The position numbers and the translations under genes are program-made. 42,904 nt of DNA from Candidatus Moraniibacteriota bacterium (lineage in GTDB: Bacteria > Patescibacteriota > Minisyncoccia > Moranbacterales > UBA1568), in contig JAAXTX010000006.1 of NCBI GenBank assembly GCA_013336285.1, positions 1-42,904 of the forward strand, read 5' to 3'. The stretch's first letter is position 1. Every line of letters starts with the position of its first letter. Shown here one piece after another: positions 1 through 42,904 of this stretch. The notes under the pieces are model-generated. The model did no database searches. It saw nothing but the letters and a program-made list of their open reading frames with translations, and was not told the origin of the DNA.

Positions 1-1
1 C

Positions 2-82
2 TACGTAAAAAATCAGGGGACTGAAAAGGAATACGTACAACTCCACCAGGACGCACTGACGTTGTTCGACTACATGCAATAG
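2..82 (+). CDS. tnpA: IS200/IS605-type Y1 transposase TnpA, C-terminal fragment (truncated by window start)
   Basis: Frame from base 2 reads YVKNQGTEKEYVQLHQDALTLFDYMQ*, which resembles the Y1 transposase C-terminus; followed at once by an end-type hairpin. Complements the N-terminal fragment at the other window edge. Confidence 0.75.
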   Translation, partial: YVKNQGTEKEYVQLHQDALTLFDYMQ

Positions 83-93
83 CTGCGGCACGA

Positions 94-119
94 TACCCCG
101 TCAGCTCTGCTGCGGGGTA
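94..119. repeat. Putative IS200/IS605 right-end hairpin
   Basis: TACCCCG-t-CAGC-TCT-GCTG-CGGGGTA imperfect palindrome 12 nt downstream of the tnpA stop; shares CAGCTCTGCTGCGG with the hairpin at 42684-42708. Confidence 0.7.
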
Positions 120-334
120 GTTGATTGAAGCATTCCGGGATAAATAAATCGTCTTGCAGACCACTGTAAGACGTCATCCGTTGATTCGATGAGTTAACGC
201 TAATGATTTCTTCCGGTCCGTTGTCGGTCGTTCTCCGGTTCGTCCGATTATTGAGTTCGCGTGGCCGAGTTCGGTTGCGGCGGATTCTGTTTTCGCGGAT
301 TCGCCGTGTTCGCTGCGGGTTTTTCATTGTTTGA

Positions 335-580
335 CTAGAAGTTCGCGCGGTTCGGTCTTTCGGGAGGCGTGTTTATCCGTTCCCGTCGGTCGTTTCCACG
401 TTCATTGTGCCGAGTCGGCGGTCGATCCCGATATTGCAGGTACCGGTCGCCGTCGCGGTAACCGTCATGCATTCCGGGATGCCGGTACGGATGATCCGGT
501 ACGACGATCAGCTCATCACATGCCGATAATCCCAGAAGGCAGATGAAACCGACGGCCAGGGAGGTGAAAGATCTTTTCAT
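335..580 (-). CDS. Small putative lipoprotein
   Basis: MKRSFTSLAVGFICLLGLSAC: signal peptide plus LSAC lipobox, then a polar R/N/P-rich tail. Confidence 0.6.
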   Translation of the reverse strand: MKRSFTSLAVGFICLLGLSACDELIVVPDHPYRHPGMHDGYRDGDRYLQYRDRPPTRHNERGNDRRERINTPPERPNRANF

Positions 581-739
581 GAATACTCCGGTATTATTTT
601 GGTTAGATTCTACTTGCGTTCAGCCTGCCTTTTGTACGGCCAATACGAGCTTTCGTCAAGCAAAGGATGCGGTGTCATACGGGCGGAAAACGGCGGCGTA
701 ATCGAAATACGTATTATTTGTGCTTCGGTCAATAAAAAA

Positions 740-764
740 CGGCTGACGGTTTTGTCGTCAGCCG
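740..764 (-). terminator. Intrinsic terminator of the IMPase-like gene
   Basis: Minus strand CGGCTGACGACAAAACCGTCAGCCG followed by TTTTTTATT. Confidence 0.75.
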
Positions 765-783
765 ATGTCAAAATTTCGTTTCC

Positions 784-1668
784 CTATCCTGAAATCTGGA
801 CGCTCATATGTTTTTCCAGTGACCTGATATGGTTCCTGTGAATGATGAGCGTCTCGTGTTCCCTGTAGTATTTCTCGTGAGAGAGAACGGGCTCGTATTC
901 AATCCAGCCGTCAGCGAGAGGTCTCAGAAAGACATAGCCGAGTTTTTTCGAAATGCCGATCACGGGAGTCGAATCCCATGGCGTTTCAGCGGAAGGAGGG
1001 ATGAGTAGCGCTCCCACTTCCTGTTTCCAGAGTCTTGCCGCCCACGTGCCGATGCTTCCACCGTCTATCGAAACCGACTTGAATCGGTCGATCGTTTTTC
1101 GGGCGATGTCGCTGTATTCATGCTCCCGGACGCGAAGTTGGATATACATGTTTCCTATATTCTTTCCCCGAGGCTTCCTGAGTCGCTCGCTTATCTCCAG
1201 GTCGGTGATTCTCCAGACTCTCGAAGAGCCCGGTCGGTAACCGAAAAGTTCCTGCGTATTCACGTCGCCGATGTATGCGGATTCGATGACGCCGTCTATT
1301 ACCAGTGCGATCATCGAACCGACCCCATGCGATTGGCGACGGATATACGCCCTCGTGCCGTCAATTGGATCGATAGTGAAGTAGGCGCGTACCCCATATT
1401 TTCCGAGGAACTGTAACGCATCCTCCTCACCGACGAGGCTGAATTTCGGAAAGCATTCCCGCAGGGACTTTACATAGGATTTCTGAGCTTCGGTGTCCGC
1501 ATTGGTCAGCACGTCGTCTTTCCTACCCCCGTAGCCTACCTTTTTTGTTACGTCGAAGGTCGTCATTCTTCTTCTGGCTATGACAACAGCTCTTCTGACT
1601 AGTTCCCGCAATATGAGACCGACGCTGGCGCCGTTCGGTTTAACGATGGCAAGTATCTTTCTGGCCAT
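784..1668 (-). CDS. Inositol monophosphatase-family protein
   Basis: Motifs VTKKVGYGGRKDDVLTNADTEAQ, VGEED and IDPIDGTRAY; start MARKILAIV preceded by GGAGGG. Confidence 0.8.
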   Translation of the reverse strand: MARKILAIVKPNGASVGLILRELVRRAVVIARRRMTTFDVTKKVGYGGRKDDVLTNADTEAQKSYVKSLRECFPKFSLVGEEDALQFLGKYGVRAYFTIDPIDGTRAYIRRQSHGVGSMIALVIDGVIESAYIGDVNTQELFGYRPGSSRVWRITDLEISERLRKPRGKNIGNMYIQLRVREHEYSDIARKTIDRFKSVSIDGGSIGTWAARLWKQEVGALLIPPSAETPWDSTPVIGISKKLGYVFLRPLADGWIEYEPVLSHEKYYREHETLIIHRNHIRSLEKHMSVQISG

Positions 1669-1806
1669 GTATACCCTCCGCAAATGATTGTTAAGGATTC
1701 GATTCGTATACAATACACTTGAAATATTAAATTAAGTCAAGTAATCGTAACAAAAACACAAACCATGATGAGGCATGGCCGTGGGTAGCAGCTGTTGAAT
1801 CGGAAA

Positions 1807-2220
1807 TTATCGTTCCCGGTAAATTTCCTTTTTGGTGCCGTCGTCGGCTGTGACGGTGATGACGGTACGACCTGGAAGCGACGGGACGGTCGGAGTGACT
1901 GTCTTGTGCCTACCTTTCGGGATCGTCAGATCGCCGGTGTCTAGAATATCCTTGTCATGCGTGAAGGTATACGTGAAACGCGTAGCGGAAGAGTGGTTTT
2001 CCACGGTGAAACGGGACGAGTCCGGATCGCGTGTCTCGAAAGAAAGGACCCACCAGTTTTTCCCGTAGTTCGGATCGAGTCCGCGATCGATTCGGAAAAA
2101 GAGGACGCCGGAAGCAATGGCGAAAAATAAAAGGATGACAAAGACCGGATATCGTTCGCCGGCCACGTATCGCACGAGTCGCGTAAATGAATCGTCCTCG
2201 CGTTTATTTGTCGCGCTCAT
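1807..2220 (-). CDS. Single-pass membrane protein of unknown function
   Basis: ORF MSATNKRED... with TM segment YPVFVILLFFAIASGVLFF; overlaps the end of the upstream membrane-protein gene. Confidence 0.55.
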   Translation of the reverse strand: MSATNKREDDSFTRLVRYVAGERYPVFVILLFFAIASGVLFFRIDRGLDPNYGKNWWVLSFETRDPDSSRFTVENHSSATRFTYTFTHDKDILDTGDLTIPKGRHKTVTPTVPSLPGRTVITVTADDGTKKEIYRER

Positions 2221-4177
2221 AGAGTTGTATGGTCGATCCGGCATATATTCTCGAGAAGTCATGGGATTTTTCGAACTGCGTGGCATCGAACGCGGGATTG
2301 ATCCCGAGCAGGTTTACGTTCAGGTCTTCATAGCATTTGCGTCCTTCCGGAAGATTCGGGACGGAAATCATGCGGAGCGTGCACTGTTCACGGGGATTAG
2401 CCTCATCCGTGTATCGTTTGAAATAACCTCGGGAAAGCGGGTATGCGTAGTCGCGCATAAAGAAGAGTTTCATCCAGGCGTCGGCGGCGAGGTAGTTGTG
2501 GTCTTTCAGAAAAAGGTCGTCCGGGAGGGACCGGTCCGCTAGATATCGCGATGCATGGAAAACCTCAACCGTTTCCTGCGCCTTACCCGCGGATGACAGC
2601 GACGATTGGTTGTCATGTGAACCGTTCCAGGTAGAGAAAGCGAACAGAACGAGTGCGGCGAACAGGAACGTTCCGCCGGGGAGCAGCACGCCGTCGTTCT
2701 TTACGTCGGATTTTCTGAAAAGGGCGGGAAAGGCTGCAAGGAACAATCCCGCAAGGACGGAGAACGGGAACGAGACGTAGTTTCCGATCCTGTTGGAAGG
2801 AATATCGAGAAATACCCAATTCGGATGAAGCGTGATGAGCAGGAGCGTGAAACCCCATCCGAACAGGAAAGGGAATGCCTGTGAGCGTCGTATCGGACGG
2901 ATGGCGGCGATGAGTAGAAGCGCGGCGATGCCGATGGACATACGCGCACTGCCGGCCGAATCTGATACCTGAAAGAAAGAAAGGCCGGTTCGGGTCGCTT
3001 TTGAAGGTGTACCGACCGCGGTTGTGACGGCATTCGTGGCGATGTAGGTTGGTAATGAGACGAACGTCATGAACGTAGCCGTGAAAGCAAGCATGAGAAT
3101 CGGGTATGGCGAGAGAAACAGCTTTCCTATCCGTTTGCCCAGGCCGGGAAGGTCCCTGAATGAGACGGCGATAAGGGTGAGAATGATGCCGGCCAGGATG
3201 AAGACAAGAATGAAAGTCGAGAGATGGTGAGTATATGCGAGTATGAACGAAAGCAATATCCCGAGACCGAGGAATCGGGAGTCCTCTTCCGTGAAGGCTC
3301 GAAAAAAGGCAAGTATGACGAGCGGTATCGCTAGATCGCCGATAAGATTTCCGACCACTCCTCCGGATACGAACTTCGCTTCCGGTGAAGAGAAAGCGAA
3401 TAATGGTCCTGCAAACAGAAGGACGGCTAAGCCGACGGAGACAGGCGAAATCGACTGATGCGGAAAAAAGCGCGTAGCCAGTCGGATTGCGAGTGTGAAT
3501 AGTGAGATGATCGAAAGAATGTCGATGAGAAGGAGGAAAGACACGGGAAAGGCAGAGATGAAAGAGGCTCCTGAGAGTTTGGCAACGGCAGCGAACGGGA
3601 GATGTTCCCCGATGATGAAATCCGAAATGGGTTCGGGGGAGGAGAGCGTGGAATGTCCGTCTTCTGTCTCGACGATTTCCCGCTTGGAATAATCGGGAAG
3701 ACGTCCGGTATCGACAATGATCTTGGCCCAGTATGAATGGTGGCCGAGGTCTGTTCCGGTCGGGAGACCGGCATCCGCGAGGAATATCGTTTTTAGGAAA
3801 ATCGTGAGTCCTATGAGGAGGACGAAAAGTTTGCGCTCGATCGGGGAGAATCGGACCGGATCATGGGGCATGTCTTCCCGCGTCACCGATTTGCTGACCG
3901 TTTTTCCGGAAGCGAAACGTTCAAATCCGAGACGAAGGATACATGCCGCGAGTGGTATCGCGATGAAGGAGGAAAATACGATGGGTGCCGAAAGGACAAC
4001 CCCGGATTCGCCAAGAAAGATCATCGAGAAATCGAGTGAACCGACTCCTATCATGAACGAAAAAACGAATCTCTCGAGAGTGGAGAGTCGGAAGTTTTTT
4101 CCGAACAGTCCCAGGAGGAGGAAATGTCCGGAAAGGGGTATGAGGAGCGTGACGAGAAGAAAGAGCAAAAAAGGCAT
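2204..4177 (-). CDS. Large polytopic membrane protein (possible lipid-linked-sugar glycosyltransferase-like)
   Basis: 657 aa, many hydrophobic TM segments, soluble C-terminus; family not identifiable by eye. Confidence 0.6.
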   Translation of the reverse strand: MPFLLFLLVTLLIPLSGHFLLLGLFGKNFRLSTLERFVFSFMIGVGSLDFSMIFLGESGVVLSAPIVFSSFIAIPLAACILRLGFERFASGKTVSKSVTREDMPHDPVRFSPIERKLFVLLIGLTIFLKTIFLADAGLPTGTDLGHHSYWAKIIVDTGRLPDYSKREIVETEDGHSTLSSPEPISDFIIGEHLPFAAVAKLSGASFISAFPVSFLLLIDILSIISLFTLAIRLATRFFPHQSISPVSVGLAVLLFAGPLFAFSSPEAKFVSGGVVGNLIGDLAIPLVILAFFRAFTEEDSRFLGLGILLSFILAYTHHLSTFILVFILAGIILTLIAVSFRDLPGLGKRIGKLFLSPYPILMLAFTATFMTFVSLPTYIATNAVTTAVGTPSKATRTGLSFFQVSDSAGSARMSIGIAALLLIAAIRPIRRSQAFPFLFGWGFTLLLITLHPNWVFLDIPSNRIGNYVSFPFSVLAGLFLAAFPALFRKSDVKNDGVLLPGGTFLFAALVLFAFSTWNGSHDNQSSLSSAGKAQETVEVFHASRYLADRSLPDDLFLKDHNYLAADAWMKLFFMRDYAYPLSRGYFKRYTDEANPREQCTLRMISVPNLPEGRKCYEDLNVNLLGINPAFDATQFEKSHDFSRIYAGSTIQLYERDK

Positions 4178-4184
4178 AGCGCAA

Positions 4185-4430
4185 TCATTTTTTCGCCTGT
4201 TTCCGAATGAGTATCCCCGGATCGATACAGTTCCACTTGCAGTCTTTCTCGACGCCCTGGACCCCTTTGAGAATTACGGTCCTACGGCAGTCGGACAGCA
4301 TTCTGTCACATTGGGCTTTTTGTTGGGAAAAATATGCCCAATTCGGCTCATACCCGAAATATCGGAGCCCGAAGACGGTCAATGTCAGAATCCCGGCGAT
4401 CCAGATGGCAAGTCGGATAACATGAAACAT
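4185..4430 (-). CDS. Small Cys-containing membrane protein
   Basis: MFHVIRLAIWIAGILTLTVFGLRYFGYEP... with one TM and Cys residues (AQCDRMLSDCRR...KDCKWNC). Confidence 0.5.
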   Translation of the reverse strand: MFHVIRLAIWIAGILTLTVFGLRYFGYEPNWAYFSQQKAQCDRMLSDCRRTVILKGVQGVEKDCKWNCIDPGILIRKQAKK

Positions 4431-4575
4431 AAGGGTATTTTCCTTCCTCAATAATAGCACACAAGCCCGGGTGAGGCACGGTTCACGCGTCAGACTCCTT
4501 GCTTTTTCGGACTGGAGTCGTATCATGACAGAGAACGGCATTAACGGCCGTATTGGTAATTTTTTTCAATGCTGT

Positions 4576-5910
4576 ATGAAAACCGAAGGAAAAACTGAAT
4601 CCAAGAGTGATAAGACCGCAAAGAAGGAAACGGTAGCGGTGATGGGTCTCGGATATGTCGGACTGCCGCTTGCGCTCCTGTCGCGGGAGAGCGGTTACGA
4701 GGTCATAGGATTCGATGTCAATGAGAAGCTTGTCGACAAGATAAATCGCGGCATCTGCCCGATTCCGGATGATGAGAAAGTCGTGAGTAAATTCAAGGAA
4801 AATCGGTTCGTAGCGACTACCGATCCGAAAGAACTCAGGAGAGCTGACATCATCCTGATAGCGGTGCCGACGCCGGTAGACGAGATGCAGAATCCGGTCT
4901 ATGACTATGTTGTCGGGGCCGCGACGTTTGCGGCGGAGAATCTTAAGAAAGGAGCACTGGTCGTTCTTGAGTCGACGGTGAATCCGGGTGCCTGCGAGGA
5001 AGTGGTTTTGCCGATTTTCGAAGGACGCGGCATAAAGGTCGGCCGTGATGTCGAGATCGCGCACTCACCGGAACGTATCGATCCCGGAAAGTCCGTCTTC
5101 AGCGCGGGATGGCATATCGGTAATACGCCACGCGTCGTCGGGTCGTTCACGAAACAGGGAACGAAACAGGCACTCGGTTTCTACCGTTCCATCATCGACG
5201 CTGAAGTGCGGCCGATGAAATCCATCCGTGAGGCGGAAGCAGTCAAGATTCTCGAGAATACGTTCCGCGATATCAATATCGCTTTCATCAATGAGATTGC
5301 CCAATGTTTCGATCTCCTCGATATCGACGTGCTCGACGTCATCGAGGGTGCGAAAACCAAGCCGTACTCGTTCATGGCGCACTATCCGTCCTGCGGGGTT
5401 GGTGGCCACTGTATCCCGGTAGATCCGTATTATCTGATTGAACAGGCGCAGAAGGCCGGATTCGATCATAAGTTCATGCGCCGCGCCCGCGAGGTGAACA
5501 ACTTCATGCCCGAATATACGGTCGAGCGGATGCAAGACGCGCTCAACTCGATCAAGCGTCCGATGAAGGGCGAGAAGATCGGCGTCATGGGACTCGCATA
5601 CAAGGCGAATGTCGACGACCTCCGTGAATCGCCGTCGAAGAAGATCATCAAGCATCTGAAACATCATGAAGCTGATGTCATCACCTTCGATCCCCATATC
5701 CCGGCGAAGAGCGACGTGAAGACGCTCGAGGCGTTTCTCAAGAAGGTCGACCATATCTTGCTCACCGTGAATCATGACGCGTTCCTTGAGATTGATCCGG
5801 CGACGTTCAAAAAGTACGGCATTAAGGTCATCATCGACGGAAAGAACTGTCTCGACAAGGAGGCTATCAAGAAACAAGGGATCGTCTACCGCGGCATCGG
5901 ACGCCGCTAA
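4576..5910 (+). CDS. Nucleotide-sugar dehydrogenase (UDP-GlcNAc/ManNAc 6-dehydrogenase type)
   Basis: VAVMGLGYVGLPLA Rossmann motif, GGHCIPVDPYYL active-site Cys motif, GLAYKANVDDLRESPS; start uncertain (ORF opens at 4471). Confidence 0.9.
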   Translation: MKTEGKTESKSDKTAKKETVAVMGLGYVGLPLALLSRESGYEVIGFDVNEKLVDKINRGICPIPDDEKVVSKFKENRFVATTDPKELRRADIILIAVPTPVDEMQNPVYDYVVGAATFAAENLKKGALVVLESTVNPGACEEVVLPIFEGRGIKVGRDVEIAHSPERIDPGKSVFSAGWHIGNTPRVVGSFTKQGTKQALGFYRSIIDAEVRPMKSIREAEAVKILENTFRDINIAFINEIAQCFDLLDIDVLDVIEGAKTKPYSFMAHYPSCGVGGHCIPVDPYYLIEQAQKAGFDHKFMRRAREVNNFMPEYTVERMQDALNSIKRPMKGEKIGVMGLAYKANVDDLRESPSKKIIKHLKHHEADVITFDPHIPAKSDVKTLEAFLKKVDHILLTVNHDAFLEIDPATFKKYGIKVIIDGKNCLDKEAIKKQGIVYRGIGRR

Positions 5911-5929
5911 CGTCCGTTATCCCGACTTC

Positions 5930-5959
5930 GGAAAACCTCGGCATTCGCCGGGGTTTTCC
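5930..5959. terminator. Long hairpin, likely terminator
   Basis: GGAAAACCTCGG cattcg CCGGGGTTTTCC just downstream of the dehydrogenase stop. Confidence 0.6.
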
Positions 5960-6025
5960 TGTACAAAGCGGGGATTCGGGTATATCCTGAAGGGGATGAA
6001 AACGGTAACCACTAAGCGGCAGACT

Positions 6026-6940
6026 ATGAAACTGATCGTGAACATGCCGGGGTACAACGAAGAAGAGAAGATCGCCGAGACCATCCGTCGTGTCCCCCGA
6101 AAGATCGAGGGTATCGACGAAGTCCTGGTTCAGGTCGTCGATGATGGATCGAAGGACCGGACCGTCGAAGAAGCGAAGAAAGGCGGAGCGGATATCATCA
6201 TTTCCCATGACGGAAACCGCGGTCTCGGGGTCATGTTCCGTACCATGCGTCAGAGCGCGATCGACAATAAGGCCGATATCCTTGTAAACATAGACGCCGA
6301 CGGTCAGTTTGACCCGGAGGATATCAGGCAGATCATCCGTCCTATCCTGGAACATAAGGCGGACATCGTCATCGCTGATCGCTTCTCCCGTTCCACGGCT
6401 AAGAACATACCGTTTCTCAAAGACAAGCTCAATCGTCTCGGGGCGTGGCTCGTGGCCCGGGCGACGGGCAAGCCGGTAGTGGATCTCACTTGCGGATTCC
6501 GTGCGCATAATCGTGAAGCCATCCTGCGCCTGTCTGATCCGACCGGATTCACCTATACCCAAGAGACCATTATCGATGCTATCGGTAAGAATCTCAAACT
6601 CACATGGATTCCGGTCGTTGTCACATATCATGAGGGACGTAAGTCCCGAGTGGTCAAGACGATCTGGACCTACGTGGCTTCCAGCGCCCGGATCATGGTC
6701 CGCGCGTTCCGTGATATCCAGCCGATGAAGTTCTTTTCCGTTCCGGGTCTCGTCTTCATGACGGCGGCAGTGGTCTGGGTCGTGATTCTGAGCGGACGAT
6801 ACCCGTTGACCACACTCGGATTTTTCCTGGTCGGCATCCAGTTCCTGGTTTTCGGTCTCATCGCCGATATGATCAAATCCAGCCGTGCCTTGAACGAGGA
6901 AATCCTGTACCGCCTTCGCAAACAGGATATCGAACGTTGA
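6026..6940 (+). CDS. Glycosyltransferase family 2 (dolichyl-phosphate-mannose-synthase-like) with C-terminal TM helices
   Basis: MKLIVNMPGYNEEEKIAETIRRVPRK, VDDGSKDRT, NIDADGQFDPEDI, hydrophobic C-terminus. Confidence 0.88.
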   Translation: MKLIVNMPGYNEEEKIAETIRRVPRKIEGIDEVLVQVVDDGSKDRTVEEAKKGGADIIISHDGNRGLGVMFRTMRQSAIDNKADILVNIDADGQFDPEDIRQIIRPILEHKADIVIADRFSRSTAKNIPFLKDKLNRLGAWLVARATGKPVVDLTCGFRAHNREAILRLSDPTGFTYTQETIIDAIGKNLKLTWIPVVVTYHEGRKSRVVKTIWTYVASSARIMVRAFRDIQPMKFFSVPGLVFMTAAVVWVVILSGRYPLTTLGFFLVGIQFLVFGLIADMIKSSRALNEEILYRLRKQDIER

Positions 6941-7030
6941 ACGGTATAACGATCGCGGTATCTGGACCCGGACGGACGCCCATCGGGTGTCCGTCACGGC
7001 ATACCGGGACCGGTTCGATAAGATCACCCT

Positions 7031-8131
7031 ATGAAGATCCTCTTCGTATCACGTGCATACCCGCCGATTATGGGCGGTATTGAACGGCAGAACTTCGAAC
7101 TGGCGCAATCCTTGGGACGAGTCGCGGACGTCACGATAGTGGCGAACACGAAAGGCAAGAAGTTTCTTCCGTTGTTCCTGCCGTATGCGATGTTCCGTAT
7201 CATTTGGGATTTGTCGCGGCACGACGTAGTGCTACTTGGTGATGGCGTATTGGCGCCGCTTGGCGCCGTCGCACGCATCATCATGCCGAAGAAGCGTGTC
7301 TTCGCGGTCATCCACGGACTCGATGTCACGTTTTGTCAGAAGAAATCGCTCATGGGACGCGTATATCGCGCGGTCAATATCCCGTCGCTCCGTCGACTGG
7401 ATCGACTTATCATGGTTGGTCGCCATACGATCGACGAGGCGGTCAAAGTCGGCGTGGATCGTGAACGGTGCACGTTCATCCCGAATGGCCTTTATCCTGA
7501 CGAGATCCGTGAGCCGCACACCCGAAAGGAACTCGCTGAACTGATCGACATGGATCTCGGCGGTAAGAAAGTCATACTGCGAGTAGGCCGTTTCGTGCCT
7601 CACAAAGGGACGGCATGGTTCATCGACAAGGTTATGCCGCTTCTGTCGCAGGAATATGTCCTGGTCGCTGCGGGCGGACGAAACCGTACGACCGTAGGGG
7701 ATCGCGACGCGTACACGGATGCCGAAGATGCGATAAATCGGAACGGTCTGGTCGATCGCGTCCGGCTTCTGACAAATCGTCCCTGGAGCGATATGAAGAT
7801 TCTCTTCAATGCCGCGGATGCCTACGTATCACCTAATATCGACATCGCCGGTTCGATGGAAGGCTTCGGAATAAACGCGATCGAAGCCGCCGCCTGCGAG
7901 CGGGTCGTCGTTTGTTCGGACTTTCAAGGACTCAAGGATGCCATCCACGACGGTGAGAACGGCTTCATGGTTCCGCAAGGTGACGAACAGGCATGGGCGG
8001 ATAAGCTGCGATCGGTTTTTGCTGACGGTTTCGACCGCGTTACATTCGGTGAAAATGCGCGTGCCTATACCGTCGAACACTTCGCTTGGGACGGTATCGC
8101 GAAACGGTATATGGATGTCATCTCGAAATAA
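7031..8131 (+). CDS. Glycosyltransferase family 4
   Basis: PPIMGGIERQNFELAQSLG N-terminus and SMEGFGINAIEAAACERVVVCSDFQGLKDAI donor-site motif. Confidence 0.88.
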   Translation: MKILFVSRAYPPIMGGIERQNFELAQSLGRVADVTIVANTKGKKFLPLFLPYAMFRIIWDLSRHDVVLLGDGVLAPLGAVARIIMPKKRVFAVIHGLDVTFCQKKSLMGRVYRAVNIPSLRRLDRLIMVGRHTIDEAVKVGVDRERCTFIPNGLYPDEIREPHTRKELAELIDMDLGGKKVILRVGRFVPHKGTAWFIDKVMPLLSQEYVLVAAGGRNRTTVGDRDAYTDAEDAINRNGLVDRVRLLTNRPWSDMKILFNAADAYVSPNIDIAGSMEGFGINAIEAAACERVVVCSDFQGLKDAIHDGENGFMVPQGDEQAWADKLRSVFADGFDRVTFGENARAYTVEHFAWDGIAKRYMDVISK

Positions 8132-8142
8132 GCCGACCTGAT

Positions 8143-9051
8143 ATGTGGATACCGCTCGCATTACTTGCCGCCTTTTCGCAGTCTTTCGAGTCGGCCATAA
8201 AGAAAAAATCCCTCCAGGTTTCGGGGATGAATACGGTTATCGGTGCCGTCTCTTTTATGGTGGCGGGATTCGCGTTTTTTATCATCATGCTCGCGCAGAC
8301 GGGTAAACCGTGGTATCCGGATCTTTCGGTCCGTTTTTGGGAGGGGATGTTCTGGTATGCCGGCCTCAATATCGTCGCTTCCTGGTACGGATATAAGGCG
8401 CTGGATATTGCCGAGTTCGCGTTTCTCGCACCGTTCATAGCACTCACCAGTCTGACCATGGTCATTCCGCCGATATTCGTCCTTGGTGAGGTCCCCAGTC
8501 CCGCGTCACTTATCGGCATCGCGTTCATCGCCATCGGATCGGTAGTCATGACCTATCAACGGAAAAGTAAGGAAGACATGAGCGAAAGCGAGTTGGAACG
8601 CCATCGGAACAACCGGAAGGGACTTCTTTTTTTTCTGATCACTGCGGCATGCTTTACGTTTACGCCGACCGCGACCAAGGTGACCGTTCAGGAAAGTTCA
8701 CCGATGTTCGCCTCGTTTCTTGTCCATACCCTCATCGGCGTCGGTTTTCTCGTCATGACGTTCGTCGTTCGCAGGACGGATAAGCTGATTTCGGTATTTA
8801 CGGATTCCGCGAAACGTAAGTTCCTGCTCGCGATCGTGGTCATGGGACTGCTGACATTTCTCGAGAACGGCAGCATCAGCACGGCCATGACCATGGCATC
8901 GGTTTCGACGGTTATGGCCATGAAGCGAACAGCCCCGCTTTTTTCCTTTCTTATCGGAATGTACTATTTCAAGGAGCGTACCGAAATTCGAAAAAAAATG
9001 ATCGGAACGTTGCTTATGGTTGCCGGTGCAGTGCTTGTGACGGCTCTATAG
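8143..9051 (+). CDS. EamA/DMT-family transporter
   Basis: About 10 TM segments, two-fold repeat layout, starts MWIPLALLAAFSQSFESAIKKK. Confidence 0.8.
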   Translation: MWIPLALLAAFSQSFESAIKKKSLQVSGMNTVIGAVSFMVAGFAFFIIMLAQTGKPWYPDLSVRFWEGMFWYAGLNIVASWYGYKALDIAEFAFLAPFIALTSLTMVIPPIFVLGEVPSPASLIGIAFIAIGSVVMTYQRKSKEDMSESELERHRNNRKGLLFFLITAACFTFTPTATKVTVQESSPMFASFLVHTLIGVGFLVMTFVVRRTDKLISVFTDSAKRKFLLAIVVMGLLTFLENGSISTAMTMASVSTVMAMKRTAPLFSFLIGMYYFKERTEIRKKMIGTLLMVAGAVLVTAL

Positions 9052-9170
9052 CGGCACTTCGAATGCATGTAACCTTTTTATGGCTCTGCGGCGAGACAGA
9101 TCGTAACCATAAGGTGCGAAGCCTGTCGTTTTATATCGGTCGTTACCGTAGGGATCGATTGTCGTTATGA

Positions 9171-9199
9171 TTGACAGCACCGCCGTTTCATGCTATCTG
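9171..9199 (+). promoter_or_regulatory. Sigma70-type promoter for the 9256 gene
   Basis: TTGACA-N17-TATCTG. Confidence 0.5.
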
Positions 9200-9255
9200 T
9201 ATAGCGTCGGGAAGCTATCATTAACAATATTAAACGATAAGAGGGGAATATAATA

Positions 9256-10152
9256 ATGAACTTCGAATTACCGAAGCGCCTTTTTCTCTTCATGCCGTCT
9301 TTGAATCAAACCGAGGAAAATCTTCGTGGAAAGACGGAAGATATCATCAGGTTGCATCGTTGTCTTCGAGACGAACGCGACATGCGTCTTTCGATACATG
9401 TCACGTGTGATGGAAGCGGGCCGGAATTCAATACGCCGAACACGCTCGAATGGATGCGGGAACGATTGGTACCGGAAGGTGTGGAATTTTCGTTTTCCTT
9501 AAACGAAGAACGTTTGGGGAAAACCGTGACGGTCGTCGACGGACTGAAACGGCTCATGGCAAATGCCGGTCCGAACGATCTGATCGGTTGTCTGGATGAT
9601 AATGAGCATCGGTTCTCGTCGTCGCTCGATCTCGTAAGCGCCATTCTTGACCAGGGATATCTCGGTTCGATCGGGACTATCGTGTATCCGCCGGATTATC
9701 TCAATTCCATCGATCGACATGCCATGCCGGCCGTAGGAGGTATCGAATCGCAGGTACTCGGTCTGAACGGTACGCTGTACATCTATGCTTCGGGGTACTG
9801 GATCAATCGCGTAAGCGTCGTCCGAACGGTTGTCGAAAAACTGTTCCCGATGTATCTGGAGCTGTTTCACAGGGTACACCCGAATCTGTCAGTCCCGACA
9901 TGGGGAACACCGACCCTTTTTCAGGAACTCATGAATTGGGTTATCCGTAACCTGGAACCATGGAGATCGGTGCCGGAGGAGCGCCGGAGGATGACGGTAT
10001 TCTATCTTCCTTGTTTCGAAGTTCCCGGTGAGACGCCTCTCGGGAGAAGCCTGGAAAAGGCACAGAATCAGATTCAGTCACTGGTCCTGAATTGGATAGT
10101 ACTGAACGAATTGCTCGGGGTGAATCGCGATCGCGACATACCAGATGTATGA
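9256..10152 (+). CDS. Protein of unknown function, possibly GT-A-like
   Basis: 298 aa ORF with GAGGGG SD; LFLFMPSLNQTEENL start and central LIGCLDDNEHRF (DxD-like). Confidence 0.65.
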   Translation: MNFELPKRLFLFMPSLNQTEENLRGKTEDIIRLHRCLRDERDMRLSIHVTCDGSGPEFNTPNTLEWMRERLVPEGVEFSFSLNEERLGKTVTVVDGLKRLMANAGPNDLIGCLDDNEHRFSSSLDLVSAILDQGYLGSIGTIVYPPDYLNSIDRHAMPAVGGIESQVLGLNGTLYIYASGYWINRVSVVRTVVEKLFPMYLELFHRVHPNLSVPTWGTPTLFQELMNWVIRNLEPWRSVPEERRRMTVFYLPCFEVPGETPLGRSLEKAQNQIQSLVLNWIVLNELLGVNRDRDIPDV

Positions 10153-10186
10153 ACGGCCAGATATGAAAATATCGGGCCGTTTTTTA
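10152..10186 (+). terminator. Intrinsic terminator
   Basis: AACGGCC a GATAT gaaa ATATC g GGCCGTT then TTTTT. Confidence 0.8.
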
Positions 10187-10384
10187 TGAAAATGATGACC
10201 GTATATATGAAGAATGATGTTATGATCCGTCCGATGTCAGACAGCAGTCATAAATCGGATGGATTTGATGACGAGCGCCTATAATCCGACCTCGGTCGCG
10301 GAGGGATTGAAAGCCGCAGTTCGAGAGAGGTCTCGATATCGGTACAAGACTTCATTTTTTTGACGATTCAGGTATACTGAGGGC

Positions 10385-11575
10385 ATGATCATAGGCATAG
10401 ACGCCTCATTTCTGCGGAAACCCGGTACCGGAATCGGGGTCGTGACGGAGCAGGCACTCCGGTTTTTGTCGCGTCTGCCGGAAGCCGCTCACCATCGTTT
10501 CATCCTCTATCTCGAGGAATACATCGATCCGCCCTTTGTGCTCCCTGGTAATTTCGAAAAGCATGTCTTTCTTCCGAAATGGACTCGCGACGATGTCCCT
10601 CGCCGCGTTTTATGGGAGCGAAAGGTCGCATTGAAAGCGATGGAAGACGGGTGCGATGCGTTCATCAGCCTTTCGCAGTCGGCGACCGTTTTTCAGAAAA
10701 AATCAAAAATACGACATATCATGGTCGTACACGATATCGTGCCGATCCTCTTCCCGGCGTATCGCGGAAAATTGACGAACCGGGTCCATTCCCGTGCGAT
10801 CATGGGCGCGATCGGTGCTGCCGATCGGATACTTGCCGTTTCGAAGATTACCAAGCGTGATCTCATACTCAACCTCGGTATTCCGGAGGATAAGATCGCG
10901 GTAGCGTATCCGGACTGCGCGCCGCGTTTCAGATTGCCCGTGGAAGAGGTCAAAACTGGCCGGGTCATGGAGCGTTACGGGCTTGTTCCCGGATATATCT
11001 ATCACGGGGGCGGTCTCGAGATCCGTAAGAATACCGGACGACTGTTGGAGGCGTACGCCGAACTGCGCAAGAAGCGTGACAATGCCCCCCCCCTTGTGAT
11101 TTCCGGAACGATACACGGGAAGCGGAACCGTCTTGCCACCGACGTGAAAGGTATAATCGGAAGACTCGGCATAAGCGGTCATGTGAAACTGCTCGGCTTC
11201 GTATCCGATGAGGACGTGCCGGCCCTGTATCGGGAGGCGCTTTTGTTCGCGTTCCCGTCACTCTATGAGGGATTCGGACTGCCGCTGGTCGAGGCATTTG
11301 CCATCGGAACCCCGGTTCTTGCCGGGCGCACCGCGGGTGCCGTGCCGGAAGTGGCGGGAACCGCCGCGATGCTTGTCGATACACAGGACGTTTCGGAAAT
11401 TATGGTCGGACTCGAAAAAATCATGGATGATGCGTCATTTCGTGAAACACTTATCGAACGGGGGAAAGAACGCGTGAAAGACTTCTCTTGGGAGACGTTT
11501 TCCGGGGCGCTCCTGTCAGAAGTCGTGTTCCAGACTGCTCAGTTCGATCCGGAGCGGAACACCGAAACCCTATGA
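10385..11575 (+). CDS. Glycosyltransferase family 4
   Basis: MIIGIDASFLRKPGTGIGVV, LPLVISGTIHGKRN-type core, SLYEGFGLPLVEAFAIGTPVLAG. Confidence 0.88.
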   Translation: MIIGIDASFLRKPGTGIGVVTEQALRFLSRLPEAAHHRFILYLEEYIDPPFVLPGNFEKHVFLPKWTRDDVPRRVLWERKVALKAMEDGCDAFISLSQSATVFQKKSKIRHIMVVHDIVPILFPAYRGKLTNRVHSRAIMGAIGAADRILAVSKITKRDLILNLGIPEDKIAVAYPDCAPRFRLPVEEVKTGRVMERYGLVPGYIYHGGGLEIRKNTGRLLEAYAELRKKRDNAPPLVISGTIHGKRNRLATDVKGIIGRLGISGHVKLLGFVSDEDVPALYREALLFAFPSLYEGFGLPLVEAFAIGTPVLAGRTAGAVPEVAGTAAMLVDTQDVSEIMVGLEKIMDDASFRETLIERGKERVKDFSWETFSGALLSEVVFQTAQFDPERNTETL

Positions 11576-13152
11576 ATTTTCAAAAATGGTTTCCAGTGAT
11601 AGCGATGTCTCCGATCGCGATGACGCTGCTCTTCGCGGGAGCCGCGCTCACGTTCATACTGCCGGTGTTTTCGTACCGAGGTTATCTGCCACTCGGTTCT
11701 ACCGACCTCGTCTTCCTTTTCTTTCTTACGGTTCTTGCGGCCACGTATCGGCCGGGATGGATTTTTCTCCTGCTCGTTTCGGTATTGCCGCTGGAGACGG
11801 TCGATCTGGCGCCGTCTTCGATCGGTTCCGGTATCCGTCCGTATCAGTTCCTGACACTTGCGATCGTCATCGGACTGATCGTACGGTTTCTCACTCGTCG
11901 ACCGTTGCCGGAACTCCCGCGTTTCGGTGCGGGTGATTTCTTGTTGTCGCTCGTACCGATCGGATCCCTGGTTGCCGTAATAAACGCTTCGGAGCCACTT
12001 ACCGCTCTCCGTTTTTCCGTCATCCTGTTTTCATTCTACGGTCTGTATTTCCTGTTCAGGATTTTCGTGCGCACTTCCGAGGATATCGGCAGAATATTGC
12101 CGTTCGTGATCGTTTCGGCGATCGCGACCGTTTTTTTCGCCATTGTGCAGAACATATTGTTTCTCGGCGGGAACGGAACGTACGAAGTTATGCCGGGAAG
12201 ACCGAACGCATCTTTCGCCGAGCCTGATTGGCTCGGCATGTTTCTCGTTCTTTCACTGACGACGCTTCTCTCGGTCGGGTATATGATCGCCGCGCGCACC
12301 GAATCAATGTTCGGGTTCCTCCGGATGAAACGCTCGATTCTCCTCTTCGTCGCAAGTACGGCGGTGATCGCGGCGCTTATCATTGCGGTCAGCCGAAGCG
12401 CGTGGCTTGGGGCTGTTATCGCGTCGGTCGTCGTCATCGGTGCATCGTTCATAGCGGGTCGCCGACAGACCGCAACGGTATTGATTCTCTTTTTCGGTGT
12501 TTCGGCGATCCTTTCTTCGATACTCGTATTCGCCGTTCCTCTTACTGATTTCGATCTTTTTGGTCGGGCCGGCAGCGTCGGGTCGGGTCTTCAGACCATT
12601 ACGGTTTCCTGCGGATCCGAAACGGTCCTTCCGGATCGGATACGTTCCGTCGACGAACTCGCATCGCGAGGCTGCAGGCATATCAATCTCGACGAAATAG
12701 ACTTCGAACGTTCGGCGGATCGGTTCGTGACTACGATAAAGCGGGATGATCCAAATGTTTCAATTCGAAAGAAAATATACGAACAGTCGATCTCGCTCGG
12801 ATCGGAACACCCGGTTCTCGGGGTCGGGTGGGGGACCGTATCCGGCGTTCTTGGAGCCGATGAACGCGGAGCAGGCCTGAACGCAAGTGATGTATTTCTT
12901 GAAATCTGGCTTGGGAGCGGTCTCGTCGGTATTTTCGGATTTATAAGTTTTCTTATTCTTCTCGCGATTCGAGCGGTAAGGGACTTCTTCTTTTCGTGTG
13001 GAGTGTTTCCGTTGTTCCTCATCGCCACATTCGCCGGGTTGACTGTCTTTAATCTCTTTAATTCCGGCATCTTACTCGGATTTTTTTGGGCATTGCTTGG
13101 TATTTCCGGTTCGTATATATTCCATGAGGCGGATTTTTCCGAAACGCTATGA
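11572..13152 (+). CDS. O-antigen ligase/polymerase-like membrane protein
   Basis: Polytopic; NASFAEPDWLGMFLVLSLTTLLSVGY, SRSAWLGAVIA and HPVLGVGWGTVSGV are typical of the Wzy/WaaL family; ATGA overlap with the upstream gene. Confidence 0.82.
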   Translation: MNFQKWFPVIAMSPIAMTLLFAGAALTFILPVFSYRGYLPLGSTDLVFLFFLTVLAATYRPGWIFLLLVSVLPLETVDLAPSSIGSGIRPYQFLTLAIVIGLIVRFLTRRPLPELPRFGAGDFLLSLVPIGSLVAVINASEPLTALRFSVILFSFYGLYFLFRIFVRTSEDIGRILPFVIVSAIATVFFAIVQNILFLGGNGTYEVMPGRPNASFAEPDWLGMFLVLSLTTLLSVGYMIAARTESMFGFLRMKRSILLFVASTAVIAALIIAVSRSAWLGAVIASVVVIGASFIAGRRQTATVLILFFGVSAILSSILVFAVPLTDFDLFGRAGSVGSGLQTITVSCGSETVLPDRIRSVDELASRGCRHINLDEIDFERSADRFVTTIKRDDPNVSIRKKIYEQSISLGSEHPVLGVGWGTVSGVLGADERGAGLNASDVFLEIWLGSGLVGIFGFISFLILLAIRAVRDFFFSCGVFPLFLIATFAGLTVFNLFNSGILLGFFWALLGISGSYIFHEADFSETL

Positions 13153-14309
13153 GAACCATCGCTATCGACATCCGACTCATCGGGCAGAACCGTACGGGGG
13201 ACGAATCGGTTTTTCGCAACCTCTTCCGGGAAGTCCTGGCTATCGATCGAGATAACCGTTATCTCCTGTTGACGGACCGCGACGATGAGAAAACGTTTCA
13301 TGTGATAATTGAAGCGCTTGGCATGAATGGAAGGCTTCCGGACAATGCGGAAGTCGTCACGCTTCACTCAGGGAGCCGATATACATGGAATTTCGTTTAC
13401 CTACCGATATTCTTCCTGCGTAGAAAGGTTGATATCTTTCATACTCAATACATTCTGCCGGCATTCATTCCGCGCCGGACGAAAGTCGTGACTCATATCC
13501 ATGATGTCTCGTTCTGCGCCTTTCCCGATTTCATCGGAAAGTCGGACCGTATCTTCCTTTCGACCTTCATTCCTCGGACAATGCGCAAGTCGGACCTAAT
13601 TATCGCGCCGTCTGATTTTACCAAGGCGGAGATCGTACGGCGATATGGGAAATCCGCGGAACAGATCGCCGTGGTTCCGAACGCCGTGGACCCGTCGTTT
13701 CTCACTGATCCGACCATTGTCGATATGGAACGTGCCGCCTTGCGAAACGGTCTGCCTGAATCGTTTGTGCTGTCAGTCGGAACGATGCAGCCGCGAAAGA
13801 ACATACCGCTTCTCGTGAAAGCATTCGCGGAGATTCGGAAGGATTTTCCGGATCTGTCACTCGTCCTTATCGGCAGCAAGGGCGGGCGGCATTATGATAC
13901 CGGGATTGACGAGATGATCCGGGAGACGGGAATCGTCGATGCGGTCGTATTCCCCGGGTATGTCCCTCAGGAAGATATGCCGGCCGTGTACGGTCTTTCC
14001 AAGATGCTCGTATTTCCATCGCTTTACGAAGGATTCGGCATCCCGCTGCTTGAGGGATTCGCCGCCGGAGCGCCGGTAGCCGCTTCGGACATCCCTCCGT
14101 TCCGAGAAGTCGGTGGTGAGGCGGTGCTCTATTTCGACCCGACGAACGTTGCCAGTTGTGTTGAATCATTGTATACTCTCCTCACCGATGCAAATACGCG
14201 GGAACGGTGCGGACGGTCCGGAAAGGAACGGCTCGTTCGGTACTCCTGGGCCGAGAGCGCCCGGGCATTGATTTCGTGCTATGAATCGATAACGAGTCTT
14301 AAATCGTGA
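13149..14309 (+). CDS. Glycosyltransferase family 4
   Basis: MRTIAIDIRLIGQNRTGDESV, VGTMQPRKNIPLLVKAF, PSLYEGFGIPLLEGFAAGAPVAASD. Confidence 0.9.
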   Translation: MRTIAIDIRLIGQNRTGDESVFRNLFREVLAIDRDNRYLLLTDRDDEKTFHVIIEALGMNGRLPDNAEVVTLHSGSRYTWNFVYLPIFFLRRKVDIFHTQYILPAFIPRRTKVVTHIHDVSFCAFPDFIGKSDRIFLSTFIPRTMRKSDLIIAPSDFTKAEIVRRYGKSAEQIAVVPNAVDPSFLTDPTIVDMERAALRNGLPESFVLSVGTMQPRKNIPLLVKAFAEIRKDFPDLSLVLIGSKGGRHYDTGIDEMIRETGIVDAVVFPGYVPQEDMPAVYGLSKMLVFPSLYEGFGIPLLEGFAAGAPVAASDIPPFREVGGEAVLYFDPTNVASCVESLYTLLTDANTRERCGRSGKERLVRYSWAESARALISCYESITSLKS

Positions 14310-14325
14310 ATTTCTGGTATAAAAT

Positions 14326-15522
14326 ATGAATAATCCTTTCAAGAAGAAAACCGGCCTCCCGGGGGTTACCGGGATGAAAAAACACCACAAAATCCTGATT
14401 GCGGTCGTCGCGGTCGTCGCGACCATAGCGGTAGTCGGCGGTTTTTTTCTGTGGCGGGCAGGTTCGATCATGCAGAAGATTTCCGGCGGAAAAGGTAATA
14501 TCTTTTCGAACGTGATCAAATCACTTCCAGGAACTGAGTCAAAGCTAAAAGGTGAAGCGGATGGTCGGATCAATATACTGCTGCTCGGGGAGCGTGGTGA
14601 ACACGTCGATGGCGGAGGTCTGCTGACGGACACGATCATGGTGCTTTCCATTCATCCTTCCTCGGGTGAGGGGGATATGCCGAAAGCATCGCTCGTATCG
14701 ATTCCGCGCGATCTCTATGTGACCGTGCCGGGAACATCGGACAAACAGAAGATCAACGCCGTTCATTACTATGGCGAACAGAAGGGTAAGGGTCAGGGGA
14801 TGGAATACATGAAACAGATCATCTCGGATGTCACCGGTCAGTCGATCCAGTATGCGATGGTAATCAACTTCAAAGGATTCGAGGATCTCGTGGATGCCGT
14901 AGGCGGCGTAACGGTGCATCTCGATCAGGCATTCGCCGAGGGGCTTCAATTCCATGAGCCGCAGGTTTGCGATCCGTATATATATACTGTTCCGACTAAG
15001 CCGGCACAGTACCAGTTTAAGTACTATGTTCGCAAAGACGGAACGAAATATGTCACGGCACAGTATGCCCTTTGTTACAACAAGGACGAGGAGTGCGGTG
15101 GTGTGTTCTCGCTCCCGGCCGGAGACAATCAGCTGAACGGGGAACAGGCGCTCTGCTATGCACGGGCCAGAAAGACCTCAAACGATTTCGAACGCGCGAA
15201 ACGTCAGCAGGAAGTCATCAAACTTATTAAGGCAAAGGCGCTTTCAGCCGGTCTTCTGACCGATTTCTCCAAGGTCGACGGGATGATGTCGAGTCTCGGT
15301 GAAAATGTCCGCACCGATATGGAAGGTTGGGAGTTGAAGCGTCTATTCGACATCTATCAGAAACTCGGCGATGCCCCGTTGCAGCAAAAGGTGCTCGATA
15401 CGTCCGAAGAAGGACTGTTGTACTTCCCAAGTCAGGATCTGTATCCCGGAGCCGGTTCGATTATCCTGCCGATCGGGGATTCATACGACCGAATCCGCGA
15501 GTTGTTCAAGAGTCTGCCCTAA
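14326..15522 (+). CDS. LytR-CpsA-Psr (LCP) family protein
   Basis: N-terminal TM, INILLLGERG, LTDTIMVLSIHP, ASLVSIPRDLYVTVPG, INFKGFEDLVDAVGGVTV, YARARKTSNDFERAKRQQEVI. Confidence 0.93.
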   Translation: MNNPFKKKTGLPGVTGMKKHHKILIAVVAVVATIAVVGGFFLWRAGSIMQKISGGKGNIFSNVIKSLPGTESKLKGEADGRINILLLGERGEHVDGGGLLTDTIMVLSIHPSSGEGDMPKASLVSIPRDLYVTVPGTSDKQKINAVHYYGEQKGKGQGMEYMKQIISDVTGQSIQYAMVINFKGFEDLVDAVGGVTVHLDQAFAEGLQFHEPQVCDPYIYTVPTKPAQYQFKYYVRKDGTKYVTAQYALCYNKDEECGGVFSLPAGDNQLNGEQALCYARARKTSNDFERAKRQQEVIKLIKAKALSAGLLTDFSKVDGMMSSLGENVRTDMEGWELKRLFDIYQKLGDAPLQQKVLDTSEEGLLYFPSQDLYPGAGSIILPIGDSYDRIRELFKSLP

Positions 15523-15542
15523 GTCCGATATCCGGTCGTCCC

Positions 15543-16361
15543 ATGGCGTCACCGAAGCTCTCCATAGCGATCAACAGCTATAAGAATCCGGAACTGCTCC
15601 GACTCTGTCTCGAGTCGGTTTTCCGGTTCGTGAACGATATCGACTTCGAAGTGCTTGTCGTCGACAGCGCGACGGAAGAAGATACCAGGCTGGTCATGGC
15701 GGATTTCCCTCAGGTACGTTTCTTTCCCAACGATCGAAATGTCGGTTTCGTAGTGCTGCTCAACCGATCTTTGAAAGAGTCGAGAGGAGAATACATGTTT
15801 CTGATAAATCATGACATCATCCTGACAGAAGGCATCGTCCCGGCGCTTCTTCGTCGCATGGAATCAGATCCGGATATCGGCATTCTCGCTCCAAGACAGA
15901 TAAATTTCAATGGAAGCGATCAGGTGTCGTGTTTCAGATTCTATCGTCCATGGACAATAGTCTTCCGGAGGACATTCCTCGGCAAATTTCCTTTCGGACG
16001 CAGACATCTCGATTGGTTCCTGATGCGCGATTATGATCGGAAAGAGCCTCGGCAGGTCGATTGGATCATGGGGTCGGCTCTGTTCGTCCGTCATTCCGCC
16101 GCCTTGTCGGTCGGCCCGATGGATACGCGTTTCTTTATGTATATGGAGGACGTGGACTGGTGTCGACGTTTTTGGGATCTTGGTCTGAAAGTCATCTATG
16201 TTCCTTCGGTTTCAGTATTTCATTATCACGGGAAAGGAAGTGCCCGTGGCGGGTTCGTCGGTTCGCTTCTCCTGAATCGTCTGACATGGTACCATATAAC
16301 GAGCGCGGCGAAGTATTTCCTGAAATATCTCGGTAAACCGTTGCCGAAACACGAAGAATGA
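15543..16361 (+). CDS. Glycosyltransferase family 2 (rhamnosyltransferase-like)
   Basis: LSIAINSYKNPELLRLCLESV, NVGFVVLLNRSLKESRGEYMFLINHDI, GPMDTRFFMYMEDVDWCRRFWDLG. Confidence 0.9.
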   Translation: MASPKLSIAINSYKNPELLRLCLESVFRFVNDIDFEVLVVDSATEEDTRLVMADFPQVRFFPNDRNVGFVVLLNRSLKESRGEYMFLINHDIILTEGIVPALLRRMESDPDIGILAPRQINFNGSDQVSCFRFYRPWTIVFRRTFLGKFPFGRRHLDWFLMRDYDRKEPRQVDWIMGSALFVRHSAALSVGPMDTRFFMYMEDVDWCRRFWDLGLKVIYVPSVSVFHYHGKGSARGGFVGSLLLNRLTWYHITSAAKYFLKYLGKPLPKHEE

Positions 16362-17686
16362 ACATCATTATGGATACGGATGAACGACTTTCCCCCGGAG
16401 AGGAGGCAAAACCGCCAGAGACGTCGCAACCCGAAATGCTAGAGCGGAAGAACAGGCGGATGGTCGGGAAAATACTCCGGATTTTTTTTCTGGGCGCCGC
16501 TTTGTTCGTCTCATATCGATACGGATTCTATCAGGGGCATGGCGGAAGTGTTACGGCAACAACGGAAGCTGGCATCCCATTGGACAGTGCTGTTTTTTCG
16601 AATACGGATCCGAATGGAAGGAATATCGACTTCGCGCTTTTTTGGAAGGTATGGGACATCCTTAAGGAGAAATACGTTGATCGGGCCCATCTCGATGCCC
16701 AAAAGCTTTTCTATGGGGCGATAAAGGGAATGCTCGCGGCTACGGGTGATTCATATACGACTTTTTTCGATCCCGAGGAACAAAAATCCTTCAACGAGGA
16801 TATGTCCGGAAAATTTGAGGGTATCGGGGCGGAGATGGGTATCCGTGATGAGGTATTGACGATCATCGCGCCGCTTGATGGTGCGCCTGCGGAATTGGCA
16901 GGTCTTCGTCCGAATGACAAGATACTGAAGATAGACGGGGAGAAGACGACGAATCTGAGTCTCGAAGAAGCAGTCGCGAAAATTCGTGGTCAGAAAGGAA
17001 CAAATGTCACACTGACCATATTCCGGGAAGGAGAGGAGGAATCGCGTGATGTTTCGGTGACCCGCGACGTAATTAACGTCAAGAGCGTGAAGTTTACCAT
17101 GCGCGACGATGGCATCGCCGTGCTTAGAGTGAGTCGGTTCGGAGATGAAACTGACGGCGAATACTATGCCGTAGTAACCGATGTGGTAACAAAAAATCCG
17201 AAAGGAATAATACTTGATCTACGGAGCAACCCGGGTGGTTTGCTTAATACCGCGGTATCGATCGCGAGTCTCATGCTTCCTGCCGACAAGACGGTCGTAA
17301 TCGAGGAAAACGGGAAAGGCGAACGAAAAACCGAGCAGACTCTCGGTGGCGACAAATTGTCGGGAATTCCGACGGTCGTCCTGATTGATGAAGGGAGCGC
17401 GAGCGCGTCGGAGATACTTGCCGGCGCTCTTCGGGAGAACCGCGAGGATGTCGTCCTGGTTGGCAAGAAGTCTTATGGCAAGGGCTCCGTCCAGGAACTG
17501 ATTCCTGTCGGTAAGGATGTGTCCGTTAAGGTTACGATCGCGCGATGGCTTACCCCGAACGGAAACCAGATCAACGAGAAGGGAATAACACCGGACGATG
17601 TCGTGAATATCACCCTTGACGATATCAAGGCCGGACGGGATCCCCAATTGGACAAGGCGGCCGAAAAACTAAACGGAAGGACATAG
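16358..17686 (+). CDS. S41 family C-terminal processing peptidase
   Basis: TM anchor, PDZ (FEGIGAEMGIRDEVLTIIAPLDGAPAELAGLRPNDKILKIDG), GIILDLRSNPGGLLNTAV, IDEGSASASEILAGAL, GKKSYGKGSVQ. Confidence 0.93.
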   Translation: MNIIMDTDERLSPGEEAKPPETSQPEMLERKNRRMVGKILRIFFLGAALFVSYRYGFYQGHGGSVTATTEAGIPLDSAVFSNTDPNGRNIDFALFWKVWDILKEKYVDRAHLDAQKLFYGAIKGMLAATGDSYTTFFDPEEQKSFNEDMSGKFEGIGAEMGIRDEVLTIIAPLDGAPAELAGLRPNDKILKIDGEKTTNLSLEEAVAKIRGQKGTNVTLTIFREGEEESRDVSVTRDVINVKSVKFTMRDDGIAVLRVSRFGDETDGEYYAVVTDVVTKNPKGIILDLRSNPGGLLNTAVSIASLMLPADKTVVIEENGKGERKTEQTLGGDKLSGIPTVVLIDEGSASASEILAGALRENREDVVLVGKKSYGKGSVQELIPVGKDVSVKVTIARWLTPNGNQINEKGITPDDVVNITLDDIKAGRDPQLDKAAEKLNGRT

Positions 17687-17842
17687 GATCCGTCCCCACC
17701 ATATTCCATTGGGCGCATATGTACCGACGGAATCATTTCAGGAACACGAGCAGACCCGTACTCAGATACTGAGGGATCTGATATCGCAGTCAGAAAAAAG
17801 GATCGACGCGGAGTTTGAGAGAACCTCGAATACGTGGCCGGA

Positions 17843-18084
17843 ATGTTTCGATTCAAGTCCTTTTTCGATAAAACGACAGCATCCGGATCTGTCATGGAGA
17901 AGGAATCGGGTACTGAAAAGCTAGAACAAATGAAAGCGAGTTGATCGCACAGAAAGATAGGCTACACGAAATCAAGATAGTCTACTCGGATAAGGAACAG
18001 ACACCGCCGGAAGCGGTAAGACTGGAATATATCAGGGCACTTGATATCTTAATAGATAGCCACAATCACCAAGATGTTCGATGA
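17843..18084 (+). pseudogene. Interrupted or two-part small ORF upstream of the ITPase-like gene
   Basis: 17843-17944 reads MFRFKSFF...EQMKAS*; -1 frame continues LIAQKDRLHEIKIVYSDKEQTPPEAVRLEYIRALDILIDSHNHQDVR* to 18084, overlapping the next start. Confidence 0.35.
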
Positions 18085-18641
18085 TGATACATGTCCGTAT
18101 GGATTCGATCACATTTATTACCGGGAATCCCGGAAAGGTCAACGAAGTCCGACGGTATCTGGATTATGATATCGACCATATTCCTCTTGATCTTCCCGAG
18201 ATACAATCACTCTCTTCACGTGATATCGTCGAAGACAAGGCGTGGCGCGCATACCGTGAAATCGGACGGCCCGTCCTTGTCGAGGACGTTTCTTTCGTCG
18301 TTCATTCGCTCGGAGGGCTTCCGGGACCGCTTATTAAATGGTTCGAGAAGGCGATCGGATTAGAGGGACTTTGCAGAATGGCGGACGGGAAAGATCGTTC
18401 GTGCACGGCTTCCATTCTTTACGGATATTGCGATGGGAAACGCGTCCTGTTCGCGGAAGGTGAGATGAGAGGCATCGTCGCCGACATGCCAAGGGGCGAA
18501 AACAGCTTCGGGTGGGCCCCGATCTTTATCGGAGAAAGCATGGATCGGACGTATGCCGAATTATCCATCGAAGAACAGGAAATTATTTCATATCGCAAAA
18601 AGGCTCTTGAAAAGATGAAACGACTTCTGCTTACGCGATAG
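18081..18641 (+). CDS. Non-canonical purine NTP pyrophosphatase (RdgB/HAM1-like)
   Basis: ITFITGNPGKVNEVRRYL, LVEDVSFVV, GLPGPLIKWF, FGWAPIFI. Confidence 0.85.
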   Translation: MMIHVRMDSITFITGNPGKVNEVRRYLDYDIDHIPLDLPEIQSLSSRDIVEDKAWRAYREIGRPVLVEDVSFVVHSLGGLPGPLIKWFEKAIGLEGLCRMADGKDRSCTASILYGYCDGKRVLFAEGEMRGIVADMPRGENSFGWAPIFIGESMDRTYAELSIEEQEIISYRKKALEKMKRLLLTR

Positions 18642-18670
18642 CGGTCGTCCGTGCCCGGTTGCTACCCTGA

Positions 18671-18697
18671 TTAGCACCCCTTGACTGGGAGTGCTAA
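18671..18697. promoter_or_regulatory. CIRCE element (HrcA operator)
   Basis: TTAGCACCC-N9-GAGTGCTAA, one mismatch to consensus TTAGCACTC-N9-GAGTGCTAA, directly upstream of groES. Confidence 0.92.
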
Positions 18698-18709
18698 TTT
18701 TCTTAGAAT
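18681..18709 (+). promoter_or_regulatory. Sigma70-type groES promoter overlapping CIRCE
   Basis: TTGACT-N17-TAGAAT. Confidence 0.75.
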
Positions 18710-18730
18710 GCTATATGTGATAATCAGTAA

Positions 18731-19018
18731 ATGACAGCTATGTCGACAACGAATGTTAGGCCGCTTGGTGAGAATGTACTGATCGCACCTGAGAAACCGG
18801 AGAAGAAAACGACCGCCGGCATATATCTTCCGGATAACGCCTCGGAAGAACGCCCGCAGCAGGGCAAGGTTATCGGGATCGGCGACAGCGAAAAGATCAA
18901 GGTGAAAAAAGGGCAGACCGTTATCTATACCCGATACGGTGGGACGGAGGTTAAGATTGACGGGGAAGACTACCTCATCGTCACCGTAAAGGATTTGCTC
19001 GCCGTCGTGGAAAGGTAG
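18731..19018 (+). CDS. groES: Co-chaperonin GroES
   Basis: VRPLGENVLIAPEKPEKKTTAGIYLPDNASEERPQQGKVIGIG...DGEDYLIVTVKDLLAVVE. Confidence 0.95.
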   Translation: MTAMSTTNVRPLGENVLIAPEKPEKKTTAGIYLPDNASEERPQQGKVIGIGDSEKIKVKKGQTVIYTRYGGTEVKIDGEDYLIVTVKDLLAVVER

Positions 19019-19036
19019 GAAGAATGGAACGCAAAA

Positions 19037-19063
19037 AAACAACCCCGCTTAGCGGGGTTGTTT
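19037..19063. terminator. Bidirectional intrinsic terminator
   Basis: AAACAACCCCGC tta GCGGGGTTGTTT between convergent genes. Confidence 0.85.
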
Positions 19064-19086
19064 GTAAGCTGTTAGGAAGAAACGTA

Positions 19087-19872
19087 TCAATTTCCGGTGA
19101 CCCCGGCGCATCCGCCATCAAGTGTCTTTACGGTGTAGAAACCTAGGTCGAAAAGGCGGACGGCAGCCAAAAACGCTTCAAGGCCGTTCTCGCCGCACAG
19201 GGCGATATTGGTTGCCGGAGGGATCTCATCGCGGCGTGATTCGATATCGTTGAGGGGGATTCGAAGGGCTCCTTCCACAGGCGTCCCGCCGGATCGGACA
19301 TCGAGAAGCCGATATCGTATCTCGGTGCCCTTAAGCAATACGGTGAATTCGTCAGGGGTGACGAGGGTAACCTTTGACTGATCCGCGGATGAAGACGGAT
19401 CTCCATAGGTTATGACGGTTCCTCCCGCTGACTGCCATCCGACGATGCCGTCCTTGATCGAGGCGTATCGTGTTTTTGTCGAATCAAGCGCTTCCCGTAT
19501 CTTCTGAAGATTTTCGTCCGTATCCGGGGCTATGATGAATATCTCGTCACCTTCCAACAGATCGAGTTTGGACACTCCGTCGGCGTCCATGCGAGTCGAT
19601 CCGGGAATATGAATGGCCTGATACGAATCGATACTTCGAAAATCGAATATCCGCGGCGGATTCGATGTGAATACCTTTCTCAGGATTTCTTTCGCGTCGA
19701 GAACGGGAAACGTCCCCGTCTGTTCCTGTGATACGGATACGGCCGTCCGATCGTCGGATTTGTCCTTGAAGAACATGCCCTTCACTACGAAGAACGCGAT
19801 AACTGCTATCACGAGGCCGAAGCCGACTAACATTGTCAGCAAATCCTGCTTTTTTATGGACTGCTTTTCCAT
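19087..19872 (-). CDS. Membrane-anchored double rhodanese-domain protein
   Basis: N-terminal TM, IFDFRSIDSYQAIHIPGS and RLLDVRSGGTPVEGALRIPL...ALCGENGLEAFLAAVRLFDLGFYTVKTLDGG. Confidence 0.75.
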   Translation of the reverse strand: MEKQSIKKQDLLTMLVGFGLVIAVIAFFVVKGMFFKDKSDDRTAVSVSQEQTGTFPVLDAKEILRKVFTSNPPRIFDFRSIDSYQAIHIPGSTRMDADGVSKLDLLEGDEIFIIAPDTDENLQKIREALDSTKTRYASIKDGIVGWQSAGGTVITYGDPSSSADQSKVTLVTPDEFTVLLKGTEIRYRLLDVRSGGTPVEGALRIPLNDIESRRDEIPPATNIALCGENGLEAFLAAVRLFDLGFYTVKTLDGGCAGVTGN

Positions 19873-19933
19873 ATTATTTCGTTTTTATATTCACGCTCTC
19901 ATTATACACCATATTTCGGCGAATTCTGATTCG

Positions 19934-20956
19934 TTAACCGAGTACGCTGCCGATAAGGTCCGGGCGACCGTTAAGGAAGTCCCTGATAGGCATCGGGCTT
20001 TTTCCTTCCGCTTGAATCTCTTCCACGAAGATGAGTCCTTCGCCCGTTTGTATCGCGATCTTTTCCCCGGATTCGAATACTTCGCCGAATTCACGCCTCA
20101 CGGCAGGATCTGTCCTCTGTATCGAAATGCGGGTTAATTTGAGTCGGATGAAGCCCTCATCCTTTTGTTTCCAGAATGAGAATATTCCTGGCCAAGGAGT
20201 AAGGCCTCGATAACGGTTCCAGATTTCCAGAGCCGTGGAATTCCAGAAGATACGTCCATCCTCACGTTCGATAAGCTGACATACCGTAGCCTGCGAACCG
20301 TCCTGAGCCTTCGGTTCGATGTACCGTTCAACCCACCCTGGAAGTGTTTCCGAGAGTATCTCGGTACCGACTCCTGCGAGTTTCTCGAGAAGCGTTCTAT
20401 TGGTGTCATCGAAGGATATCGCCGTTTTTTTTGCGGACAGGATGTCACCGGTATCGATCCCTTCATCCATCAGCATGATCGTGACCCCGGTTTCGGTATC
20501 GCCTGCGAGCAGGGCATTCTGTATCGGGGAAGCGCCGCGCCAACGCGGGAGGAGAGAAGCATGTACGTTGACGCAACCGAAACCAGGCAGGTCGAGCACG
20601 GCCTTCGGAAGGATTTTCCCATACGCCGCGACGATTATGAGATCCGGCTTGTATCCGCGGAGTGTCGCAATCACATCGGTATCGAACCGAGACGGCTGTT
20701 CCACGGGAATACCGCGCGTCAGGGCGATCTGCTTCACTGGTGAAGGGACGATCTTCCTGTCCCGACCGGACTCCCTGTCTGGCTTCGTATAGGCGGCGAC
20801 GATATGATAGCCGGCATCGAGAAGCGAAGAAAATATCTTACCTGAAAAATCCGGCGTTCCCATGAAGACGACTCTGACTTTCGGAACCGAAGCGGGTGCG
20901 GCGGATTTGTGAGGGGCTGACTTTTTTGATTTCCGAGGTATGGTGTCAGAGCGCAT
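19934..20956 (-). CDS. fmt: Methionyl-tRNA formyltransferase
   Basis: VVFMGTPDFSGKIFSSLLDAG, GCVNVHASLLPRWRGASPIQNALLAGDTETGVTIM, NRYRGLTPWPG; start overlaps the def stop. Confidence 0.93.
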   Translation of the reverse strand: MRSDTIPRKSKKSAPHKSAAPASVPKVRVVFMGTPDFSGKIFSSLLDAGYHIVAAYTKPDRESGRDRKIVPSPVKQIALTRGIPVEQPSRFDTDVIATLRGYKPDLIIVAAYGKILPKAVLDLPGFGCVNVHASLLPRWRGASPIQNALLAGDTETGVTIMLMDEGIDTGDILSAKKTAISFDDTNRTLLEKLAGVGTEILSETLPGWVERYIEPKAQDGSQATVCQLIEREDGRIFWNSTALEIWNRYRGLTPWPGIFSFWKQKDEGFIRLKLTRISIQRTDPAVRREFGEVFESGEKIAIQTGEGLIFVEEIQAEGKSPMPIRDFLNGRPDLIGSVLG

Positions 20957-21416
20957 AGGCTTTTTTGACTGATTGGTTTCGAAAGCGGTCGATAATGAGG
21001 GTTCCCTCAAGATGATCCATCTCATGCTGAAGGACTATCGCGAGAAAACCCTCTGCGGTGACGGTCTTTTTATCCCCGTGCAAATCCTGGAAGTCGAGCG
21101 TGATGCGTTCGGATCTCTGTATGTGGAAAAATTCACCGGGCAGACTCAGACAACCCTCTTCATAAAGAATCGTCTCATCGGACATCTCGACGATTATCGG
21201 GTTGAGGAATACGGATACTTTGCCACCAACCTCGATTACGAACAGTCTGATGGAGCGGCCTATCTGCGGAGCGGCAAGGCCGACTCCTTCCGCGGCGTGC
21301 ATGGTCTCGATCATTTCGGAAATCAGTTTCCGGAGTTCTGCAGCGGAAGGATCCTTAATCTTCTCGGCTTTCCTATGAAGGATGGGATCTTTTTCGCCGG
21401 TCAGTATCTTCATCAT
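20946..21416 (-). CDS. def: Peptide deformylase
   Basis: GVGLAAPQIG, EEGCLSLPG, LQHEMDHLEGTL metal-site motifs. Confidence 0.95.
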   Translation of the reverse strand: MMKILTGEKDPILHRKAEKIKDPSAAELRKLISEMIETMHAAEGVGLAAPQIGRSIRLFVIEVGGKVSVFLNPIIVEMSDETILYEEGCLSLPGEFFHIQRSERITLDFQDLHGDKKTVTAEGFLAIVLQHEMDHLEGTLIIDRFRNQSVKKAYAL

Positions 21417-21436
21417 ACGCGTGTGGTCAGCAGCGA

Positions 21437-23407
21437 TCAAAGAATCGTAAGTGGATCGGGTTCAAAAAACCAGTTTCCGGAAAGGGAGGCAAGTATGGTT
21501 TCAAGCGATTCCGGAAAGACATCGTAAGGGGTCACGGTGACAAGAATTATCCGGGTATGCATTCCACGAATCTTCGGAATAAGTGGCCGTATCGGCATAG
21601 AGACGATTATGTTCTTTAACCCGGCTGCAGCTTCGGACAAGCGTTTACGTACATCATCTGCCGATTTCTCGGCCGCGGACTCGTCCTTGTCACGGATCCC
21701 GATCTTAAACAGCGCCGAGAATGGCGGGTACCGGAGCACTTTTCGGTCGGCAGCGGTCTTGCCGAGAAGCTCGGAAATCGAGTTTTCGGTGACCAACCTG
21801 AAATAATCACGTTCAGGATGAAAAGTCTGAAGGATAAGGAGTCCCTTCGTCGTTCCTCCCGAGGAAAGATTTCGCGCTTTCGCGACGATATGAAGGAATC
21901 GCTCATCGCCTCGGAAATCTGGCAGAGAAAGGAAATTATCCGTATCCATGATAGCAACCAGGACGGTATCGGGCAAATTGCCGACATTTAGTACCGCGGG
22001 GGTTCCGACGATGATATCGGCACGTTTTAGGGAGCGGACAAGGCCATCCGACCGGAGAACCTTATCGCTCCGTTGCGATTCCTCATCCAGGCGGACGACA
22101 CGCGCACCCGGGAAGGCACGTCTGATTTCACGTTCCACTTTTTCCGTACCCGTGCCTACCGTTCTGAACGAAAGTGATCCGCACGATTCGCATCTCGGAA
22201 AGCTCTCGGTCCGGTATGAGCATGACGGACAACGGAGATGTCCATCACGCGTCGAGCGCAAGGAACGGTCACACGAAGGGCAACGTGGAACTTTTTTACA
22301 GGTCTCACAGACGGAAAACGAGTCGAGTCCGCCCCGACTCGTTATGATGACCGATTTTCCGTTGAGTGATCTCGCGCCCGACAGGGCTGTTCTCAGGGTT
22401 TCCGAAATTATCGAATAATTCTTTTTCCACCGTTCCTCACGCATGTTGACTATCGTGATATCGGGGTCCCCGGTCCGTGCGTTTGCCGGAATCTCGACCA
22501 TGGTTCCCTTATCGATACGTGCCGAGACATCCAGGCTCGGAATAGGACCGGTGAATAAAAGCCGTGCGCCATGCAAAGACGCAAGCGTTTCACTGACGCG
22601 TCGCGCGTCGTATCTGGGGCTCATATCCCATTGTTTATATCCGAGTACCTCGGCTTCCTCTATGACGACTATGAGCGAGAGCGACTTGAACGGCGCAAAC
22701 AGCGATTGGCGGGTACCGAGTACTATGTCGGCATCCCCGGACCGGATCCTCTCCCAGGCGGTGAAGTATGCTCCGGAGGAAAGCCTGCTTCCGATGACGG
22801 CAAGTCGTTCCTTCCCGAATGCCGACGTTAGAAATTGTTCCGCGAAAGGAAGCGAGACGATCTCCGGAACCAACACGAGCAGCTGTTTCCTTTTTCCGAT
22901 TGCGTTTTTCGTCCCCGCGATGATGCGAAGTACGGAAGAAAGATCTGCACGCAGGAATCCGGACGTGCCGATGTTGAGCGTGTCTATTTCTTTTACGGAT
23001 GATTTCTCGACTTTCGCGAGTTGGATGGTTTGTATATCCGCCACCTCCAATTTTCCTTTATTGGTGCGTTCCTTTACGATCGGTGGAAGGAAATGTCGGA
23101 CTGTTTTTCCTGTCGAAGTGAGACATTCCTTGGACACCGATTCCACGAGAGCTAGCTGTTCACCCGTGAGAAAGGATTCGCGAATGACAGAACGGATTTT
23201 CTTGAAGCGGCCGCTTGGCAAGGTGTTTTCTGCGACGATATTGCAAGACAGGACGACCCCTCGCACTGTCCGCGGTCCGAACGGGATCCAGATGAGCGAT
23301 CCGTGTGGGATGGGTTCCTCCGAAAAGTACGAAAATACCTGCCGATTCCGCAGGGGAATCGGCACGACCGGCACCACGTCGCAGAAATATATCGTTTCGC
23401 CTTTCAT
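21437..23407 (-). CDS. priA: PriA-like primosomal protein N' with degenerate ATPase motifs
   Basis: CETCKKVPRCPSCDRSL...LRCPSCSYRTESFPRCESCG zinc region, VGTGTEKVEREIRRAFPGARVVRLD, PPFSALFKIG; order priA-def-fmt. Confidence 0.88.
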   Translation of the reverse strand: MKGETIYFCDVVPVVPIPLRNRQVFSYFSEEPIPHGSLIWIPFGPRTVRGVVLSCNIVAENTLPSGRFKKIRSVIRESFLTGEQLALVESVSKECLTSTGKTVRHFLPPIVKERTNKGKLEVADIQTIQLAKVEKSSVKEIDTLNIGTSGFLRADLSSVLRIIAGTKNAIGKRKQLLVLVPEIVSLPFAEQFLTSAFGKERLAVIGSRLSSGAYFTAWERIRSGDADIVLGTRQSLFAPFKSLSLIVVIEEAEVLGYKQWDMSPRYDARRVSETLASLHGARLLFTGPIPSLDVSARIDKGTMVEIPANARTGDPDITIVNMREERWKKNYSIISETLRTALSGARSLNGKSVIITSRGGLDSFSVCETCKKVPRCPSCDRSLRSTRDGHLRCPSCSYRTESFPRCESCGSLSFRTVGTGTEKVEREIRRAFPGARVVRLDEESQRSDKVLRSDGLVRSLKRADIIVGTPAVLNVGNLPDTVLVAIMDTDNFLSLPDFRGDERFLHIVAKARNLSSGGTTKGLLILQTFHPERDYFRLVTENSISELLGKTAADRKVLRYPPFSALFKIGIRDKDESAAEKSADDVRKRLSEAAAGLKNIIVSMPIRPLIPKIRGMHTRIILVTVTPYDVFPESLETILASLSGNWFFEPDPLTIL

Positions 23408-23442
23408 AAGGCCATTATAGCAGCGCGAACCCCGCCAGAATA

Positions 23443-23471
23443 TTGACACAATATCATATTCGATATATAAT
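23443..23471 (+). promoter_or_regulatory. Perfect-consensus sigma70-type promoter
   Basis: TTGACA-N17-TATAAT. Confidence 0.85.
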
Positions 23472-23573
23472 AATCACTTAATTTATCAAATCAATATATG
23501 CGGAATTTCTGCGTATTTTGATGAATTTTTCAGAACAGGATAAACGGGAGGTCAAAAGGAAGGCATCGTAGCA

Positions 23574-23765
23574 ATGCTCGTGGTTCAGGAGGAACTGGTC
23601 GCTGCAAGACTCTTGCAACGCGGTTACGAAGTGTCGTGGATTCCCGGGTCCGGTTTCAGGGTACGGTTGAAACGTACGCTTGGCTCGAGTCCGGAGTACC
23701 CTATCCCGGAAGAACTTCGCGACGGAGAGCTTTTCGTCGAGCTAAGTGAGTCGATGGCCGAATGA
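23574..23765 (+). CDS. Small hypothetical protein
   Basis: 63 aa ORF with AGGAAGG upstream, downstream of the 23443 promoter. Confidence 0.45.
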   Translation: MLVVQEELVAARLLQRGYEVSWIPGSGFRVRLKRTLGSSPEYPIPEELRDGELFVELSESMAE

Positions 23766-23804
23766 TGTTATGCCCAAACGGTCTGCGATGCTCATGGAAA
23801 TCGG

Positions 23805-24131
23805 TTGAAGCTAATTCAGGTCACGCCGAAAACGGACCGTAATATCGGAGGTGACGACTGCATATTCGTCGGTCCTGAACTTATCCAGGCCATCAACTAC
23901 GGCGCTTCTTACGAAACCAGCCTATACCGTTATTTCGTGAGGGTTTCGCCGGATCAGACAATCGCATATTCCGTTTGCCGTGACCTTGTCGGAGTGCGCT
24001 CCTTAGATCTCGATGATGAGGAATTCGGCATGCCAGTCCGGTTCAAGGAGATCAGTGTGACGGCGTACGAAAAAGCTCAAGGCAATTGGTCGCAGATCCA
24101 ATTTTCGATTATAGAGGATGAATTGCGATAA
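23805..24131 (+). CDS. Hypothetical protein (TTG start)
   Basis: 108 aa, protein-like composition, intergenic between priA and the DUF1294 gene. Confidence 0.5.
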   Translation: MKLIQVTPKTDRNIGGDDCIFVGPELIQAINYGASYETSLYRYFVRVSPDQTIAYSVCRDLVGVRSLDLDDEEFGMPVRFKEISVTAYEKAQGNWSQIQFSIIEDELR

Positions 24132-24162
24132 CCGCACTTCCTCGAAAAGTCATTCATGATGA

Positions 24163-24585
24163 ATGGCTTTTTTCGATTATGTCGGTTTAGAGCGAGGCAC
24201 GTTCCTGGTGTTGGACGGGCCCGTATGGAGTGCTACCATAGAGATACGAAGTGTGGCCGTTTCTGGACACCCCCGTTTTATTTTCGTAAATTTTGTGATT
24301 GATCATACAAATATCCTTATAGCTTTCCTTCTCCTCTTAAATCTCGGTGCCTTTTTGACGATGCTTGTCGACAAGAACCGGTCCCGAAATGACGGAGCGG
24401 AACGGATTTCAGAAGGCATGCTGTTTTTTCTCGCGGCGGCATTCGGAAGTTTCGGAGTATATGCGGGGATGTTCGCATTCCGACACAAGACGCAGAAATG
24501 GTACTTCTTGGTCGGGATGCCTCTCCTCATGCTCCAGAATCTCGCGTTCGTATTCCTCATGAGCATATTCCTTTCCGGAAAATAG
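24163..24585 (+). CDS. DUF1294-like small membrane protein
   Basis: VDKNRSRNDGAERISEGMLFFLAAAFGSFGVYAGMFAFRHKTQKWYF matches the DUF1294 pattern. Confidence 0.7.
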   Translation: MAFFDYVGLERGTFLVLDGPVWSATIEIRSVAVSGHPRFIFVNFVIDHTNILIAFLLLLNLGAFLTMLVDKNRSRNDGAERISEGMLFFLAAAFGSFGVYAGMFAFRHKTQKWYFLVGMPLLMLQNLAFVFLMSIFLSGK

Positions 24586-24586
24586 T

Positions 24587-25585
24587 ATGGGCTTTCGTGG
24601 ACGGAAACGCATGTGGATGGCAACGGTGGCGATAACGATCGCGGCCGTCGCGGCAGTCATTATATTTTTTTCGCTGTCCTGCAGAGTCAATCTTTCCAAA
24701 AATGTTCACGGTACCGACATACCGGCGTCGGCGGAACCGTCCGCCGGGATTGTCGCCGATACGGGGGAAATCCGGTTACTGTTCGGCGGGGATATGATGT
24801 TCGACCGCTGGATCCGCGAGAAGGCGATGAAGAAGGGGAATGCCTTTGTTTTCGACGGGGTCCGCGACGAGATCCGCGGGCACGATGCGACTATCGCGAA
24901 TCTCGAAGGCCCGATCACCGATATGGGTTCGAAAAGTATCGGATCGGAAATCGGCTCGCGTGACAATTATCTTTTCACGTTCGACCCGGGTTGGGCCAAG
25001 ACTCTTGCCGAGGAGGGGATCGGTCCGGTGAACCTGGGGAACAACCACATTCTCAATCAGGAGGATGACGGCATCTCTCAGACAAGGAAATACCTTGATA
25101 CGGCGGGTGTATCGTATTTCGGCGATCCCACGAGCGATAATCGGATTTCAATTTTGGAAATTCGCGGAACGAGAATCTCATTCGTGAACTATGACGAGTT
25201 CGTTCCGGGAGGGGAGGAAAAGGCCATGACTGACATAAGGCAGGCGAGAGCATCCGCGGACTTCGTGATACTCTACGCGCACTGGGGATCGGAGTACCTT
25301 CCGGTCCGTGACGACGTCCGGTCGCTTGCTTATCGGTTCATCGACGCAGGATGCGACGCCGTCATCGGTTCCCATCCGCACATCGTCCAGGAGAAGGAAT
25401 CCTATCGGGGCGGGACGATATATTATTCCCTCGGTAACTTCATATTCGACCAGTATTTCCGAGAGGATACCCGCAAGGGCCTGCTGATCTCCATGACGAT
25501 CGATCCCGTCACGAGAGGTTTTTCATTCCGAGATATCCCGATTGTCCTCAAAGTCGACGGGAGTACGGCCGTCTACGTCCGGTAA
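24587..25585 (+). CDS. CapA-family (PGA_cap) protein
   Basis: LLFGGDMMFDRWIREKA, IANLEGPITD, NLGNNHILNQEDDGI, IGSHPHIVQ, YYSLGNFIFDQ. Confidence 0.9.
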   Translation: MGFRGRKRMWMATVAITIAAVAAVIIFFSLSCRVNLSKNVHGTDIPASAEPSAGIVADTGEIRLLFGGDMMFDRWIREKAMKKGNAFVFDGVRDEIRGHDATIANLEGPITDMGSKSIGSEIGSRDNYLFTFDPGWAKTLAEEGIGPVNLGNNHILNQEDDGISQTRKYLDTAGVSYFGDPTSDNRISILEIRGTRISFVNYDEFVPGGEEKAMTDIRQARASADFVILYAHWGSEYLPVRDDVRSLAYRFIDAGCDAVIGSHPHIVQEKESYRGGTIYYSLGNFIFDQYFREDTRKGLLISMTIDPVTRGFSFRDIPIVLKVDGSTAVYVR

Positions 25586-25593
25586 TTCGATCA

Positions 25594-25622
25594 TTGACAC
25601 CGGGTTCGGATTCGCGTAGAAT
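25594..25622 (+). promoter_or_regulatory. Sigma70-type promoter
   Basis: TTGACA-N17-TAGAAT upstream of the 25685 gene. Confidence 0.75.
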
Positions 25623-25684
25623 CCTACATTCCGTGTGCTATCGGAATCAGATATCTTAATAATCATAAACGGGAGAAGTGACGA

Positions 25685-26443
25685 ATGACACATAGAATCG
25701 GATTCAGTACGGGAGCGACGTTCGGCTTTCGGGACCCGCTTTCGATAACGGGGATTCAGGACATGCCGATGGGCGGACAGCCGCCGAATCCGGTGGAGAT
25801 CTGTTTCAACAACACGAATGATCTGCCCGCATTTCGAAATCTTGCCATCGATCTGGCTCAAAACGAGGCGGCACTGAAAATGCTTTCCTCATCGGTCGCC
25901 TTATCCATTCATGCGCCGGCGAACGGTGTACGGTATGGGGACAATGAAATATCAGAGGCGGTGCTGGATGCCGTATGGAAAATGATGCAGGTGGTGAGAA
26001 TCGATCGCGTGGTATTCCATCCGGATGTCATAGATCATGACGGATGGGAGTTGTTTCGTTATGGGCGCTTTCCCGGTCTTGCCCTGGAAAACTCCGACAG
26101 CCGGAAACCGTTCGGACGGTCGGTTGACGATATGGCCGAACTGATCGATCGGCTCCGCTGCGGTCTGGTGCTCGATCTGGCGCATTGTTTCATGATCGAT
26201 CCGACCATGCGCTCGGCGTATGATTTCATCGACCGGCTCGGTGATCGTATCGTCGAGGTTCATCTGAGCGGAGTAGGGGAAAGTGAAGGTTCCCATGTCC
26301 CGCTGTTCAAGACGGGGCAGGATATCATCCTTGACCCGCTCAGACTGATCCCGACCGATATCCCGGTCATCGTGGAGAGCGCGTGTGCCGGTTCCGACGA
26401 TCTTGAGGCCGAGTATCGGTACATTTCCCGGCTTCTCCCATGA
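25685..26443 (+). CDS. TIM-barrel sugar-phosphate isomerase/AP-endonuclease-2-like protein
   Basis: RIGFSTGATFGF, LSIHAPANGVRYGDN, VVFHPDVID, LALENSDSR, LVLDLAHCF, VEVHLSGVGESEGSHVP. Confidence 0.68.
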   Translation: MTHRIGFSTGATFGFRDPLSITGIQDMPMGGQPPNPVEICFNNTNDLPAFRNLAIDLAQNEAALKMLSSSVALSIHAPANGVRYGDNEISEAVLDAVWKMMQVVRIDRVVFHPDVIDHDGWELFRYGRFPGLALENSDSRKPFGRSVDDMAELIDRLRCGLVLDLAHCFMIDPTMRSAYDFIDRLGDRIVEVHLSGVGESEGSHVPLFKTGQDIILDPLRLIPTDIPVIVESACAGSDDLEAEYRYISRLLP

Positions 26444-26455
26444 GGTCCGCTTTTG

Positions 26456-26482
26456 CCCCCGCTTATTATGGCGGGGGTTTTC
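26456..26482 (+). terminator. Intrinsic terminator
   Basis: CCCCCGC ttattatg GCGGGGG then TTTTC. Confidence 0.7.
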
Positions 26483-26575
26483 ATCTGCCGGAGAGAAATG
26501 GACACCTGCTCTTTTCGCCGTTCTCCGTTCCTGATATCATCCGGATATCATGCCGCCTATCCTGGAGGAATATAT

Positions 26576-27166
26576 ATGATGCTTCGATACGTGATTACCT
26601 CTCTCATTGTCCTGCTCGCCAGTGCTTCCTATGCGATCGGCATAAGATCGGTTTTTCGGGGTGATTACAGGCCGAGCATCTATTCCAGGACTCTCTGGGC
26701 GCTCATCTCGTTGAATAGCTTTGTCGGTGTCCTCGCGATGCATACAAGTATCGGTATTCTAGCCTTGGCTGGAATACAGCTATGCGGATCGATCGCGATG
26801 TTCATCGGCGCACTGAAATATTCGAATCGAGAATTCGGATCACTTGAAAAGATAAGTACGGGTATTCTCGTGCTGAGTCTCGTCGTTTGGCTGGTTGCGG
26901 ATTTGCCCTTGCTGAACGTACTCATCGGCCTGATAGCACACCTTATCGGTGCGGCACCTGCGTTCACGACCGCGTGGAAAGATCCGAAATCGGAAAACTT
27001 CCCGTTCTGGCTCCTGTTTGCCATGGCCAGTCTCTTGTCCTTTCTGATGGCGGATAAGTCGGATTTTCATGATTATTCGTATGCCGCCTATTTCCTTTTT
27101 TTCGACGGCATACTGACATTGATCACTTCCCGCAAATTCCTCCGCGGGAAGTCAGTGTGTCATTAA
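26576..27166 (+). CDS. Polytopic membrane protein, unknown function
   Basis: About 6 TM; ATG preceded by CCTGGAGGAAT. Confidence 0.65.
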   Translation: MMLRYVITSLIVLLASASYAIGIRSVFRGDYRPSIYSRTLWALISLNSFVGVLAMHTSIGILALAGIQLCGSIAMFIGALKYSNREFGSLEKISTGILVLSLVVWLVADLPLLNVLIGLIAHLIGAAPAFTTAWKDPKSENFPFWLLFAMASLLSFLMADKSDFHDYSYAAYFLFFDGILTLITSRKFLRGKSVCH

Positions 27167-27233
27167 TGGGCGTCGTTTGCATTCCCTCCCTTCATCCTGC
27201 TACCCTTTCCTACATAGAACCGTATCACCAACT

Positions 27234-27788
27234 ATGAATGAACGAAGACTGTTTTTCGGCATACCGTTGTCTGAACAGACCAGGGCCCGCATCGCGAAGG
27301 AGACACAGCAGTGGGAAAGCCTGCCTTTGTTCGTCACCCGGGCGGATCATCTCCACGTGACGGTGTTCTTTTTGGGATTCGTCGTGGACGAAGTCATTCC
27401 CGACATATCCGATGTGGCACGTGAGATCTGTGCCGAAATCGAGCCGTTCGAGCTCATGTTCCGAGAGACCGTTTTCGCGCCGGATGCCGAACGTCCGAAG
27501 ATGATATGGCTTTCCGGGGACGAGAACGAGGGACTTTTGCTGCTTCGAAACGCGTTCGAGGAAGAATTCGCCGACAAACTCTCCGGGAACCTTCGATTTC
27601 GGCCGCATGTCACGCTCGCAAGGCTCAAGCGAAATCTGTTCGCATCGGTCGCGCCGGAGAGGAAAGCATCCCTTGTGAAACCATTTTCCATTTTGGAACC
27701 GGTATCTTCCGTGACGTTGTTCGAGTCCGTCGGGTCGGGAGCGCAACGGGAGTATCTGCCGATGGAGGAGTTCCCGCTTGGGGAATGA
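27234..27788 (+). CDS. thpR: RNA 2',3'-cyclic phosphodiesterase (LigT/ThpR-like)
   Basis: RLFFGIPLSEQTRARI with two HxT motifs: DHLHVTVFFLG and FRPHVTLARLKR. Confidence 0.88.
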   Translation: MNERRLFFGIPLSEQTRARIAKETQQWESLPLFVTRADHLHVTVFFLGFVVDEVIPDISDVAREICAEIEPFELMFRETVFAPDAERPKMIWLSGDENEGLLLLRNAFEEEFADKLSGNLRFRPHVTLARLKRNLFASVAPERKASLVKPFSILEPVSSVTLFESVGSGAQREYLPMEEFPLGE

Positions 27789-27798
27789 TACTTATGAC

Positions 27799-28563
27799 AT
27801 GGACAGCACTATGGAAACGAAGAACGGATGTTCCGTGCTCGGTGTCGCCTTCGATGGCCGTTCTCAGGAGGAATTGGAAAAGGTGATCGGGACGTATATT
27901 TCCGGAGATAGATTCGGACGGATCACGACGATCAATCCTGAATTTCTGGTTCTCGCGCATCGTGATGCCGCGTTCGGGGACGTGCTTCGGGCTGCGGATG
28001 TCCGTGTCGCGGACGGATCGGGGGTCGTGCTTGCCGGGCTTCTTTTCGGCTGCGGACTCTCGCGGTATCCGGGAGCGGATCTCATGAAATTCATACTTTC
28101 GAAGGCGGAACGTGAGGGCATCGACGTGTATGTCGCGACGAAAAAGGACGGACTGTCCATATATGAGGATGTCCGCAAGGCGCTTCTTATGGAGTATCCC
28201 GATCTTCGTCTGAACGGGGAGGATATGGATTCCGATTCGAAGCAGGTTCCATCCGGTATTCGAGATGCCATGGTCGTTCTCTGTAATTTCGGTGCGCCCG
28301 AACAGGAGTATTTTCTCGAATCGCTCCGTCGTGATCCTGGCTCCGTCCGACTCGCTGTGGGCGTCGGGGGAGCGTTCGACTTCGTGACCGGGAAACGGTC
28401 GCGGGCACCGCGATGGATGCGTGCCATGGGATTGGAATGGATTTTCCGTTTCGCGATACAGCCGTCCCGTGTGGGGCGTATATGGTCGGCAGTGGTCATT
28501 TTTCCATTCCTCCTGCTTTCTGATAGGATAAGTAATGCGTATCGAACGGAAAGAAACCGATAA
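27799..28563 (+). CDS. WecG/TagA/CpsF-family glycosyltransferase
   Basis: TINPEFLVLAHRD, VADGSGVVLAGLLFG, FGAPEQEYFL, GVGGAFDFVTGKRSRAPRWMRAMGLEWIFRFAIQPSR. Confidence 0.92.
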   Translation: MDSTMETKNGCSVLGVAFDGRSQEELEKVIGTYISGDRFGRITTINPEFLVLAHRDAAFGDVLRAADVRVADGSGVVLAGLLFGCGLSRYPGADLMKFILSKAEREGIDVYVATKKDGLSIYEDVRKALLMEYPDLRLNGEDMDSDSKQVPSGIRDAMVVLCNFGAPEQEYFLESLRRDPGSVRLAVGVGGAFDFVTGKRSRAPRWMRAMGLEWIFRFAIQPSRVGRIWSAVVIFPFLLLSDRISNAYRTERNR

Positions 28564-28737
28564 TAATGCCGAAAGGGGATTTCTCACGGTTATCGTGGCA
28601 GTGGCTGATTCGAAATTTCCCATCGGCGGAAGGCGGGACGTCAGTGCATCTCGTAAGCCGCTTAGGTTCCTGCCCTTGTCCGTGATTTCATTTCATCCGC
28701 AACTATGTCCGATCGATCCGTACATTTTGAATCCGGC

Positions 28738-29133
28738 ATGAAACGTGTCAAGAAATATCTGTCGCGGTATTTTGATAAGACGATCGATTATTGGTCGATC
28801 CCGCATTTCCTGTTCGGCGCTGTAACCGCGCTCGCCGCCGCGGTGTTTTTTATTCCGTCCCGCACCGCATTCTTTTTTACGGTCGCGCTTGCCGTCTTAT
28901 GGGAGCTGTTCGAATGGAAAAACTTGAATATCGCCGAGGATTTCAGAAACAGGGTAAGCGACGTGATTTTTCCGCTCGTCGCCTTCGTGGCCACGGATAC
29001 TTATGTCGGATCGGTCATCACGGGATCAGACAGGAAAATTTCCCTTTTCGCAGTCGTCACATTCCTGTTCCTGTACACGAACTATATGGCATGGCGGGCC
29101 CGTGCTCGGCACGATCGGGATTTCATGAATTGA
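28738..29133 (+). CDS. Small polytopic membrane protein
   Basis: MKRVKKYLSRYFDKTIDYWSIPHFLFGAVTALAAAVFF...; 3-4 TM. Confidence 0.6.
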   Translation: MKRVKKYLSRYFDKTIDYWSIPHFLFGAVTALAAAVFFIPSRTAFFFTVALAVLWELFEWKNLNIAEDFRNRVSDVIFPLVAFVATDTYVGSVITGSDRKISLFAVVTFLFLYTNYMAWRARARHDRDFMN

Positions 29134-29238
29134 CGATCGATCTATCAACCATGCGGAAACACGAGCTTCGGCTACCGACGATTTAAACCAACCGGTAGGG
29201 GGCGCGCTTGAAACGTATGAAGATCAACGTTCATTTCA

Positions 29239-29247
29239 TGCTATAAT
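29239..29247 (+). promoter_or_regulatory. Extended -10 promoter
   Basis: TGCTATAAT 8 nt before ATG at 29256. Confidence 0.5.
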
Positions 29248-29255
29248 ATGTGGTG

Positions 29256-30464
29256 ATGGATATCAGAAAGCGAAAATTCGCCGTTTTCTTTGTTCCGATG
29301 GCAGCGATGATTGCCCTAGGTGTTTTTTTGTCGTTTCGGGTGAGTGCAGCCAGCGTGTCGAGTTTGTCCGATAAGTTGAAGGAAATCAACGACAAGATAA
29401 AGGCATACCAGAGTATCATCGATATAAAGAAAACGCAGGGAATCAACCTGACGAATCAGATCGACTCACTGGAAGCGCAAGCGTCAAAGCTTGAGTTGGA
29501 AATCGAGAAAAATCAGGCGGAACTCGCGGATGTTTCCACAAAGGTTACCGAGAAGGAAACGATCATTTCCAAGCAAAAGGTGGCACTTACGAACCTTATC
29601 CGCGAGTATGAGGGAAGACGTTCGATGACCGACGGCGAGATATTCCTGTCCGGCTCATCAGAAGATCTGAACCTGTTTTTCAAACAACAGGACTGGATGG
29701 TGGAGACCGGAGATCGGATCCGCACGCTCATGGTCGGCATAAGTCAGGAAAAGGCCGTGTTGGATGAGAAGAAGATCGAGGCGGATACGCTCAGGGAGCA
29801 ACTCGGGCAACGCAGCGATTATCTTGACAGCACAAAGGACAGTAAGGCGAACCTGCTCGCGAAAACGCAGGCCGACCAGAAGAAATATGCGACACTCGTC
29901 GATACGCTCGAGGAGCAGCGTCAGCAGATCGAGGATGAGATCCAGAACCTGGAGGCCGGTATGGTCGGTGAGCTCAATATGAAGGACCTGCCTTCCGCTA
30001 AGGCGGGACTGCTCGGGTTCCCGTTGAAGAGCCATGTCGTGACACAGGGATATGGCAAAACGTCATTCGCGAGAAAGTCCGGCATATATAAGAACGGCTT
30101 TCATAACGGATACGATTTTGGCACGTCATCAGGCTCGGACGTGCTCGCGGCCGCGGACGGTAAGGTTGTAGCTACCGGAAACAACGGCCGATACGCGTAT
30201 GGCAGATGGATGGCGATCGATCATGGGAACGGACTTCTTACGATGTACGGTCACCTGACGTCGGTGAAAGCGTCGCGCGGGTCAAAAGTGAAGAAAGGGG
30301 ACGTTGTTGCGAAGTCCGGGAATACCGGCAATTCCACGGGACCGCATCTTCACTTCTCGGTCTTTTCAACGAAGACATTCGAGGTCGTCCCCTCCGCCGT
30401 AGTCTCCAGTCTCAAGGATATTCCGGTCGGCGCGACGGTTTCTCCGGGGAATTACCTTCCCTGA
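29256..30464 (+). CDS. M23-family metallopeptidase with coiled-coil (EnvC/murein hydrolase activator-like)
   Basis: Signal/TM, long coiled coil, GFHNGYDFGTSSGSDVLAAADGKVVATG, GNGLLTMYGHL, GNTGNSTGPHLHFSVF. Confidence 0.92.
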   Translation: MDIRKRKFAVFFVPMAAMIALGVFLSFRVSAASVSSLSDKLKEINDKIKAYQSIIDIKKTQGINLTNQIDSLEAQASKLELEIEKNQAELADVSTKVTEKETIISKQKVALTNLIREYEGRRSMTDGEIFLSGSSEDLNLFFKQQDWMVETGDRIRTLMVGISQEKAVLDEKKIEADTLREQLGQRSDYLDSTKDSKANLLAKTQADQKKYATLVDTLEEQRQQIEDEIQNLEAGMVGELNMKDLPSAKAGLLGFPLKSHVVTQGYGKTSFARKSGIYKNGFHNGYDFGTSSGSDVLAAADGKVVATGNNGRYAYGRWMAIDHGNGLLTMYGHLTSVKASRGSKVKKGDVVAKSGNTGNSTGPHLHFSVFSTKTFEVVPSAVVSSLKDIPVGATVSPGNYLP

Positions 30465-30493
30465 TTAATTGGCGGTTTTGGTTCTCATAAGTA

Positions 30494-30985
30494 ATGAGGC
30501 GTATGGCATACTTCAACGAAAAGGATAAGATCGTCGGATGGGAAAATTTCCGTGGCTCGGATAACGGAAACTATCTGAAAAGCAAGGCGATGGAAGAACT
30601 ATTGGAGAAGTCACCGAGTCTTGCGTATGTCTGCAAGTCTTCGGGGCGACGAAAGATTGTTTTCGACGCCATAAGGACGCATGCGGAAGAGGGGAAGGGA
30701 CTTCGCGCCAAGGGGCTTCTCCAGGCACTCGGTGACCTGAACGGAGGGAGCGGATTGAATAGGACCGAAACGGATAAGATTCTTCGGGAGGTATTTCCGG
30801 CCGGTTTGAATGACTCCATAAAGAGGGAATTCGTCTATACGCAGCCAGTGAAACCGGAAGAGATCAAGGGTGAGGAGAAGAAGGCTAACTCGGAATCGGG
30901 AGCAGGAAGGGGAGTAGAGTCCGAGGAATCCGATAATCCTCAATCGAAAAGCGACAAGAATGTCTGGGACTATATCCCCTTCTGA
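30494..30985 (+). CDS. Hypothetical protein A (helical domain, acidic linker, C-terminal DYIPF)
   Basis: 163 aa; resembles the next gene's protein across a ~75 aa helical core. Confidence 0.65.
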   Translation: MRRMAYFNEKDKIVGWENFRGSDNGNYLKSKAMEELLEKSPSLAYVCKSSGRRKIVFDAIRTHAEEGKGLRAKGLLQALGDLNGGSGLNRTETDKILREVFPAGLNDSIKREFVYTQPVKPEEIKGEEKKANSESGAGRGVESEESDNPQSKSDKNVWDYIPF

Positions 30986-31060
30986 TCAGTCCTTCTTCGA
31001 TAAGATCGATACCGACGACTCATCTTTCGTTCGGTATCGTAACAACGACGAACAAACGAT

Positions 31061-31666
31061 ATGGATAAGATACTTCCAAGCAGGCGCGATCTTGACCCGA
31101 CGTTGCCCGGAATGGATCGGAGGACGATGAAATACTCGACTTCGATCAAGAAGAAGTCCATCGAATTGCTGCACAAGGATAAGGACATCAGACGATATGT
31201 CGATACTCCTGATGAACAGAGGGCGTTCAAGAAGGCGATGAATAAGCTCAAGGGTTCGAGATACGGCGTAACCGCCGACGATATCCCGACTATCCTCATC
31301 GAGATGGTGAAGGATAAGGGCAGCGGATTCGATCGCATGGAAGCTCGGAAACTCGCGGACGCTCTCGTCAAGAGGAATGACATACCGGCATGGAAGAAGC
31401 GGGAGCTGATGCGTCCGTTCTATAACGCGAGTACGTTCAAGGAAGATCGCCCGGCGATGAAGAACGATCCGCACGTGATAGTTCCGGATGTGAAGACTAC
31501 CGGTGCCTCGCGGTTCCTTCCTGTCGCCGCCGGGGTGAATGGGAACGGCGTTCAGGGAAAGAAGACGACTAAGAGCGAACCGTCGATACTCAGACCCCTT
31601 CCGACCGATGGCAAGACGGGCACATCCGGTCAGAAACCGTCAGCACCGACGAAGAGCTGGTTCTGA
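31061..31666 (+). CDS. Hypothetical protein B, likely paralogue of A
   Basis: 201 aa; shared K.K..ELL.K...YV, GSG(L/F).R.E..K and KRE pattern with A; polar tail ending SWF. Confidence 0.65.
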   Translation: MDKILPSRRDLDPTLPGMDRRTMKYSTSIKKKSIELLHKDKDIRRYVDTPDEQRAFKKAMNKLKGSRYGVTADDIPTILIEMVKDKGSGFDRMEARKLADALVKRNDIPAWKKRELMRPFYNASTFKEDRPAMKNDPHVIVPDVKTTGASRFLPVAAGVNGNGVQGKKTTKSEPSILRPLPTDGKTGTSGQKPSAPTKSWF

Positions 31667-31862
31667 TTCTGAAATTCATATGTCCGCAAACTGCCCCGGA
31701 TAATTTTTTCGTAAAACGGGGGAGTAACGATATGCGAACCGGTGAGACACACAGTCGTCTCTCGGGATGACTCATACTCATTTTCTGTTCCGTACATGAT
31801 AAGGGAAAGTTATAGCATCGAAACGGAGGGGTAGGGCGGTACATGGATGTATACCGATCCGG

Positions 31863-31893
31863 TCCGGAACCTCGGTTCCGGATTTTATTTTTT
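31863..31893 (+). terminator. Intrinsic terminator
   Basis: TCCGGAAC CTCG GTTCCGGA then TTTTATTTTTTT. Confidence 0.8.
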
Positions 31894-31963
31894 TGTCGCG
31901 AGGGGACGCTCTGTTCGTTTATCGGATATGTTTCTTTATGCTCGTGTATACGTTTCATATTAT

Positions 31964-31997
31964 GTCGCATAAGTTACATTATGCGACGTATAATGTA
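31964..31997. repeat. Two overlapping, mutually exclusive inverted repeats
   Basis: GTCGCATAA-N6-TTATGCGAC (31964-31987) and TACATTAT-N7-ATAATGTA (31975-31997). Confidence 0.75.
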
Positions 31998-32195
31998 ATG
32001 AATGCCCTGCGAGAAAAGGATAAAATATTTGACCGTATTGAATACGCGTCTCATCCTGACTTTCACCATGCCCCGTCCGATGACGGTCCCAAGACGGATC
32101 CGCATATTCGTTACGGCATATCACCTGTCACTATGTATCCATTTTTTCGTTTACGAATTTCTCATTGGCAGAAGTCCCCTTTCGTTCCAATAAAA

Positions 32196-32223
32196 AGTCC
32201 GCAATCGTATTGGATTGCGGACT
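32196..32223 (-). terminator. Intrinsic terminator
   Basis: AGTCCGCAATC-N6-GATTGCGGACT, U-rich on the minus strand. Confidence 0.85.
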
Positions 32224-32254
32224 CCGTGGAACATCAGTCCAACTGCTACCGTTT

Positions 32255-32608
32255 TCATTTCGTGATGATCCGCGATAGGAACCTGCTCTGTTCCGGGAGG
32301 TACTTCATCACGAATGGGAACGGCGTCGTTTCCCGTTCCGGTATGCCCGTTACGACGTACTCGTCCGGACGCCACGGGATACGGTAGGCGCAAGTCACCC
32401 TGTGCATGGTTTTTCCGCAGATAGTGATGGGCGGTACCAGGTCATACGACTGTCCGGCATAGAGCGTGTTGCAGATGAGTGCCGGTCCTTGATCGGGCTT
32501 GAACCGGTAAATGGTCGAGACGGTATTATCGCGATCCCGATTCACGAAACGGGCCTCATCTTTCCCGTGAGTCTTTCTCACCGGAACCAGGTAGATAATT
32601 TTTGCCAT
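32255..32608 (-). CDS. Hypothetical protein
   Basis: MAKIIYLVPVRKTHGKDEARFVNRDRDNTVS...; own downstream terminator. Confidence 0.55.
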   Translation of the reverse strand: MAKIIYLVPVRKTHGKDEARFVNRDRDNTVSTIYRFKPDQGPALICNTLYAGQSYDLVPPITICGKTMHRVTCAYRIPWRPDEYVVTGIPERETTPFPFVMKYLPEQSRFLSRIITK

Positions 32609-32744
32609 CGGCGTAAGGTCTGTCGTTAGGTTGTGAATGAGTTGATAGTAATAAAACATATAAACGTAATTAAGTCAATATCGGGTTCGGAATCCTTACT
32701 TCTGATACAATGGGACGGTATATGTTTTTATCGAAACATCGGTT

Positions 32745-33908
32745 ATGCGTCTTTCCTATTCAAGCATCGAGTCTTACAAGACCTGTCCGCTCAAGTACCG
32801 ATTTCAACATGTCGACAGGATCAAGGAGCCGAAGTCCAAGGAGCAGGTGTTCGGTACCTTGATACATTCTGTCATGCGTTTTATTCATGCGCCGGCGCCG
32901 TCGCAGCCGACGCTCGACGAGGCTCTTAACATGTTTTCGCAGAATTGGAACGGCGAGCTGTATCCCGATGAACGCGAAGATCGCGCCGCGTTTTCCCAGG
33001 GTGTGAAGATCATTCAGGAATATTATCGAAAAAACGACCCGAACGACTTCACGGTCGTTGATCTTGAGAGCCGTTTCGCTATCGAGATCGGCGACGACGT
33101 CACCGGGCGTCATGTGATAGCCGGCACCATCGACCGTATCGACGTGACGTCCGACGGATACGAGATCATCGACTATAAGACCGGAAAAAAAATGCCCTCG
33201 CAGGACAAGATCGACAACGACCTGCAGTTGTCGATCTATCTCAAGGCGTTCCTGAACAGATATCCCAAGGAAACGGAACATCTTGAAAGAATCACGGTGA
33301 GTCTGTATTTCCTCCGTCACGGGGTGAAGCTTTCCTCCACGCGGACACGTGAACAGCTCGACGCCCTCGACAGCCGGTTCCTCGATGTCATCAAGGAGAT
33401 CGAGGCGGAGAAATTCGAGCCCGTCCTTTCCGCACTCTGTGACTATTGCGGATACCAGAAGATCTGCCCCCTGTGGAAGCACAAGTTCCTTGAGGAGATG
33501 ACGGTAGAGGACGATGATGCGGGCAAGGCGGCGGATGAGATGGCGGAAATCCGTGACCGCTCGAAATCCGATCGTCGCCGTATCGCGGAACTCCAGGAGA
33601 TCCTCCTCCGCTATATGGAACAGAAACAAGTCGAACGCGTCTTCAGCGGATCGAATATCGTAGGCAAATCGCTCCGAAAGACCTACTCGTATGACGAGGA
33701 CGCCCTTCGCTCGGTACTTGAGCCTTTGGGAAAATGGGATGCGGTGCGAAAGGTGGACGGAATCGCGCTCCGCGGCATTCTCCCCCTCATCCCGTCCTCC
33801 GATCGCGACAGGGTCGAGAAGGCTAAGACGGTCGAGAAGGAATCGGTAACGCTCAGCATAAAAAAATCCAAGGAAATCGAAGGACTTGACGACACTGTTA
33901 TTTCGTGA
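32745..33908 (+). CDS. PD-(D/E)XK nuclease (RecB-like, PDDEXK_1) with Cys cluster
   Basis: LSYSSIESYKTCPLKYRF, FGTLIHSVMR, GTIDRIDVTSDGYEIIDYKTGK, QLSIYLKAF, CDYCGYQKICPLW. Confidence 0.93.
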   Translation: MRLSYSSIESYKTCPLKYRFQHVDRIKEPKSKEQVFGTLIHSVMRFIHAPAPSQPTLDEALNMFSQNWNGELYPDEREDRAAFSQGVKIIQEYYRKNDPNDFTVVDLESRFAIEIGDDVTGRHVIAGTIDRIDVTSDGYEIIDYKTGKKMPSQDKIDNDLQLSIYLKAFLNRYPKETEHLERITVSLYFLRHGVKLSSTRTREQLDALDSRFLDVIKEIEAEKFEPVLSALCDYCGYQKICPLWKHKFLEEMTVEDDDAGKAADEMAEIRDRSKSDRRRIAELQEILLRYMEQKQVERVFSGSNIVGKSLRKTYSYDEDALRSVLEPLGKWDAVRKVDGIALRGILPLIPSSDRDRVEKAKTVEKESVTLSIKKSKEIEGLDDTVIS

Positions 33909-33942
33909 CATCATTTATTGACTGAATCAATAAGATACGGCG

Positions 33943-34662
33943 ATGTCACAAATATCAGAGAGTATCCCCTACCCCGTCCGTATAAACCGCTATCTCGCCC
34001 TGAAAGGTGTCTCGACACGTCGTGGGGCGGAAAGTCTCATCACGGCCGGTAAGGTGACCATAAACGGTCGTACTGCCGTCCTGACTGATCGCGTGAATGA
34101 AAACGACGATGTGATCGTGCGGAATCATACCGAGCGGAAATATCGCTACTTCGCATACAATAAGCCGCGAGGAATAGTGACACATTCCCCCCAGAACCCG
34201 GGAGAGAAAGCGATCGCCGACGTCGCCGGCATACCGGGAGTGTTTCCGGTAGGTCGTCTCGATAAATCTTCGGAAGGCCTGATGATTCTGACGGATGACG
34301 GACGCGTGACCGAACGACTGTTGTCACCGCGTTTCGCGCACGAAAAGGAATATCTGGTCACGGTTCGTGAGGACGTACGGCCAGACATGCTCGCCCGCCT
34401 TGCGGATGGACCGATGCTCGAAGACGGTCCGACGAAACGATGTGTCGCCGTGTCCCGAGGATCGCACATGATTTCGCTTACCATCACCGAAGGTCGGAAA
34501 CATCAGGTGCGCCGTATGCTCGATGCGGTCGGTGGTACCGTAACCTCCCTCCGCCGTATCCGTATCATGCGTGTGCCTCTCGGCAATCTGCCTTCCGGGA
34601 AACATCGTCAGTTCAAAGGCGACGATCTTCAGGAATTCCTTTCGGATCTCGGTCTCGTATAA
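33943..34662 (+). CDS. RsuA/RluB-family pseudouridine synthase
   Basis: S4 domain RINRYLALKGVSTRRGAESLITAGKVTING; YNKPRGIVTH; VGRLDKSSEGLMILTDDG; EGRKHQVRRML. Confidence 0.95.
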   Translation: MSQISESIPYPVRINRYLALKGVSTRRGAESLITAGKVTINGRTAVLTDRVNENDDVIVRNHTERKYRYFAYNKPRGIVTHSPQNPGEKAIADVAGIPGVFPVGRLDKSSEGLMILTDDGRVTERLLSPRFAHEKEYLVTVREDVRPDMLARLADGPMLEDGPTKRCVAVSRGSHMISLTITEGRKHQVRRMLDAVGGTVTSLRRIRIMRVPLGNLPSGKHRQFKGDDLQEFLSDLGLV

Positions 34663-34686
34663 ACGGATGTCCTCGGAAATAAAAAT

Positions 34687-34716
34687 GCCGCCGTTCGCAT
34701 GGGTGCGAATGGCGGC
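34687..34716. terminator. Bidirectional terminator between convergent genes
   Basis: GCCGCCGTTCGCA tggg TGCGAATGGCGGC with flanking A/T tracts. Confidence 0.75.
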
Positions 34717-34807
34717 TTTCCCGTTCACGCCGAGACGGGCCGGCTGATTCTCCTATGGGATTTCCCGGTGAATCACGGACGCCCCTCTCTTCTCTTCCCT
34801 TTCCTTG

Positions 34808-35560
34808 TCAGAGATATCTCTTCGCCTGGAAATCGATATCGGGGTCGAATGCGAGCCGCACCTGGAAGGGACTCGGCTCGATGACGACCCGCACCACGTC
34901 GATGACCTTCTTTCTTTTCGTATCGGCGTGGCCGATAGCCTTTCCCTTCGTGATATCGATCTGCAGTCTTTGCGGATTGATCGCGTTTCGGATCGGTTGT
35001 GTTCCGGCGGATGCGCATATCGTTCGGATAGAGAGATGATCGGAATCGAGCGGTTGCACCGATCCGCCGGCGCTCAGATTGTACGCTGTTGAGCCTTGGG
35101 CTGTCGCCACGATGATGCCGTCCCCGCGGAATATCTTTTCGGGATATTTTTCGCCTCGGATCACGCCTTCTACGACGCTTCCGCTTTCGGCCTTGACATA
35201 CGCGTCGTTGAAAACCAGGAATTCGCGTTCCTTACCCGACCTCGTGACGAATGTCGCTCTCAGGAGCTGCATCGGGATGATGTCGAGTTTTTTCCCAAGC
35301 AGTCTTTCGAACTGTTCCGCATCATCCACGGGATTCAGCAGGAATCCCCGCGTGCCGCGGTTGATCCCGATGATAGGAACCCCGTGCATATAGTACTTCG
35401 GTACCGCTTCCAGTATGCCTCCATCGCCGCTTGATACGATGAGAAAATCGGCTTGACTCGGTTTATTTACGACCTGGAATCTGTCGCCGGCAAACCAACT
35501 TTTCACGTCCGCACTGCGCGGATCATTGGATGGTACCAAAAACAATTTGCTTTTACCCAT
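34808..35560 (-). CDS. NAD kinase-like protein
   Basis: VSSGDGGILEAV, GINRGTRGFLLNP, GDGIIVATAQGSTAYNLSAGG; GGAGGTGAT SD. Confidence 0.87.
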   Translation of the reverse strand: MGKSKLFLVPSNDPRSADVKSWFAGDRFQVVNKPSQADFLIVSSGDGGILEAVPKYYMHGVPIIGINRGTRGFLLNPVDDAEQFERLLGKKLDIIPMQLLRATFVTRSGKEREFLVFNDAYVKAESGSVVEGVIRGEKYPEKIFRGDGIIVATAQGSTAYNLSAGGSVQPLDSDHLSIRTICASAGTQPIRNAINPQRLQIDITKGKAIGHADTKRKKVIDVVRVVIEPSPFQVRLAFDPDIDFQAKRYL

Positions 35561-35860
35561 ATATCACCTCCGTGGGGTATCTGGTTGTCGGATTATCAAG
35601 GTTCTTTTCCTCGGTCGAGCTTCCCAAATCAATTGAGTATCTCGATAAAGGAGCCGATGATCTGGAATATTGCCGTTACCGGTATGACGATTCGGCGGCG
35701 TTGAACGGAATATCGGTATGGCTTGTGCAACCTGACTGATGATTGGGATGTGAACATAACATTCATATGGATAACTGTCAAGGTGTCGGAGTCAGATCTT
35801 CGCCGATCAAATTCCCGATTCCGAGAATGCTTGGATTGACTCCCGAAACGTGGTCTCCAT

Positions 35861-35888
35861 AAAAAATAAGATCACTCGTTGAGTGATC
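35861..35888 (-). terminator. Intrinsic terminator of the minus-strand small transcription unit
   Basis: Minus strand GATCACTC aac GAGTGATC TTATTTTTTAT. Confidence 0.8.
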
Positions 35889-35964
35889 CGTTGTTATATG
35901 GTCGGCCGGTTGGCCTTCTTATTTGTAGAAGAATGAACGATTTCACGCTTCTATTTGAAGGATA

Positions 35965-36150
35965 TCACCCGATGATGACCGTGTCAAGCGGAGAGCGATG
36001 GTCTTCGCGATGACCGTTAACCTGTTTTCTGATTATCGGAAAATAATCGGAAAATAATCGGAAAAAAGAAAAAGGATACTCGGCGGTGCGCGTCGCAAGA
36101 GCATCCTTCTTATATGGGCCGCTGTTATGTTTACGCGCACGATGCTTCAT
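35965..36150 (-). CDS. Possible small basic protein (alternative to ncRNA)
   Basis: MKHRARKHNSGPYKKDALATRT...; SD AAGGAGG at 36164-36170 lies closer to the preceding 3-codon ORF ATG CTA CGA TGA. Confidence 0.4.
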   Translation of the reverse strand: MKHRARKHNSGPYKKDALATRTAEYPFSFFRLFSDYFPIIRKQVNGHREDHRSPLDTVIIG

Positions 36151-36246
36151 CGTAGCATAGTATCCTCCTTGTTATGGCAGGTTGGCGAATGTGCGAATAT
36201 TGGGCATCGCGATAATCTACGAAAGAACAGGTGTTTGATGTTCTCT

Positions 36247-36275
36247 ATGGTAGCACAATTATCAAGCACTGTCAA
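36247..36275 (-). promoter_or_regulatory. Sigma70-type promoter
   Basis: Minus strand TTGACA-N17-TACCAT. Confidence 0.65.
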
Positions 36276-36384
36276 GTGTCTGCATCAAAACATCCATGAA
36301 TCGCTTTTTTTGCTTTATAAAAGCCATTTCATAAAATCATCAGATCGTATGGTTTTCGGCTTGAATTAACTTCCGAAACAAATA

Positions 36385-36407
36385 GAGGGATGCGTCAAGC
36401 ATCCCTC
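36385..36407 (-). terminator. Intrinsic terminator
   Basis: GAGGGATGC-N5-GCATCCCTC, minus strand followed by TATTTGTTT. Confidence 0.75.
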
Positions 36408-36421
36408 ATAGGAAACGATTC

Positions 36422-36640
36422 TCACCAATCGGGATAATCCCCTTTGGTCAGGCGAACGTCGTCACGTCGCTTCTTTTCATCCTCGCAGCGTTTGCAATAT
36501 CCGGTCAGCGGCGCGAAAAATTCTTTCGTCCCATCGACAGCGGCTTCTCGTGCGATCTGCCAGAATTCAACGGAGATTTCCCGTACAACTTTCATGAGCG
36601 GCATCGCCGCCTCTTTCAGGGCTTCGTATTTTTCTTTCAT
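36422..36640 (-). CDS. Small helical hypothetical protein with CxxC
   Basis: 72 aa MKEKYEALKEAAMPLMKVVREISVEFWQ...YCKRCEDEKKRR; SD GGGAGGT; own terminator. Confidence 0.65.
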   Translation of the reverse strand: MKEKYEALKEAAMPLMKVVREISVEFWQIAREAAVDGTKEFFAPLTGYCKRCEDEKKRRDDVRLTKGDYPDW

Positions 36641-36776
36641 TTGTTACCTCCCGGTTCTCTGGTTGCTAAAGAATCACAAAAACGTGAATACTTTCTACCA
36701 TTTGTTCAGATTAGATGCAAGGCATATCCGATATGTGAATCCGTGATATATGTCCATCGCGTGCTATACGTAGAAC

Positions 36777-36797
36777 AAACCGCCATGACGGCGGTTT
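36777..36797. terminator. Hairpin, probable terminator of the phosphohexomutase gene
   Basis: AAACCGCC-N5-GGCGGTTT. Confidence 0.55.
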
Positions 36798-36812
36798 GAT
36801 TCGCAAGGTCCG

Positions 36813-38225
36813 TTATTTTCTATTTTCTAATGCTGAAATCTCCTTAATGAGCGCTTCGGCGAGCGATTCGGCTTCTTCGGTGGTCTTTGCTTCGGTATAG
36901 ATGCGGATGATCGGCTCGGTATTCGAAGAACGCAAATGGACCCACGAGTCGGGAAAATCGAGCTTGAGTCCGTCGCGGGTATCGGCCAAGGCTTCGGGAT
37001 GTGCTGCCGAGATCGTTTCGAACAGTTCGGAAAGTCTGTCTTTCGGTATCGAGATCTCGAGTTTCTTTTTGGCCATTTCGTAGATCGGCAGCGTCTTTCG
37101 ATAGTCGGACAGACTTTTTGATTCTCCTTCCGCGCGCCCCTCCCGCCAATCGGAAAATGCCTGCACGAAGAGTGCGACTCCCACGAGCGCGTCGCGACCG
37201 TAGTGGAGCGCGGGCAGGATAATCCCGCCGTTCCCCTCGCCGCCGATCGTCGCCTGTTCCTCTTTCATCACCGCGACTACGTTCGCCTCCCCTACCCTGG
37301 CGCTTACGCATTTCTGTCCGTATCTTCCGGCTATGTCGCGGAGGGCTCGGCTGCTCGAGAGATTGTTCACGACCGTCCCGGGATTTTTCCGCAGGTAGAA
37401 ATCCGCACAGGAGACAAGCGTATATTCCTCGCCGAAGAGAGTGCCGTCTTCCTGGACGAGCGCGAGTCGGTCGACATCCGGATCGACGATGATACCGAAA
37501 TCGCAGTCCGATTCCTTCACTCTCGCGACAGTTTCCGCGAGATTGTCGATGATCGGTTCCGGATTACGGGGAAAGATGCCGCTTCCTCCGCAGGCGAGTT
37601 TCTCGATATGGGACACTCCCAATCGCGTGCAGAGTTCGGGAATGATTTCGGATCCGGCACCTTCTACGGCGTCGACAAGGACGCGGAAACCCTGCTTTCT
37701 CACCTGGTCGGTGTCGACGAAGGGAAGACCGAGTATCTTACCGATATGCATCTCGTCGGCCGACGTATCTTCCGTCACGGTGCCGATACCGTCCCACTTT
37801 GCCGGTTCGTATGATTCGGATTTCACGATGGAGAGAAAATCCGCGAGCTGGTCCGGGTCGAGGAATTCTCCGAGGGAGTTCAGGAGTTTGAGCGCGTTCC
37901 ACTGTATCGGATTGTGCGAGGCGGTGACGATGATCCCTCCGTCCGCGGATCGTTCCGTGACGGCGAGCTCGACGGTCGGCGTGGTGGCGATACCGAGATC
38001 GATAACGTCGATGCCGGAGAGCGCGAGCGTGCGCGCGACGAGAGAGGAGATCGTGTCGCCGGATGGTCGCGTGTCCCGACCGAGAATGACAATCGGCTTC
38101 CCTTCCCCCGCGTGTCGCTTTCCGATCCACGCGGCGAAGCCTTCGACGTATGCGACGATATTTTTCGGCGTAAGGTCTTCCCCGACGATGCCCCGGATGC
38201 CGGAGACGCTGATCATGAGAGACAT
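36813..38225 (-). CDS. Phosphohexomutase (phosphoglucosamine/phosphomanno-mutase family)
   Basis: ISVSGIRGIVGEDLTP, GRDTRPSGD, VTASHNPIQWNALK, DPDVDRLALV, GGEGNGGII, RSSNTEPIIRIYTEA. Confidence 0.93.
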   Translation of the reverse strand: MSLMISVSGIRGIVGEDLTPKNIVAYVEGFAAWIGKRHAGEGKPIVILGRDTRPSGDTISSLVARTLALSGIDVIDLGIATTPTVELAVTERSADGGIIVTASHNPIQWNALKLLNSLGEFLDPDQLADFLSIVKSESYEPAKWDGIGTVTEDTSADEMHIGKILGLPFVDTDQVRKQGFRVLVDAVEGAGSEIIPELCTRLGVSHIEKLACGGSGIFPRNPEPIIDNLAETVARVKESDCDFGIIVDPDVDRLALVQEDGTLFGEEYTLVSCADFYLRKNPGTVVNNLSSSRALRDIAGRYGQKCVSARVGEANVVAVMKEEQATIGGEGNGGIILPALHYGRDALVGVALFVQAFSDWREGRAEGESKSLSDYRKTLPIYEMAKKKLEISIPKDRLSELFETISAAHPEALADTRDGLKLDFPDSWVHLRSSNTEPIIRIYTEAKTTEEAESLAEALIKEISALENRK

Positions 38226-38272
38226 AAATTGCTTTGATTCATCACGACATGAAGTATATATGAGCAAAAAAA

Positions 38273-38306
38273 ACTGTCCATACCCAGGGCATCGGGCGTG
38301 GACAGT
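38273..38306 (-). terminator. Intrinsic terminator
   Basis: ACTGTCCA...TGGACAGT followed by TTTTTTT on the minus strand. Confidence 0.75.
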
Positions 38307-38331
38307 GCGTAACGGACGGTTCATCGGGAAA

Positions 38332-38880
38332 TCAACCGAGTATGCGGACCTTTTCCCCGGAAAAAAACAGGAACTCCCCGTCATAGGTGATGCAGTGGTT
38401 CATATTCGATACCGTTTCATAGATGAATATGGCACCATATTTTTTCAACTGGAAAATAATCCCGACCGGACTTCTCGGCTCCCCTATCCGTATGAATTTT
38501 TCATCGGACTGGATCGAGACGTTCTCGTCGGCCCCATGATGTACGTCCATGACCTTCGAAAACGGATTCCAGTGGATATGTGCGGGAACATCGATTCGCA
38601 GCAGACAGAGACAGGCATCGACTTCCAGGCGATGTTTTTTCGTGGCGCTGTCGTCGAGGACGACCGACCATTCCTCAGGGGTCAGATCCCTGACGGTGGA
38701 ATCATCAAGGGCGAATCTTGAAACGATAAGATGGAAGCCTGGAGGGTGAGCGATCGGCAATACGCCGTCCGATGTGCGGATGAGGACGTGATGTTCTTCA
38801 TGCGTGTCGGGTCCGTTGAGGGAGAACGAACGATTGTCGTTGTCGAAGGGCCAATTGGAAAATAGTTTGCGGAATATCAT
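38332..38880 (-). CDS. Hypothetical protein
   Basis: 182 aa MIFRKLFSNWPFDNDNRSFSLNGPDTHEEHHVLIRTSDGV...; own promoter and terminator. Confidence 0.65.
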   Translation of the reverse strand: MIFRKLFSNWPFDNDNRSFSLNGPDTHEEHHVLIRTSDGVLPIAHPPGFHLIVSRFALDDSTVRDLTPEEWSVVLDDSATKKHRLEVDACLCLLRIDVPAHIHWNPFSKVMDVHHGADENVSIQSDEKFIRIGEPRSPVGIIFQLKKYGAIFIYETVSNMNHCITYDGEFLFFSGEKVRILG

Positions 38881-39025
38881 GTAGCATGCCCTCTTCGTTT
38901 GTCGTTGTGCTGATCGGAGATACGGCCAGCGCTCCTGAAGTCTCCGGCGGTGAGGCGTCGGGAGCGCCGGTCGTTTCCGTGCGTTTGTGAAGGAGCAATA
39001 GCCCGATATTTACGGGATAAGCGAC

Positions 39026-39054
39026 ATAGTACTCGCTTGACCGGGTGGTGTCAA
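39026..39054 (-). promoter_or_regulatory. Sigma70-type promoter
   Basis: Minus strand TTGACA-N17-TACTAT. Confidence 0.65.
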
Positions 39055-39081
39055 TCGGAAATCGTTCCGAGGAAGAAAAAA

Positions 39082-39109
39082 AACAGCCCATATTCATGAT
39101 AGGGCTGTT
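39082..39109 (-). terminator. Intrinsic terminator
   Basis: AACAGCCC-N12-GGGCTGTT then TTTTTT on the minus strand. Confidence 0.8.
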
Positions 39110-39130
39110 CGGTGGATACCGGGACCGATT

Positions 39131-39385
39131 TCAGTGCCAGTTGTATTCCTGTCCTTCCTTCCGACGGAGTTCCTCCTCCTCCTTCCGTCTCTTTTCCTCC
39201 GCCACGATTTCCTTTCCGTGGTTCTTGCTTCTTTGGGCCATGTCTCCTTTGGCTATTTCCGCTTTCTCGGCGGCCTCTTCCTCGCGTTCCAAGCGAGCGC
39301 GTTCAAGTCTGGCAAGTCTGGCCTCTTCGGCGGAGTCGAACAACGGGTATCCTTTTCCAAGGAAGTCCGGCTGCATTTTTTCCAT
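39131..39385 (-). CDS. Small charged coiled-coil hypothetical protein
   Basis: 84 aa, E/K/R-rich heptad-like; terminator follows. Confidence 0.55.
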   Translation of the reverse strand: MEKMQPDFLGKGYPLFDSAEEARLARLERARLEREEEAAEKAEIAKGDMAQRSKNHGKEIVAEEKRRKEEEELRRKEGQEYNWH

Positions 39386-39536
39386 AGGCGCTGGTATTCG
39401 TTTATTACGTCCGGAATCATGTGCCGATTATATCAGTTCTTCGTGGAATATCGAAAATTCCGAAATCCGTAAAACGCGGGAACCGCAGGCGCGAGACACT
39501 CTCGGTCGATTCGCATGCGATCACGCATATACAGGA

Positions 39537-39707
39537 CTATCCGGATCGCTCACCGAGTTTGAAACCGACATAGATGCCGAACAGTCCCCCGATGCAGCTC
39601 CAAAATATGGAGGACATGGAAAATACGCTTTCACCCCACAGCGACGGGACATAGCCTCCGACCGCCGAACCTGCGAAGAGAAACAGATAGATGAACTTTT
39701 TGGTCAT
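39537..39707 (-). CDS. 56-aa small membrane protein (absent from the ORF track)
   Basis: MTKKFIYLFLFAGSAVGGYVPSLWGESVFSMSSIFWSCIGGLFGIYVGFKLGERSG*; ATGA overlap with the Nudix stop. Confidence 0.75.
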   Translation of the reverse strand: MTKKFIYLFLFAGSAVGGYVPSLWGESVFSMSSIFWSCIGGLFGIYVGFKLGERSG

Positions 39708-40264
39708 AGCAGTGTTTTCAATTTCGATACGAATCGGTGCATGTGCGGATCGAACGGGGCGATATCCGAATCGAGGATTTCATCGAATGAAAACCATCTG
39801 ACGCCGTTGAATTCCCGCTTCTCATATTCGATGGGATCGTTCGCGTTTCCCTTGATGACATACCACAGGCTCACATCCGTATGTCCGGCGGTTTTTCCGA
39901 CGGTCGTCATCTGCGTGATTAGACAGGGAACGTCGAAGATGAAGTTCGATTCCAAGCCAAGCTCTTCCATCGACTCGCGTTCGACGGTCGTTCCCGGATG
40001 TTCACCCGGTTCCACGTGCCCTCCGGCCGGTAGCCAGAGTTCCGCCTTGATATGATCCACGAGGAGCAGGGAACTCCGTTTCACATCGACCACGGCGAAA
40101 TAGGATATGAGATGTTTCGGCGGGATGTCCGGTTTCGCGACGCGGAATATCTCGGCACCGCTCGCGATCCATTCCAGGGCATCCTTCCGGTGATTCCGTT
40201 CGATCTCATCGACGGGAACGATGTCGCATATGATTTTCGCGATGGTTTCACGTATGTCGTTCAT
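39704..40264 (-). CDS. Nudix hydrolase
   Basis: Nudix box GGHVEPGEHPGTTVERESMEELG. Confidence 0.93.
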   Translation of the reverse strand: MNDIRETIAKIICDIVPVDEIERNHRKDALEWIASGAEIFRVAKPDIPPKHLISYFAVVDVKRSSLLLVDHIKAELWLPAGGHVEPGEHPGTTVERESMEELGLESNFIFDVPCLITQMTTVGKTAGHTDVSLWYVIKGNANDPIEYEKREFNGVRWFSFDEILDSDIAPFDPHMHRFVSKLKTLL

Positions 40265-40292
40265 AAATACGGTTCGGACGGGTTACGGATGA

Positions 40293-40886
40293 TCAGTCTG
40301 ACAATTCGAACCCGCTCGATTGGCCGAAACCGATGAATCCTCCGACATCGAGCTTCGCCTTCTCGATCCTGCATTCGGCGAACTGCGTGCCGGCGAGTGA
40401 TGCTCCGGTGAAGTCGGTTCCTTTCAATACGCATCTATTCAGCGCGACCCGATCCAGTGTCGCCTGTTTGAAATCCGTTTCCGTCAGGTCGCACGACATG
40501 AATACGCTTCCGGTCAGATCCGTTTCCCGAAACGTACACGTACTCAGGTCGAATCTTTTCGGGGACGGGTTTCTTGCGGCTTGGAGTTTCTGAAAGACGC
40601 AGTTCCGCATCACGGCCCCGGAGAAGTCGCAGTCCCGGAAGGCCACTTGGTACAGGTTCAGGTCGGAGAGCTTGCTTTCCGGAAAGGAGCATCCCGTGAA
40701 ATTCGTCCCCTCGAAGGAAACGGACGAAAAATCGCACATCATGAAATCGCAGCGACTGAAAGCCGTGAACCGGAGTTTCGTATCGGGAAACGAACATCGT
40801 ACGAACCTGCAATCCGAAAATTGCCGTCCGGCCAACCCGTCTTCCTCGAACACATTTTCTTCGTAGGTCTCGATATCGCCCATCAC
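40293..40886 (-). CDS. Pentapeptide-repeat protein
   Basis: Repeated xxF/L periodicity: CDFMMCDFSSVSFEGTNFTGCSF..., TDLTGSVFMSCDLTETDFKQATL...GTDFTGASLAGTQF. Confidence 0.88.
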   Translation of the reverse strand: MMGDIETYEENVFEEDGLAGRQFSDCRFVRCSFPDTKLRFTAFSRCDFMMCDFSSVSFEGTNFTGCSFPESKLSDLNLYQVAFRDCDFSGAVMRNCVFQKLQAARNPSPKRFDLSTCTFRETDLTGSVFMSCDLTETDFKQATLDRVALNRCVLKGTDFTGASLAGTQFAECRIEKAKLDVGGFIGFGQSSGFELSD

Positions 40887-40907
40887 GTTTTTATCGGGTG
40901 AATGATA

Positions 40908-41264
40908 TCATGCCACGACTTTCCATCTCCTGAATCCCGTCGCCTTTCCCAGGGAATCGAGTCGGACGTAATACGATCCGCGGACATCGTGAACGATCCC
41001 GTTTCCATCTTCGAATGTCAGTTCATACATCGCCATTCCACCGCTATCTTCCGTGAGAAGAGAAACGATCTCGAGCCTGGATATGTTTTGATCCCGTATC
41101 CCCTGCCATGCTTCCCGTACCGTCTCCCACGAAGTCAGCGGTGGCGCGAACGGATTCTCGAAATATTCGAAATCGTTTGAAAGCAATTCCCGCACGCCCT
41201 CGATGTCCTTATCGATCCATACTCGTTTCAGTTCTGCGAACCAATGTTCAACGTGATTTTTCAT
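40908..41264 (-). CDS. SnoaL/NTF2-like protein
   Basis: VEHWFAELKRVWIDKDIEGVRELLSNDFEYFENPFAPPLTSWETVREAW... fits an NTF2-like cone fold. Confidence 0.6.
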   Translation of the reverse strand: MKNHVEHWFAELKRVWIDKDIEGVRELLSNDFEYFENPFAPPLTSWETVREAWQGIRDQNISRLEIVSLLTEDSGGMAMYELTFEDGNGIVHDVRGSYYVRLDSLGKATGFRRWKVVA

Positions 41265-41416
41265 AGACGAGAGATCATCCGGGATAAAAGGCGAAATTAC
41301 CGGGTTCGGTACGGCAGCCTTAATGGTATGCGAATCCGATCGCGGAAGCAAATCGGTGAAAAGATTGCCTTACGTCGATAAATGGACTATCGTGTATTGA
41401 TTCTTTCGTCACGAAT

Positions 41417-42661
41417 ATGATTTCATACGACGTAGCCGTAATCGGAGGAGGACCGGCCGGCATGATGGCCGCAGGACGCGCGGCCGAGTGCGGCGCGAGC
41501 GTCGTACTGTTCGAAAAGAACGACACGCTTGGCAGGAAACTCCTACTGACCGGAAACGGCAGATGCAACCTGACGAACGCGACGTACGATCGGAACCTGT
41601 TTCTCTCGAAGTTTCCCGATGCCGCGAAATTTCTGTATTCACCGCTCGCCGCGTTCGGAGTCCAAGACACCCTGGACTTCTTCGCTTCGCACGGTGTTCC
41701 GACAAAGATCGAAGCGGAAAATCGCGCTTTCCCGACCAGTGATCGTGCCGAATCGGTACTCAGGTCGCTTGAACGGTACATGCTGCGCGGCGGCGTGAAG
41801 CTGCTGTCCGATACGGAGGTTGTCGGCATCGATGCGGATGCCGATACCATAAAGGGGGTGCGTCTTGGGAATGGGGATATCGTACGCGCCCGAGCGTACG
41901 TGCTTGCGACCGGAGGAAAGTCGCATCCGGAGACCGGGTCCACGGGTGACGGATTCCGCTGGCTGAGGGACATCGGCCACACGGTCATCGATCCGCGTCC
42001 GGCTCTCGTTCCCGTTCGGATCCGTGAGCGTTGGGTTCATTCGCTCTCAGGTGCGAGTTTCGCGGATGTGCGAATGACGATCGTTCAGGATGGAAAAAAA
42101 GTCCGGCATGGAGACGGAAAGATTCTCTTTACGCACTTCGGTCTGAGTGGACCCCTCACGCTCAATATGAGCCGGGATATCGATACGTTTATGAAGGACG
42201 GTGAAGTGGGGCTTGTCATCGATCTGTACCCGCATGCCGACGCCGGAGAAATCGACGAACGGGTACGAGCGTATTTCGATGCGAACAAGAACAGGCAGAT
42301 CAAGAACGCCCTGGACGGGCTTATTCCCCCGCTTTGCATTCCCGTACTTCTGAAAGTTTCCGGTATCGGACCCGATAAACCGGTTCATAGCGTCACCAAA
42401 GAAGAACGCATTGCTCTCGTACACGCCCTGAAAGCTCTCAGGATGACCGTAGAGGGCCTTCTTGGCGCCGATCAGTCAATCGTGACCAGCGGAGGAATCG
42501 CGCTCAAGGAAGTCGATTTTAAGCACATGAGGTCAAGAATGTATCCGAATCTGTATCTCGTGGGCGACATTCTCGATATTCATCGGCCATCCGGCGGGTA
42601 TAGCCTTCAACTTTGTTGGACTACGGGCTATGTCGCCGGAACGTTCGCGGGCTCGGAATAG
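41417..42661 (+). CDS. HI0933-family NAD(P)/FAD-dependent oxidoreductase (flavoprotein)
   Basis: YDVAVIGGGPAGMMAAGRAAECGASVVLFEKN, GRKLLLTGNGRCNLTN, ATGGKSHPETGSTGDGFRW, GGYSLQLCWTTGYVAG. Confidence 0.95.
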   Translation: MISYDVAVIGGGPAGMMAAGRAAECGASVVLFEKNDTLGRKLLLTGNGRCNLTNATYDRNLFLSKFPDAAKFLYSPLAAFGVQDTLDFFASHGVPTKIEAENRAFPTSDRAESVLRSLERYMLRGGVKLLSDTEVVGIDADADTIKGVRLGNGDIVRARAYVLATGGKSHPETGSTGDGFRWLRDIGHTVIDPRPALVPVRIRERWVHSLSGASFADVRMTIVQDGKKVRHGDGKILFTHFGLSGPLTLNMSRDIDTFMKDGEVGLVIDLYPHADAGEIDERVRAYFDANKNRQIKNALDGLIPPLCIPVLLKVSGIGPDKPVHSVTKEERIALVHALKALRMTVEGLLGADQSIVTSGGIALKEVDFKHMRSRMYPNLYLVGDILDIHRPSGGYSLQLCWTTGYVAGTFAGSE

Positions 42662-42683
42662 CCTTATTCTCTCTTAGGGTCAA

Positions 42684-42708
42684 TACCCCGCAGCTCTGCT
42701 GCGGAATA
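42684..42708. repeat. Putative IS200/IS605 left-end hairpin
   Basis: TACCCCGCAGC TCT GCTGCGGAATA just upstream of tnpA; related to the 94-119 hairpin. Confidence 0.7.
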
Positions 42709-42723
42709 TGATACAATCCGGGC

Positions 42724-42904
42724 ATGAGCCTCTACCTCCACAAAAGTCATAATGTCAGTTGTCTCGTCTATCACATCGTCTGTCCGATAAAATACCGACG
42801 CGTCGTGATTTCGGAACTGGTTGACCAGACCATCAAGGATACCTGCCTTGACATCGCGAAACGATACGACATCCACTTCCTCGAGATCGGAACGGACAAG
42901 GATC
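42724..42904 (+). CDS. tnpA: IS200/IS605-type Y1 transposase TnpA, N-terminal fragment (truncated by window end)
   Basis: MSLYLHKSHNVSCLVYHIVCPIKYRRVVISELVDQTIKDTCLDIAKRYDIHFLEIGTDKD: typical IS200 TnpA N-terminus. Confidence 0.92.
   Translation, partial: MSLYLHKSHNVSCLVYHIVCPIKYRRVVISELVDQTIKDTCLDIAKRYDIHFLEIGTDKD

Follow-up and report, generated by a model that had tools for sequence, protein, structure and literature searches.

The window, that is, the whole stretch of DNA analysed (42,904 nt of a 1.35-Mb genome), holds on its minus strand a predicted small RNA of approximately 180 nt, TU1 (36062–36241, with its start at ~36240), which on comparative sequence grounds is a member of a genuine RNA family that Rfam lacks and that is restricted to a single genus of Candidatus Moranbacteria. 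Four copies have been found in 3 of the 6 genomes of the genus examined: that of the window, two in G003 (G003a and G003b), and one in G005 (homologues L028, L033, and L030). In all of them, a promoter, the string GGAGG-N5-ATGC, a mini-ORF, and a terminator hairpin follow one another in the same order. Judged from the letters, the family is new in sequence and of a known general kind, and its unusual trait is a conserved ribosome-binding site that serves an ORF of only 2–9 codons. An RNA family that is supported by covariation and conserves a ribosome-binding site for an ORF of almost no length represents a concrete, testable case; should ribosome engagement prove to be the function of TU1, a free-standing RNA would be putting its mini-ORF to unusual use.

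TU1 lies in a stretch that the original prediction described as a single minus-strand unit of about 380 nt, complete with start and stop signals. This extent is not supported. The stretch is split by a terminator hairpin (36110–36070) and by a second promoter-like site (35987–35959), because of which it is best read as two consecutive predicted units, TU1 and then TU2, flanked on the minus strand by a phosphohexomutase gene plus a 72-aa gene on one side and by an NAD kinase-like gene on the other. The starts of both units have been placed from promoter-like sequence and the end of TU1 from its terminator. The region contains four promoter-like matches where shuffling predicts 3.0, and six terminator-like matches where it predicts 3.2; matches so near the shuffled rate prove nothing when taken singly. 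The proposal of a novel structured sRNA survives for the first ~180 nt, which have covarying homologues in two other genomes and no Rfam match, and not for the 380-nt extent. The 11-bp tandem repeat, announced as threefold, is present in 2.8 copies according to TRF (36035–36065, minus strand), and lies between the two units, where the terminator of TU1 has its T-rich tail.

The promoter predicted for TU1, TTGACA-N17-TACCAT, is found at 36247–36275 (minus strand), and carries an extended −10 element (GTGCTACCATA). All four copies are preceded by the form TTGAYW-N13-GTGCTANNATA. The only exact match to the extended family promoter motif in the 42.9-kb window is the TU1 promoter itself, and four matches are obtained when up to three mismatches are allowed, compared to 0.45 expected. 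The presence of an extended −10 promoter, with a motif common to the four copies, argues for TU1 having a promoter of its own. The 5′ hairpin AGAACA-N9-TGTTCT has also been confirmed in the sequence. Among the copies, no convincing alignment of the structured 5′ leaders is obtained other than that of the two G003 paralogues with each other, and the relatives are longer than the RNA of the window (215–240 nt versus ~180 nt). Upstream of the promoter, a 24-nt stretch with TGGCTTTTATAAAGC (36306–36329) has one further copy in the genome, near another intergenic stretch (L003, G000:C39:16612–16635).

At the opposite end, folding brought to light an intrinsic terminator that had been missed, placed within a 61-codon ORF and formed by a 12+3-bp hairpin, AGAAGGATGCTC-ttGCGacgcgcacCGCc-GAGTATCCTTTT, and a T-run (36110–36062). 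Its 12-bp stem is extended by an inner GCG/CGC and closed by a 17-nt loop, TTGCGACGCGCACCGCC (36070–36110, with the T-run reaching 36062), and it is due to the size of this loop that a simple terminator scan overlooks it. The hairpin folds with −18.8 kcal/mol. Across the four copies, 95% of the cells of the stem are paired and nine pairs have changed on both sides, a level of pairing that none of 500 shuffles attained and that slid partners brought only to 40–66%. A T-run follows the hairpin in every copy. As read from these changes, the terminator hairpin is under structural selection. Its loop is identical at 16 of 17 positions between the window and G003a, and at 15 of 16 between the window and G005, where it is one base shorter, whereas the stem arms hold 33–75% identity; the second G003 copy, a paralogue, has a divergent loop (11/17). 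A segment upstream, GTGCGCGT (36132–36139), is complementary over 8 bp to the loop sequence ACGCGCAC in the window and was considered as a weak candidate for a pseudoknot. It was rejected: shuffles performed as well in 1.5% of cases for the window, but in 36% for G003a and 37% for G005, and a slid control outscored the real pairing on covariation.

The hairpin was found in G003 by DNA search, where promoter, Shine–Dalgarno (SD) sequence, short ORF, and hairpin keep the order of the window. A first covariance model, built from the window and G003a and searched against 131 genomes of the order, returned G003a (2.6e-25, this copy being part of the model), G005 (2.6e-9), and the second G003 copy (4.6e-8), so that the covarying hairpin is found in two other genomes, and all the members recovered fall into the same genus. 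With the four-sequence model, neither the family nor 384 genomes of the class gave another convincing member; model hits in G027 and G034, as well as elsewhere in the class, look, where inspected, like ordinary terminators, coding sequence, or low-scoring chance matches. Of nine hits to the loop pattern in the GTDB genome contigs, only CAITOC010000088.1 (G003, Ca. Moranbacteria) fits, and the eight others, from proteobacteria, acidobacteria, and planctomycetes, were set aside by organism names alone. Sequences in G005 and G012 that nearly match the loop look like coding sequence. Rfam gave no match in the window at the gathering threshold, and none under relaxed conditions with E up to 5 for TU1 and TU2 of the window or up to 1 for the three relatives. 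Viral contigs, phages, and plasmids contained no TU1 match, the sole plasmid hit having an E of 0.2 over 39 bases.

Between leader and terminator, a Shine–Dalgarno sequence, AAGGAGG (36164–36170, minus strand), is located 5 nt before ATGCTACGATGA, the mini-ORF ATG CTA CGA TGA (MLR*, 36147–36158). Both this spacing and the ATGA overlap of the mini-ORF with the 61-codon ORF (35965–36150) are as predicted. GGAGG-N5-ATGC is invariant in the four copies and has one match in the window, compared to 0.26 expected. The reading frame behind it ranges from 2 to 9 codons: MR* in G005, MLR* in the window, and MLRRRTPRA* and MLRRRI* in G003. Among the four copies, the putative ribosome-binding site and its AUG are kept while the surrounding sequence changes. 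A stop within nine codons after the AUG is not rare by chance, at an estimated 35% or so per copy. The second start codon was proposed to lie in a hairpin, ACGATG-aag-CATCGT, which exists in the sequence and in the fold of the window; it is missing from the fold of G003a and was discarded as a conserved feature.

As for its role, the most likely reading, with about an even chance, is that TU1 is a stand-alone regulatory sRNA, strongly promoted, terminator-ended, and lineage-specific, with a mini-ORF that engages ribosomes. The conserved SD–AUG followed by an early stop suggests that ribosomes engage the RNA but leave no protein product. Ribosomes would initiate on the mini-ORF and be released after 2–9 codons; the RNA would thereby be marked, protected, or gated, or a leader-type peptide produced, and no protein would result. 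The conserved and exposed loop, on its part, suggests an interaction in trans, in which the RNA would act through its GC-rich 3′ hairpin loop by base pairing or protein binding. Besides TU1 itself, sites complementary to the loop with up to two mismatches number seven in G000 and five in G003, numbers not clearly higher than the three and five for a reversed-pattern control; no antisense target shared between the G000 and G003 sites was seen, in a comparison limited to the sites themselves. A bolder version, by which these RNAs would form a new class of sRNA in candidate-phylum bacteria that captures initiating ribosomes on an ORF of 2–9 codons, as a decoy or a ribosome-gated RNA, and acts via the conserved terminator loop, is unlikely.

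TU1 shares with intergenic terminator-ended sRNAs its own promoter, a length of ~180 nt, a structured body, a U-tract terminator, and, in the relatives, the absence of an adjoining gene from the transcript. Unlike them, it holds a conserved ribosome-binding site with an ORF of 2–9 codons, its terminator has a large GC-rich loop whose conservation exceeds that of the stem, and it is not in Rfam and is limited to one Moranbacteria genus. Dual-function sRNAs are similarly small RNAs in which a strong SD precedes a translatable ORF; however, the ORFs of dual-function and peptide-coding sRNAs mostly encode 10–50 aa (PMC5521070), whereas those of TU1 comprise 2–9 codons with at most Met-Leu-Arg in common, which makes a functional peptide doubtful. 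In a limited literature search, no publication on small RNAs of Moranbacteria and no description of a free-standing RNA of this make-up were found.

The surroundings of TU1 bear on whether it could be the remnant of a decaying small-protein gene, whose promoter, SD, and terminator persist, whose coding part has been lost, and which has no present function. In the window, the phosphohexomutase gene (36813–38384, PGM_PMM domains) precedes the 72-aa gene (36422–36640, minus strand, without Pfam match). Orthologous phosphohexomutase genes (71–76% identity) are located upstream of a TU1 copy in the window, G003, and G005. The same locus has nothing between this gene and the next one in G001, a 68-aa gene in place of a TU1-like unit in G002, and, in G004, a promoter-like site along with a short ORF enclosed by a hairpin, dissimilar in sequence to TU1. 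Such variability of small genes at the locus (a homologue of the 72-aa gene is found in G003), the varying ends of the mini-ORF, and the distribution over three of six genomes would fit a remnant. A dead gene, however, should retain neither GGAGG-N5-ATGC, nor the promoter, nor nine compensatory changes in a stem, and its loop should not be more conserved than that stem; this explanation is improbable. The RNA family itself is most simply accounted for by vertical descent at a locus that changes fast.

Several other observations concern this locus. Small proteins of 68–82 aa without Pfam match are encoded there in the window (36422–36640, minus strand), L091 (5975–6223), and L036 (~2453–2659). 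The protein downstream of the phosphohexomutase is divergent (30% identity between the window and G003), and the likeness of the G002 protein to those of the window and G003 is one seen by eye only. In G003, the paralogous small RNA copies (L091, 5802–5898 and 7406–7526) lie on either side of the homologue of the 72-aa gene and a gene for a CsoR-like metal-responsive repressor, and their flanking the same genes suggests a local duplication. Several occurrences of a short inverted-repeat motif like CCGAGGACNGTCCTCGGAG (L002, ~960–1195) lie in the interval that separates the CsoR-like gene from the second small RNA copy. The G004 locus (L037, 2916–3090) combines a promoter-like TTGACA with a G-rich stretch resembling an SD, and its strong terminator-like hairpin encloses a 7-codon ORF (MSSGPLP).

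A short ORF followed by a terminator hairpin is also the arrangement of leader-peptide attenuators, in which the progress of ribosomes on a short Arg-containing peptide would control terminator read-through into a downstream gene. The mini-ORF of TU1 has the strong SD and the terminator behind it, Arg codons occur in every copy (MR, MLR, MLRRRI, and MLRRRTPRA), and the window offers GTGCGCGT as a possible pairing partner for the terminator loop. However, as mentioned above, this anti-terminator pairing is not supported by the controls. Furthermore, the next gene is convergent in G003a and G005 (YgaP-like TM), so that the RNA leads into no gene there, and at least two copies are not attenuators. 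The next gene of G003b seems on inspection to have its own promoter, and the next same-strand gene of the window, the NAD kinase-like gene (34808–35560), begins ~500 nt away, at 35560, with TU2, another terminator, and, at 35781–35753, a promoter-like site in between. No co-transcribed gene is thus seen, with separate units in the window and G003b and a convergent neighbour in the other two copies, and attenuation is a distinctly doubtful explanation.

Instead of regulating a gene, repeated initiation and drop-off on MR or MLR might tie up ribosomes or Arg-tRNA and slow growth, as a toxic or tRNA-sequestering minigene. As in TU1, a good SD precedes an extremely short ORF in the lambda bar minigenes. 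The same applies to the two-codon mini-ORF of the axe-txe operon, which regulates the downstream gene in cis and is not toxic (PMC8708949), and drop-off of fMet-Arg peptidyl-tRNA has been observed in E. coli (PMC10192219). The window (3 codons) and G005 (2 codons) combine very few codons, among them CGA, with an optimal SD, but the G003 copies comprise 6 and 9 codons. In addition, the axe-txe minigene resides within the transcript of the gene that it regulates, whereas the mini-ORF of TU1 belongs to an independent terminator-ended RNA. A minigene of this kind is very unlikely.

The 61-codon ORF (35965–36150, minus strand), put forward as an RNA-regulated micro-protein, is probably not a gene. 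It has no Pfam match, and a protein search of 28 family genomes gave no homologue. The frame is not kept in the relatives: in G005, the equivalent frame closes after 10 codons, and in G003b it has no overlapping start. Its stop codon is found ~97 nt beyond the end of the terminator T-run, so the terminated RNA would not contain a stop codon for it. That either this ORF or a lengthened mini-ORF gives rise to a functional protein, with the RNA being an ordinary mRNA, is highly improbable despite the good SD, the coupling through ATGA in the window and GTGA in G003a, and the eight residues LATRTAEY that both share in the coupled frame, since these residues are encoded by the conserved RNA loop, which is off by one base in G005, and are better explained by conservation at the RNA level.

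With TU1 kept as the stand-alone candidate sRNA, the remaining part of the stretch corresponds to TU2, a predicted RNA of ~92 nt (35862–35953, minus strand). TU2 is probably a second small RNA, unrelated to TU1 and genome-specific. It is preceded by the promoter-like TTGACA-N17-TATCCT (35959–35987), with three mismatches to the family promoter motif, and exhibits three hairpins, the last of which is the intrinsic terminator predicted there, GGATCACTC-aac-GAGTGATCT (35889–35869). The sequence GGCC-aacc-GGCC is likewise present. From the nested stem that had been proposed, UAGAAG...CUUCUA is retained, while its outer CCTTC/GAAGG arm overlaps the −10 region of TU2 and would accordingly be outside the RNA. 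No convincing homologue of TU2 was found in the 131 genomes (best E 0.006, at chance level). Its minimum free energy of −26.6, compared to −13.0 ± 2.8 for shuffled sequences (z −4.9), points to a structured RNA. Further downstream, a third promoter-like site, TTGACA-N17-TATGTT (35753–35781, minus strand), is located in the ~190 nt leader upstream of the NAD kinase-like gene.
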